Origin: Atribacteraceae bacterium
Lineage (GTDB): Bacteria > Atribacterota > Atribacteria > Atribacterales > Atribacteraceae
NCBI GenBank assembly: GCA_035477455.1
Contig: DATIKP010000159.1
Span: 1-47,411 of the forward strand
Reading direction: 5' to 3'
DNA length: 47,411 bases
Shown: piece by piece, positions 1 to 47,411 of the stretch
How the letters are laid out: each line of letters opens with the position of its first letter
Numbering within the stretch: the stretch's first letter is position 1
Made by a program: the position numbers and the translations under genes
Notes under the pieces: model-generated
The model's database searches: none
Seen by the model: only the letters and a program-made list of their open reading frames with translations
Told to the model about the DNA's origin: nothing

Positions 1-71
1 CAAAGTAGAATTCCCCAGTTGTGCAAGGGAGAAATCCCCAAAGTTGCAAAAGGGCCATTGAAAGCACGACC

Positions 72-272
72 GAGGCCCCGTTGCCATCAACAACGCCTCA
101 TCTTACATTTTCTCGCACGCATCAGACCACGTCCGGTTGCAGTGCTGCTAAAAAGGCCATCCTTGGCCTTTTTACTTCGAAAATGCGGTGATTTCGGCGG
201 CTGATTTAGGCAACTTAGGCCCCGGCTTCCTTCGTTGTTTTGCAGCAAAATTACTTATTGTAGTAGAATCAA
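72..272. repeat. Dispersed noncoding repeat, copy 1
   Basis: This segment matches, at high identity by eye, two other segments of the window (4899-5130 and 11517-11748). Shared landmarks in the same order are the block around GGCCCCGTTGCC, the word CACGCATCA, a hairpin of AAAAGGCC and GGCCTTTT arms with a six-base loop (151-172), the word CGGTGATTTCGGCGGCTGA and a right end TTTTGCAGCAAAAT. The left terminal inverted repeat seen in the other two copies is degenerate or missing here. The right end stops about 10 bases before the mgtE ribosome binding site. No convincing protein is encoded. Confidence 0.85.
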
Positions 273-295
273 GAATCAATTTCAGGAGGTACGCT

Positions 296-1642
296 ATGAC
301 ATCCAAAGAACTGTTCGTGTTGCTTTCAGAAAAAAACTATTCTGTGATCAAGAATACATTTGCGGGTATGCATCCCGCTGATATCGCCGATATCTTGGAA
401 CAATTGGACGCAAAAGGCACAATTGTCGCATTCCGCTTGCTTCCAAAGAATCTAGCCGTAGATGTGTTTGCCCATTCAACTTCGGCTAAACAGGCCAGCA
501 TTTCCCTGTTGACCAATGAAAACGAACTTGCAGAAATTGTTAACGAATTGTATTTCGATGACAAAATCGACTTCCTTGAGGAAATGCCCGCCAACATTGT
601 AAAGAGGATATTGAAAAACTCAACCGAATCCGAAAGAAAGCTTATTAACCAGTTTTTGAAATATCCTGACTTTTCTGCCGGCAGTCTTATGACTACAGAG
701 TTTGTCGACCTCAAAGAACATATGACTGTGGCACAATCTTTGGAAACTATAAGGACCACCGCACTGAACAAGGAAACAGTGTATACATGTTACTGCATCG
801 ATTCACACCGCCAGTTGAAGGGCACAGTTTCACTAAAGGATCTGGTTTTAGCCTCCCCCGATGTAACTGTAGGTGAAATCATGCAAAAGGATGTGCTGTC
901 GGTAGAGACTCAAGACGATCAAGAACAGGTTGCAGCGCTATTCAAGAAATATGATCTGCTTAGCCTCCCCGTAGTTGACCATGAAAAAAGGCTCGTGGGG
1001 ATCATCACCGTTGACGACGTAATTGATGTGATCGAGAGGGAAAACACCGAGGACTCTTATCTTATGGCAGCCGTAAGCAAGGGTAGCTCGCCTAAGAAAG
1101 ACAAATTGCTTGAAGTTTCTATTCCTTCTGCTATCCGCCTTCGCCTTCCATGGCTGATTATAACTTTATTGGGCGGAATGCTTGCCGGTGGCGTTATTGA
1201 ATTCTTCGAGGAGTCTTTGGCGGCAGCTATCGTCCTTGCTGCGTTTATCCCGGTTATCATGGACATGGGAGGAGACGTAGGGATTCAATCATCCACCATC
1301 GTCATAAGGGGACTGGCAACAGGCGATATTACGCAGAATAATGTCTGGAAATGCTTGTGGAGAGAGATTCTCATAGGGACATTCATGGGAGTGATATGCG
1401 GAGTGGTCGTCGGTGCAGCAGGCCAGATATGGCAGGGTGTACCTAAACTTGGAGTAGCGGTGGGGGGGGCGATGATCACGACTATGACGGTAGCTTCTTT
1501 CTTAGGAGCGTTTTTGCCCACTTTGTTTCATCGCATAGGTATAGACCCGGCAGTTGTGTCGGGACCGCTGATTACTACAATAAAAGATATAACCGGATTG
1601 GTTATTTATTTCACGATAGCCTCAGTGGTCATGGGTATTTAA
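296..1642 (+). CDS. mgtE: Magnesium transporter MgtE
   Basis: Inner-membrane Mg2+ channel of the MgtE family. The 448-residue product has the full architecture. An N-terminal superhelical MgtE_N domain covers about residues 10-120, two CBS domains cover about 125-255 and sense Mg2+, and a C-terminal membrane domain of about five helices covers about 275-448. The family signature in the pore region appears as MDMGGDVGIQSS, where many homologues have GGN. The ATG chosen follows AGGAGG by five bases; an in-frame upstream ATG lies inside the dispersed repeat and has no such site. The gene stands alone. No M-box Mg2+ riboswitch is visible upstream because the dispersed repeat occupies that space. 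Family assignment is firm; transport of Mg2+ is inferred from the family. Confidence 0.95.
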   Translation: MTSKELFVLLSEKNYSVIKNTFAGMHPADIADILEQLDAKGTIVAFRLLPKNLAVDVFAHSTSAKQASISLLTNENELAEIVNELYFDDKIDFLEEMPANIVKRILKNSTESERKLINQFLKYPDFSAGSLMTTEFVDLKEHMTVAQSLETIRTTALNKETVYTCYCIDSHRQLKGTVSLKDLVLASPDVTVGEIMQKDVLSVETQDDQEQVAALFKKYDLLSLPVVDHEKRLVGIITVDDVIDVIERENTEDSYLMAAVSKGSSPKKDKLLEVSIPSAIRLRLPWLIITLLGGMLAGGVIEFFEESLAAAIVLAAFIPVIMDMGGDVGIQSSTIVIRGLATGDITQNNVWKCLWREILIGTFMGVICGVVVGAAGQIWQGVPKLGVAVGGAMITTMTVASFLGAFLPTLFHRIGIDPAVVSGPLITTIKDITGLVIYFTIASVVMGI

Positions 1643-1990
1643 CAAACTGAAACAAAATAACCGTCAGACTGTGCGAAAACGTTTTTTGCTCGCAGCAATA
1701 TGTAACTATAGACTATGATTGAAAGAGAAAGGGCCTTTCAGGTGCTTGGTTGAGGGGATTTATGCGATAAGGGGAAGGGGAACTTGAGCCAGGACGACGA
1801 ATGAAGGGAAACACGCGGTACGCCTTCCGTTACCAAGCGAGCTGACTCCCTTCCAACAGCAGGTCTTTAGCTTGTTGGAGGTGGCCTGCTGATCACCTGT
1901 ACCCAGCAAGCCTGCATTTCGGAATCGGAAGAAAGCTATCTCCGATAATGGTTGAGCATAGTTTGTCGGTTGAAACTTCGGGATAAATTC
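1643..1990. other. Noncoding interval with possible RNA structure
   Basis: This interval separates mgtE from the convergent mannosidase remnant. No credible gene is seen. Several pairing arms occur in order: GCTTGGT at 1744-1750 with ACCAAGC at 1832-1838, a GGAAGG/CCTTCC pair nested between them, and CAGCAGG at 1857-1863 with CCTGCTG at 1885-1891. ATCGGA and TCCGAT arms near 1925-1948 could act as a terminator-like stem. It does not match any riboswitch consensus known to me well enough to name. Confidence 0.35.
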
Positions 1991-3463
1991 CTACCTGTCG
2001 AAAAACACCATAAGCGTCTTGATCTCAAAAGGATGAAAGTGAAGGGTAAGCGACCGGTCCCGGACCGGTATTTCCTCCTGTTGCATTTCCAGGAGGGTAC
2101 AGGACCAGGCCCGAACGGGTGGCTTCCAGAAAGCAATCGAACCGGCTACCCGTTTTCCCCGGCTTTCATAGACGCGTACAATCACGCCCTCTCCGTATTC
2201 AGACAGTTTCACTGCCGCCAGAACTATGGCCGGATTATCGAGCGTGATCCAAGAACGCTCCGGTGGCCACGAACCGGCGCCATTACCTTTGACCGCAGGA
2301 ATAAGCGGTTCATTGAATTCGGCGGCGCGCTCCGTGACTGGCGCATCACCGACAGTGCCCTGATGAGGAAAAAGGGCATAGGCAAATTCGTGCTGTCCCC
2401 GGTCGGCATCCGAATCGGGATAGGATGGTGAGCGCAGGCAGGTCAAACCGATCACCCCACGAGTGATATCATGTCCGTACTTGCCATTATTGATAAGAGC
2501 AATCCCCCAATCCTTCTCCGACACGTCCACCCACCGCTGGGCACAGACTTCGAATTTGGCTTTTTCCCAGGGGGTATTGGTGTGCGTCGGACGGTATAGG
2601 TAGCCGAATTGAATTTCACAGGCGGCCTGGTCGGTGGCCAGATCCACTGGAAACAGCACTTTAAGCATGGTGTTGTTTTCCCACCAAGCGATTTTCGTCA
2701 CAAAATCGATCCGGTCCATATCCCGGTATATACGGATATGTTGAGTTATGATGGAGCGCCCGAAGGGGCGCTCCATCATCATAGTCCCCCGTAATGGGCC
2801 CTCCTCGAGGATCGCGAGGGTGTTCAGCTCGGTGATCGTCCAGTATTTTCCCCGGTAAAAAGGATCAATGTTCCAGGCATCATGGTCGGGTGGGAGATCT
2901 TCAAAGGCCTGGAAGCAGTTGGCTCGGGAACCGGCTTTAACGTATTCGCGATCGATACTTTTATGATAGAGGGAAGCGATCAGCCCCCCTTCGTCGAACT
3001 CCATCCGGAAAAAGCGGTTCTCCATCACCTGCCGGGAAACTCTAAGAGACGTCTCCGGTTTTCCAGGAACCTCCCGAGCCGGGCCGGCGGAAAGACAAGT
3101 ATAACCGAAACCGGGTACCCGATGACCGGACACCAGAATCCTCTCCCCCCCGGCGGACTGCCATTCGAGGGGCTGGTCTTGCTGATACAAAATGTGACCG
3201 GGGGCTAATCCCCCCGGCAGGGCCACGTCCAGGAGGTCACTGCGTGCGTGCCCCAGCGAGTTGAACACAATTATATCTCCCTTGTTTCCCGGAATTCTCT
3301 CTGCAATGTAACGAAGCGCCTCGTCTTTGATCTTTTGTCCGATTTCCGAGGCGGCCTGAAAATCCCGCCGGGCGAAGATAAGCCGGCAGGGTCTGGATCG
3401 TAAATCCCCGGCCAAAAGACCCGGCGGCCCGGCGTTTTCCAAATCATCATTCACCCTGGCCAC
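1991..3463 (-). pseudogene. Alpha-mannosidase (GH38), C-terminal half only
   Basis: The 490-residue reading frame matches the C-terminal beta-rich domains of glycoside hydrolase family 38 alpha-mannosidases. Family-like stretches include IVFNSLGHARSDLL near residue 65, the NRFFRMEFDEGGLIASLYHK strand region near 150 and the RIDFVTKIAWWENN stretch near 255. Complete bacterial GH38 enzymes are about 850-1050 residues, and their catalytic N-terminal barrel with the nucleophile aspartate is absent here. The recognisable homology begins near DFQAASEIGQKIKDEALRYI. The aldo/keto reductase ends only 31 bases upstream, so no room is left for the missing half. I read it as a deletion remnant that cannot hydrolyse mannosides. 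A separate carbohydrate-binding role is possible but less likely. Confidence 0.75.
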
Positions 3464-3494
3464 TGGGAAAACCGAGTTGCCAAGACAATGAATC

Positions 3495-4271
3495 TCATGT
3501 CTTTAGGCTGCCGATGTCCGCCATTTCTCCGTCGGTCAACCGAAAATCGAAAATATCGAAATTTTTCTCCTGGTGATCACGACGGGTCGCCTTGGGAATG
3601 GCCATAACCCCCTTCTGTTGAATCAGCCAACGGAGGGTGATTTGGGCAGGGGTTTTTCCGTAACGCTCCGCGATCTCCCGCAAGAGGGGGTGGTGCAGGA
3701 CCCGGCCCCGGGCCAGCGGAGAGTAAGCGGAAACAATAACCTGCGCTTTCCGGCAGTAGTCAAGAAGGGCAGCCGGGGAGTGGAAAGGATGATATTCCAC
3801 CTGGTTGGTGAGGATCGGTGTCGGTGACAGGCTTTGGGCTGCCTCCAGAAGGTCGATAGAAAAGTTGCTGACCCCGATGGAACGGGTTTTCCCTTGGTGT
3901 ACAAGGTCGTTCATCGCTCTTAGAGTCTCGGCGAGGGGCACCGCATCGTTCGGCCAGTGTATCAGAAAGAGATCGACATATTCGGTCCCGAGTTGTTTGA
4001 GGCTATCCTCCAAAGAACGAATACAGTCTTCCCTGCGTAAATGCGTGTGCCAGACCTTGGTGGTCAAAAACAACTCTTCACGGGAAACGAAGGACTCCCG
4101 GATGGCCTGGCCGATCTCTGCTTCATTCATGTAAAAGGCCGCTGTATCGATACTTCGATAACCCACTTCAAGGGCGGTAAGTACCGCCCGGCGACATTCA
4201 ACCCCCCGCATGTCCCAGGTCCCTAAACCAAGTACCGGTAGACGCGCCCCTTCTCTTTCCAGATAATCCAC
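3495..4271 (-). CDS. Aldo/keto reductase
   Basis: NAD(P)H-dependent oxidoreductase of the aldo/keto reductase superfamily, cytoplasmic, 258 residues, close to the usual 260-280 for this subgroup. The catalytic tetrad is visible: D42, Y47, K72 and H105, in the contexts SIDTAAFY, TTKVW and LIHW. The family segment IGVSNFS and the C-terminal cofactor region AIPKATRRDH are also present. The start is GTG, chosen because a strong GGAGGAGG lies just upstream. It is the third gene of a minus-strand run HMA protein, DsrE-like protein, reductase, mannosidase remnant. The gene placement does not indicate the substrate; related proteins reduce small aldehydes such as methylglyoxal or 2,5-diketogluconate. 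Confidence 0.92.
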   Translation of the reverse strand: MDYLEREGARLPVLGLGTWDMRGVECRRAVLTALEVGYRSIDTAAFYMNEAEIGQAIRESFVSREELFLTTKVWHTHLRREDCIRSLEDSLKQLGTEYVDLFLIHWPNDAVPLAETLRAMNDLVHQGKTRSIGVSNFSIDLLEAAQSLSPTPILTNQVEYHPFHSPAALLDYCRKAQVIVSAYSPLARGRVLHHPLLREIAERYGKTPAQITLRWLIQQKGVMAIPKATRRDHQEKNFDIFDFRLTDGEMADIGSLKT

Positions 4272-4295
4272 GATTCCACCTCCTCCTTTTTCTTT

Positions 4296-4670
4296 TTACA
4301 TCACCACAACCTGATATCCCTGTTCCGTATATCGACTCATTGCCGGGTGGCCGTTCAACTCGTCGAGGAACGGCAAACCCTCCTGTTTTACCGCGTCCAG
4401 GATTCCCATTTTCCGGGAACAGGCCAAACCGGCCCCCTCGATCGATGCCGATTCCTTCGCTTTGCAGTACAGACGATGAAGCGGATGGCTTTCCCCGGCC
4501 AACAGGGGAATCAGCCGGGTGGCGGCTCCCTCGAAAACCAGGACGGCTTCCCCTCCCCGCGCCTGAAAATCAAGCACGCTGAGGAGCACATGAACAAAGC
4601 AGGTTTCATCGTCACGGAAAGCAAAGAAAGCGATCTTCTGCATCCTCGCGGTGTTAGAGAGGGCGGGCAT
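4296..4670 (-). CDS. DsrE-like family protein
   Basis: A small cytoplasmic protein of about 124 residues with a Rossmann-like pattern: a first strand KIAFFAFRD, a helix VHVLLSVLDFQARGG, a second strand EAVLVFEGAA, and a later segment EGAGLACSRKMGI carrying a candidate active cysteine. This matches the DsrE/DsrF-like superfamily, several of which move sulfur or sense redox state. The ATG chosen overlaps the 3' end of the upstream HMA gene, which suggests translational coupling. A second ATG nine codons later (4643) gives a product starting MQKIAFF and may be the true start, although no clear ribosome binding site precedes it. Its coupling to a metal-binding HMA domain points to thiol or metal handling, an inference from context only. 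Confidence 0.65.
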   Translation of the reverse strand: MPALSNTARMQKIAFFAFRDDETCFVHVLLSVLDFQARGGEAVLVFEGAATRLIPLLAGESHPLHRLYCKAKESASIEGAGLACSRKMGILDAVKQEGLPFLDELNGHPAMSRYTEQGYQVVVM

Positions 4671-4854
4671 GGTATCCGGCCTTTTCAACGACCGCAACCA
4701 GGATTTCGGTCCGGACAGGGGGGGCAGTTATGAACTCGGCTACTCCCGTTTTCAGGTCAATATTCACCGATACCACACCGTCAACCTGCTCCAGTTCTTT
4801 TTTCAAACGCGTGACGCAGTGCTGACAACTCATTCCATCGATTTTTAGTTTCAT
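4654..4854 (-). CDS. Heavy-metal-associated (HMA) domain protein, CopZ-like
   Basis: A 66-residue single-domain protein with the ferredoxin-like HMA fold used by copper chaperones. The metal-binding loop GMSCQHC places the two ligand cysteines at residues 10 and 13, and the VDGVVSVNIDL and VVEKAGYHA elements are typical of the family. The start ATG follows GGGAGGTG at good spacing; an upstream in-frame methionine would add 19 residues without a proper site. It is the first gene of the minus-strand run leading to the DsrE-like and reductase genes. No P-type copper ATPase or CsoR/CueR regulator is present nearby, so metal delivery to a partner here is unproven. Copper(I) is the likeliest ligand, with zinc or cadmium as alternatives. 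Confidence 0.88.
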   Translation of the reverse strand: MKLKIDGMSCQHCVTRLKKELEQVDGVVSVNIDLKTGVAEFITAPPVRTEILVAVVEKAGYHARPL

Positions 4855-4898
4855 GAAAAACACCTCCCAGGTAAATCCAGGATTCAAGATATAAAACT

Positions 4899-5130
4899 GA
4901 TTTTGCTGCAAAAACTCATTTCAGCAAGGCCCCGTTGCCATCAGCCCCGCCTCATCTGGTGTTTTCTCGCACGCATCAATGACCACGTCTGGTTACGGTG
5001 ATGCTGAAAAGGCCATCCTTGGCCTTTTTGCTGCGAAAACGCGGTGATTTCGGCGGCTGATTCAGGCAGCTCAGGCCCGGGCTTCCTTCGTTCTTTTGCA
5101 GCAAAATTACTTATTACAGTAGAATCAAAA
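4899..5130. repeat. Dispersed noncoding repeat, copy 2 (with terminal inverted repeats)
   Basis: Second copy of the repeat. It is bounded by perfect 14-base inverted repeats, ATTTTGCTGCAAAA at 4900-4913 and TTTTGCAGCAAAAT at 5094-5107, followed by a conserved tail ending AGAATCAAAA. The internal hairpin of AAAAGGCC and GGCCTTTT lies at 5007-5028 and resembles a bidirectional intrinsic terminator. The copy sits between the divergent HMA gene and the thiT leader, so it could insulate the two units. The word AAAACTCATTT occurs both just inside the left end and just outside the right end. Confidence 0.9.
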
Positions 5131-5378
5131 CTCATTTTCCTGTTCTCCCCTGATGGCGTTGACAAAGCGATTGGGGGCTTCCGGAGATAAGAGGGATCTT
5201 CTTCGGACACGGTTCCACCTCGCTATGACTGGACAGATTATCTCCGAGTTCCCGGGCCCTGAAGGCGATAAGCTATCTTTCATTCTACAACTAATTCCGG
5301 ACCTCGACCTTCCCCCGGGAAGACACCACCAGTAATGGCAATTCACCGGGAATCGCAGCATTCACTCTTTACTCTTCT
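5131..5378. other. Noncoding interval, no gene seen
   Basis: About 250 bases between the dispersed repeat and the thiT leader. Short open frames exist on both strands, but none has a ribosome binding site, a plausible composition or a recognisable relative. It may be the remains of an older gene; I see nothing that can be named. Confidence 0.4.
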
Positions 5379-5407
5379 TTAATCCAGTGATAGACTCAAT
5401 GTATACA
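5379..5407 (+). promoter_or_regulatory. Possible promoter of the TPP riboswitch-thiT unit
   Basis: TTAATC, a 17-base spacer, then TATACA gives a weak sigma-A-like promoter. Its predicted start, near 5414, falls a few bases before the riboswitch. The match is modest and positional; it is supported mainly by spacing and location. Confidence 0.35.
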
Positions 5408-5418
5408 TTCTATTCCGA

Positions 5419-5505
5419 TACTGGGGAGCTCTTGATAAGAGCTGAGATAAGGCTTGAAGCCTTGACCCGCATAACCTGATCAGGATAATGCCTGCGTAGG
5501 GAATG
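5419..5505 (+). promoter_or_regulatory. TPP riboswitch (THI element)
   Basis: The conserved thiamine pyrophosphate aptamer is plain. A 5' arm with CTGGGGAGCTC is followed by the CTGAGAT motif at 5442-5448, then ACCCGC and AACCTGATC at 5473-5481, then TAATGCCTGCGTAGGGAA closing the aptamer. Between aptamer and start codon are a short CGCAC/GTGCG hairpin followed by TTTT, and a pyrimidine stretch CCCCTCCTCC that could pair with the AAGGAG ribosome binding site of thiT. Ligand binding is therefore expected to turn the gene off, by termination, by site masking, or both. The aptamer call is firm; the mechanism is inferred. Confidence 0.95.
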
Positions 5506-5581
5506 CCGCCTCGCTCTCTCGGGCGCACCGTAAAAGTGCGTTTTCCCCTCCTCCCCGGAACGGTTTATAAGGAGATGTGAA

Positions 5582-6145
5582 ATGGCAGCGAAAAGCATTT
5601 TCGTCCCCCGGATTCTGGCCGAAGGCGGCGTGGTTTTAGGTCTTGCTACGGCGTTAAGCCTGATAAAACTTTTCGCCGCTCCCTTCGGCGGATCGGTCAC
5701 CCCGGGAAGCATGGTTCCCATTATTCTCCTGGCCATGATCCGGGGACCGGTGGTCGGCACAACCGTTGGTGTCGTCTACGGCTTTCTCCAGTTCATACTC
5801 GGCCCCTGGTTTCTCACCCCGCTCCAGTTTCTGCTCGATTACCCGTTTGCCTTTGGAGCACTGGGCCTGGCCGGCTTTTTCTGGAGACCGGCAATGACCA
5901 AAAACACCAGCTGGACAGGCCGCTATTTCTTCTCCATCATTGCCGTCTTCTTCGCTATCGGCGGACGGTTTCTGAGTCACTTCTTCGCCGGTGTTTTTTT
6001 CTGGGGGCATTACGCCCCGGAGGGCCAGTCGGTCTGGCTCTACTCGCTGGTCTACAACGGCGGGTACTTGGGGGTAGAATTTCTTATCAGCGCCGCTCTG
6101 ACTTGGTTCCTGACTCCATCGCTGGGCAGACTGATCAAACCATGA
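5582..6145 (+). CDS. thiT: Thiamine transporter ThiT (ECF S component)
   Basis: Integral membrane substrate-binding subunit of an energy-coupling-factor transporter for thiamine, 187 residues with about six hydrophobic segments. The stretch from residue 10 (ILAEGGVVLGLATALS) and the segment VGVVYGFLQFILGP near 60-75 match the ThiT/YuaJ family, as do FLLDYPFAFGALGLAG near 85-100 and the aromatic region around HYAPEGQSVWLYSLVYNGGY near 140-160. A strong AAGGAG site precedes the ATG. The TPP riboswitch directly upstream gives independent support for thiamine as substrate. The EcfA, EcfA' and EcfT energising subunits are not in the window and are probably shared from another locus. The gene appears to be a single-gene unit. 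Confidence 0.95.
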   Translation: MAAKSIFVPRILAEGGVVLGLATALSLIKLFAAPFGGSVTPGSMVPIILLAMIRGPVVGTTVGVVYGFLQFILGPWFLTPLQFLLDYPFAFGALGLAGFFWRPAMTKNTSWTGRYFFSIIAVFFAIGGRFLSHFFAGVFFWGHYAPEGQSVWLYSLVYNGGYLGVEFLISAALTWFLTPSLGRLIKP

Positions 6146-6326
6146 AACACGGTAACAACACCACCAGCAGGAACGCTGGCAGCACCGAAAAAGCAAGTAA
6201 TCCAAGAAAGGGGCAATGAGGCGACACTAATCGCCGAACTGATCTGTCTTGGCGAGAAACGCGAGGTCCATAGGTATAAGCAGGCCTTGTGGGTTGGCCT
6301 ATGCCTGGACCTCGCTTCTGGGCCCT

Positions 6327-6626
6327 TCAGGTATCGGTCTTTTCTATGGACAGGATTTCGACAATTCGTCCCCACATATAGATGCTGGCCCAATCGTCGA
6401 GCGGCCGAGCGGTAAAGGCGATACGAAGGCCGTCTTCCCAAAACTCTCTGGGTAGGTTGATTGGTTCATAATGCAATCCGTCGTCCCCAACAATCCCATA
6501 AAAACCGCCTGATAGCTCAACGTGCCTGATCGTTCCGGTACCGGAGACGGTCGTCTGACATCCCGTCAAAACCGTGAGCACGGCCATTATGACCACCAGG
6601 GCGGCTCCCAGACGCATGGTTTTCAT
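6327..6626 (-). CDS. Small secreted lipoprotein, unknown function
   Basis: A 99-residue protein with a lipoprotein signal: a short charged start, a hydrophobic run LGAALVVIMAVLTV, and the lipobox LTGC with the modified cysteine at residue 23. The mature part contains GTIRHVELSGGFYGIVGDDG, then a strand pattern ending MWGRIVEILSIE, which looks like a small beta-barrel or OB-like domain seen in other short lipoproteins. I do not know its function. The ATG is chosen over a GTG one codon earlier because GGGGGAG lies at the better distance from it. It faces away from folE and shares the intergenic region with it. Confidence 0.8.
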   Translation of the reverse strand: MKTMRLGAALVVIMAVLTVLTGCQTTVSGTGTIRHVELSGGFYGIVGDDGLHYEPINLPREFWEDGLRIAFTARPLDDWASIYMWGRIVEILSIEKTDT

Positions 6627-6742
6627 CACTTCTCCCCCTTTCTGTGTATTGTCAGCGGTTACAACCTTTCACAGGCCGGCTTTAGAAAACGTAACATCAC
6701 CGGGATCTTTATAAGTGTATTATACTTCAACTGGTTTTAAGC

Positions 6743-6748
6743 TATAAT
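6743..6748 (+). promoter_or_regulatory. Probable -10 element of the folate operon
   Basis: A perfect TATAAT lies 20 bases before the first folE ATG. The -35 region at the expected distance is poor, so only the -10 box is called. The short leader it predicts would hold the AAGG ahead of the ATG at 6769. Confidence 0.45.
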
Positions 6749-6768
6749 GAAAACTATTATAAGGCACA

Positions 6769-7362
6769 ATGCACGGACATATTGCGGAAAGCGGGGATGA
6801 TTCGATGAACGATACAGAATCCCTGGCCCCTCTCTTTGCCCGCGTAATTGAAGAGTTGGGCGAAGACCTGAAGCGGGATGGCCTAGCCGATACCCCGCAA
6901 CGGGCCGCCCGGGCGTTCCGTTACCTGACTTCCGGTTACGGACAGGATTTGACCACGGTCATCAATGGAGCCGTTTACCGTGCCCACGGAGAAGACCTGG
7001 TAATCGTGCAGGATATTGCTTTTTACTCTCTGTGCGAACACCACCTTCTTCCGTTTTTTGGAAAATGTCATGTCGGTTATGTCCCGGACGGACTTGTTCT
7101 CGGGGTCTCGAAGGTAGCCCGGATCACCGACGTCTTCGCCCGCCGTTTGCAACTCCAGGAAAGGCTGACCAGGCAAATCGCCGAAGCGCTCCATATGCAC
7201 ACTGGAGCCCACGGCGTAGGCGTTGTCATCGAAGCCCAACACCTGTGTATGATGATGCGAGGCGTGGAAAAAGAAAATTCCCGCATGAAGACATCCTGCA
7301 TGCTGGGATCGTTCCTGGATAACGAGGCCGTCCGATCCGAGTTCTTGAGGTCGATTCGGTGA
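6769..7362 (+). CDS. folE: GTP cyclohydrolase I (FolE)
   Basis: Catalyses GTP to 7,8-dihydroneopterin triphosphate, the first step of tetrahydrofolate synthesis, in the cytoplasm. The 197-residue product has the zinc ligands of type IA enzymes at C89 and H92 (in [10 protein letters not shown]) and C160 (in [11 protein letters not shown]), and the strand [11 protein letters not shown]. Two starts are possible. The ATG given has AAGG five bases upstream; another at 6805 has GGGGAT upstream and gives the N-terminus [10 protein letters not shown], which fits the family length slightly better. It is the first gene of a tightly overlapping operon folE, folM-like, folB, folK. The stop codon overlaps the next GTG start. 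Confidence 0.96.
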
Positions 7363-8075
7363 ATTCCCTGGCCGCGCTGATCACCGGCGGGGGGAGGCGG
7401 CTGGGTAAGGCGATGACCTTAGCCTTGGCCCACAAGGGATACGGAATCGCCCTCCACTACCACCAAAGGGAAGAAGAAGCAAAAGACACCGCTACTGGTG
7501 TCCATGCTCTGAGTGTGGATTGCCGACTTTACCGGGGAGATCTCACGAACGATCAGGAATCCGGAGAGCTCATGGACCAGGTGATGAACGACTTTCCCGG
7601 GCTCTCGCTGGTCGTGAACAACGCTTCCCTATTTGAGCCCGCCTCATTCCTTGAAACAGACTCCCGCCTGTTTGACCGGCAATTCGCCATCCACCTCAAA
7701 GCCCCCTTTATCTTGACCAGGAATTTTGCCCGGCGCGCCCGGGGAGGCTGTATCATCAATATCCTGGACGCAAAAATCAAAGGGCACCGGCCCACCCACA
7801 TGGCTTATATCCTGGCCAAAAAAGCCTTGGCGGAGTTCACTCTGATCGCAGCCCGGGACCTAGCACCCCGTTTCCGGGTGAACGGCGTGGCTCCGGGACC
7901 GGTTGAACCTCCGCCGGGGAAAGACACATCATATCTGGACCGGGTTGCGGAAAAGATACCGTTGAAAACCCGCGGGTACCCGGAAGACATCGCCCGAGCT
8001 GTGGTGTTTCTTGCGGAAAATCCTTTTATCACCGGAGAAATATTATTCGTCGACGGGGGGGAATCCCTGTCATGA
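7359..8075 (+). CDS. folM: Pteridine reductase-like SDR (FolM/PTR1 type)
   Basis: Short-chain dehydrogenase of 238 residues. The nucleotide-binding motif is TGGGRRLG, whose arginine replaces a glycine of ordinary SDRs and is typical of NADPH-dependent pteridine reductases (PTR1, FolM). The catalytic region carries aspartate in NILDAK followed by the Y-x3-K motif in YILAKKAL, again the PTR1 arrangement. Its start GTG overlaps the folE stop, and its own stop overlaps the folB ATG, so translation is probably coupled. In this setting it most likely reduces dihydropterins, or dihydrofolate in place of a classical DHFR. Which of these it does is inferred, not shown; no folA is in the window. Confidence 0.82.
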
Positions 8076-8422
8076 ACGCGGTCGTGAAAATCACGAACCT
8101 GCGGCTACGTACGATTATCGGAGCCTATGAATGGGAACGCGTGGTCAGACAGGATGTGGTGATCAATATCACCTTGGAATACAATGCATTACGGGCAATC
8201 GAATCCGACAATTTAAACGAGGCGCTCGATTATAAAACGCTGACGAAAAAGATCATCGAAGAGGTGGAAAACTCCCGGTTTCACCTGCTCGAATCCCTCG
8301 CCGCCCGGGTGCACTCCATCGTGGCCGGCATGCCTGGTTTCCTGAGGGCGAATGTTCGGGTCGATAAGCCCGGGGCGCTTCGCTACGCAGATTCGGTTGC
8401 CGTGGAAATCTCCGATGGCTAA
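8072..8422 (+). CDS. folB: Dihydroneopterin aldolase (FolB)
   Basis: Cleaves 7,8-dihydroneopterin to 6-hydroxymethyl-7,8-dihydropterin and glycolaldehyde. The 116-residue product has the family length and landmarks: the N-terminal strand ITNLRLRTIIGAYEWER with its catalytic glutamate region, the segment ALDYKTLTKKI near residue 50, the FHLLESLAARV helix near residue 70 and the C-terminal strand ANVRVDKPGALRYADSVAVEI with a conserved lysine. The ATG overlaps the preceding stop by four bases (ATGA). It feeds the folK product encoded next. Confidence 0.94.
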   Translation: MNAVVKITNLRLRTIIGAYEWERVVRQDVVINITLEYNALRAIESDNLNEALDYKTLTKKIIEEVENSRFHLLESLAARVHSIVAGMPGFLRANVRVDKPGALRYADSVAVEISDG

Positions 8423-8840
8423 ACAGCTCAATATCGCCATTGTCGATGTGGGATCGAACATCCAGCCGGAGAAACATCTAAAACTGGCTAAAGCGCTGAT
8501 TGCCCGGCATCACCGGTTACTGGGCAAGTCGTCGGTAGTCCGAACTGCCCCGCTTGGTGATCCCAATCAGTCGGACTATCTCAACTGTGCCTGGAAAATC
8601 GCGACCGTCCTTGACCGGGAATCGTTCAAGGCCTTTCTGAAGGCAACGGAAGAACAACTGGGCCGGGAGAAGTCCTCCCCCCCGCATGCTCCCCGGACCA
8701 TCGACCTGGACCTTATTGTCTGGAACAACCAAGTCGTACACCGGAATTTCTTGGAGCGGGATTTTGTCCGGCGCTATACCCTGGAGATCGCCCCGGAACT
8801 CGCCGATTCGTTACCGGCCCATCCAATACCCCGTTCTTGA
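8415..8840 (+). CDS. folK: HPPK (6-hydroxymethyl-dihydropterin pyrophosphokinase, FolK)
   Basis: Transfers pyrophosphate from ATP to 6-hydroxymethyl-7,8-dihydropterin. The 141-residue product has the N-terminal strand IVDVGSNIQPEKHL (usually L-G-S-N) and the HPPK signature APRTIDLDLIVW, whose two aspartates bind the magnesium ions. The ATG chosen lies inside the end of folB, overlapping it by eight bases; an upstream in-frame ATG would add 21 residues with no family match. It ends the operon, and folP (dihydropteroate synthase) is not adjacent. In place of the usual VALGSN the strand reads VDVGSN, a small departure from the consensus. Confidence 0.93.
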   Translation: MAKQLNIAIVDVGSNIQPEKHLKLAKALIARHHRLLGKSSVVRTAPLGDPNQSDYLNCAWKIATVLDRESFKAFLKATEEQLGREKSSPPHAPRTIDLDLIVWNNQVVHRNFLERDFVRRYTLEIAPELADSLPAHPIPRS

Positions 8841-8872
8841 TGCCTCAGCAAATATCTCCCGGAGATAAACTT

Positions 8873-10057
8873 TCAGTACCCAAGAAGCCTTCGGTTGGCT
8901 GCCAGGTCCATCTCACCGATCCTGATCCGGTCCTGGACCAACTGCTGATAGTCGAGGGTAACAGAAGCGATGTTCTCTGTATTCCCTCCGGTCAAGAGAT
9001 CGGCAATTTCCGGGGACTGATTCCAAAGTGCGTTCTGCTTGCCTGACAATTCCCGATCGTAGAACAGATCCAGCGCCTTTCTCTCCGCTAACCGGTAGGC
9101 CTCCACCGCCAGCTCGACATAATACCGGCGAAGGCTGATTGCATTCTCCGTCCCAGGCGCCGCATCGGTTCGTAACAGGTGGTTGTCGTATTCAATATAT
9201 CCAGGCCAATCGAGCTTATACAAAACATATAAAATACTGATAAACTCTTTGACTCCGTCCATGCCCGTCAGGGGTGGATTGTCGTTGTCAAACTGGTTGG
9301 GTTTTTGATTTCCGACGTGAATGAAAAAGAGCTTACCCAGGGAGGCGACAAAGGCGGTTGCCGCTACGGCGGACAAGCCGGCCATTTGGTCGTGCTGAAG
9401 AACCTCGGGATTACATCCCCAGAAATCCGGTTCTTCGAGCGTGGAAATCAGGGCCAGCGCATGACCGGCGGTGGGAAGAAACATTTCCCCCCGCGGCTCG
9501 TTGGGCTTATATTCAATGGTACCGCCTCGGTACCCGAGGTTTTTTTCCACGGCATAACGCCGGGCGAAATTGAGGCCTTCCCGGATATACTGGTACGTCC
9601 GGTCCCAGGGGACGGCAAACTGCGATTCGAAGCCATCCCGGGCGACCCAATAGGTAAAGTATTCCGCCCCGAGAGTGTGTCCGATTCGCAACGCGCGCAT
9701 GACCTTGCGGGCAGCCAGAAGCCGGATCCGGGGATCAGGGTTGGCCAACCCCCCATTACGAAACACTGGATCGGCATGTAAATTGCTACTGATCATTTTA
9801 AAACGGATTCCAGCCGAGTCCAGCTTGTCACGGATCGTCTTGATGGTGTGAGAGGTTTCGCTTGAAGGATCGAGGTCATCGTCCGGTTCATGCGGGTTCC
9901 AGGAGACCAAGTCACAGTCATGAGCAGCGGTATAATCGATAAGGGCCTCTTTTTTCGCTGCGCAGAGAATATCGGTTACCCCCAGGGAACCGATCCGGTC
10001 AAGCACTCCCGGACCAAAGGGGTCCCCGATCGGGTTCCCCAGGCACCAGTAGGGCAT
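8873..10057 (-). CDS. Xylose isomerase-like TIM-barrel protein
   Basis: A 394-residue TIM-barrel protein related to class I (actinobacterial) xylose isomerase, near the usual 385-395 length. Conserved elements are the segment EYKPNEPRGEMFLPT with metal-binding glutamate and catalytic lysine, NPEVLQHDQMAGL with glutamate and histidine, and the D-x-D pair in QFDNDN. Differences from classical enzymes are clear. The aspartate normally in HIDLNGQ is a histidine (FIHVGNQ), and the last metal aspartate of FDFK appears as glutamate (IEYD). There is one extra residue between the E and H of NPEV. A related but different sugar may be the substrate. The gene stands alone, converges on folK and has an AAGGAAAA site before its ATG. 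Confidence 0.8.
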   Translation of the reverse strand: MPYWCLGNPIGDPFGPGVLDRIGSLGVTDILCAAKKEALIDYTAAHDCDLVSWNPHEPDDDLDPSSETSHTIKTIRDKLDSAGIRFKMISSNLHADPVFRNGGLANPDPRIRLLAARKVMRALRIGHTLGAEYFTYWVARDGFESQFAVPWDRTYQYIREGLNFARRYAVEKNLGYRGGTIEYKPNEPRGEMFLPTAGHALALISTLEEPDFWGCNPEVLQHDQMAGLSAVAATAFVASLGKLFFIHVGNQKPNQFDNDNPPLTGMDGVKEFISILYVLYKLDWPGYIEYDNHLLRTDAAPGTENAISLRRYYVELAVEAYRLAERKALDLFYDRELSGKQNALWNQSPEIADLLTGGNTENIASVTLDYQQLVQDRIRIGEMDLAANRRLLGY

Positions 10058-10155
10058 GGAGATTTTCCTTTTTTCAACTATATTTTCCTCCCATTACTGC
10101 GGATTTCCTCTTCCTTCGCCATTGTGACTCGACCTTGTCCCGCCGACATAGCGAC

Positions 10156-10794
10156 TTAACGGAGCAAGCCCAGGCGGGTTAACGGCCAAAAAGTAAAAAA
10201 CCCTCGGCCCAGAATGGTGTTCCGGGGAACGAAACCCCAAATCCGGCTATCCAGACTGTTAATGCTGTTGTCTCCCAGAACGTAATAAGTGCCTTCCGGT
10301 ACGATGACTTCTCTCGACCCATAATAACCAACGGCGAGATAAACCCTTTCGGAAAACTCTTCGTTCAATGGCTGGTCATTAATCAATATCTGGCCGTTTT
10401 CAATGCGGACCCGTTCGCCAGGGAGGCCAACCACCCTTTTGACCAGCCGCTCCCTCGCCCTCCCCTGGCTGCGCTCGGCTGGTTCCCGAAAGACGATAAT
10501 ATCACCACGCTGCGGATCGGTGAAGCGATACCAGAATTTGGCCGCTAAAATTCTCTGCCCCGGGATAATCGTTGGTTCCATCGACGAGGTCGGGATAAAA
10601 AAACTCTGGACCACAAAATTAATCATAAACCAGGCGATCACCGCCGCCCAAAGACCGGTTTTCACCCATTCCCATACAACTTCTTTCCGCTTTGACCGGA
10701 TTTTGTGCTTCGTCTTTTCTACAGATGAACTTCCCACTGTTTCGCCCCTTTCTCCCAAGATCGTTTCGATACTGAAACGATTGTGTCTGTCCAT
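10156..10794 (-). CDS. lepB: Signal peptidase I
   Basis: Membrane-bound serine/lysine protease that removes signal peptides from exported proteins. The 212-residue product has one membrane segment (about residues 44-64, WVKTGLWAAVIAWFMINF), the catalytic serine S71 in IPTSSMEPT, the general-base lysine K119 in RLVKRVVGLPG, and the box E motif GDNSINSLDSR. One membrane anchor and about 200 residues fit the Gram-positive type. Start choice is open: the ATG given has no ribosome binding site, whereas a GTG at 10737 follows AAAGGGG by seven bases and would give 193 residues. The gene precedes the xylose-isomerase-like gene on the same strand, about 100 bases away. Confidence 0.93.
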   Translation of the reverse strand: MDRHNRFSIETILGERGETVGSSSVEKTKHKIRSKRKEVVWEWVKTGLWAAVIAWFMINFVVQSFFIPTSSMEPTIIPGQRILAAKFWYRFTDPQRGDIIVFREPAERSQGRARERLVKRVVGLPGERVRIENGQILINDQPLNEEFSERVYLAVGYYGSREVIVPEGTYYVLGDNSINSLDSRIWGFVPRNTILGRGFFTFWPLTRLGLLR

Positions 10795-10844
10795 AATATA
10801 TTTCGATCGGGCAGGGGAAGATCCCCGGACACCATAAAAAGGAA

Positions 10845-11005
10845 CCCCCCTTTTTTTCCCTTGAAATTCAGAAAGCCATCATCGGTGACTACGATGTAGT
10901 CCCGCACTTCTATATCAAGGATTGCCCCGACTTGATCAACTACTCGGTAATCCGGATATCCGCTTCCGAAACGTTCATGGTCAGCGTGGGGCGGTTGCGC
11001 ACCGA
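10845..11005 (-). pseudogene. radC: Decayed RadC (JAB/MPN domain) C-terminal fragment
   Basis: Two adjacent frames on the minus strand together resemble the end of RadC. One reads VRNRPTLTMNVSEADIRITE and stops; the next frame resumes as VDQVGAILDIEVRDYIVV then TDDGFLNFKGK. In intact RadC the corresponding stretch is V-H-N-H-P-S-G followed by SEADIRIT and a helix ending in LDIEV-x-DH, so a frameshift lies near 10941. Both metal-binding histidines of the H-x-H motif are arginines here. Nothing convincing of the upstream part of RadC was recognised. This is a dead fragment, possibly left by a lost mobile or accessory island. Confidence 0.55.
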
Positions 11006-11046
11006 GCTACCCTCAAAACTTGGGTATAGCCAAATAAAAACAGCTA

Positions 11047-11107
11047 GCCTATCCTCAGGGGAAGTTCCGATCAAGAAATCACCTCGCTCCCCGCAGGGAG
11101 GATAGGC
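11047..11107. repeat. Long inverted repeat (hairpin)
   Basis: GCCTATCCTC at 11047-11056 is matched exactly by GAGGATAGGC at 11098-11107, and just inside lies GGGGA paired with TCCCC. The interior is about 25 bases. It overlaps no intact gene and could be a terminator lacking a T tract, a recombination remnant or a structured RNA. Confidence 0.6.
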
Positions 11108-11516
11108 CGTGGGAAAAGCAAAGCACGTTACAAAGAAAATGTCAAAGGTAATAAACCCGGAAATGAGTCCAGAAACGCACCAAGCCGATGGCCTCAACCC
11201 GAAAACCCGCGCTCTCCGGAGCGAGTTCCTCCGGGAAGGAGTCCGCAGAATACCACCCATAGCCAGCGTAGTGGCAGGGGAGGAGTTGATGGCCCCACAC
11301 TACGCTACCCGGGTGCGGGACCGGAGAAAGGACGGGATGGCCGGTGGATGGCCCACTGGCCGGAGGAGTTCACCATTTGGCGGAAAAGAGACCTCTCCCG
11401 GAAACGCTATGTCTACTGGTGGGGTAGGGGAGTGTCCCTGCCTACCCGCAGGAAGGAGAGAACCGGTATCTTGGTGATCAGCGGAGCCGGCAAGGACGGG
11501 ATCGAGGAAGTAACAT
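11108..11516. other. Noncoding interval, no gene seen
   Basis: About 400 bases between the hairpin and repeat copy 3. Open frames on the plus strand are low-complexity (rich in G, P, R and S) and have no relatives I recognise. Short GC-rich palindromes such as GCTCTCCGGAGC near 11210-11221 occur. I see no RNA family or mobile element that can be named. Confidence 0.35.
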
Positions 11517-11748
11517 TGATTTTGCTGCAAAAACTCATTTCAGCGAGGCCGCGTTGCCCTCAGCCCCGCCTCATCTGGCATTTTCTGGCACGCATCAATG
11601 ACCACGTCTGGTTGCAGTGATGCTGAAAAGGCCATCCTTGGCCTTTTTACTTCGAAGATGCGGTGATTTCGGCGGCTGATTTAGGCAACTTAGGCCCGGG
11701 CTTCCTTCGTTCTTTTGCAGCAAAATTACTTATGGCAGTAGAATCAAA
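11517..11748. repeat. Dispersed noncoding repeat, copy 3 (with terminal inverted repeats)
   Basis: Third copy. Perfect 14-base inverted ends ATTTTGCTGCAAAA (11519-11532) and TTTTGCAGCAAAAT (11713-11726) are the same as in copy 2, and the conserved tail runs on to AGAATCAAAA. The AAAAGGCC/GGCCTTTT hairpin is at 11626-11647. It lies about 85 bases beyond the 3' end of tRNA-His, so the hairpin could serve as that transcript's terminator. Confidence 0.9.
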
Positions 11749-11832
11749 ATTGTGAGTCCGATACTTATGAACTGAGTTTTGGAACGGAGGGAAAATCAGA
11801 AGGTCACTTTTCGCTCTGCTGTAAAACAGATT

Positions 11833-11909
11833 TGGGGTGGACGAGGGGATTCGAACCCCCAGCCCCTGGAGCCACAGTCCAGTGCTCTGACCGTTGAGCT
11901 ACGCCCACC
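11833..11909 (-). tRNA. tRNA-His (GTG anticodon)
   Basis: The minus strand folds as a full cloverleaf. The acceptor GTGGGCG pairs with CGTCCAC, with one G-U pair. The D arm is built on GCTC/GAGC, the anticodon stem CTGGA/TCCAG carries anticodon GTG, and the T arm contains GGTTCGAATCC. The extra 5' G at position -1 opposite C73, the hallmark of histidine tRNA, is encoded, as is the 3' CCA. A promoter lies just upstream. Confidence 0.97.
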
Positions 11910-11927
11910 AAGTTAGAAACAGCAAAT

Positions 11928-11956
11928 ATTCTAACCCTAAACCCTGTATCGCGCAA
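11928..11956 (-). promoter_or_regulatory. Promoter of tRNA-His
   Basis: Reading the minus strand, TTGCGC, a 17-base spacer and TAGAAT form a good sigma-A-type promoter. The predicted start is about 10-15 bases before the mature tRNA 5' end. Confidence 0.6.
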
Positions 11957-12158
11957 GAGGGCTGGTGACTTACTTCCCGTCAGAAATAGTGTAAATGTAC
12001 CCAACAAACCTCCCCGCTAATCCTGATGCGGTTGTCGATAGTCAAGTCACTATATTTAAGCCGCTTCGGGCGAGCTTAGCTCATGACACGCCAGCCTGCC
12101 AACATCACAGCCAAGAGCAATCTGAACAATAGAGGAATATCCTCACTGATTCATGCCC

Positions 12159-12214
12159 ACCGAAAATGCCGGGATAACACTGTGACAAAAAGATGTTGTG
12201 CCGGCATTTTCGGT
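12159..12214 (-). terminator. Perfect 14-bp inverted repeat after the microprotein gene
   Basis: ACCGAAAATGCCGG at 12159-12172 and CCGGCATTTTCGGT at 12201-12214 are exact inverted copies around a 28-base loop. On the minus strand it follows the stop codon of the cysteine-rich microprotein by 18 bases, so a transcript-ending or stabilising hairpin is likely. A clear T tract after the stem is lacking, so factor-dependent termination or a different role remains possible. Confidence 0.55.
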
Positions 12215-12232
12215 ATGGTCTACCTTCCGGTT

Positions 12233-12382
12233 TTAGGGGCAGCAGCCACTGTCCTTGCTTTCTTCTTCTTTAACCTTTTCAGTCTTCTCTTCTTCCTGGG
12301 GCAGAAAACCGGAGCTTGAACAGCAACACCCTCTGCGTAGCTTGAGGCGTTGATCCGTAGGCTTTTTGTTGTTTTCAGGCAT
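12233..12382 (-). CDS. Cysteine-rich charged microprotein, unknown
   Basis: A 49-residue reading frame, too short for most gene finders but well supported. ATG follows AAAGGAG by seven bases, a promoter (TTGCCT, 17-base spacer, TACAAT) lies upstream, and a perfect hairpin follows the stop. The product has a basic N-terminal third, then the motif GCCCSSSG at residues 18-25, a highly acidic and lysine-rich middle (QEEEKTEKVKEEESKD) and a C-terminal GCCP. There is no signal peptide or membrane segment. The CCC and CC clusters suggest metal or Fe-S binding, or a disulfide-linked fold, but I recognise no family. Function unknown. Confidence 0.6.
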   Translation of the reverse strand: MPENNKKPTDQRLKLRRGCCCSSSGFLPQEEEKTEKVKEEESKDSGCCP

Positions 12383-12440
12383 GTGTCTACTCCTTTCTTT
12401 CCGTTTCGCGAATCATGTTTTTTGAAGCACCTTTACCTTC

Positions 12441-12469
12441 ATTGTAACGGAAAAACTCCCGGGAGGCAA
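12441..12469 (-). promoter_or_regulatory. Promoter of the microprotein gene
   Basis: Reading the minus strand, TTGCCT, a 17-base spacer and TACAAT precede the microprotein ATG by about 60 bases. Four of six bases match at -35 and five of six at -10. Confidence 0.5.
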
Positions 12470-12793
12470 ATAAAATACCCAACCGCTTGATATTATCTTA
12501 GCCAACTATATGCTAAACCAGCCGGAACAGGTTATATTCCATCTTCCCATTCCTATCAAGATTCTTTTCAAATGTCCTGTTTTTTTTATTCTGTGATCAT
12601 GTCCCGCAAAGTCTTTCCGTGAAAATGTCCCCCCGTAGAATGAAGAGATGATCCTGACCATGACTAAATAAGAACGAAACAAACTCTGGTCTACCTGACG
12701 AAGATGACCAGCAGGAAGACAGATCTTCCGGGCCTTGGCATACGCCATCTAACCCCCCGGTCGTTGGAACCCCGGGCTCCTTTTGCGGCCTGC
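12470..12793. other. Noncoding interval, no gene seen
   Basis: Between the microprotein promoter and the hairpin at 12794 no open frame has both a ribosome binding site and plausible composition. I see nothing that can be named. Confidence 0.35.
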
Positions 12794-12846
12794 GGTCTCC
12801 CGGTAGAGGAGATGAGCGCATCTACCTTTTGTGCCGCCAGGAGACC
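12794..12846. repeat. Nested hairpin upstream of the ilv-leu promoter
   Basis: An outer pair GGTCTCC (12794-12800) and GGAGACC (12840-12846) encloses a second pair GGTAGA (12802-12807) and TCTACC (12821-12826), with a small GATG/CATC dyad inside. It ends about 60 bases before the -35 box of the T-box promoter. It could be a terminator for something upstream, a protein-binding site or an RNA; no T tract follows on either strand. Confidence 0.45.
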
Positions 12847-12904
12847 GAAAGTGGATAACGGCTCGCTTCTCTCCTGGTCACTTGACAACTCACTGGCTCA
12901 CTGG

Positions 12905-12933
12905 TTGCATAAAAAAGTGTTCTATGGTATAGT
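12905..12933 (+). promoter_or_regulatory. Promoter of the ilv-leu operon
   Basis: TTGCAT, a 17-base spacer and TATAGT form a strong sigma-A-type promoter. Transcription should start near 12940, leaving a leader of about 380 bases that carries the T-box. Confidence 0.75.
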
Positions 12934-12939
12934 GCTTGG

Positions 12940-13252
12940 TAACATCTTTTCCCTTTTTTCTATGGGGGATCGGTCGGCAAAGACTGTGACGGGGTTCAGT
13001 ACGCTTGTTTCCCGGTACCAGAGAGCCTGAAGTAATGCTGCAATCAGGCACCCGGAATAAGCGGAAACTCACCCCTGAGTCGAAGGCTGAAAGGATATAC
13101 CGATTAAGCCTCTCCGGGAACTCCCGTTACAGATGACGGTATTATTATAGTACAAGTACCGGGAATCAAGTGACCCTTTTGACGGGTAAGCAGGGTGGTA
13201 CCGCGGGGGTGTAAACCCCTCGTCCCTATTTATATGGACGAGGGGTTTTTTT
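12940..13252 (+). promoter_or_regulatory. T-box leader, probably leucine-specific
   Basis: tRNA-sensing leader of the branched-chain operon. The stem I distal hairpin is GCCTGA (13025-13030) paired with TCAGGC (13044-13049), whose loop contains AGTAATG and GCTGCAA. An AGAGAG element precedes it. A specifier in the context GGAAACTCA reads CTC at 13078-13080 (leucine) followed by the usual A. The T-box sequence AGGGTGGTACCGCG lies at 13192-13205. The terminator is CCCCTCGTCC (13216-13225) with GGACGAGGGG (13236-13245) and seven Ts. Uncharged tRNA-Leu should favour the antiterminator and switch the operon on. The T-box call is firm; the leucine reading of the specifier is likely but not certain. 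Confidence 0.93.
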
Positions 13253-13319
13253 ATAACCAAGACCCCTCAACACTGATACGCAAAAATGCCTTAACGGAAA
13301 AGAGGTGAGTGACGTAAGC

Positions 13320-14981
13320 ATGAAAGGTGCCCACATAGTGATAGAATGCCTGAAACGGGAAGGCGTGGAATATATTTTCGGTTATCCGGGAGGGACCGTG
13401 ATCGATCTGTACGACGCCCTATTCGAGAATTCCGATATTACACACGTCTTAGTCCGTCACGAACAAGGCGCCATCCACGCCGCCGATGGGTATGCCCGAA
13501 CGACAGGAAAGGTGGGTGTGTGCCTGGCCACCTCGGGACCGGGAGCCACTAATCTGGTCACCGGTTTGACCAACGCGTACATGGATTCGATCCCGGTCGT
13601 CGCGATCACTGGACAAGTTCCAACGCGTCTGATCGGTAAAGACGCTTTTCAGGAAGCCGATACCACCGGCATTACCATGCCGGTGACCAAACATAACTTT
13701 CTGGTGACCGATGTCAAACAGTTGGCGATGACAGTCCGCCAGGCCTTCCACATCGCCCGTACCGGAAGACCTGGGCCGGTACTCATCGATCTTCCCCGGG
13801 ACATCCAGATGAGTAAAGCGGACTTCGTCTACCCGGAAACCGTTGACATCGCCGGATACAAACCAACATACCGAGGACATATCAACCAGATCAATTTGGC
13901 CCTACAAGCCCTCAAGAAATCGGAAAAACCATTGTTCTACGTGGGGGGCGGTATTCTGGCCTCCGGTGCCTCGGAGGAATTGTTGGAATTCGCCGAACGA
14001 TGCGACATCCCGGTAACCTACACGTTAATGGGGAAGGGGGGGTTCCCGGAAACTCACGCTCTGTCCCTGGGCTGGCTGGGTATGCATGGAACTTATTGTG
14101 CCAACAAAGCCATCATGAACTGCGATCTTCTTCTCGCTGTGGGAACCCGCTTCGATGACCGAGTGACCGGCAACACTCAGACTTTTGCCCGTCAGGCGAA
14201 AATCATCCACGTAGATATCGACCCGGCCGAAATTGGGAAAAACGTGAAAGTCGATCTTCCCATCGTTGGAGATGCCAGGAATATTCTCCGGGAATTTCTC
14301 AAAAAAGCCGAATCGGCTAAACACCCGGCGTGGCATTCCCAGATCGAACAATGGCGAACCGAGTATATCCCCAAATGCAGCCCGTCCGATTTGCTCCTCC
14401 CACACCAAGTGGTAAAAACCGTCTATGCTTACGCCGGCAAGGACTCGATCCTGATCACTGATGTTGGACAGCACCAGATGTGGGCCGCTCAGATTTTCAA
14501 GGTGGATAAACCCCGGACCTGGGCCAGCTCAGGAGGACTGGGAACCATGGGCTTCGGGCTTCCGGCGGCTATCGGCTCCCAACTCGGTAATCCAGGTAAA
14601 CGGGTGATCTTGTTCAGTGGAGACGGAAGTATCCTGATGAAAATCCAGGAATTGGTGACTGCGATCAACTACCGTCTTCCTTTGAAAATATTCGTTCTCA
14701 ACAATTCATACCTCGGTATGGTCCGGCAGTGGCAAGCCTGTTTCTATGAGGGTCGGTATTCCTGTACGCATTTGGAAAACCCGGACCTGGCCAAAGTCGC
14801 CCGAGCCTTCGGAGCAGTGGGATTGACCGTCCATAGCGAGGAGGAACTCGCTGATGCGATTACCGAAGCCCTGCAAGTCTCGGACCGGCCGGCGTTGGTT
14901 GATTGCCGGGTTTCTCGGGAGGCGTGTGTCTTTCCTTTCGTTCCCCCGGGAAAATCCCTGGACGAAATGATTCTAGAGTGA
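13320..14981 (+). CDS. ilvB: Acetolactate synthase large subunit
   Basis: Thiamine-diphosphate enzyme that joins pyruvate with pyruvate or 2-oxobutyrate, the first common step to valine, leucine and isoleucine. The 553-residue product shows YIFGYPGGTVIDLYDAL near the start, then HEQGAIHAADGYAR with the catalytic glutamate. The FAD-binding middle domain has GMHGTYCANKA and GTRFDDRVTG, and the ThDP/Mg site is GDGSILMKIQELVTA. This is complete family length. The ATG is preferred over a GTG at 13305 because the GAGGTGAG site sits too close to that GTG. It is the first gene behind the T-box, and the regulatory subunit ilvN follows after a 130-base spacer containing a hairpin. Confidence 0.97.
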   Translation: MKGAHIVIECLKREGVEYIFGYPGGTVIDLYDALFENSDITHVLVRHEQGAIHAADGYARTTGKVGVCLATSGPGATNLVTGLTNAYMDSIPVVAITGQVPTRLIGKDAFQEADTTGITMPVTKHNFLVTDVKQLAMTVRQAFHIARTGRPGPVLIDLPRDIQMSKADFVYPETVDIAGYKPTYRGHINQINLALQALKKSEKPLFYVGGGILASGASEELLEFAERCDIPVTYTLMGKGGFPETHALSLGWLGMHGTYCANKAIMNCDLLLAVGTRFDDRVTGNTQTFARQAKIIHVDIDPAEIGKNVKVDLPIVGDARNILREFLKKAESAKHPAWHSQIEQWRTEYIPKCSPSDLLLPHQVVKTVYAYAGKDSILITDVGQHQMWAAQIFKVDKPRTWASSGGLGTMGFGLPAAIGSQLGNPGKRVILFSGDGSILMKIQELVTAINYRLPLKIFVLNNSYLGMVRQWQACFYEGRYSCTHLENPDLAKVARAFGAVGLTVHSEEELADAITEALQVSDRPALVDCRVSREACVFPFVPPGKSLDEMILE

Positions 14982-15002
14982 AAAATGGAAGTCAACAGAA
15001 AC

Positions 15003-15096
15003 ACAGGTTGTTAGGCGGTAGGTTTTTAAGTAAAACAAAAACTTTATTGGTATTCCTAAAAGCCTAAACTGCTAAACACCTACAGCCTGTTTTTTT
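15003..15096 (+). terminator. Intercistronic imperfect hairpin with T tract
   Basis: Between ilvB and ilvN an imperfect inverted repeat has outer arms ACAGG (15004-15008) and CCTGT, with inner arms GTAGGTTTTTAAG and the partly matching complement of GTTTAGGCTTTTAG. The 3' arm runs straight into seven Ts just ahead of the ilvN ribosome binding site. It may be a leaky terminator that lowers ilvN and downstream expression, or a decayed palindromic insertion. Confidence 0.5.
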
Positions 15097-15110
15097 AAGG
15101 GAGGCGTGGT

Positions 15111-15596
15111 ATGCAACATATCTTGTCTGTCCTGGTGGAAAATAAACCCCGGGTTCTGGCCCGGGTGGCATCATTGTTTGCCCGGCGAGGATATAATATA
15201 GAGAGCCTGGCGGTCGGACCAACCCACGATACAAGCATTTCCCGGATCACCCTGGTGGTCAGAGGCGACGAAGACATCCTGGAACAGATCAGTAAACAAC
15301 TCTATAAACTGATCGACGTGATCAAGGTGGGTGATTTTACGGAGTTAAGTTATGTGGATCGTGAACTGGCGCTGATCAAGGTCAATGCTCCATCGAATCT
15401 GCGTGGAGAAATCGTCCAAACCGCGGAAATTTTCCGGGCCCGCATCGTCGACGTCGGTGAACGAAATCTGATGATCGAAGTCACCGGAACACCGGACAAG
15501 ATCGATGCTTTGGAACAACTCTTGAAAAAGTATGGAATCGTGGAATTGACCCGGACGGGCCGGATTGCCTTGGCCCGCGTTGGACAGCCGCTGTAG
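15111..15596 (+). CDS. ilvN: Acetolactate synthase small (regulatory) subunit
   Basis: Regulatory partner of IlvB that binds branched-chain amino acids, usually valine, for feedback inhibition. The 161-residue product has an N-terminal ACT domain (about residues 2-75) beginning HILSVLVENKPRVLARVASLFARRGYNIESL, here abbreviated as HILSVLVENKPRV plus GYNIESL, and a C-terminal domain including EIFRARIVDVGERN near 105. Length matches the Gram-positive form. The start follows GGGAGGCG. Its position between the catalytic subunit and ilvC is the common arrangement. Confidence 0.96.
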   Translation: MQHILSVLVENKPRVLARVASLFARRGYNIESLAVGPTHDTSISRITLVVRGDEDILEQISKQLYKLIDVIKVGDFTELSYVDRELALIKVNAPSNLRGEIVQTAEIFRARIVDVGERNLMIEVTGTPDKIDALEQLLKKYGIVELTRTGRIALARVGQPL

Positions 15597-15698
15597 AAAG
15601 ACTTAAATCAGAAACCAGCAGTAAACATTCAGGAGGACGATGGAGGGCAGGTTTTTACCGATTCCCCTCAACTTGAACCACCAGGGAGGTCATCTAAA

Positions 15699-16691
15699 AT
15701 GGCGACAATTTACTATGATCAGGATGCCGATATCAGCCTTCTTAAGGGAAAGAGCATAGCCATCATCGGTTTCGGCAGCCAGGGAGCCGCTCAGGCTCAA
15801 AACCTGAAAGAGAGCGGGGTGGAGGTGGTCGTGGCCGAGCTTCCAGGCACCCCCGGCTACGAAAAGGCCCGCCGGTTCGGGTTCCAGCCGGTTAGCGCAG
15901 CCGAAGCCGCCCAAAAAGGGGATGTGATCCAGATGCTCGCCCCTGACCAAGTTCAGCCGGTTATATATCGTCAGACCGTTGCAGACAGATTGCGTCCCGG
16001 AAAAGCCTTGATGTTTTCTCACGGATTTAACATTCATTACCACCAGATCGTTCCGCCGACCGATGTGGACGTGATCATGGTCGCCCCTAAGGGACCCGGG
16101 GACCTGGTTCGTAGGATGTATGAAGAGGGAAAAGGGGTGCCCTCGCTCATCGCCGTCTATCAGGATGCCACCGGGAAAGCCAGGAATCTGGCGCTTGCCT
16201 ACGCCCGCGCTATCGGAGCCACTCGGGCGGGAGTTCTGGAAACGACATTCCAGGAAGAAACGGAAACCGACCTATTCGGCGAACAGGCGGTCCTGTGCGG
16301 CGGCCTCACCGCCTTGATCAAATCCGGTTTCGAAACCCTCATCGAAGCCGGATACCAGCCGGAAGTCGCTTATTTCGAGTGCCTGCATGAAATGAAGCTC
16401 ATTGTCGACCTGGTCTACGAAGGCGGAATCGGGCTCATGCGGGACGTGATCAGCGATACCGCCGAATTCGGAGACCTCACTCGGGGGCCCAGAGTGGTAG
16501 GAGAGCAAGCCAAGTGCGAAATGAAAAAAATCCTTACCGAAGTCCAGGACGGAAGCTTCGCCCGGGAATGGATTCTGGAGAATCAGGCCAACCGACCAGT
16601 TTATCATGCCCTGAAAGGGAAAGACACCCGCCACCCAATAGAAACAGTGGGAGCCAAGCTGCGGGCTATGATGCCCTGGTTGAAACGGTGA
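15699..16691 (+). CDS. ilvC: Ketol-acid reductoisomerase (class I)
   Basis: Converts 2-acetolactate or 2-aceto-2-hydroxybutyrate to the dihydroxy acids by alkyl migration and reduction. The 330-residue single-knot class I product has the Rossmann motif GFGSQG, the segment [18 protein letters not shown], and the metal-binding region [17 protein letters not shown] with acidic ligands, followed by [12 protein letters not shown]. The cofactor loop after the second beta strand reads [15 protein letters not shown]. The arginine and serines that hold the 2'-phosphate of NADPH in usual enzymes are replaced, with a glutamate close by, which hints at NADH use. An ATG after GGGAGG is the start. It lies 102 bases after ilvN. 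Confidence 0.97.
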
Positions 16692-16743
16692 ACCATCATT
16701 TACGATACGAAGCCTTCTGTCCAATGATCTGGGAGGGTTTCCC

Positions 16744-18288
16744 ATGAAACGTGTACGTATTTTCGATACGACTCTGCGGGATGGAGAGCAGTCGCCGGGG
16801 GTATCTCTCAACACGATGGAAAAGCTGGAAATCGCCCGGCAGCTGACCCGCTTGAACGTCGATGCCCTGGAAGCGGGGTTTCCCATCGCTTCTCCCGGTG
16901 ACGCCGAAGCAGTGAAAACGGTCGCCCAGAACGTACGGGGACCGGCCGTGTGCGCGCTGGCCCGGGCCCGGGACCAGGATATCGATGTCGCCGCTGAGTC
17001 GCTACGAGATGCCGAACATCCGATCCTGCACACTTTTATCGCCACCTCCGATCTACATTTGAAACATAAACTCCGCCTCACCAGGGAACAGGCTCTGGAA
17101 CAGGCGATCCGGGCCGTTCGGCGGGCCCGCCAGTTGGTTGCCGAAGTGGAATTTTCCGCAGAAGACGCCACTCGTTCCGACTGGGAGTTTCTCTCCAAAA
17201 TCTACGCTGCGGTGATCGAGGCCGGGGCGTCCATTCTCAACGTTCCCGATACCGTCGGATACACCACGCCGGTTGAGATGCAGGAACTGATCAGCTATCT
17301 CCTGGAACATACCCGGGGAATCGAAAAGACTATCTTGAGTGTTCACTGCCACAACGATTTGGGCTTAGCTGTAACCAATACTCTGGCGGCTTTAAGCGCC
17401 GGAGCTGTCCAGGCCGAATGCACCATCAACGGAATTGGAGAGCGGGCGGGCAATGCTTCTCTCGAAGAAATCGTCATGAATTTATACGTCCGCGCTGACC
17501 TCTACCAGGCAGAAACGGGTATCAATTACCAGGAAATCTATCGCACCAGCCGGTTGGTAAGCCAGCTTACCGGAATGTTGGTGCAACCGAACAAGGCCGT
17601 CGTCGGTCAAAACGCCTTTGCCCACGAATCGGGGATCCACCAGGACGGAGTGCTAAAAGAAAAACTGACCTATGAAATAATGGATGCCGGATTGATCGGG
17701 CGGGAAGAAAAAGTCCTGGTGCTCGGCAAGCATTCCGGACGGCACGCGTTCACCCAGAAACTCAAGAGCCTGGGTTATCAGCTTACCGAGGAAGATCTGA
17801 ACAAGGCTTTCGACCGTTTCAAGGGTTTAGCCGACTCGAAAAAAGAAATTACCGAAGCGGATTTGGAAACCATCGTTTCGGAAGAAATTTCCAAAACCGA
17901 AGAAACTTACCGGCTCGATTTCGTGCATGTCTGCTGTGGAAACAACATACTGCCCACCGCGACCGTCCGCCTGGTCCAGAATGACGGGAAAGTTCTGGAA
18001 GGTGTGGCGACCGGCGTCGGCCCGGTCGATGCGGCCTATAAAGCGATCGAAAGGATGCTTGGATTGTCGTCGGACCTGGTGAACTACACTCTCCAGTCCA
18101 TCACCGGAGGGTCGGAAGCCCTGGGCGAAGTGATCGTCAGGATCCGTGGAGACAAGCATCCCTATGTGGGTAAAGGTTCGAGCCAGGATGTGGTGGTCGC
18201 CAGCGTCATGGCCTACCTCTCGGCAATTAACAAGATGAGTATCCACCAATCGATTGTTAATCCCCAAATAGACTATCAGGAGAATTGA
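16744..18288 (+). CDS. leuA: 2-Isopropylmalate synthase
   Basis: First committed step of leucine synthesis: acetyl-CoA plus 2-oxoisovalerate. The 514-residue product has the HMGL-like TIM barrel with the metal and substrate motif [12 protein letters not shown] at the start, the metal-binding [12 protein letters not shown] near residue 200 and [14 protein letters not shown] near 230. These are followed by the linker with [12 protein letters not shown] near 295, and a C-terminal LeuA dimer domain (about 385-500) that normally confers leucine feedback. Full length of the bacterial LeuA type 1, so CimA or homocitrate synthase is less likely. ATG follows GGGAGG. It sits directly downstream of ilvC and under the same T-box. 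Confidence 0.95.
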
Positions 18289-18292
18289 TATT

Positions 18293-19555
18293 ATGGGAAT
18301 GACCATAACTGAAAAAATAATCGCCGACCATGCGGATAAGGCCGTCGTCTCCCCCGGAGAACTGGTTCAGGTGAAAGTCGACTTGGCTCTGGCCAACGAT
18401 ATCACCGCTCCGCTGAGTATCCGGCAATTGATCGAAAACGGGATTGACTTTGTCAACGATCCGGGAAAAATTGCTCTGATAGCCGATCACAACACTCCCT
18501 CCAAGGACATCGCTTCGGCTGAAAACGTACGACTCATGAGAGACTTCGCCAGGAAACACCGGATAACCCATTTTTTCGAAGGTGGAACCGTAGGGATTGA
18601 ACACGTCCTGCTGCCGGAAATAGGATTGATAGTCCCGGGAGACCTGGTCATCGGCGCGGACTCGCACACCTGCACCTATGGAGCGCTTGGTGCGTTCGCC
18701 ACCGGGATGGGTTCCACCGATCTGGCCGCCGGCTGGGCGTTGGGTGAAACCTGGCTCATGGTTCCGGATTCGATCCGCTTTGTCTACCAGGGAGAGAAAA
18801 GGACCTTTGTCACTGGGAAAGACCTGATCCTTTTCACCATTGGAGAAATCGGCGTCGACGGGGCCCGGGATTGTGCCATGGAATTTTGCGGGAGCGTAAT
18901 CGAAGGTCTCTCCATGGACGAGCGCTTTACCATGGCCAACATGGCCATCGAGGCCGGGGCCACCTGCGGCATTATGGAGCCCGACGAAAAAACCTTGCAC
19001 TACATCACTGAAACCGGGGCAAAGCGCAAGCCGCGAATCTACCGCAACGATCCCGATGCGGAATGGACAGACGTTATTCAAATCAACGTTTCGCTGATCG
19101 ACCCCCAGGTCTCCCTTCCCCATTTGCCGGAAAACAGCCGTTCGGTCTATACGCTGGGGCGCATTGAAATCAACCAGGCGGTCATCGGCTCCTGTACCAA
19201 CGGGCGAATCGAAGATTTGCGCATGGCCGCTTCGGTCCTTCAGAATCGAACCGTTTCCCGGTCGGTGCGTCTTTATATCTTCCCCGGAAGCCCCCGCGTT
19301 CTCCGGCAGGCCGAACGCGAAGGCTTGGTCAATACCTTTCTGGAAGCCGGAGCGGTTCTTTGCCCCTCTTCCTGTGGACCATGTTTAGGAGGCCACCTGG
19401 GGGTCCTGGCTGAGGGAGAACGCTGCGTCTCGACCACCAACCGTAATTTCGTGGGAAGAATGGGCCACCCTCTCAGCGAGGTGTACCTGGCCAATCCTTA
19501 TATAGCAGCCAGTTCGGCTGTAGCGGGCTTCATCACCACGCCCGATCAGATCTGA
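18293..19555 (+). CDS. leuC: 3-Isopropylmalate dehydratase large subunit
   Basis: Aconitase-family subunit that carries the [4Fe-4S] cluster and with LeuD isomerises 2- to 3-isopropylmalate. The 420-residue product is the shorter archaeal/LeuC2-like form. Cluster ligands are visible in GSCTNGR near residue 300 and in CPSSCGPC near 360, and the substrate region GADSHTCTYGALG is near 120. AGGAGAATTGATATT precedes the ATG, which starts just after the leuA stop. The family also includes homoaconitase and dimethylmalate dehydratase; the operon context makes the leucine role the most likely one. Confidence 0.95.
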   Translation: MGMTITEKIIADHADKAVVSPGELVQVKVDLALANDITAPLSIRQLIENGIDFVNDPGKIALIADHNTPSKDIASAENVRLMRDFARKHRITHFFEGGTVGIEHVLLPEIGLIVPGDLVIGADSHTCTYGALGAFATGMGSTDLAAGWALGETWLMVPDSIRFVYQGEKRTFVTGKDLILFTIGEIGVDGARDCAMEFCGSVIEGLSMDERFTMANMAIEAGATCGIMEPDEKTLHYITETGAKRKPRIYRNDPDAEWTDVIQINVSLIDPQVSLPHLPENSRSVYTLGRIEINQAVIGSCTNGRIEDLRMAASVLQNRTVSRSVRLYIFPGSPRVLRQAEREGLVNTFLEAGAVLCPSSCGPCLGGHLGVLAEGERCVSTTNRNFVGRMGHPLSEVYLANPYIAASSAVAGFITTPDQI

Positions 19556-19565
19556 GGTGATAACA

Positions 19566-20075
19566 ATGCAGATTCGTGGACGAGTCATTCGATACGGAGA
19601 CAACGTGGACACGGACGTCATCATCCCCGCCCGCTATCTCACCGCTACTGACCCGCTGGAACTGGCCAAGCATTGCCTGGAGGATCTCGACCCGAATTTC
19701 ATAAAAAAAGTGACCGGGCCGACCATCATGGTCGCCGGGAAAAATTTCGGCTGCGGGTCTTCGCGGGAACACGCTCCTCTGGCGATTAAAGCCTCAGGAG
19801 TCCAAGCGGTGGTTGCCGCGTCTTTTGCCCGAATTTTCTACCGGAATGCCCTGAATATCGGATTACCGATTTTTGAGTCGCAAGATGCCGCAACCGGTAT
19901 CCGGGAGGGCGACGAAATGATAATTGATACCCAGGCCGGGACGATTACCGATTTGACCAGCGGAGCCATCTTCACAGCCCAACCTTTGCCGCCCTTTCTG
20001 CAGGAAATGATCTCCCGGGGGGGGCTTATGAACTACGTGAAGGACACCTTACGGGAACGGAAGCAAAAACACTGA
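19566..20075 (+). CDS. leuD: 3-Isopropylmalate dehydratase small subunit
   Basis: Swivelling-domain subunit that completes the LeuC active site. The 169-residue product has DNVDTDVIIPARYLTATDP with the substrate-selecting loop (YLT), then GKNFGCGSSREHAPLAIK near residue 60 and the strand FARIFYRNALNIGLPI near 90. This is the short LeuD2 type that pairs with the shorter LeuC. ATG at this position follows GAGGTG; a GTG three codons earlier lies inside that site. It is the last gene of the operon. No leuB follows, so 3-isopropylmalate dehydrogenase must come from elsewhere in the genome. Confidence 0.95.
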   Translation: MQIRGRVIRYGDNVDTDVIIPARYLTATDPLELAKHCLEDLDPNFIKKVTGPTIMVAGKNFGCGSSREHAPLAIKASGVQAVVAASFARIFYRNALNIGLPIFESQDAATGIREGDEMIIDTQAGTITDLTSGAIFTAQPLPPFLQEMISRGGLMNYVKDTLRERKQKH

Positions 20076-20084
20076 ACGCGGGAT

Positions 20085-20111
20085 GCCGGGGTTGTCTGAG
20101 CACGCCCCGGC
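20085..20111. terminator. Possible bidirectional terminator between leuD and the HAD gene
   Basis: GCCGGGG and CCCCGGC are perfect seven-base arms around a 13-base loop, placed between two convergent genes. There is no T tract, so the call rests on position and stem strength. Confidence 0.4.
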
Positions 20112-20140
20112 GGCTTCACATGCAAAAGCGATCATCGACC

Positions 20141-20905
20141 TCACAGTTCGATTTCGGCCACCGAATCAACCACGCAATGCGGACGGTAAGGAAAGCGGGT
20201 AACCATCTCGGCTTTGGTAACACCGGTAAGCACCAAAATCGTTTCTAACCCGGCCTCCAAGCCGACGACGATGTCGGTATCCATCCGGTCACCGACCATT
20301 ACTGCGTTTTCCGAGTGTTCATCCAGATAACGTAAGGCCAACCGCATAATCAACGGATTGGGTTTCCCCACAAAGTAGGGGGCTTGACCGGTCGCCTTCT
20401 CTAAAAGGGCAGCGACCGCTCCGCAGGCAGGAATAATGCCGTAGTCGCTGGGCCCTGAGGCGTCGGGATTGGTGGCGATAAAAGGGGTTCCGCTCAATAT
20501 TAATTGGGACGCCCTGATTATCTTGTCATAGGAATAGGCCTCAAGCTCGCCCAGGATAACAAAGTCCGGATTATAATCGGTCAGGACGTATCCAACTTCG
20601 TTCAGGGCCTGGTAAAGGCCGGTCCCCCCGACCACAAAAGCCGACCCGTTGGGTTTTTGAGATCGCACAAAGCTGGCGGTAGCCATGGCGCTGGAATAAA
20701 AATGCCGGGCATCGAGCGAGATGCCCACTGAACGCAGCCGGTGCTGTAAATCAAGCGGAACGTACCGGGAATTGTTGGTTAAAACCAGGTACTTATGCCC
20801 ACCCTCCTCCAATCGCTGGATAAACTCGCGTGCCCCCGGTATGGCCTTCTCTCCATAAACCAGCACACCATCCATATCTATCAAATAACTCTTCTTATTC
20901 ACCAT
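20141..20905 (-). CDS. HAD-family phosphatase, NagD-like
   Basis: Cytoplasmic phosphatase of the HAD superfamily subclass IIA, 254 residues, the usual length for NagD/AraL-type sugar or nucleotide phosphatases. All four motifs are present: DMDGVLVYG with the nucleophile aspartate, LTNNS, the lysine in GKPNPLIMRLAL, and GDRMDTDI. The ATG chosen follows GGGAGGAAG; an ATG five codons upstream overlaps that site and is less likely. It stands on the minus strand between the ilv-leu operon and a LacI-type regulator. The substrate cannot be read from the sequence; nucleoside monophosphates, p-nitrophenyl phosphate-like compounds or sugar phosphates are typical. Confidence 0.9.
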   Translation of the reverse strand: MVNKKSYLIDMDGVLVYGEKAIPGAREFIQRLEEGGHKYLVLTNNSRYVPLDLQHRLRSVGISLDARHFYSSAMATASFVRSQKPNGSAFVVGGTGLYQALNEVGYVLTDYNPDFVILGELEAYSYDKIIRASQLILSGTPFIATNPDASGPSDYGIIPACGAVAALLEKATGQAPYFVGKPNPLIMRLALRYLDEHSENAVMVGDRMDTDIVVGLEAGLETILVLTGVTKAEMVTRFPYRPHCVVDSVAEIEL

Positions 20906-20950
20906 GACTTCCTCCCTCATATCTTGTCCACTTCCCGGTATGACCGAAAT

Positions 20951-20971
20951 ATACCAGTTACGCGCTGGTAT
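20951..20971. promoter_or_regulatory. Palindrome upstream of the HAD phosphatase gene
   Basis: ATACCAG and CTGGTAT are exact seven-base inverted arms separated by seven bases. The site is about 45 bases before the phosphatase ATG and could be an operator. No protein is known to me that binds it. Confidence 0.35.
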
Positions 20972-21142
20972 GTTACCTGATCACAATGCAGCCAGACCTC
21001 GCGCTGCCCTCTATCTGCATCTTATAAGCGTATATTGCGCTTATTAAAGAAAGATGAAAAAGACATTGATTTCCTCTTGTATTCCCCCAAGAGCTCAGAG
21101 GCACAATTGGTGCACTAAAAACCGGAGAGGTTTATGCCCGCC

Positions 21143-22171
21143 TTACTGTCCTTGTGTTCCACAAGAATTACGGATCACCAGATCCGTGGAGATCACCCGG
21201 CCGGAGATATCTTCGCGTTTTCCTTCCATCATTTTGGCTAAGAGCTGAACCGCATGATTGCCCAACTCCCGAGCTTTCCAGTCTATCCCGGACAGTGGGG
21301 GATCAAAGTCCGCGGAGCTATCGTTTTCCAGCATACTCATGATCGCCAGGCTCTCCGGTACGCGGCGATTCAGATCCCGGGCAGCCCTCAAAACACCGTT
21401 AGCCAGCCCTTGACTTTCGCAGAATGCTGCCGTAACCCCGGGGTGCTCGCGCAGAAGATCTTTGACTGCCAATGCGACCCGATAGGAATCAGGTTCCAGA
21501 TTGAGCTGTAGTTTTTCCTGGAATGGAAGCCGGTTTTTCTCCAATGCCCGCTGGTAACCGCGTAAGGCCTGGAGATCGATGATTCTTCGTTCCTCAGTTC
21601 CCAGAAAAAGAATTTCCCGGTGACCACCCGTGATCAGTCTCTGAACCGCTTTGTCGACCATAGCCGTAACATCGATGAAAACCCAGCTGACTCCCCGATT
21701 ATCCTGCACTTCCGGCTTGCCCAGACAGACAAAAGTCTCCAGGCCTCGGCTGAGGCGCTTCAGACGGCCATCCCGCTTGAGAAGTTCAGTCACCAGATAA
21801 CCATCGCCCAAGTCGGGGTTGATCAAATCTTCACATGCCAAACTTGGATTGAAATCCTGGCCGGAAGTGGTGATAACGACCTGATAATTGAGCCGGTGAG
21901 CCGCTTCGGCGACCCCCCTCATCAACTCATGCTGGAGCGGAAAACTGAGGAGTCGAACCAGTGAGTGTGGAAAAAGGACCACTATCGTGCCGGTTTTCGC
22001 GAGTGCGAGACCTTTCCTGGCTTTTCGTGACCTATAACCCAGTTCATCAATCACTTGCAGTATTTTGGATTTTGTTTCCGGGCTGACCCGATCGTCCCGG
22101 TTGTTGAGTACATTGGACACAGTGCTCTTCGATACGTTGGCTCGTCGAGCGATTTCATCTATGGTAATCAT
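21143..22171 (-). CDS. LacI-family transcriptional regulator
   Basis: DNA-binding repressor of 342 residues. The N-terminal helix-turn-helix is typical (ITIDEIARRANVSKSTVSNV, residues 2-21), followed by a hinge region near LGYRSRKARKGLA and a periplasmic-binding-protein-like effector domain from about residue 60. The hinge departs from the common Y-x-P-N-x-x-A-R-x-L pattern: it lacks the proline-asparagine pair. The ATG chosen begins at the canonical position; a methionine ten residues earlier has no support. Effector and targets are unknown. The carbohydrate genes of the window (mannosidase remnant, xylose-isomerase-like gene) lie more than 10 kb away. A perfect palindrome upstream may be its own operator. 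Confidence 0.9.
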   Translation of the reverse strand: MITIDEIARRANVSKSTVSNVLNNRDDRVSPETKSKILQVIDELGYRSRKARKGLALAKTGTIVVLFPHSLVRLLSFPLQHELMRGVAEAAHRLNYQVVITTSGQDFNPSLACEDLINPDLGDGYLVTELLKRDGRLKRLSRGLETFVCLGKPEVQDNRGVSWVFIDVTAMVDKAVQRLITGGHREILFLGTEERRIIDLQALRGYQRALEKNRLPFQEKLQLNLEPDSYRVALAVKDLLREHPGVTAAFCESQGLANGVLRAARDLNRRVPESLAIMSMLENDSSADFDPPLSGIDWKARELGNHAVQLLAKMMEGKREDISGRVISTDLVIRNSCGTQGQ

Positions 22172-22255
22172 CGAATCTTGCCCCCTTATCCTCGGATCCA
22201 CTCTATGTTTTCAGCCGAACTTCTCTCAAGCTCTCCCCTTTTCCGGTGAACCCGC

Positions 22256-22271
22256 TTTCCGGGCCCGGAAA
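22256..22271. promoter_or_regulatory. Perfect 16-bp palindrome upstream of the LacI-type gene
   Basis: TTTCCGGGCCCGGAAA is its own reverse complement and lies 85 bases before the regulator's ATG. Length and symmetry suit a LacI-type operator, although the centre is GC where classical LacI-family sites have CG. An autoregulatory role is inferred only from position. Confidence 0.4.
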
Positions 22272-22465
22272 AATCACAAAAAAGTCGGAATACAGAGCCT
22301 TCTCCAAGCTTATGGGTTTACAGGAAAAGAATCGGAGAATATTCCCTCACGAAGCGCTGATATGAGGGATTTGTCTTATTATGATATAAAAAAATTGGAA
22401 CAGCAAGAAAAAAAGAACGTTTCTGAAAATGGAAACCTGATCATTGTGAATTTTTTCAAATTCGA

Positions 22466-22981
22466 TCACCTAATATATAAATAAAGACGCAAGACTCGGT
22501 CAATTTCAGCCGGCTGCCAACCCTTAAAAATCCAGATATAAGAGACAACCCGGCTGCCGGAAGGGAGTTCTTCGGATAGTTTTTTTTCCAGGCGGTCGTT
22601 CACGTGTTGAAAGAGAAAAAGGGTGACGATGTTGACCTGGGATAGATCCACTTGGTGAATATCCCGCAGTTCAACCCTGACCCGGTGTGAAACCCCAGAA
22701 AAAAAAATCCGCAGACGGGCCAACAGATAGAGCCAAGGATTGATTTCGTAGCCGATCGCCCGAATCCCGAAACGCCGGGCGGCTTCGATGCAGATTCGGC
22801 CATCACCGCAACCAAGGTCGACCAACAGTTCGTTGGGGTTGGGTTTAGCCATTTCCAGCATCCGCCGTACTCTTTTCATGTCGGTCGGCTGCCAGGGGAT
22901 TCCATGAAAAAACAGAGGAAAAATCCACCAGAAAAAGAGAAAAAGAATTACGACGACAAGACCAAGAATCCACCACCACAT
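22466..22981 (-). CDS. Membrane-anchored class I methyltransferase
   Basis: A 171-residue protein with one N-terminal membrane anchor (residues 1-25, WWWILGLVVVILFLFFWW) followed by a compact SAM-dependent methyltransferase domain. Motif I reads LLVDLGCGDGRICIEA and the acidic residue of motif II lies in AIGYEINPWL. Later strands include NIVTLFLFQHV and SRVVSYIWIF. It resembles the small FAM173/ATPSC-KMT-like lysine methyltransferases of bacteria, whose targets are mostly unknown. It ends the minus-strand run lipB, lipA, methyltransferase and starts two bases after the lipA stop, so it is probably co-transcribed. A link to lipoylation is possible but only contextual. Confidence 0.82.
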   Translation of the reverse strand: MWWWILGLVVVILFLFFWWIFPLFFHGIPWQPTDMKRVRRMLEMAKPNPNELLVDLGCGDGRICIEAARRFGIRAIGYEINPWLYLLARLRIFFSGVSHRVRVELRDIHQVDLSQVNIVTLFLFQHVNDRLEKKLSEELPSGSRVVSYIWIFKGWQPAEIDRVLRLYLYIR

Positions 22982-22983
22982 GG

Positions 22984-23838
22984 TCAGGGCTCCTTGTTGA
23001 CAAATAGGTCAGCGAGATATGAACTTCGCACCAAAGGATCACTGGCGACCCCTCTGAAGCCCAGGGAAAGGGCTTGTGCACGGTACCAGGCGAAGCGTTC
23101 CGGTGGCAGATATTCGACCACGGGAAGGTGCCTGACCGACGGCGCAAGATATTGTCCGATCGTTACGATATCACACCCAGCCTGCCGTATATCATGGAGG
23201 AGGGCGATAGTCTGCTCTTCATTTTCCCCCAGGCCGAGCATAAATCCGGATTTGGTTATGATCTTCGGCGCAGCGTCTTTCACTTGTTTCAATAAATCGA
23301 GTGAACGTTGATACGATGCCTGGGGACGGACCCGGGGATACAGAGTAGAAACTGTTTCCAAGTTGTGATTGAAAATATCCGGCCGACTTTTCACCACGAG
23401 GTCGATGGCTTTCCGGTTTCCCTGGAAATCCGGCGTGAGAATTTCCACCGTGGATTCCGGCAATGAATATCGAACAGCCGCAACGGTTGCGCTGAAATGA
23501 CCGGCCCCTCCATCGGCAAGATCGTCACGGGTCACCGACGTCACCACCACGTGCTGAAGCTTTAATTGGCGGGCCGCACCAGCAACGTTTTTCGGTTCCT
23601 CCCGATCGGGTTGCTCGGGAACCCCGGTGGTCACGGCACAAAACCCACAGTTTCGGGTGCAAATGTTGCCAAGGATCAGAAAGGTAGCTGTCCCTCTGCG
23701 GAAACACTCGCCAATATTCGGACAATGCGCGCTCTCACAGACGGTATGGAGGTGAAGTGAACGAAGGAGTTTTGTCATGGTCGCCAGTTCATCGGGGGCG
23801 CGAAAACGGCGCTTGAGCCAGGGAGGTAGAGGAGTCAT
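22984..23838 (-). CDS. lipA: Lipoyl synthase
   Basis: Radical-SAM enzyme that inserts two sulfur atoms into protein-bound octanoyl chains. The 284-residue product has the auxiliary-cluster cysteines C34, C39 and C45 (CESAHCPNIGEC) and the SAM-cluster cysteines C60, C64 and C67 (CTRNCGFC). The C-terminal R-S-S-Y motif that supplies the serine ligand is also present. The order of motifs and the length are standard for LipA. It follows lipB by 20 bases on the same strand, giving the complete endogenous lipoylation route from octanoyl-ACP. The target 2-oxoacid dehydrogenase or glycine cleavage proteins are not in the window. Confidence 0.97.
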   Translation of the reverse strand: MTPLPPWLKRRFRAPDELATMTKLLRSLHLHTVCESAHCPNIGECFRRGTATFLILGNICTRNCGFCAVTTGVPEQPDREEPKNVAGAARQLKLQHVVVTSVTRDDLADGGAGHFSATVAAVRYSLPESTVEILTPDFQGNRKAIDLVVKSRPDIFNHNLETVSTLYPRVRPQASYQRSLDLLKQVKDAAPKIITKSGFMLGLGENEEQTIALLHDIRQAGCDIVTIGQYLAPSVRHLPVVEYLPPERFAWYRAQALSLGFRGVASDPLVRSSYLADLFVNKEP

Positions 23839-23858
23839 GTCCTCATCCTGCCGCCCAT

Positions 23859-24548
23859 TTAGTCCAGCAGCCGGTCATACGCAGTTTCTCTCACCGAGAA
23901 ACCGAACACGCTACCGAAATGATCGGCCAGACTCTCCATCATCTTCCACCGCTCGGAAAACGAAAAGGTCCGGCCGGTCAGCTGTGCCAGCGAGCTGACA
24001 CCCCGGTCACGGATTCCACAGGGTACGATGTAGGTAAAGTGAGAAAGATCCGGCTCGATATTGAGGGCGAATCCATGATAGGTCACCCACCGCTTCACCG
24101 CGACACCGATGGCGGCGATTTTTTCCGGCACTTTCCCGCCAACCCATACTCCGGTATGGGGAGAAAGGCGGAAGGCCGGAATGCCCAAGTCGGCAAGAAA
24201 ACGGATCAAGACCTCTTCCAGGGCCCGTAGATAGCGGTGGATATCCTTTTCCCAAGCGGCAAGATTCATCAGAGGATAGCCGACAATCTGCCCGGGACCA
24301 TGATAGGTGATATCGCCTCCCCGCTCGCTCGCATGGATGGCGATGCCTTTTTCCTGAAGCCTGCTCGGAGAAGCCAGCAGGTTTCCAGCGGTCGCCCCCT
24401 TCCCTAAAGTTATGACCGGAGGGTGTTCAAGCAACAGTAAAACCCCGGGGTTATTCCGTTGGAAAAGAAGTTCGACTATTTTCAGTTGAATATCCCTGGC
24501 CGCCTGGTACTCGATCTGCCCGAGACGACAAAAGGGAACTGTCAACAT
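23859..24548 (-). CDS. lipB: Octanoyl-[ACP]:protein N-octanoyltransferase
   Basis: Transfers octanoate from acyl carrier protein to lipoyl domains. The 229-residue product contains LLLLEHPPVITLGKGA near residue 37, ERGGDITYHGPGQIVGYP near 75 with conserved G-G-x-x-T-x-H-G-P-G-Q, lysine K143 in PEKIAAIGVAV and the acyl-carrying cysteine C177 in IVPCGI. The start ATG follows GGAGAGGAAGAG. Upstream in-frame codons run into tRNA-Ser and are rejected. The gene begins 64 bases after the tRNA, suggesting one transcript starting at the tRNA promoter unless an unseen promoter lies between. Confidence 0.96.
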   Translation of the reverse strand: MLTVPFCRLGQIEYQAARDIQLKIVELLFQRNNPGVLLLLEHPPVITLGKGATAGNLLASPSRLQEKGIAIHASERGGDITYHGPGQIVGYPLMNLAAWEKDIHRYLRALEEVLIRFLADLGIPAFRLSPHTGVWVGGKVPEKIAAIGVAVKRWVTYHGFALNIEPDLSHFTYIVPCGIRDRGVSSLAQLTGRTFSFSERWKMMESLADHFGSVFGFSVRETAYDRLLD

Positions 24549-24608
24549 CGATTTCGCTCTTCCTCTCCAAAAAAAATAAGGCCCGGAGGCCTGGAATACA
24601 ACCGGAAC

Positions 24609-24705
<97 letters not shown>

Positions 24706-24718
24706 GCACCGGTCCAAA

Positions 24719-24747
24719 AGTATAACACGTTCCTTACCCTTCCTCAA
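24719..24747 (-). promoter_or_regulatory. Promoter of tRNA-Ser
   Basis: Reading the minus strand, TTGAGG, a 17-base spacer and TATACT precede the tRNA 5' end by about 13 bases. Spacing and -10 match are good. It may also drive lipB, lipA and the methyltransferase gene. Confidence 0.65.
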
Positions 24748-24780
24748 CCCAACCACCTGACAATAATTAGAATCAGGAGT

Positions 24781-25047
24781 CTACAGGCTATGATGGGGTT
24801 TTTCCGCGACAATACCGGCCGCATAGAGCATGGTTTCCAGGATATCCACTTGCCACTGCTGGTTTTCAATCTCCAATCTGCTGAACACCTCGCCAATCCT
24901 GCGGGAAGTGTATTTCGGGGGAAGTCGCTGCAGGGTCAAAGCCAGCAAATCATCCCGGCATTCCCGGCAACGGCAAAGGTCCGGCTTGATCTGGTAGAGA
25001 TCAGGCAAGCGCCTGACGATTTCGTCCTCGATAATATTTTTGATCAT
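24781..25047 (-). CDS. ComFB-like protein
   Basis: An 88-residue cytoplasmic protein matching the ComFB (late competence) family. It has an N-terminal helix KNIIEDEIVRRLPDLY, the cysteine motif CRCREC, and the family stretch LLALTLQRLPPKYTS. ComFB-type proteins have been reported to bind cyclic di-nucleotides in cyanobacteria, and the cysteines may bind zinc. It is the last gene of the flagellar/chemotaxis cluster, 20 bases after a charged hypothetical gene, so a part in motility control is more likely than one in competence; that is an inference from position. The family call rests on motif recall, not on a search. Confidence 0.75.
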   Translation of the reverse strand: MIKNIIEDEIVRRLPDLYQIKPDLCRCRECRDDLLALTLQRLPPKYTSRRIGEVFSRLEIENQQWQVDILETMLYAAGIVAEKPHHSL

Positions 25048-25067
25048 AATTCCCGGCCCCTTCGTTA

Positions 25068-25397
25068 TTATGCCTTTACGTCGATTCTCCGTCCAGTATC
25101 CTCATCCGGAGGGACAGTAACCGGTTCGCCTTCCCATTTCTGCTGGATTCCCTGCTTGGGATCTTCGCGCTTTTTCTTTCCCTGTTCTTTTTCCTTTTCT
25201 TTGTGAATACGGTCTTTTTCCGTTTGAGGGGTTTCATTGACGTCTTCTTCGGCCCGTTTCGTTTGCTCGTCCATCGCCCGGGCAAACGCCCTGATTTGCA
25301 TCTGGTTCCCATCTTCCTGGGCTTTTTGGATCCTGGCGACTTCGTGAGCGAGCAGCACCACATTCTGCATACCGATCGGATCGACCAACTTCACCAA
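25068..25397 (-). CDS. Charged hypothetical protein of the flagellar cluster
   Basis: About 109 residues. The first part, PIGMQNVVLLAHEVARIQKA, is predicted helical and moderately conserved in feel. Residues 35-75 are extremely rich in K and E (coiled coil or disordered), and the tail VTVPPDEDTGRRIDVKA resembles the C-termini of several small proteins coded next to sigma factor genes in motile clostridia. I do not recognise a named family. Start codon is uncertain: TTG at the given end, GTG one codon later, or ATG at 25370. It lies between fapA and the ComFB-like gene with small gaps. Confidence 0.65.
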   Translation of the reverse strand: MVKLVDPIGMQNVVLLAHEVARIQKAQEDGNQMQIRAFARAMDEQTKRAEEDVNETPQTEKDRIHKEKEKEQGKKKREDPKQGIQQKWEGEPVTVPPDEDTGRRIDVKA

Positions 25398-25409
25398 CCC
25401 CTTACCCGG

Positions 25410-26834
25410 TTATTTCAACCGGGGTCTTTCAAAACTACCGATGACGATTTCACCGTCTTTTACCGTGAATGAGGCATAGGTTATTTCGTCCCGCACGATA
25501 TAACCGATGTCACCCAGGATGATCCTGACCTGGGAATAGATACGGTCTTTGACCAGAACTTTACCTCCGCATTGCTTAAAGAGTTCCTCCAGTTCGGCTA
25601 TCCGCTCCTCACAGATTTGCTCTTTCTCCTGAGCCAATTCGTATGACTCCTTGAATTTCAAAAGCGCCTGGTTCAGGCGGTAGTCAAGGGTGATGCCGGA
25701 TTGTTTGCGGCGCAAGGCAAAGGCAAAGGCTCTTTCCGCTGCGATAATGGCCTTTTTCGCTTCATCGCATTCTTGTCTCAGAAGGGCGTGTTCCTTGCGG
25801 GCCACGGGACTGATCCCCACAAAGATTTCCGTCCGGGTGCCCATTGGAGATCCGATGGTTTTCGCCCACACCAGCTCTCCAGCTTTGATCGAACCACCCA
25901 CAATCATACCCTTTCCCTCATTCACTACAATGTTGCGGCCGGCAGAAACCGAGCTGTGCAACACCGCTTCTCCAATCAGAACCGAGTGTTTTGCTTCGAG
26001 ACTCCCGTTTTCCACAATTTTAACCTGGATATTCCCCTGGGCGCGGATTTTGCCCTTCCCTCCGGCAAAAACACCACCCTGGATGACAATGTTCCCTTCC
26101 GCTTCCAAGTCGGCCGCCTCGACGTTTCCCCAAACTTCGATATTCCCGCCAGCTACAATGGACAGGCCGCTCCTGACCGTACCCCGGACGACCACCGATC
26201 CGACAAAATTGATGTTGCCCGTCGTCAGGTCCGCGTCACCTTGGACTTCGAAGACCAGGAACACCGAAATCGCCTTCCCGACCAGGGCCGGTCGGCCGGC
26301 GGCGGTGGCTATTGCCCGTGACCCGTCATCAGTAATTTCGACATTCTTTCCCTTGACCAGCCGGCTTTCCCGGCCGGGCGAGGCGGGGATCTCCTGATCC
26401 ATAACGTCTTTCCCCGGGGTTCCGGCTCCAGGCGGGATCAACTCGGCCAGGATATCACCGGAGCGGACCTCCGGGATTTTGATGAAATTAAAATAGTCGA
26501 CCCGGCCGCTCTCGTTCTCAGTCAACTCTTTCACCACGTCTCTTTGGAAAAAAATCTTGACTGAACCATCCTCTCCCCGCACCGGCTTCTCGCCCCTGGC
26601 GACCGGATAACGGCCAGGAAGCTTCAGGATCTGCGGCCAACGGCTCAGGGTTTCCTCGTTGATACCGAACACGATCCTCTTTTCACTTAGGAATTCACCG
26701 ATTTCCTGATACTGATCAAGATTTTCCTCGATGGGTTTTTTCACGATCAGTTCAGCCGTCAATCCATCGCCGGAAATATAAAGCTGAACAGCGTCTTCAG
26801 CTTCCAACTTGGCTAAAGGTCTGCGATCACTCAT
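25410..26834 (-). CDS. FapA-type DUF342 protein
   Basis: A 474-residue protein of the DUF342 (flagellar assembly protein A) family. The N-terminal domain (about 1-165) includes GVNEETLSRW-like sequence (here GINEETLSRWPQ). The middle (about 175-330) is a beta-helix of imperfect repeats rich in glycine and valine, for example GNINFVGSVVVRGTV and AGGNIEVWGNVEAADLEAEG. The C-terminal part is helical with a likely coiled coil (about 345-430). The product is cytoplasmic. In Vibrio a FapA-type protein is tied to flagellar placement; many DUF342 proteins are uncharacterised. Its start overlaps the fliA stop by eight bases, so the two are coupled. Confidence 0.88.
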   Translation of the reverse strand: MSDRRPLAKLEAEDAVQLYISGDGLTAELIVKKPIEENLDQYQEIGEFLSEKRIVFGINEETLSRWPQILKLPGRYPVARGEKPVRGEDGSVKIFFQRDVVKELTENESGRVDYFNFIKIPEVRSGDILAELIPPGAGTPGKDVMDQEIPASPGRESRLVKGKNVEITDDGSRAIATAAGRPALVGKAISVFLVFEVQGDADLTTGNINFVGSVVVRGTVRSGLSIVAGGNIEVWGNVEAADLEAEGNIVIQGGVFAGGKGKIRAQGNIQVKIVENGSLEAKHSVLIGEAVLHSSVSAGRNIVVNEGKGMIVGGSIKAGELVWAKTIGSPMGTRTEIFVGISPVARKEHALLRQECDEAKKAIIAAERAFAFALRRKQSGITLDYRLNQALLKFKESYELAQEKEQICEERIAELEELFKQCGGKVLVKDRIYSQVRIILGDIGYIVRDEITYASFTVKDGEIVIGSFERPRLK

Positions 26835-27606
26835 CTCCCGGCCCTTTCCACTCGTTCATTTTTGATCGCAATTTAAGGAGGGACCGGGAAAGAATCTGGG
26901 AAACCCTCGATTCTCCGACTTCGAGTATCGATCCGATTTCCTTGAGGGTCAATCCCTCATAATAGTACAGAGCCACACAAAGCCGGTCCCGTTCTGGCAG
27001 GTCATCAATCGCCTGGCCTAAAAACTCCATGAGTTCCCGGTTTTCGAGGATTTCCTGAGGATTGAAGCGAGGGGTTTCGTCGGGAAGATCGTCACCAAGC
27101 AACCGGCCATCCTCATTATTTTCCTGTTCCAGGGAAAATAGAATGCTCGATTTGTACCTTTCGATAACCCAGCTCACTTCTTCCACGGTGATATTCATGT
27201 CTCCGGACACTTCCTCGAGGGTGGGATCCCGACCCTTTTCTTTTTGAAGCTTCTGCCAGGTCTCCATAACTTTTTTGAATGTCTTCCGCTGGCCCCGGGT
27301 CATCGGATCGAGGCTTCTGAGGTAGTCGATCACCGCCCCACGGATGCGGGACAGGGCATACGTTTCGAACTTGAGGCCCCGTTCGGGACGAAATCGTTCC
27401 AGGGCTTGCAAGAGTCCGATGATTCCATAACTTTCCAGATCCTCCCGGTCGATGTAGGAAGGCAGGGTATAAAGCAGGCGTCCTATGGCAATTTTCACCA
27501 AATAGAGGTAGTGTTCGATGAGGCGCTCCCGCTTGCGGAGATCACCGGTACTCAGAAACCCAGTCCAGCATTCCTCGACGCTTTCATTCCGTTTGGTCAG
27601 GCTCAT
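26827..27606 (-). CDS. fliA: Flagellar sigma factor FliA/SigD (sigma-28)
   Basis: Sigma-70 family factor for late flagellar and chemotaxis genes, 259 residues, the usual length of FliA, SigD and WhiG. Region 2 contains LIEHYLYLVKIAIGRL and the helix DLESYGIIGLLQALERFRPERG followed by FETYALSRIRGAVIDYLR. Region 3 follows (RKTFKKVMETWQKLQKEKGR and ITVEEVSWVIERY). Region 4 ends with LTLKEIGSILEVGESRVSQI, the -35-binding helix-turn-helix. It is coded inside the cluster, overlapping its neighbours on both sides. No flgM anti-sigma gene is in the window. Confidence 0.96.
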   Translation of the reverse strand: MSLTKRNESVEECWTGFLSTGDLRKRERLIEHYLYLVKIAIGRLLYTLPSYIDREDLESYGIIGLLQALERFRPERGLKFETYALSRIRGAVIDYLRSLDPMTRGQRKTFKKVMETWQKLQKEKGRDPTLEEVSGDMNITVEEVSWVIERYKSSILFSLEQENNEDGRLLGDDLPDETPRFNPQEILENRELMEFLGQAIDDLPERDRLCVALYYYEGLTLKEIGSILEVGESRVSQILSRSLLKLRSKMNEWKGPGDE

Positions 27607-27848
27607 GATTCAACACCTGGGCTTTTTTTATCCTCGGCCGGCACCCGGGAAACAATCCAGAATAAATAATAATATACCACTACATACACCACGATGGCGA
27701 TGACAAAGCTTCTCCACACCACCGTAAACAAACTAATATTTCGCACCATTCCCCAGACGAAATAGAACAGTACCACGAGCCAGGTCAGGGACAATGCCAG
27801 CAGCCGAGGAGTTTTTTTTCGTCTGTCGCTGATCAAATGACAAAACAC
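27603..27848 (-). CDS. Small two-helix membrane protein, unknown
   Basis: An 81-residue protein with two hydrophobic segments (about 16-37, LLALSLTWLVVLFYFVWGMV, and about 43-66, VWRSFVIAIVVYVVVYYYLFWI), a basic N-terminus and a charged cytoplasmic tail. It overlaps the cheD end by 16 bases and the fliA start by four (ATGA), which argues for a real, coupled gene. Small membrane proteins at this position occur in several motile Firmicutes. I do not recognise the function. Confidence 0.7.
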   Translation of the reverse strand: MFCHLISDRRKKTPRLLALSLTWLVVLFYFVWGMVRNISLFTVVWRSFVIAIVVYVVVYYYLFWIVSRVPAEDKKSPGVES

Positions 27849-28309
27849 TCCTGTCCAATCGTCTTGACTTCCAGCCGGCCATTTTGGACATGAAACGTGA
27901 TACTCCGTCCCCGGTTACCTCCGGTATTTTCCCCAAGCAATGGTATACCCAAATCCTGTACGACCTGTTTGACCGCTTCGACATTCCGCTTACCGATGTC
28001 AAAGAGGGAATCGGTCCCGGCAAACATTTTCGCACCACCGGCGATCTTGGCAATGACGTTTTTTTTCCGGGCTCCGACTTTGGCCATTTCCTCCAATAGT
28101 GCTTCTACGGCCGTATCGGCAAATTTAAAAATGTTCTTCTGACCCGGGATGCTCTGCGGCAAGAGGATATGAGCCATACCCGCCACACAGTTTTCCCGGT
28201 CATACAGACAGGCCCCGACACAGGAGCCCAGCCCCATGATGCACAACCGGTCTTCCGGTTTGTCGCTGACACGGAACTCCGCCATCCCAATCGAATATTT
28301 CTGTCCCAT
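27833..28309 (-). CDS. cheD: Chemoreceptor glutamine deamidase CheD
   Basis: Deamidates glutamines on chemoreceptors and stimulates CheC phosphatase. The 158-residue product has the conserved GLGSCVG with nucleophile C30 and AHILLP with general-base H47. The third member of the known triad, a threonine six residues before the cysteine, is isoleucine here (CIMGLGSC), which may weaken deamidation while leaving CheC binding possible. The gene follows cheC after two bases. C-terminal segments such as AKIAGGAKMF and GIPLLGENTGGNRGRSITFH match the family. Confidence 0.95.
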   Translation of the reverse strand: MGQKYSIGMAEFRVSDKPEDRLCIMGLGSCVGACLYDRENCVAGMAHILLPQSIPGQKNIFKFADTAVEALLEEMAKVGARKKNVIAKIAGGAKMFAGTDSLFDIGKRNVEAVKQVVQDLGIPLLGENTGGNRGRSITFHVQNGRLEVKTIGQECFVI

Positions 28310-28311
28310 TG

Positions 28312-28938
28312 TCAGACAACCCCTATGGATTTGAGCATGATCTCAAGCGATCCGGAGTCCGGGATAAGCATGAAAAACCCGATAATATGGTATTTTTCTT
28401 CTACAAATTCGGTCTCGATCAAGAGTGCGTAATCTCCCCGGCGGGAGATCTCGATCAAAACCAGGTCAACAATCGCTCCGACCATATCCACTGCGATCTC
28501 GGGAACGGAATGGTTGAGGTTGAGACCGGTAAAATCAGCCAGCGCGCAAAGATACGACGAAGAAAGGATGTTTCCGATCTCGGCCATGGCCGATGAGGCG
28601 AGGTCGTCCATATCGAGCATTTGCTCTTTTGCCGGAGCCATGTCCCCCAGAAGGATCTTCATCATTTTCTGGGCATTGTCCAGATCAAGAACAAAAAGAA
28701 TATGACCGCTCATTGCCCCAAACATCGACAGGTAGACACCCAGCACTTCTTTCTCGGGGCCACCCAACCACTCCGGAACGTCTTTCAGGGGAAGAATTTT
28801 AACCAGGGGCACTTCCATGCTGACCCGGTGATCCACCATTCGGGCTAGAGCCGTTGCCGCATTTCCGGCACCGATGTTCCCGATTTCCCGCAAGGCATCC
28901 AGCTGCAATTCGCTGAGATGTTCAAATGAAAAGACCAT
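28312..28938 (-). CDS. cheC: CheY-P phosphatase CheC
   Basis: Removes phosphate from CheY-P during adaptation. The 208-residue product carries two copies of the phosphatase signature E-x2-N-x22-P: EIGNIGAGNAATAL with its proline near residue 43, and EIGNILSSSYLCAL with its proline near 145. Both copies are complete, as in active CheC; the length is that of CheC, not FliY. It lies between cheR and cheD with gaps of ten and two bases. Together with CheD and the CheC-like half of FliY it suggests a Bacillus/Thermotoga-style adaptation system. Confidence 0.95.
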   Translation of the reverse strand: MVFSFEHLSELQLDALREIGNIGAGNAATALARMVDHRVSMEVPLVKILPLKDVPEWLGGPEKEVLGVYLSMFGAMSGHILFVLDLDNAQKMMKILLGDMAPAKEQMLDMDDLASSAMAEIGNILSSSYLCALADFTGLNLNHSVPEIAVDMVGAIVDLVLIEISRRGDYALLIETEFVEEKYHIIGFFMLIPDSGSLEIMLKSIGVV

Positions 28939-28948
28939 CCGCTGTCTC

Positions 28949-29737
28949 CTATTCGTATTTTAGATAGAAAAAAGGCAACGAATAACGAAGATGAAACATT
29001 CCCGGATTGGGAATCCGCTCCGTGCTCCCAATCCAAAGGTATCCACCCTTTTTCAGGGAATCGCTCAATTTCCGGAAGGCGGTTTTTTTCGCTTCTTCCT
29101 CGAAATAGATCACAACGTTCCGGCAGACCACCAGGTCGAAGGTTTCCTTGACCGGTTCCCGCAAGAGATCGTGTTTTTGGAAGCGAACATTTTTTTGAAG
29201 GACCGGTTTGATCCGGAACCCGCCGTCCGTTTGGGGGTAAAAAGAGCTGGATAATACATGATCTGGAACGTTTTTCAGGTGCAGCTCTTTGAAAACGGCT
29301 TCCTGAGCTTTTTCAAGGATCTCTTCGTCAATATCGGTCGCCCAGATCCAAAACGGTTTGGTGACTTTCATTTCGGTAAGGAGAATAGCGATCGAGTATG
29401 CTTCGCTGCCGATCGAACATCCGGCGCTCCAGACGTTCAATCTCGAGCCGGCGCCGGACAACAGTTCTGGAATCACTCTCTTCTCCAGATCATCGAAGCG
29501 TTCCGGATTCCGGAAAAATTCAGATACATTAATGGTGAACCGGTTTTTGAAATCCTCGAGCACCCGGGGATCGGTTTCGAGCTTTTCCAGGTATTCCGCA
29601 ACGCACGTTGCTCCGGAGCGCATGAGAATGAAGGAAAGTCTCCGGCGGAGCTGATTTTCCTTGTACAGCGAAAGATCGATGCCGGTTTTTCGCAAAATGG
29701 TCTCACGCATGGATTGAACTTCAACAGCCGAGAGCAT
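28949..29737 (-). CDS. cheR: Chemoreceptor methyltransferase CheR
   Basis: Methylates glutamates on chemoreceptors with S-adenosylmethionine. The 262-residue product has the helical N-terminal domain (about 1-75, including LYKENQLRRRLSFIL and NRFTINVSEFFRNPERF). The SAM-binding domain has VWSAGCSIGSEAYSIAILL, the acidic motif WATDIDEEILEKA and FDLVVCRNVVIYF. The C-terminal KGGYLWIGSTERI is also typical. No TPR extension is present. It lies 61 bases after cheB in the same direction. No receptor gene is in the window. Confidence 0.96.
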   Translation of the reverse strand: MLSAVEVQSMRETILRKTGIDLSLYKENQLRRRLSFILMRSGATCVAEYLEKLETDPRVLEDFKNRFTINVSEFFRNPERFDDLEKRVIPELLSGAGSRLNVWSAGCSIGSEAYSIAILLTEMKVTKPFWIWATDIDEEILEKAQEAVFKELHLKNVPDHVLSSSFYPQTDGGFRIKPVLQKNVRFQKHDLLREPVKETFDLVVCRNVVIYFEEEAKKTAFRKLSDSLKKGGYLWIGSTERIPNPGMFHLRYSLPFFYLKYE

Positions 29738-29798
29738 TTAAGTGGCTCCTTTCTATGTCGATGGGGGTCAAGGACATCGGGGCTCCGCCCCCCCTCAC

Positions 29799-30842
29799 TC
29801 ATGCTTTGTCCCATTCTTCGATGGCCTCCGGCATTCTTTCCAGAGCCAGCACTCGATCGGCCAATCCATTCTCGATGACTGCCTTGGGCATGCCAAAGAT
29901 CAATGAGGTTTTCTCGTCCTGAGCGAGAATCTGTCCGCCCTTCTGCTTGAGGACCCGGCAACCTTCAAGGGCGTCTTTACCCATCCCGGTGAGTACCACA
30001 CAACAAATACGGTCTTCAAACACCTGGACCAGCGAGAGCAAGGTCAGGTCTGCACAGGGCCTCAATCCCTTCAGCGGCGGGTCGTCGTTTAGGAGGATCC
30101 TCCGGTCCGGACTCATCAAGAGGTGTTTTCCGCCGGGAGCCAGGATAGCCTGATTCACTGATAAGCAACCACCCTGTCTTCCTTCATTCACCGTTATCAC
30201 CGTGACTTCGTTCAGTCGCCGGGAGAGGCTGAGGGTAAATCCAGCGGGCATGTGCTGAACGATAATCATGCCGGCGTGTTTCAGGGGCGGGCAACCGGCC
30301 AACAAGGTATGCAAAGCCCGCGGGCCGCCGGTCGAAGAAGCGATGAATACTATCTTACGGCATTCTTCGATACCGTCCTGGACCGGGATTACCGGATGAC
30401 GAGGAACAGGAGAGGCCAAAACGGAGCCGAGTCGTCCAGTGGGAATGGCTGCCGCTGCCTTAACCTTGCTGATGATTTCCCCGGTCTTGTTCTCAATGTC
30501 CAGAGAAATGCTCCCGGAGGGTTTTTGAATGAAATCAAGCGCCCCTTCCGCCAAGGCCTGAATGGTCGTCACGCTCCCTTCCCCGGTCAAGGCACTCAAC
30601 ATGATGATTCTATGGGCTTTTCGGGATAACACTTTTCCCAAAAATGTCAGTCCATCCATGCGGGGCATCTCGACATCAAGCAAAATAACGTCCGGCTCAA
30701 GACTTTGCAGTTTTTCCAGAGCGTCAATACCATCCCGGGCTGTAGCGATCACTGCGATATCCGAATCCTGCGCGAGAATATCGGAAACCACTTTGCGCAT
30801 GAAGGCGGAATCGTCTACCACCATCACCGTAATCGGCTTCAT
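29799..30842 (-). CDS. cheB: Chemotaxis response regulator methylesterase CheB
   Basis: Demethylates and deamidates chemoreceptors when phosphorylated. The 347-residue product has a receiver domain (about 1-120) with acidic pocket D10/D11, phosphoacceptor D56 in ILLDVEMP, and K107 in FIQKPSG. The C-terminal esterase domain has catalytic S170 (IASSTGGP), H197 (VQHMPAGF) and D290 (GMGKDALEG). All key residues are intact. The ATG overlaps the PilZ gene stop by four bases. The kinase CheA and coupling protein CheW are not in this cluster. Confidence 0.97.
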   Translation of the reverse strand: MKPITVMVVDDSAFMRKVVSDILAQDSDIAVIATARDGIDALEKLQSLEPDVILLDVEMPRMDGLTFLGKVLSRKAHRIIMLSALTGEGSVTTIQALAEGALDFIQKPSGSISLDIENKTGEIISKVKAAAAIPTGRLGSVLASPVPRHPVIPVQDGIEECRKIVFIASSTGGPRALHTLLAGCPPLKHAGMIIVQHMPAGFTLSLSRRLNEVTVITVNEGRQGGCLSVNQAILAPGGKHLLMSPDRRILLNDDPPLKGLRPCADLTLLSLVQVFEDRICCVVLTGMGKDALEGCRVLKQKGGQILAQDEKTSLIFGMPKAVIENGLADRVLALERMPEAIEEWDKA

Positions 30843-31486
30843 CGCTGGAGCAATCCTTTTCGTTTCAGCTCGATCTGCCTACGAAAAATGAATTTGATGA
30901 CTTTTTCCCGGTCGCCTTCCATGATCTCGGTAAACCGGAAAGCCCGGAGGTTTGTATCATCTTCACGTAGCGTTACGCCCTTGCCCATGAGCTTTTCTTC
31001 ATTGAATTCCAAGCAAAAGAACACTTCATCACCCTTTTCGGGATATGATCCCTTTTCGGTAAAAACCACGAGCATCCCGCCTCCGCTTAGGTTTTTGGTC
31101 ATCCCTTTCCAAGTAAGAAGTCCCTTTTTCAGAGAAACCGGCAGGGACACATCGAGGCGGACATAATCACGGCGTTGCATGCGGACTACAGACGCAGGCA
31201 TCCCGATGATCAGAAAGGCCATGTTGCCCCGCTTGACCCGATCTTTCACTTCACTGTTGAACACATAGATCTCGTTTTTGGAGATCAGGAAAACCTCAAT
31301 TGTCTCTCCCGGGCTCACCGGAACAAGCTCACCTTGTTCTTGGGGCGCGGCAATCCAAAGATTGTCTTTCACGATATTCTCCAGGCGGCTGGAGTGGTAA
31401 TGAATGATTGTTTCTCCTTTTTCATCCCGGCCTAGGATACCCAGGCTGAGCAAGCGGTTCGGTGCGAAGATCGCCTCCGGGTTCAT
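30839..31486 (-). CDS. PilZ-domain flagellar brake protein (YcgR-like)
   Basis: A 215-residue cytoplasmic protein with a YcgR-N-like domain (about 1-95) and a PilZ domain (about 100-210). The c-di-GMP-binding signature is present: QRRDYVRLD, matching R-x3-R, and NLSGGGM, matching N-x-S-x2-G. YcgR/DgrA-type proteins bind the motor when c-di-GMP is high and slow or bias rotation. Its stop and start each overlap neighbours by four bases, placing it firmly in the operon between flhA and cheB. The position suggests motility control by c-di-GMP; which motor part it touches is unknown. Confidence 0.9.
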   Translation of the reverse strand: MNPEAIFAPNRLLSLGILGRDEKGETIIHYHSSRLENIVKDNLWIAAPQEQGELVPVSPGETIEVFLISKNEIYVFNSEVKDRVKRGNMAFLIIGMPASVVRMQRRDYVRLDVSLPVSLKKGLLTWKGMTKNLSGGGMLVVFTEKGSYPEKGDEVFFCLEFNEEKLMGKGVTLREDDTNLRAFRFTEIMEGDREKVIKFIFRRQIELKRKGLLQR

Positions 31487-33561
31487 TCACTGCCTCCCTC
31501 AGCCGATCCCGGTACGACGAGACCTTCTACCTTGATTTCGAAATCCCGGGGTATCTCTTCATAGGAGAGGGTAACCAGTTGAGGTATGTAACCACTCAAG
31601 ATATTTCGTAAACCCCGTCTCATTTTACCAGTCGTCACCAGGATTGGGAAATGACCCAAGCTCACCATCCGTTCGATATTCCGGCTGATAGATTCCAAGA
31701 TCCGGCGGAACGTGGCTGGCTCCAGTATTTCACCGCCTTCGATCACCTTGGCTAGAAATCCTTCCAACTTGGCATCAAGGGTGAGAACATGCATGATATT
31801 ATTTTCCCCGAGATAAGGTGAACAGAGCGCTCTTCCCAGCTTACGGCGAACCATCTCCGTAAGCTCTTCGACATTTTTGATGTGCGGGGCATAATCGGCC
31901 AGTGTTTCCATAATCAGGGACAAATCACGAATTGATACCTGTTCCATCAATAAAAATTGGATCACTTTCTGCACTTCCCCAACTGACATCAGGTTGGGAA
32001 TGAGCTCTTCCACCACGCTGGGATTGACTTTTTTGACCTGGTCCACCAGGGTTTGCATATCCTTACGGCTCAAGAGCTCATGGGAATGGTTCTTGACCAG
32101 TTCGGACAAATGGGTGATCAGGACCGATCCGGAATCAACGAGGGTATAGCCGGCCAACTCCGCATCGTCTTTCTGTATCTCATTAACCCAATAGGCGGGG
32201 AGATTGAAGGCCGGCTCCCGGGTGGGAACGCCTTCAATCGGCAGACTGTCCCCCTGGGGATTCATCGCCAGATAATGATTGGGCAGCACCTCCCCCCGGG
32301 TTATTGTCATGCCGCGGATTTTCAGAAGGTACTCATTCGGGCGCAACCTCAAATTATCTCGAACTCGGATGGGAGGAACGATAAATCCTTTCTCCCGGGC
32401 CATGTTGATACGCATCTGAGTAATCCGGTCCAGGAGGTCTCCACCACTACTGCGGTCTATCAGGGGAATCAGCCCGTACCCGATTTCCAGTTCGACCGGA
32501 TCCACTTCGATGAGTCGGGCGATCTCTTCCGGACTGCGGGGCAGCACTTCTTTTTCGGCTACCTGCTGTTCTTCCTGTTTAACCACTTTCGCACGATCGG
32601 TTTTTATTCTGAAATAGCCATATCCTCCAACGGCAAAGGCCAGCAAAAAGAAAGGAATTTTGGGTAAACCGGGGACAAGGCCCAATACTACGAGGAAAAT
32701 CGCGGTGAGAATGGCCACCCGGGGAAGGCGGGAAAATTCTTGGAACATCTCTTTACCCAGGTTTTCATCACTCGCTGTCCGGGTGACGATCAGCCCGCTG
32801 GCGGTAGAAATCAGCAAGGCTGGGATCTGGGCGACCAACCCATCCCCGACTGTGAGCAGAGCATAGGTCTGGAGGGATTCGACCAGGGGCAGACCACGCT
32901 GCACGCTTCCCACGATAAAGCCACCCAGGAAGTTGATCAGGGTGATGATCAATCCGGCAATCGCGTCCCCCTTGACAAACTTACTGGCTCCGTCCATGGC
33001 TCCGTAAAAGTCGGCCTGCCTCTCAATATCTCGGCGCCTTTTACGAGCTTCCTTTTCATCGATCATGCCCGCATTCAGGTCGGCATCGATGCTCATCTGT
33101 TTGCCGGGCATGGCATCCAAGGTAAAACGGGCAGCCACTTCTGAGATGCGTCCGGCGCCATTGGTGATGACCACGAATTGGATGATGATCAGGATGAGAA
33201 AAATAATGAATCCGACCACATAATTGCCGCTGACCACGAAGTGGCCGAAAGCGGCGATAATCCGACCGGCATAACCATCGAGGAGTATCAGACGGGTGGT
33301 CGAAACGTTGAGGGCCAGTCGGAACAACGTCGTAAAGAGGAGAAGGGAGGGAAACACGGAAAATTGGAGGGGATTTCCGATATAAGTCGTGGTCAGAAGG
33401 GTCATCACCGCGAAACTGATATTACAGACCAGCAGAAAGTCGATCAAAAGAGGAGGGAGGGGGACCACCATCATCAATATAATCAGAATGAAAAGAAAGG
33501 CAAAAAGAAAGTCGATGTTCTTCTTACCTCTCTCCAGGCCCCTCACCAGGATATCGATCAT
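31483..33561 (-). CDS. flhA: Flagellar export gate protein FlhA
   Basis: Inner-membrane component of the flagellar type III export gate. The 692-residue product has about eight membrane helices in the first 310 residues, then a large cytoplasmic domain. The family signature between helices reads RISEVAARFTLDAMPGKQM followed by SIDADLNAG. The C-terminal part includes VDPVELEIGYGLIPL and RDLSLIMETLADYA, both typical. Complete length. Start and stop overlap flhB and the PilZ gene by four bases each. In most Firmicutes flhF and flhG follow; here the PilZ gene does. Confidence 0.97.
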   Translation of the reverse strand: MIDILVRGLERGKKNIDFLFAFLFILIILMMVVPLPPLLIDFLLVCNISFAVMTLLTTTYIGNPLQFSVFPSLLLFTTLFRLALNVSTTRLILLDGYAGRIIAAFGHFVVSGNYVVGFIIFLILIIIQFVVITNGAGRISEVAARFTLDAMPGKQMSIDADLNAGMIDEKEARKRRRDIERQADFYGAMDGASKFVKGDAIAGLIITLINFLGGFIVGSVQRGLPLVESLQTYALLTVGDGLVAQIPALLISTASGLIVTRTASDENLGKEMFQEFSRLPRVAILTAIFLVVLGLVPGLPKIPFFLLAFAVGGYGYFRIKTDRAKVVKQEEQQVAEKEVLPRSPEEIARLIEVDPVELEIGYGLIPLIDRSSGGDLLDRITQMRINMAREKGFIVPPIRVRDNLRLRPNEYLLKIRGMTITRGEVLPNHYLAMNPQGDSLPIEGVPTREPAFNLPAYWVNEIQKDDAELAGYTLVDSGSVLITHLSELVKNHSHELLSRKDMQTLVDQVKKVNPSVVEELIPNLMSVGEVQKVIQFLLMEQVSIRDLSLIMETLADYAPHIKNVEELTEMVRRKLGRALCSPYLGENNIMHVLTLDAKLEGFLAKVIEGGEILEPATFRRILESISRNIERMVSLGHFPILVTTGKMRRGLRNILSGYIPQLVTLSYEEIPRDFEIKVEGLVVPGSAEGGSE

Positions 33562-34628
33562 GTCCGCGTTCTCCCCGTCTGACTCATTCGGTAAACAAAA
33601 GCGAGAATTTCCGCTACCGCGCGGTAGAGAAACCCGGGTATTTCTTTACCGACGTCGACATAACGGTAAAGATCCCAGGCGGTTTTTTTATTCTCCACCA
33701 CCGGAATTTGGCACTCCCGGGCGATTTCCTTGATTTTTTCAGCAATCAACCGTTTCCCCTTGGCCACCAGGACCGGCGCCTTCCCGGAGTTCCGCTCGTA
33801 GTGGAGAGCGCAGGCCACATGAACCGGATTGGTGACCACTACCGAAGCGGAGGGGACCGCCTGCATCATCCGACTGCGGGCGAGCTCCCGCTGTTTCGCG
33901 CGGATACGGGAACGAATGATTGGATCACCTTCCGTTTTTTTATATTCTTCTTTAACCTCTTCTTTAGTCATCCGGGCTTTCCGTTCGAATTCGTACCGCT
34001 GGTAAAAAAAATCAAGAAATCCGATACCCAGAAACAAACCTCCGAGATACAAGCCCAAGCGCCTGGCGATCGTCCCGCCCGATCTCAGCAATTCCCCAAG
34101 CTCCATAGCCATCAGGTCCGCCAGCTGTGGGAGAGAACCCCGCACAATCAGGTAGGTTATGGCGATCCCGACAAAAACCTTGAGCGATACTTTAAGGCTT
34201 TCTATAACGGTACGCATGGAAAAAATCTTTTCCAGGCCCTTGATCGGGTTGATATATTCGAATTTTGGCTTGATAGCTTCAAAAGAAACGACGAACCCGG
34301 TCTGCAAAAATCCGATAAACAAACCTATACCAAGAGCGATCAAGGCAACCGGTGCGACCATGCGCAGAAAATATCCTCCGCAGATCCTCAGCAGGTTGAA
34401 CAGCCACTGGTAATCTTCTCCCCCGTAGGGAATATCGCCCCGCCAAATTTTCTGCGAAAAAAGCATGGCCTGTTGACCGATATAGGGAAAAAGAAAGGAA
34501 ACCACCAGAAACATGGAAAGAAACCCGACTCCGCCGGCAAAATCGGTACTCTGGGCCGTTTGGCCCTTTTTTCTCAATTCATCCCGTTTCCGTGGGGTTG
34601 GTGCCTCGGTCTTTTCCTGCGAAGGCAC
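33558..34628 (-). CDS. flhB: Flagellar export switch protein FlhB
   Basis: Membrane protein that switches export from hook-type to filament-type substrates after self-cleavage. The 356-residue product has EKTEAPTPRKRDELRKKG at the N-terminus, four membrane helices (about 33-210) and the cytoplasmic domain. The cleavage motif is N267-P-V-H where N-P-T-H is the rule; asparagine, proline and histidine are kept. The context VVVTNPVHVACALHY is otherwise standard. A 115-base spacer separates it from fliR upstream, unusual in a cluster with mostly overlapping genes. Confidence 0.96.
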   Translation of the reverse strand: MPSQEKTEAPTPRKRDELRKKGQTAQSTDFAGGVGFLSMFLVVSFLFPYIGQQAMLFSQKIWRGDIPYGGEDYQWLFNLLRICGGYFLRMVAPVALIALGIGLFIGFLQTGFVVSFEAIKPKFEYINPIKGLEKIFSMRTVIESLKVSLKVFVGIAITYLIVRGSLPQLADLMAMELGELLRSGGTIARRLGLYLGGLFLGIGFLDFFYQRYEFERKARMTKEEVKEEYKKTEGDPIIRSRIRAKQRELARSRMMQAVPSASVVVTNPVHVACALHYERNSGKAPVLVAKGKRLIAEKIKEIARECQIPVVENKKTAWDLYRYVDVGKEIPGFLYRAVAEILAFVYRMSQTGRTRT

Positions 34629-34743
34629 ATTCCCACCTCTCTTTCAGCAAGGGTATTATGGGTGCAGGGTAATTAGGTGCAACCCGACTGGTTTTAGATA
34701 AATTCATTTGCCAAAACGGGCCAAACAGGAAGGACGCTTTTCT

Positions 34744-35523
34744 TCACCGGGTCGCCAGCAGGCTGAAGAACGACCGCAGGAAGAAGCCGACCAAACGGTC
34801 AACCAGCGGAAAAAAGTAGGGCAAGGTCAACAGGGTCAAAAGAAAACAGATGCCGATATTCAACGGTAAACCGACGATAAAGACATCCATTTGAGGGATC
34901 GCCCGGGAAAGGATGGCCAGCGTAAGGTTGGCCAAAAACAGGGCGATGATCACCGGAGCCCCGAGTTGCAGGGCCAGGATCATGACTTGTTGAATCAGAT
35001 CCAGGATTGATGCTTCCATAGCCGGTGTGAGCATAAAGGTCCCGAGTGGTACCAACTCGAAAGTCCGATAGAGACCCTCCAGCGTCAAAAGATGGCCCCC
35101 AATACCCAGATAATAGACAATCGCCAGGAGGAGGTAGAATTGTCCCATCACCGAGGAGACCTCACGGGTAAAGGGGTCGATGACATTGGCAATGAGAAAG
35201 CCCGCCTGGAAATCGATAATTTCTCCGGCGATTTGAATACAGGAAAAGACCAGACCGGCTATAAAACCGAGGGCCAGTCCCAGCATGATTTCGGATAAGA
35301 GGGCTAGAAAAAAATCACCGTCAAAAACAAAAAACCGGGGAACTCCCGGTCCCGTTTTCTGAGGCAGAAGAATGACGGCCATCAGGAAAGCCAGGCCAAT
35401 CTTGGGGGGAAGAGGAATGATCCGGCTGTTGAAAACCGGAGCGATCATGAAAAACCCCAACATTCTCATAAAGATCAGTAGAAAAGCTAGGAAATGATAG
35501 GCCAGGTAAGCAATAAGGTCCAT
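34744..35523 (-). CDS. fliR: Flagellar export gate protein FliR
   Basis: Membrane subunit of the FliPQR export gate, 259 residues with about six hydrophobic segments spread over the whole length. Family landmarks are FMRMLGFFMIAPVFNSRIIPL near the start (here split as FLLIFMRMLGFF and MIAPVFNSRIIP), GEIIDFQAGFLIANVIDP near residue 115, and the C-terminal SRAIPQMDVFIVGLPLNIG region. Starts four bases after the fliQ stop codon begins its last base, effectively adjacent. Length and order are standard; not a FliR-FlhB fusion. Confidence 0.95.
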   Translation of the reverse strand: MDLIAYLAYHFLAFLLIFMRMLGFFMIAPVFNSRIIPLPPKIGLAFLMAVILLPQKTGPGVPRFFVFDGDFFLALLSEIMLGLALGFIAGLVFSCIQIAGEIIDFQAGFLIANVIDPFTREVSSVMGQFYLLLAIVYYLGIGGHLLTLEGLYRTFELVPLGTFMLTPAMEASILDLIQQVMILALQLGAPVIIALFLANLTLAILSRAIPQMDVFIVGLPLNIGICFLLTLLTLPYFFPLVDRLVGFFLRSFFSLLATR

Positions 35524-35526
35524 CCC

Positions 35527-35808
35527 TCATCTCACAAGCAAAGGGATATTGATGAACAGGTCGCCGGTGAAATCGAGAATCGTCTGGAGCATCCAGGGTC
35601 CGAGAAAAAAAGCGATGACGATAACCGCTAAAATCTTGGGAACAAAGGTCAGAGTCATTTCGTGAATCTGGGTCACCGCCTGGAAAATACTCACCAGGAT
35701 GCCTATTAACAGCGCCCCTACCAGGATCGGCAGAGAAAGTTTAATGATCACCAACATAGCCTGATTTCCAATTTCCATGACCAATTCTTCGGTCAATTCA
35801 CTCACCAC
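35527..35808 (-). CDS. fliQ: Flagellar export gate protein FliQ
   Basis: Small membrane protein of the export gate with two helices (about 17-42 and 56-80). The family stretch ISIFQAVTQIHEMTLTFVPK appears as VSIFQAVTQIHEMTLTF, with GPWMLQTILDF near the end. The start could be either of two adjacent GTG codons; the second gives 92 residues and a spacing more in line with AAGG. It follows fliP after a few bases. Confidence 0.95.
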   Translation of the reverse strand: MVSELTEELVMEIGNQAMLVIIKLSLPILVGALLIGILVSIFQAVTQIHEMTLTFVPKILAVIVIAFFLGPWMLQTILDFTGDLFINIPLLVR

Positions 35809-35814
35809 CTTATT

Positions 35815-36612
35815 TCATCGAATGCTCAACATGATTCCCCGGGTAATCAGATTCCACCCATCGACCAGAACGAAGAGAAGGATTTTGAAGGGAAGGGAGA
35901 TGATGATCGGCGGAAGCATCATCATCCCCATAGACATGAGAATGCTGGCCACGACCATATCGATGATCAAAAAGGGGACATACACCAGAAAGCCCAGAGT
36001 AAATGCAATGCGGAGTTCACTGAGAATAAAGGCCGGTATCAATACCTGGGTAGGGATGTCCTCCCGAGTGTCGGGCCGAGGAAGTCCGGACATGCCGACC
36101 ATGAGCGCCAGCTCTCTTTCGCTGGTCTGGCGGAACATGAATTCCCTGAGGATACCCACTCCGTCTTCCAGAGCCTGTTCCTGAGAAATCGTTCCATTCA
36201 GATAGGGCTGAAGCGCTTCCTCGTTGATCTGGGTGAAGATCGGGGTCATAACAAAAAAAGTCAGAAATAAAGCCATGCCGACAAGGACCGGGGTCGGCGG
36301 AATCTGTTGTGAACCGATGGCCTGACGGACAAAGGCCAGCGCGACGATGATCCTGGTAAATGAAGTGACCATGACCAGGATCGCCGGGGCCAGACTCAGG
36401 ATCGTGAGCAGGACCAGAATCTGCAAAGAGAGGGTCAGCTCTCCGGGCTCCTCTACTTCGCCGGCTTCCAGGGTGATGCGGGGGACAAACAACGGAAAAT
36501 CCTGAGAAAAGGCCTCCGGAATAACGGAAATAAGAATAACAATCCAAAAAACTATCCAGACCCATCGTATCCATCGGGACTTTTTCACCGTTCTTTTTTC
36601 CTCTTGAACCAA
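35815..36612 (-). CDS. fliP: Flagellar export gate protein FliP
   Basis: Membrane subunit of the export gate. The 265-residue product begins with a signal-peptide-like stretch (about 12-33) followed by helices carrying the signature SFTRIIVALAFVRQAIGSQQ near residue 85, GMALFLTFFVMTPIF near 115, and VYVPFLIIDMVVASILMSMG near 200. Its 5' end overlaps fliO by 28 bases. Length is typical of FliP. Confidence 0.96.
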   Translation of the reverse strand: MVQEEKRTVKKSRWIRWVWIVFWIVILISVIPEAFSQDFPLFVPRITLEAGEVEEPGELTLSLQILVLLTILSLAPAILVMVTSFTRIIVALAFVRQAIGSQQIPPTPVLVGMALFLTFFVMTPIFTQINEEALQPYLNGTISQEQALEDGVGILREFMFRQTSERELALMVGMSGLPRPDTREDIPTQVLIPAFILSELRIAFTLGFLVYVPFLIIDMVVASILMSMGMMMLPPIIISLPFKILLFVLVDGWNLITRGIMLSIR

Positions 36613-37043
36613 CTGTCTAGATAGCTTGTAAAGGGTTCTTTCCGCTCGAGTTCGATCAACTCATCCGCCGCAAACTCAGCGATTTCCCGCATCGCGTTTC
36701 CACTCTGCCCTATGAGGATAACTCTTTCCCCAGCCCGAACCAGATACAGGGTACAGTTGTTTCGGACCGTAAAGGTATCCAGAAGAGTCATATAGCGGGA
36801 TGACGCCGCCCGATTCCCCTGGCCGGAGAGCTTTTTCATCAGATAAAAAAACCCGTACAGCGCGGCGACCACCACCAAAAAGGCAAGGATAAAGCGAAAA
36901 GTGCTCGCCGTGACTGTTCCGGTTTCCGGCAACGTATACTCGGGGAGTTCAAGGGTGTCCTGGGCATAGGCTGCCCCGGACACCCACAGGAGGCCGGGGA
37001 CAAGAAATAAAAGCAATCGCATAGCTGTCAAGCGCATACTCAT
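36585..37043 (-). CDS. fliO: Flagellar biosynthesis protein FliO
   Basis: A 152-residue FliO-type protein that helps assemble or stabilise FliP. A cleavable signal peptide (about 8-27, ending AAYAQ) is followed by a short outside segment, one membrane helix (FRFILAFLVVVAALYGFFYLM, about 49-69) and a cytoplasmic domain with LLDTFTVRNNCTLYLVRAGE and ILIGQSGNAMREIAE. FliO sequences vary widely, so the call rests on topology, the last two motifs and position between fliY and fliP. Overlaps fliY by four bases (ATGA). Confidence 0.88.
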   Translation of the reverse strand: MSMRLTAMRLLLFLVPGLLWVSGAAYAQDTLELPEYTLPETGTVTASTFRFILAFLVVVAALYGFFYLMKKLSGQGNRAASSRYMTLLDTFTVRNNCTLYLVRAGERVILIGQSGNAMREIAEFAADELIELERKEPFTSYLDSWFKRKKER

Positions 37044-38149
37044 GAGCGCACTTCCCGCAGGGAGCGAATCCGATCTTCCGTACTGACGATCTCGGATATC
37101 CGCACCCCGAAATTCTCTTCGATGACCACAACTTCCCCCCGGGCAAAAAGGATGTCGTGCACATAGAGGTCGGCCGGTTCTCCGGCCAGTTTATCGAGTT
37201 CGATGATGGAACCCGGTCCCAAGTCGAGGATCTCCCGGATTGAAAGCCTTGATTTCCCCAGTTCAACCACCAGGGGTAACGAAACATCCATAATCAACTC
37301 GAGATTGCCCCGGGATCCTTCGGCTCGCTCATCGGGAACGAACTCGGCAAATTCAACCGGTTGAGCCTTTATGCGGGATTTTTCCCGCCGCGGGGCAGAA
37401 GACGAACGAGGGGGAGCTTGCGGCTGGGTAGCTATTGGTGATTTGTCCGGAGAGGAAAGAGGGACAGCCTCCTCAAGGAAAATCTCCTGCTCGAAAGTTT
37501 CCTCCTGATTTTCGGCTTCGCTTTCCACTGCTCGGTTCGATAATAGCCCTCCGGCCATCTCCCGGGCAAAGCTGAGGGGCACCAACTGAAGCATGGAACT
37601 GTCGATGACGTCTTCTACCACCAGACGAAAGGTAGTCATAACTATAAAAGCGTCGCCTTGTTTATTCAGCCAAGACTCTTCCTCCGTCCTGACATTCTGC
37701 CAAATGACTTCCGGGGGAGAGATGTTGACCCGCCGGGCAAAAAAATCGGACATGGCGGTCGCGGCTGAACCCATCATCTGGTTCATCGCCTCGCCAAGCG
37801 CACTGATTTCCATTTCTCCAAACACTTCGGGCAGGCCATCCTTCCCATCTCCACCCATCATCAGGCCAATTATCACTCGGATATCGTTTTCCTGCACCAA
37901 GAGGACGTTGCTCCCGGTTAGACCGGACTGGTACTGCACCTTCACCAGGATATGGTTTTCATCCAGAATTTTCTTCACGTCATCCAGACTCATGACCATC
38001 ACGCTGGGAATGGTGATATCCACCTTTTTCGTCAACAGACCGCTTAGAGCCGTCGCAGCGGCTCCCATAGAGATATTGCCGACTTCTCCCAGAACGTCAA
38101 CTTCTTCCGAACTCAGCGTATATCCAGAATCCATTGTTTTGACCGCCAT
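37040..38149 (-). CDS. fliY: Flagellar motor switch phosphatase FliY
   Basis: Switch-complex protein that fuses a CheC-like phosphatase domain (about 15-205) to a FliN-type SpoA domain (about 290-365). Both phosphatase signatures E-x2-N-x22-P are intact (EVGNISMGAAATAL and EAMNQMMGSAATAM). The linker (about 210-285) is acidic then basic and proline-rich. The C-terminal domain has VELGKSRLSIREILDLGPGSIIELD, shown here as GKSRLSIREILDLGPGSII. ATG follows GGGGAGGGTGAG, just beyond the fliM stop; a methionine seven residues earlier lies inside fliM. The N-terminal CheY-binding peptide seen in Bacillus FliY is not obvious. Confidence 0.95.
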   Translation of the reverse strand: MAVKTMDSGYTLSSEEVDVLGEVGNISMGAAATALSGLLTKKVDITIPSVMVMSLDDVKKILDENHILVKVQYQSGLTGSNVLLVQENDIRVIIGLMMGGDGKDGLPEVFGEMEISALGEAMNQMMGSAATAMSDFFARRVNISPPEVIWQNVRTEEESWLNKQGDAFIVMTTFRLVVEDVIDSSMLQLVPLSFAREMAGGLLSNRAVESEAENQEETFEQEIFLEEAVPLSSPDKSPIATQPQAPPRSSSAPRREKSRIKAQPVEFAEFVPDERAEGSRGNLELIMDVSLPLVVELGKSRLSIREILDLGPGSIIELDKLAGEPADLYVHDILFARGEVVVIEENFGVRISEIVSTEDRIRSLREVRS

Positions 38150-38150
38150 G

Positions 38151-39134
38151 TTACTCACCCTCCCCGACATCGATGATTTTCACGGTCATCTGATTCCCCA
38201 TCCGTCCGGGATAACCGCGCATCTTGGTCTTCTTGCCCACCAGGATATCCAATGGGCGGTCTTTTTTCTTTTCCAGACTGACGACGTCTCCCACCTCGAG
38301 ATCAAGAAGATCCCGCAGCCGGATACCCGTCCGCCCCAGTTCGACCCGCAAGGGAAGCTTTACCTTCTCGATCTGCTGCTTAAGCCGCTCCTGGTTCTTC
38401 GGATCATAGGCTTTCCGTCCGGAAAACCACAAGGAGGCACTAAGATTCTGAGTAATCGGCTCGACCACGACATAGGGGATAGCGATAGTGATCATGCCGG
38501 TACGCTCCCCCATTTCCGCATCGAAGCTCAAAAGAATCACCATATCGTTGCCCGGGACCACCTGGATAAATTCAAGGCCCGATTCCAAAGCATCCACCCG
38601 GGGCTCGATCTGCTTGATATTCATCCAAGCTTCCCTGAGCGCCCTCATCGAGCGCTCGATCACTCCTCCCATAATCCGGTTCTCGATTTCGGTAAGCGCC
38701 CGTAAATTTTTCGGAACGCTCCCCGCCCCCCCCAGCAGGCGATCGAGCATGGGAAAAACGATATCCAGGCTCATCTGCATGACGCTGCGCCCTTCCAGGG
38801 GAAGCATCGAATAAATACAAACAAAGGTGGGATGCGGAACCGAACGGACGAACTCATCATAGGTAAGCTGGTCGATCGAAACCAGTTCGAGCTGGAAACG
38901 AGTCCGAAAAAAGCCGGCCAGGTTCGTCGAACACAGGCGGGCAAAGGCCGAGAAGATCATGTGAAAGGTCCGGATCTGGTCTTTGGAAAATTTCTCCGGA
39001 CGGCGAAAATCGTAGATCTTCAGCCGGTTTTGTTCTTTTTTGCCTTCCTCTTTGATCGCTTCCGCTTCTACTGCGCCGGAGTCAATTGCATTCAGCAGAG
39101 CGTCGATTTCTTCCTGGGAAAGAATCTCACTCAT
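38151..39134 (-). CDS. fliM: Flagellar motor switch protein FliM
   Basis: C-ring protein that binds CheY-P and sets rotation direction. The 327-residue product starts with the CheY-binding peptide LSQEEIDALLNAI. A middle domain (about 45-235) has LDIVFPMLDRLLGG and the GGAG-type region, and a C-terminal SpoA domain (about 250-320) has VELGRTGIRLRDLLDLEVGD. A complete, standard protein. It lies 12 bases after fliL in the direction of transcription. Confidence 0.97.
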   Translation of the reverse strand: MSEILSQEEIDALLNAIDSGAVEAEAIKEEGKKEQNRLKIYDFRRPEKFSKDQIRTFHMIFSAFARLCSTNLAGFFRTRFQLELVSIDQLTYDEFVRSVPHPTFVCIYSMLPLEGRSVMQMSLDIVFPMLDRLLGGAGSVPKNLRALTEIENRIMGGVIERSMRALREAWMNIKQIEPRVDALESGLEFIQVVPGNDMVILLSFDAEMGERTGMITIAIPYVVVEPITQNLSASLWFSGRKAYDPKNQERLKQQIEKVKLPLRVELGRTGIRLRDLLDLEVGDVVSLEKKKDRPLDILVGKKTKMRGYPGRMGNQMTVKIIDVGEGE

Positions 39135-39146
39135 GATTTCCCCCCG

Positions 39147-39638
39147 TTATTGCATGACCAGGTCCAGAAAATACACATTCATTACCTGCCCAGTCTGGAG
39201 AATCTCGTTCAGGCGTTCTGACAATTCATGCTTGAGGGCTTCAATGCCCTCGGGAGCTGTCAGGTCTTCTGAGCCCTTCGCGCTCATAACCATGATGATC
39301 GCATCCCGCATCACCACTTCATTTTGTTGAAGTTCGACAACGGTACCTTGAGAGGTCACCCCAACTGCAAGTATTACCTTTAGATAGCGGAGGATGTCCC
39401 GGTCAGCCATATTCACCAGGAAGGGTTGTTCGAACCGGTGAATCACTTCTCTGATCGGCCGGTCGGCTTGTTCTTCCGGTTCGCTGGCACCCAACAATTG
39501 GTTCAAGATTCCGCTTTGCTGGATATAGACAAACGCCATGAACCCGATCAGGGCGAAAGCGGTCAGCATCATGATTTTTTTGAAACCGGATCCACTGGAT
39601 TTTTTGATCTCTTCCGGTGGCTTTTCTTCTCCAGGCAT
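39147..39638 (-). CDS. fliL: Flagellar basal body-associated protein FliL
   Basis: Stator-associated membrane protein of 163 residues. A charged N-terminus is followed by one membrane helix (about 23-42, IMMLTAFALIGFMAFVYI) and an outside domain with VNMADRDILRYLKVILAVGV and RDAIIMVMSAKGSEDLTAPE, ending MNVYFLDLVMQ. ATG follows AAGGAGG; an upstream in-frame methionine is rejected. FliL sequences diverge, but position between motB and fliM and the C-terminal pattern are typical. Confidence 0.93.
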   Translation of the reverse strand: MPGEEKPPEEIKKSSGSGFKKIMMLTAFALIGFMAFVYIQQSGILNQLLGASEPEEQADRPIREVIHRFEQPFLVNMADRDILRYLKVILAVGVTSQGTVVELQQNEVVMRDAIIMVMSAKGSEDLTAPEGIEALKHELSERLNEILQTGQVMNVYFLDLVMQ

Positions 39639-39659
39639 AATAACCTCCTTATAAATAAC

Positions 39660-39696
39660 GTGAGAGATGAGAGGTATTGCGCGTCTCACCTCTTAC
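39660..39696. repeat. Imperfect inverted repeat between motB and fliL
   Basis: GTGAGAGATGAGAGG (39660-39674) and the complement of CGTCTCACCTCTTAC (39682-39696) match at 12 of 15 positions around a seven-base loop. It sits in the short spacer before the fliL ribosome binding site and could form a strong mRNA hairpin. It resembles other spacer palindromes of this window in style. Confidence 0.55.
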
Positions 39697-39708
39697 TGGT
39701 CTCTTGAT

Positions 39709-40428
39709 TCAGATTCGCAAAATAACGATCTCCACCCGGCGGTTGCGCTGGCGGCTTGTTTCGTTGTCATTGGGAACCAGAGGTCGCTGTTCCCCGTACC
39801 CGACAGCGATCATTTTTTCGGGAGAAACACCCTTCTGTTCGACGAAATAACGCAACACGGCTATCGCTCGCGCGGCGGACAGCTCCCAGTTGGAGGGAAA
39901 CTGTTCAGTCTGGATAGGAAGGTTGCAGGTATGTCCTTCGATCCGAATGGGATTTTCCATATCCAGAAAAACATCTGAGAGAATCCCGAGGACGGGAAGT
40001 TTCTCCGGTCTTAAACCGGCCCGGCCGATATCGAAAAAGACATCGTCCAAAAAAGTGATCACTAGGCCCCGCTCATCAATTTTGATGGTCATGTCCTCTC
40101 GGTCTATCTGGTCTTCCTGAATCACCTTGTGCTCGATTTCCCGCATCAGTCCGGCCAATTTCAATTCCACCATTCCCGAAGGATTGATCTGGGTGGGGGG
40201 ACGGGGAACCGGTATTTCCGCCGGATGCAAAACCCGCGGGCCGCCCTCGAGCACTCCCAACGCACCCTGGATGGAGGAAACCACCTCTTTGAACCGGGCG
40301 ACATCGATGGTCGAGAGGGCGAAAAGCAAAATAAAGAAACAGAGCAAAAGGGACATGAAATCCCCGTATGTCTGCATCCACATCGGCGCTCCCATGGGTG
40401 GGTCATCAGGCATCTTTCTTCTGGCCAT
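39709..40428 (-). CDS. motB: Flagellar motor stator protein MotB
   Basis: Stator subunit that anchors the ion channel to peptidoglycan. The 239-residue product has one membrane helix (about 18-42, YGDFMSLLLCFFILLFAL) with the ion-binding aspartate D23 and a plug/linker region. An OmpA-like peptidoglycan-binding domain (about 115-238) includes IRIEGHTCNLPI, LSAARAIAVLRYFVEQ and GYGEQRPL, ending in RNRRVEIVIL. It follows motA after nine bases. The ion (H+ or Na+) cannot be decided from sequence with confidence. Confidence 0.96.
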   Translation of the reverse strand: MARRKMPDDPPMGAPMWMQTYGDFMSLLLCFFILLFALSTIDVARFKEVVSSIQGALGVLEGGPRVLHPAEIPVPRPPTQINPSGMVELKLAGLMREIEHKVIQEDQIDREDMTIKIDERGLVITFLDDVFFDIGRAGLRPEKLPVLGILSDVFLDMENPIRIEGHTCNLPIQTEQFPSNWELSAARAIAVLRYFVEQKGVSPEKMIAVGYGEQRPLVPNDNETSRQRNRRVEIVILRI

Positions 40429-40437
40429 ATTACCCTC

Positions 40438-41256
40438 TTATGCTCCCTGGTTCTCCTGTTTGAGTGGAATTACCCGGTCGGAATTGTTCCGCGTTTTTTC
40501 AAATTCCTGCCGGATGCTGGGCGAGAAAAACGACTTGAGTTTCTCCTCCACAATCCGGGGGTTATCTCCAGCCTGGATGGATAAGATCCCTTCGATGATC
40601 ACTTCCCGCAACAGGATCTCTTCGTTACTGCGAAGCTTCAGCTTGTTGGCCACCGGTAGGCAGATGAGATTGGCAACGACAGCTCCATACAAGGTGGTCA
40701 GAAGCGCTACGGCCATACCCGGTCCGATGGCCGCAGGATCGTCCAGCCTAACCAACATGGCCACCAGGCCGATAAGGGTTCCGATCAGGCCGAAGGCGGG
40801 GGCGAAATTTCCCATGGTCTCAAAGATGGAGCGGCCGGTTTTATGCCGCTCCTGGAGGAACAGAAGTTCAGTTTCCAGTATGTTCTTGACCAATTGCGGA
40901 TCGGTCCCGTCCACCACCAACTGGATGCCTTTGCGGAAAAAAGGGTCGTCAAGCGACCGTGATTCCTCTTCCAGAGCCAGCAGTCCTTCTTTGCGGGCTT
41001 TTTCGGCCAAGGACACCAGCGCGGTGATCACCATGCTGGCGCTGGGAAGCTTGGTCAACAACGCGATCTGGAAAAGCTTGAAAGCGCCCAGGGTCTGCTC
41101 AAAACGGTAACTGATCATAGTTCCCGCCAGCGTTCCCCCTCCGGTAATCAGTATGGAATTGACATCAAAATAAGGTGCAAAGCCTGCCGCTCCGATCATG
41201 CCCCACATGAGAAGTAAGATCCCGATACCCAGCCCGATGATCGTCGCCTTGTCCAT
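40438..41256 (-). CDS. motA: Flagellar motor stator protein MotA
   Basis: Four-helix membrane stator subunit, 272 residues. Helices lie at about 5-25, 33-50, 150-172 and 185-205. The loop after helix 2 has LVSLAEKARKEGLLALEEE, with the charged residues that touch FliG. Functional prolines occur in FAPAFGLIGTLIGLVAML and AIGPGMAVALLTTLYG. The gene comes directly after flbD with a three-base gap. Confidence 0.96.
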   Translation of the reverse strand: MDKATIIGLGIGILLLMWGMIGAAGFAPYFDVNSILITGGGTLAGTMISYRFEQTLGAFKLFQIALLTKLPSASMVITALVSLAEKARKEGLLALEEESRSLDDPFFRKGIQLVVDGTDPQLVKNILETELLFLQERHKTGRSIFETMGNFAPAFGLIGTLIGLVAMLVRLDDPAAIGPGMAVALLTTLYGAVVANLICLPVANKLKLRSNEEILLREVIIEGILSIQAGDNPRIVEEKLKSFFSPSIRQEFEKTRNNSDRVIPLKQENQGA

Positions 41257-41259
41257 GAA

Positions 41260-41490
41260 TCACTCCTCCGCCTGCTTGCCCGAATCCAGAGTTTTAAACA
41301 GAATATTGCTGGTCCCGGTCAATTTCCGGAACTGAACAATTTTATCGATGACCTCTTTCACCCCTTCCAAAACGATGTATTTCCTCCCGGTTAAAAGTGA
41401 AACCACCGTGTCCGGAGTAGCTTCGACCGTTTCAATCAAATCCGAATTCACGGTAAACGTACTTCCGTTGAAGCGGGTCAATTCAATCAT
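41260..41490 (-). CDS. flbD: FlbD family flagellar protein
   Basis: A 76-residue small protein of the FlbD family (short type found in Firmicutes, Thermotogae and spirochaetes, not the Caulobacter response regulator of the same name). MIELTRFNGSTFTVNSDLIE at the start and the TPDTVVSLLTGRKYIVLEG stretch are typical. Its biochemical role is unclear. Located between flgE and motA, the usual place. Confidence 0.92.
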   Translation of the reverse strand: MIELTRFNGSTFTVNSDLIETVEATPDTVVSLLTGRKYIVLEGVKEVIDKIVQFRKLTGTSNILFKTLDSGKQAEE

Positions 41491-41523
41491 TTTTCATTTT
41501 CCTCTCAGCGAAATGATGTAGAA

Positions 41524-41575
41524 GGGTAGATGAGTGATGAGTTTATTGTTCTTTTGCTCTTTAACCCATCTACCC
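41524..41575. repeat. Imperfect inverted repeat between flgE and flbD
   Basis: GGGTAGATG (41524-41532) and CATCTACCC (41567-41575) are exact inverted arms; pairing continues inward with mismatches. It occupies most of the 111-base spacer and lies downstream of the flgE stop, ahead of the flbD start. It could be a weak terminator or mRNA-stabilising hairpin separating hook-protein and stator expression. Confidence 0.6.
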
Positions 41576-41601
41576 TATCATGAATTGCCACATCAAGGTA
41601 A

Positions 41602-42828
41602 TTATCGCTTTAACGTCAGAAGTTCCTGGAGCATTTCATCCGACGTGGTGATCACCCGGGAGTTGGCCTGAAATCCCCGCTGGGTGGTAATCATGCTGGT
41701 AAACTCCTGGGCAAGGTCCACGTTGGACATCTCGAGTGCCCCTACCGCGATGGAGCCCCGGCCTCCCGAGTTGGCGGTCCCGACGTTGGCCGTTCCGGAG
41801 TTGTTGGAGATCTGGTAGAGATTGCCACCCGCCTTAAGGAGCCCGCCCGGATTGACGAAGTTGGCCATGGCCAACTGGGCCAGAGCACTGGATTGGCCGT
41901 TGGTGAAGATTCCGGTGATCATCCCGGCTGAATCGGTGGTCACCATGTCGAGATCACCGGCCGGATAACCGTCCTGGAAAGAGACATGGGCGGTTGGCGC
42001 CCCGGAAAATTGGGTAAGATTTTCAAAGTTCAATAATACCTCAAGAGGTTCCGCAGCGCCTCCCCCCGGATTAAAGCTGATCTGGGCACCGGTAACGCTG
42101 TCGAATATCCCGTTGGTTGCAAAGGTTGTACTGCCGCTTCCAATAGAGGTTACATTGTCAGCCGGATCGAAGGCTTCCCAGTGCCACGTGTTGTTGGCGG
42201 ATTTGGTAAAAATTACTGGTATATCATGAAGATTACCCAATGAGTCGAAAATTTCCGCCCGGGTGTTCCAGGAGTCTCCCATCGCGAAATTCGCGTCCAG
42301 GTTACCGTCAAACTGTAAATCCCCCGTGGCCTGCGGTTCCATCTGGGTGGTGAGGGGCAGGACGATATTGGAAAGTCCCCCGGTGACGTCGATGTTTCCG
42401 CCATCACCCGCCATCCAACCCTGTACCCGCAAGCCATTGGCATTGACCAGCGCTCCGTCGGCGGATAACTTAAAGGCGCCGTCCCGGGTGTAGAACTGTT
42501 GGGTGCCATCCCCAACAATGAAAAATCCGTCACCTTCAATGGCGAAATCAGTGGGGTTATCAGTGGTCTGGAGCCCACCCGGGGTGAATATAGTATCAAT
42601 GGCCCCGATGGTCATCCCCAGGCCCACCTGTTTGGGGTTAACCCCACCCCGGCCTCCGGCCTGCGGCGTGCGAGCCCCGGATATAGTCTGGTTTAGAATG
42701 TCCTGGAAATTCACCCGGCCGGCCTTGAAAGCCACAGTATTCACGTTGGCGATATTGTTTCCGATCACGTCCATCCGAGTCTGATGGTTTTTCAAACCCG
42801 ACACAGCAGTAAACATAGAACGCATCAT
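41602..42828 (-). CDS. flgE: Flagellar hook protein FlgE
   Basis: Subunit of the hook, exported by the flagellar type III system. The 408-residue product has the axial-protein N-terminus (MFTAVSGLKNHQTRMDVIGN then NIANVNTVAFKAGRVNF) and the signature TDNPTDFAIEGDGFFIVGDG near residue 90. A variable middle holds the outer domains, and the C-terminus ends with ALEMSNVDLAQEFTSMITTQ and RGFQANSRVITTSDEML, the coiled-coil end. GAGGAGG precedes the start; a second ATG follows immediately and is equally possible. It follows the TIGR02530-type gene. Confidence 0.97.
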   Translation of the reverse strand: MMRSMFTAVSGLKNHQTRMDVIGNNIANVNTVAFKAGRVNFQDILNQTISGARTPQAGGRGGVNPKQVGLGMTIGAIDTIFTPGGLQTTDNPTDFAIEGDGFFIVGDGTQQFYTRDGAFKLSADGALVNANGLRVQGWMAGDGGNIDVTGGLSNIVLPLTTQMEPQATGDLQFDGNLDANFAMGDSWNTRAEIFDSLGNLHDIPVIFTKSANNTWHWEAFDPADNVTSIGSGSTTFATNGIFDSVTGAQISFNPGGGAAEPLEVLLNFENLTQFSGAPTAHVSFQDGYPAGDLDMVTTDSAGMITGIFTNGQSSALAQLAMANFVNPGGLLKAGGNLYQISNNSGTANVGTANSGGRGSIAVGALEMSNVDLAQEFTSMITTQRGFQANSRVITTSDEMLQELLTLKR

Positions 42829-42881
42829 GGTAGATCTTGCCTCCTCGGCAGAGCCTCCGCCTGGCGGTCCAGCTCCTGGTT

Positions 42882-43262
42882 CTATTCTACAATTACAACG
42901 CTGTCGATATTGGTGAAGACGTTCCCCCGCCGACTTTCCGAATCGATACAGGTGACGACCGTCCGGCGTGGAACGTTGACGACAAAAGCCAAATCCTGCA
43001 TCATCAAAAGCGCGTCACGTCCGCCTTTTTCCTCCAGGCAACGCATCCCCTGGTGAAGACCCTCGAGTATCGCGGGATTCATGGAGATCCCCCGCTGTTC
43101 CAGGCGTTTTCGGGCGTGGGAAGAAAAAACGATCTCTTCCTGCTCGAGAATATTCCGGAATTCCTCACGCTGGGTCAGGGGACCTTCCCCCAAACGTCTG
43201 AGGGGCTGAACCGGCGGTATTGTGGGGATCGCCGGACGAAAACGGCTTAACTTGTCGACCAT
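42882..43262 (-). CDS. Flagellar operon protein, TIGR02530 type
   Basis: A 126-residue protein matching the small family coded between flgD and flgE in many Firmicutes and related phyla. Recognisable parts are FSSHARKRLEQRGI near residue 50, a helix with LEGLHQGMRCLEEKGGRDALLM, given here as GMRCLEEKGGRDALLM, and the C-terminal VVNVPRRTVVTCID followed by VFTNIDSVVIV. The function is not established. The ATG follows GGAGGG and starts right after the flgD stop; an upstream methionine lies inside flgD. Confidence 0.9.
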   Translation of the reverse strand: MVDKLSRFRPAIPTIPPVQPLRRLGEGPLTQREEFRNILEQEEIVFSSHARKRLEQRGISMNPAILEGLHQGMRCLEEKGGRDALLMMQDLAFVVNVPRRTVVTCIDSESRRGNVFTNIDSVVIVE

Positions 43263-43263
43263 G

Positions 43264-43647
43264 TCAACCCTCCACTCCGACAATGTCTCGCATCGGGTAC
43301 CTCTTTCCGTTCACCTCAAGGAACGCTTCCTGGTCCCGGAGAATCACCCCGTTGACTTTTCCGGCATTCCCATCTCTCAAGTGCACGGTTTTCCCAATCA
43401 TTCCCCCCGCTTCCAGAAAGAGCAGCATGGAGAGGGTTTTATTGGTATTCTGCATCTCTTCCAGCGTCGAATACTGGGCGAGTTGCGCGCCGAATTCCCT
43501 TTCGTTCATCGGTTCCAGAGGATTCTGATGCCGGAGCTGCAATACGAGCAGCTGGAGAAAATCATGCCGATCCAAGGTGTTCTTCCCTCTGCTTTCGGAG
43601 GGCGATATTTCCTGCCAGCCACTGACCGGAAGAGTCGATACAAACAT
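43264..43647 (-). CDS. flgD: Hook cap/scaffold protein FlgD, short form
   Basis: Hook-capping protein, 127 residues. The conserved N-terminal part reads LDRHDFLQLLVLQLRHQNPL and EPMNEREFGAQLAQYSTLEE. The long C-terminal FlgD Tudor/Ig-like domains of enterobacterial FlgD (about 230 residues) are absent; only a short beta segment GKVNGVILRDQEAFLEVNGK follows. This short form is common in Gram-positive and related bacteria. Located between fliK and the TIGR02530-type gene. Confidence 0.94.
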   Translation of the reverse strand: MFVSTLPVSGWQEISPSESRGKNTLDRHDFLQLLVLQLRHQNPLEPMNEREFGAQLAQYSTLEEMQNTNKTLSMLLFLEAGGMIGKTVHLRDGNAGKVNGVILRDQEAFLEVNGKRYPMRDIVGVEG

Positions 43648-43659
43648 TTCCTCACCTCC

Positions 43660-45243
43660 TCAAACCACCAGATTCACATTGCCCGGCTCGCCAAGAAAAC
43701 CAAAACGGCTATCTTCCGGAAAACCGGTATCATTAACTCGCTGGTCCACAATAAATGCCGGGGAAGTCCACTGCCGGGAAAACCGGCCGGAGCGATCTTC
43801 GCCCAAAAAGTTAGCGAAGGTCATTCCCTGTTCGTTCAGCCTGGCTTCCAGAATCGGTAATTGCCGTTCGATCAGTTCTCGGGTACGGGGATCGCTGATC
43901 TGCCACAGGCAGGACACCCGGTTTCCATCTTCGGTCAGACGGACGGTAATCGAACCCAACGTCTCGGGCTCCATCTTGATGACTACTTCTTTGGTGCCTC
44001 GCTCCCGGGATAGCGCATCGAAAATCCGGTTGAAAAATTCTGCGGTTTCTTCTGACCCGCTTCCGGCCGAGACCTGAAAGGCAAGATCCTTGACAATTCC
44101 GTCATTGGATTTGACTGATCCCGATACTTCTGAAGACAGATTCCGGAACAGTTCGCCAACCGGTTGCTTTTCTCCCGAACTGTTGCTCCGTTCCTGAAAT
44201 GGGATTAGCGTTTCTGCGGCCCGTTCACCCACGAAGGTTGCTACAATCGGAGTGCCGGCCTGTCCCGGTCCAGGTTCAGGAAACCAAGAGGCTGGCTGGA
44301 CGTTCGGGAGATTGTCTGGTTGGGTATTTACGCCGGACAAGACCGGATTATCCGGTTTGTTGGTGTGTTTTTCCAACTGGATGGTTTTCCCGTTCTCCGG
44401 TACCTCGCCCTCAGTGAAGATTTGATCGATACCCAGTTCAAACGACGGCTCCCCGGAATTTGCTCCGTCTACGTCCGACGCCGCCTGATTATCCACTGAA
44501 CCATCTTCATCCTGCTCCGCGAGGATGCAAGCGACGAATTCGGGGTCCTGTCTCAAGCCTGGCATACCCAGTCCGGATACACATCCGGCGGCGTTTCCCA
44601 TGCCGGGAATTCCAAGCCCTGTCAATAGACCGGCCAGATTTCCCAAAAAACCGATGATCGCCTCTTGGTTTCCCTGGAACGTGAACCGAAACTCACCGTT
44701 TTCCAGCTTCCCTCCGGTGAACTCCACGTTTCCTTTTTCCCCAAGGTCCAGGGTAAAGTGGATACTTTCCACTTCATCGAGAAATGCGGCGATGCCCTGC
44801 TTCCAGCGCTCCAGGTTTTCGAGCTGCCCCAGGCTATTGTTAACGAGGGCTGAGCCGACTGCTGTTTCAGACTGGTGACACGATGGCTGTATCGGGCAAT
44901 TTCCTGCTCTGGAAGACAATGCGCCAGAGCCATTTCCCATCGTGTTACCGCAGGGCGTCAAGCGGGTTTCCCGCCGGGGTATCGGGCAGTTACCGACTCC
45001 GGAGGAGAGATTGTTCAATCCGTTACCCGGGATCCCGCACTCCAGGCTTTGGGCCGTGGTCAACTCCTCGCCCTCCCAAGAAATGTTCGAAAAAAGAGTC
45101 TCCTGTGCCGGATCACCCTCCCGTTGTAAATCCCGCTCGAGCAGGGCGGCGAAATTCTCCCCGGACAGCACGAAAGGGGATGATTTTTCCACTTTCCGGG
45201 AATTGTTCTCCGGCGGACTTATCAAGACAAATGGAATGTGCAT
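43660..45243 (-). CDS. fliK: Flagellar hook-length control protein FliK
   Basis: Secreted ruler that measures hook length and triggers the FlhB switch. The 527-residue product is long and low in complexity, with the conserved C-terminal domain (about 415-500) VVIKMEPETLGSITVRLTED and SDPRTRELIERQLPILEARL. Between about residues 69 and 122 there is a segment with five cysteines and a duplicated GNCPI motif, unusual for an exported flagellar protein; three more cysteines occur later. ATG follows GGAGGTG; a GTG three codons earlier lies inside that site. Neighbours motE and flgD fit the usual order. Confidence 0.9.
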   Translation of the reverse strand: MHIPFVLISPPENNSRKVEKSSPFVLSGENFAALLERDLQREGDPAQETLFSNISWEGEELTTAQSLECGIPGNGLNNLSSGVGNCPIPRRETRLTPCGNTMGNGSGALSSRAGNCPIQPSCHQSETAVGSALVNNSLGQLENLERWKQGIAAFLDEVESIHFTLDLGEKGNVEFTGGKLENGEFRFTFQGNQEAIIGFLGNLAGLLTGLGIPGMGNAAGCVSGLGMPGLRQDPEFVACILAEQDEDGSVDNQAASDVDGANSGEPSFELGIDQIFTEGEVPENGKTIQLEKHTNKPDNPVLSGVNTQPDNLPNVQPASWFPEPGPGQAGTPIVATFVGERAAETLIPFQERSNSSGEKQPVGELFRNLSSEVSGSVKSNDGIVKDLAFQVSAGSGSEETAEFFNRIFDALSRERGTKEVVIKMEPETLGSITVRLTEDGNRVSCLWQISDPRTRELIERQLPILEARLNEQGMTFANFLGEDRSGRFSRQWTSPAFIVDQRVNDTGFPEDSRFGFLGEPGNVNLVV

Positions 45244-45248
45244 GATTT

Positions 45249-46022
45249 TCACCTCCTTCCTATCATCGCTTTAGATATCTCCGTTGCCTGTTCCACATCC
45301 ATGGCACTTAGAATGCGGGCCACTTCCCGTTCTTTCATCGTCGAAAGAATAGCCACCACCTCCTGTTGGCCAATATTTTCGAGTATTCTGGCGGCTTCGG
45401 CGGGCTCCATCGCCGCATAAATCCGGCTCAACCGCCATATCCCCTCCGGATCGATAGCCGGTTCCTCATTCTCTTCCATCAATCCCCGCTCGTCTTCCGG
45501 TCCTGCGATCAGTTCTTCCCTTGCTTCCGTCACCGGTTCACCTATGACCTCCGGATCCTGTCCGATCAACGGCGTTGCCTCTACAACCAGCGGTGGATTG
45601 GATGTAATTTCCGTGGCGGCAGTACTATCTACCGATGCTTCTTCATCTTTTACACCCCTGATTTGTTCCAGGTCCGGACCGGGAAAGAGCGGCTCGGCAA
45701 CCGGTTCTTCCGGCGGAAGATCCGTCGAAAGTGAGTTCTGCGGGGCGGGAACCGCCTCCGGTGTTGCGGTTCTAAGGAAATCCAAAAAGGGAATTTCGAT
45801 GATCCCGGTAAAATTCAAAAAGACCATTATGGTAATCCCGAAAAGCAAAAAAGGCAAAAAGTAATCGCCAATTGCTATCCTGGCCCGCGGCTTGGCCGAC
45901 TGATCCTGCAATTTCCGGTCCTTCCCTGGTGTGTGGGAAGAACGCTTGTTTCCCTGCCTATTTCCTATGCCCGATTCCGGCTTGCGTGGGCGGCGAGCCG
46001 GCGGTTTTTTCTCCGGAGACAT
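45249..46022 (-). CDS. MotE-like protein with C-terminal MgtE_N-like domain
   Basis: A 257-residue protein. A basic, proline-rich cytoplasmic N-terminus (1-50) is followed by one membrane helix (about 53-72, DYFLPFLLFGITIMVFLNF) and a long acidic outside linker. The C-terminal helical domain (about 200-256) contains IYAAMEPAEAARILENI and VVAILSTMKEREVARILSAM. That end has the MgtE_N/FliG-middle superhelix pattern seen in MotE, which helps stators and MotC in rhizobia. Comparable proteins (FliG-like YlxF) occupy this place in Bacillus. It is located between the transglycosylase and fliK. Function is inferred from family and place. Confidence 0.82.
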   Translation of the reverse strand: MSPEKKPPARRPRKPESGIGNRQGNKRSSHTPGKDRKLQDQSAKPRARIAIGDYFLPFLLFGITIMVFLNFTGIIEIPFLDFLRTATPEAVPAPQNSLSTDLPPEEPVAEPLFPGPDLEQIRGVKDEEASVDSTAATEITSNPPLVVEATPLIGQDPEVIGEPVTEAREELIAGPEDERGLMEENEEPAIDPEGIWRLSRIYAAMEPAEAARILENIGQQEVVAILSTMKEREVARILSAMDVEQATEISKAMIGRR

Positions 46023-46026
46023 TTAT

Positions 46027-46557
46027 TCACTCTCCCAGGATTTTACGCACATAATTCTGTGTTTCCTCAAAGGGGGGCACCCCCCCATATTCAACCACCC
46101 GCCCGGATCCGGCATTGTATGCGGCAAGCGCCAGACGGATATCTCCGAACCGATTGACCAGTCCCCTGAGGTAACGCATGCCCCCCTCGAGGTTCTGGCG
46201 GACATCGAAGGGGTCGTCCACCCCCAACATTCGTGCGGTCCCGGGCATAAGTTGCATGAGCCCCATGGCCCCTTTCGGAGAAACAACATCCGGATTGAAA
46301 CCCGACTCTGCAGCAATGACCCGGTTGATAAATTCTTTCTCGAAGCCGTATTTCCGGGCGTATTTTTCGACCAGATGGTCGAATTCCTCCGGAGAGGAGG
46401 CATTCGGTATCCTTTTGATTTCCGGTTCGTGAAACTCTCTCCCTGACTGACCCACCGGATTGGTGGTCGGAGAAAATCCCCAAGGGGGATGGAAGCGGGA
46501 TGCGATTTCGGAAATCCGGCTCATGACCCGATGTAGATTTTCCGGATAAGTTCTCAT
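46027..46557 (-). CDS. Lytic transglycosylase (SLT domain)
   Basis: Peptidoglycan-cleaving enzyme, 176 residues. The SLT fold spans about 58-175 with catalytic E84 in IAAESGFNP, then SPKGAMGLMQLMPGTARMLG and the loop LALAAYNAGSGRV, ending ETQNYVRKIL. There is no clear signal peptide, so export may use the flagellar system or an unusual route. It sits between fliJ and motE and probably opens the wall for rod assembly, taking the place of the muramidase half of FlgJ. Confidence 0.93.
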   Translation of the reverse strand: MRTYPENLHRVMSRISEIASRFHPPWGFSPTTNPVGQSGREFHEPEIKRIPNASSPEEFDHLVEKYARKYGFEKEFINRVIAAESGFNPDVVSPKGAMGLMQLMPGTARMLGVDDPFDVRQNLEGGMRYLRGLVNRFGDIRLALAAYNAGSGRVVEYGGVPPFEETQNYVRKILGE

Positions 46558-46560
46558 GGC

Positions 46561-47004
46561 TTACCTTCGAACATGAGCCTGGATAGCGATTTCGTCAAGG
46601 TTTTTCCGGTCATTGCGTTCCATTTCCAGGACGAAAGTCCCATAATCCTTTTCCCGGATCTTTTCGACCATTTTCCGTTCGGTCGCCGCTTCACACAAGG
46701 CTCGCCGGGTTTCCCGAATTTGTTCTTCCAACTGCCGCAATATGAGGCGGGTTTCCTGGATTCGTCGTTCCAGCTTCAGAAGATACTCCTCGTACATCAG
46801 TTCTTCAGGAAGGCCGTTCTCCCCATTGCGCCGCCTGACCGAAAGCTCCCGGAGCGTCCGCTCCTGATTACCGCTTATCATGTGCAGGAACTGTTCCTGG
46901 CTCTCAGCCAGCCTCTTCAGCTCCACCAGGCGTACGACGATAAGGTCTTCCCTTATTTTTTTTGTGTCCAGAACCTTCTGTAGCTTAAACTGATACCTCC
47001 TCAT
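46561..47004 (-). CDS. fliJ: Flagellar export chaperone FliJ
   Basis: A 147-residue, almost wholly helical, charged protein, as FliJ forms a coiled coil that inserts into the FliI hexamer. It begins MRRYQFKLQKVLDTKK, matching the F-x-L-x-x-L-L-x-x-K motif of the family, and continues with dense heptad-like helices to about residue 140. The ATG overlaps the fliI stop by two bases in ATGA. An upstream methionine lies inside fliI and is rejected. Confidence 0.92.
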   Translation of the reverse strand: MRRYQFKLQKVLDTKKIREDLIVVRLVELKRLAESQEQFLHMISGNQERTLRELSVRRRNGENGLPEELMYEEYLLKLERRIQETRLILRQLEEQIRETRRALCEAATERKMVEKIREKDYGTFVLEMERNDRKNLDEIAIQAHVRR

Positions 47005-47411
47005 CCTTTGACCTCCCCAAAGAGCTTGCATAACTCGTCAAGACTCGCTTCAAATGGAATCTGCTCCGTGATCTCCTGCCGCAGGAACTCTTTAACCTGA
47101 TGGATCATCCGCACGGCGTAATCGATCCGGGGATTGGTACCGGCCACATATGCTCCAATGTTGATCAGATCTTCGGCGTCCCGGTAGACGGCCAACACGT
47201 CACGGACCTTTTGGGCGAGAGCTTGCTGTTTGGCCGAAGTAACTTCCGGCATGAGCCGGCTCACACTTTGCAGCACGTCGATGGCCGGATAATGGCCCTC
47301 GTGCGCGAGCTTGCGGGACAACACGATATGGCCATCCAGGATACCGCGCACCGCGTCGGCGATCGGATCGTTCATGTCATCGCCTTCGACCAGTACCGCG
47401 TACAAGGCAGT
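47001..47411 (-). CDS. fliI: Flagellum-specific ATPase FliI, C-terminal part (cut by window edge)
   Basis: The last 136 residues of FliI, the ATPase that energises flagellar type III export. The frame is open to the window end, and the first visible residues TALYAVLVEGDDMNDPIADA match the region after the Walker B motif, followed by VRGILDGHIVLSRKLAHEGH and YPAIDVLQSVSRLMPEV, which are diagnostic of FliI/YscN ATPases. The nucleotide-binding P-loop lies outside the window. It is the first visible gene of the flagellar run, so the promoter of this operon is not visible here. Confidence 0.96.
   Translation of the reverse strand, partial: TALYAVLVEGDDMNDPIADAVRGILDGHIVLSRKLAHEGHYPAIDVLQSVSRLMPEVTSAKQQALAQKVRDVLAVYRDAEDLINIGAYVAGTNPRIDYAVRMIHQVKEFLRQEITEQIPFEASLDELCKLFGEVKG

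Follow-up and report, generated by a model that had tools for sequence, protein, structure and literature searches.

The minus strand of a 2.5-kb intergenic region in an Atribacteraceae genome carries a 49-codon open reading frame (positions 12233–12382) that may be a lineage-restricted (orphan) small-protein gene. We put the probability of this reading at slightly below one half (about 0.48). The window, by which we mean the whole 47,411-nucleotide stretch that was analyzed, comes from contig 159 of a 2.16-Mb assembly (174 contigs, 96.31% complete), and, in a family of 10 genomes, this one is the sole representative of its genus. A promoter-like site, an AAAGGAG ribosome binding site, the 49 codons and a 14-bp hairpin are all present on the minus strand in the order described by the first-pass annotation, which took them for an autonomous gene. 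The ribosome binding site and the hairpin make this plausible, but the codon usage is not supportive.

The gap that holds the ORF is bounded by a signal peptidase gene (10156–10794, PF10502) on one side and by a T-box-led ilv/leu operon on the other. Along the minus strand, the candidate is followed by tRNA-His (11833–11908, same strand), a 232-bp repeat and the signal peptidase gene. The ilv operon is divergent from the candidate; it is headed by the T-box (12977–13230), and ilvB starts at 13305. The T-box leader (12977–13250) has a hairpin with a T-run (13213–13248) in front of ilvB. Opposite this leader and upstream of the candidate lie four minus-strand ORFs of 60–80 aa (12506–13072), which we have no reason to regard as genes. 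Elsewhere in the window, a TPP riboswitch is found at 5412–5519.

Start signals, reading frame and codon usage

The ribosome binding site (12390–12396, minus strand) was located 7 nt ahead of the ATG at 12382, as had been claimed. A match of at least seven letters at the proper distance occurs at 9 of the 1391 ATGs in the window and in 8 of its 44 genes, counting starts within the first 20 codons. Nine ATG-initiated ORFs of at least 45 aa possess such a match and the candidate is the ninth, the other eight all being in frame with recognizable genes: MgtE, CheR, FliL, FliK, the aconitase C-terminal domain, a heavy-metal-associated (HMA) domain and FlgD, which were recognized by Pfam, and ilvB, which was identified by comparison with relatives. 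The 2.5-kb intergenic region was subjected to 500 dinucleotide shuffles, and 4% of these contain an ATG ORF of at least 45 aa with a match of this length. With the laxer limit of six letters the figure is 11.6%, and the real region then holds a second ORF, on the plus strand. The ribosome binding site of the candidate is thus better than chance, and hardly any ATG outside the genes of this window has a match of at least seven letters.

The promoter-like site (12441–12469, minus strand) is present as described, with TTGCCT at 12469–12464 and TACAAT at 12446–12441 separated by 17 nt, and agrees with the consensus at 9 of 12 positions. Matches of this quality are not above chance, as 1.4 kb of this DNA contain three of them and shuffled sequences 1.5 (sd 1.3). 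If the site is used, minus-strand transcription would start near 12434, and ribosomes would load at AAAGGAG.

The frame itself conforms to its earlier description: it has a CCC cluster, a K/E-rich middle and a C-terminal GCCP, and its stop codon ends at 12233. It is the single ORF of at least 40 aa between the promoter-like site and the hairpin. A Pfam search with an alternative minus-strand frame, which stays open over 67 codons, gave no match. The openness of the frame is weak evidence, however. Three of the six frames, that of the candidate included, are open over much of this stretch, so an open frame alone says little.

Codon usage was compared with that of 236 gene segments, each 49 codons long, and of 232 short ORFs (40–90 aa). 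The latter set contains the candidate, the HMA gene and possibly further real small genes. The candidate scores −0.10 bits per codon; only 2 of the 236 gene segments score lower, whereas 92 of the 232 short ORFs score at least as high. In terms of synonymous choices only, 11 of the 236 gene segments are lower and 158 of the 232 short ORFs are as high. A ribosomal-L33-like ORF of the same genome, also of 49 aa, does better on both the overall and the synonymous-only score (+0.06 and +0.14), and so does the HMA gene (+0.23 and +0.09). The codon usage of the candidate is therefore unlike that of the genome's genes and falls among chance ORFs, at the low edge of the gene segments, in a test that is weak for a young, Cys-rich ORF of 49 codons.

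Such non-genic codon choice, together with the open frames, is what one would expect if the ORF had arisen by chance behind a string resembling a ribosome binding site in unselected, low-complexity intergenic DNA, with the hairpin unrelated to it. The stretch is of low complexity and rich in GAA/GAG and GCTGCTGC-like runs. We consider a chance origin quite possible. It has to contend with the near restriction of long ribosome-binding-site matches to genes and with the hairpin, which begins 18 nt behind the stop codon and far exceeds chance expectation. If the ORF is a lineage-restricted gene, it would be of recent origin, acquired by transfer or evolving very fast, and this would account for both its atypical codon use and its missing relatives.

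The downstream hairpin

The perfect 14-bp inverted repeat reported earlier was confirmed. It lies at 12159–12214 on the minus strand, its arms (12159–12172 and 12201–12214) pair at 14 of 14 positions, and they extend to 21 nt at 90% pairing. Its folding z-score is −4.74, and none of 200 shuffles fold as well. Among the separated-arm repeats of the window (arms no more than 80 nt apart), these 21-nt arms are the longest; another perfect 14-bp repeat is found inside a gene (2748–2779). No U-run is present on either strand, and hence the hairpin is not a standard intrinsic terminator. It is also directly preceded by the end of a chance ORF on the plus strand (11995–12132). Perfect hairpins of at least 10 bp follow 1 of the 44 genes and 5 of the 313 other ORFs, the candidate included, so they are not a usual mark of gene ends in this window.

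For a minus-strand gene transcript, the strong hairpin would protect or define the 3′ end. Because there is no U-run, it is probably the place to which a transcript terminated further downstream is trimmed back. Two other separated-arm repeats that lack a U-run are situated directly after genes, namely 41523–41576 after 41602–42828 and 27754–27825 after 27833–28309, and these are perhaps 3′-end signals of the same kind. Hairpin-bearing 3′ ends without a U-tract are described in a published report (PMC13289151), and the candidate resembles them in having a U-tract-less hairpin at the presumed end of its transcript. It differs in that its transcript end is predicted from the sequence. According to the same report, more than half of the U-tract-less ends in Synechococcus lack a high degree of structure.

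A stable hairpin at a suitable distance from a promoter-like site would also fit a small non-coding RNA, running from about 12434 to 12159, in which the hairpin is the functional part and the ORF is incidental. We regard this as unlikely. No Rfam family matches at gathering scores, and the three matches found under permissive settings all fall on the hairpin, belong to microRNA families and are far below the respective gathering scores (20.5 and 18.9 against 82, and 15.4 against 160). Furthermore, the remaining 219 nt, from the start region to the hairpin, are less structured than their shuffles (z +1.20), of which 180 out of 200 fold equally well or better. This is what one would expect if the RNA were a translated mRNA and not a structured RNA.

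Relatives and neighbouring repeats

The earlier statement that nothing known matches the peptide held in every library tried (Pfam, NCBIfam, PHROGs, PDB, phylum genomes, viral, plasmid and phage sequences). There is no match in Pfam, NCBIfam, PHROGs or PDB, and no credible relative in the 49 other genomes of the phylum. None was found in genome_contigs or viral contigs with exact short peptide patterns, which detect close relatives only, or in plasmids and phages with a search that masks low complexity, the peptide being of low complexity. Such searches are weak for a low-complexity peptide of 49 aa, and the absence of relatives is therefore not proof, but the lack of credible relatives in phylum genomes and genome_contigs is a further point in favor of a chance ORF.

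Protein searches of the genome itself, the family, the order and the phylum returned the window and nine weak matches elsewhere (E 0.0115 to 1.77), all of which were rejected. Three contain a stop and overlie a gene in a different frame, which we take to be radical SAM-like in two cases (G033 and G039) and thioredoxin-like in the third (G048). Another three (L006, L007 and L131) have a longer open stretch in another frame, and the last three (G045, G025 and G015) were dismissed solely for open frames of 615, 520 and 325 aa.

Motif scans of the 50 genomes were also negative: apart from the match in the window itself, the inspected matches were short or did not resemble the query. A scan for GCCP-stop endings gave 34 matches compared to 27 for a reversed-pattern control (30 were inspected), and a scan for the basic-x-GCCC-like motif gave 14 compared to 13 (all 14 were inspected). 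A pair of related frames in G036 and G038 terminates in GCCP but lacks both the CCC cluster and the K/E arm.

At the DNA level, many of the weak matches of the stretch 12130–12520 in the phylum fall in its purine-rich run, again a point in favor of a chance ORF. Positions 96–126 of this query, near the start codon, match several relatives at 84%; in all four places inspected, however, the match is antisense to a common, unrelated frame.

Synteny was examined around ilvB. This gene is present in 20 of the 25 genomes of the order, this one included, and regions were obtained from 18 of the 19 others; several of these are cut short by the end of a contig, and the omitted genome has a match that begins at a contig end. 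The window genes to the left of ilvB were not found in any of the 18 regions at E 1e-5, and these regions contain no tRNA. Small Cys-rich ORFs near the ilvB and tRNA-His matches of relatives, compared by eye among those passing a Cys and ribosome-binding filter, do not resemble the candidate. The ilv/leu gene order is common to the relatives as far as the fetched regions reach. Among the best 80 loci, the closest named ilvB relative belongs to 'Candidatus Atribacteria bacterium UBA3950' (67%), which points to Atribacterota as the probable phylum.

The neighborhood is rich in repeats, which likewise suits an unselected origin. The multicopy 232-bp repeat is a firmer finding than the candidate gene. 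Besides the copy at 11516–11747, the 2.16-Mb genome contains at least 39 further matches at 91–97% identity, a lower bound as 40 of 133 candidates were scored. Within the window, another copy lies at about 4892–5130, and one additional, partial copy at 71–272. Of the 50 phylum genomes, only the window's own has a match. The ends of the repeat form an imperfect inverted repeat (TTGATTTTGCTGCAA / TTGCAGTAGAATCAA), and no target-site duplication was seen by eye in six distinct copies matching a strict end pattern. It looks like a MITE or a similar non-autonomous element. The stretch to its left (11004–11746) is partly duplicated on contig 62 (22845–23853) in two pieces of 74% and 83% identity, and the ORFs at 10940–11260 and 11109–11477 within it have no Pfam match. 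The at least 40 copies of the repeat and this duplication raise the question of whether the candidate stretch is itself the remnant of a mobile or decayed element. We consider this highly improbable, as a second copy of the stretch was not found in the genome.

Possible function and comparison with known systems

If the gene is real, its product would be a soluble, lineage-restricted peptide of 49 residues. AlphaFold, run on the single sequence, gave no confident fold (mean pLDDT 64, pTM 0.17), and the peptide may be mostly disordered. Its five cysteines, arranged in CCC and CC clusters, would be suited to binding a soft metal or to forming disulfides; the thiols might coordinate a soft metal or metalloid, or link two peptides into a dimer through disulfide bridges. 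No supporting neighbor gene was found for a metal role, and the HMA gene (4654–4911) is 7.3 kb away, too far to argue from. No described family of metal- or Fe-S-binding peptides matched in Pfam, NCBIfam, PHROGs or PDB. A metal role is unlikely, and a metal or thiol role in general is a speculation drawn from the Cys pattern alone. The most specific version, in which the candidate would represent a new peptide family without relatives, namely a genus-restricted, disordered thiol peptide whose CCC and GCCP flank an acidic K/E arm and which would buffer a soft metal or metalloid, is decidedly unlikely.

SCIFF-type peptides have six Cys in about 45 residues and occur with a radical SAM enzyme. 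The candidate is similarly short and Cys-rich, at about 49 residues, but its Cys number five and are grouped as CCC and CC. It matched no NCBIfam family at E 10 or better, and a scan of 10 of the 44 window genes for radical SAM enzymes gave no match.

The candidate can also be compared with the orphan small intergenic genes of E. coli O157:H7, where taxonomically restricted small genes were found by ribosome profiling, as described in two reports (PMC5597208, PMC4765031). In common with these, the candidate is a short intergenic ORF that has its own start signals and falls outside known families. The E. coli orphans presented there come with transcript and footprint data, whereas the candidate is known from its sequence alone.

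If the ORF is untranslated, the locus would show that a promoter, a ribosome binding site, an ORF and a hairpin in a row are insufficient to call a gene when codon use and conservation give no backing. If it is translated, it would be a further orphan small protein from a little-studied lineage, and gene finders tend to overlook proteins of its size and composition.
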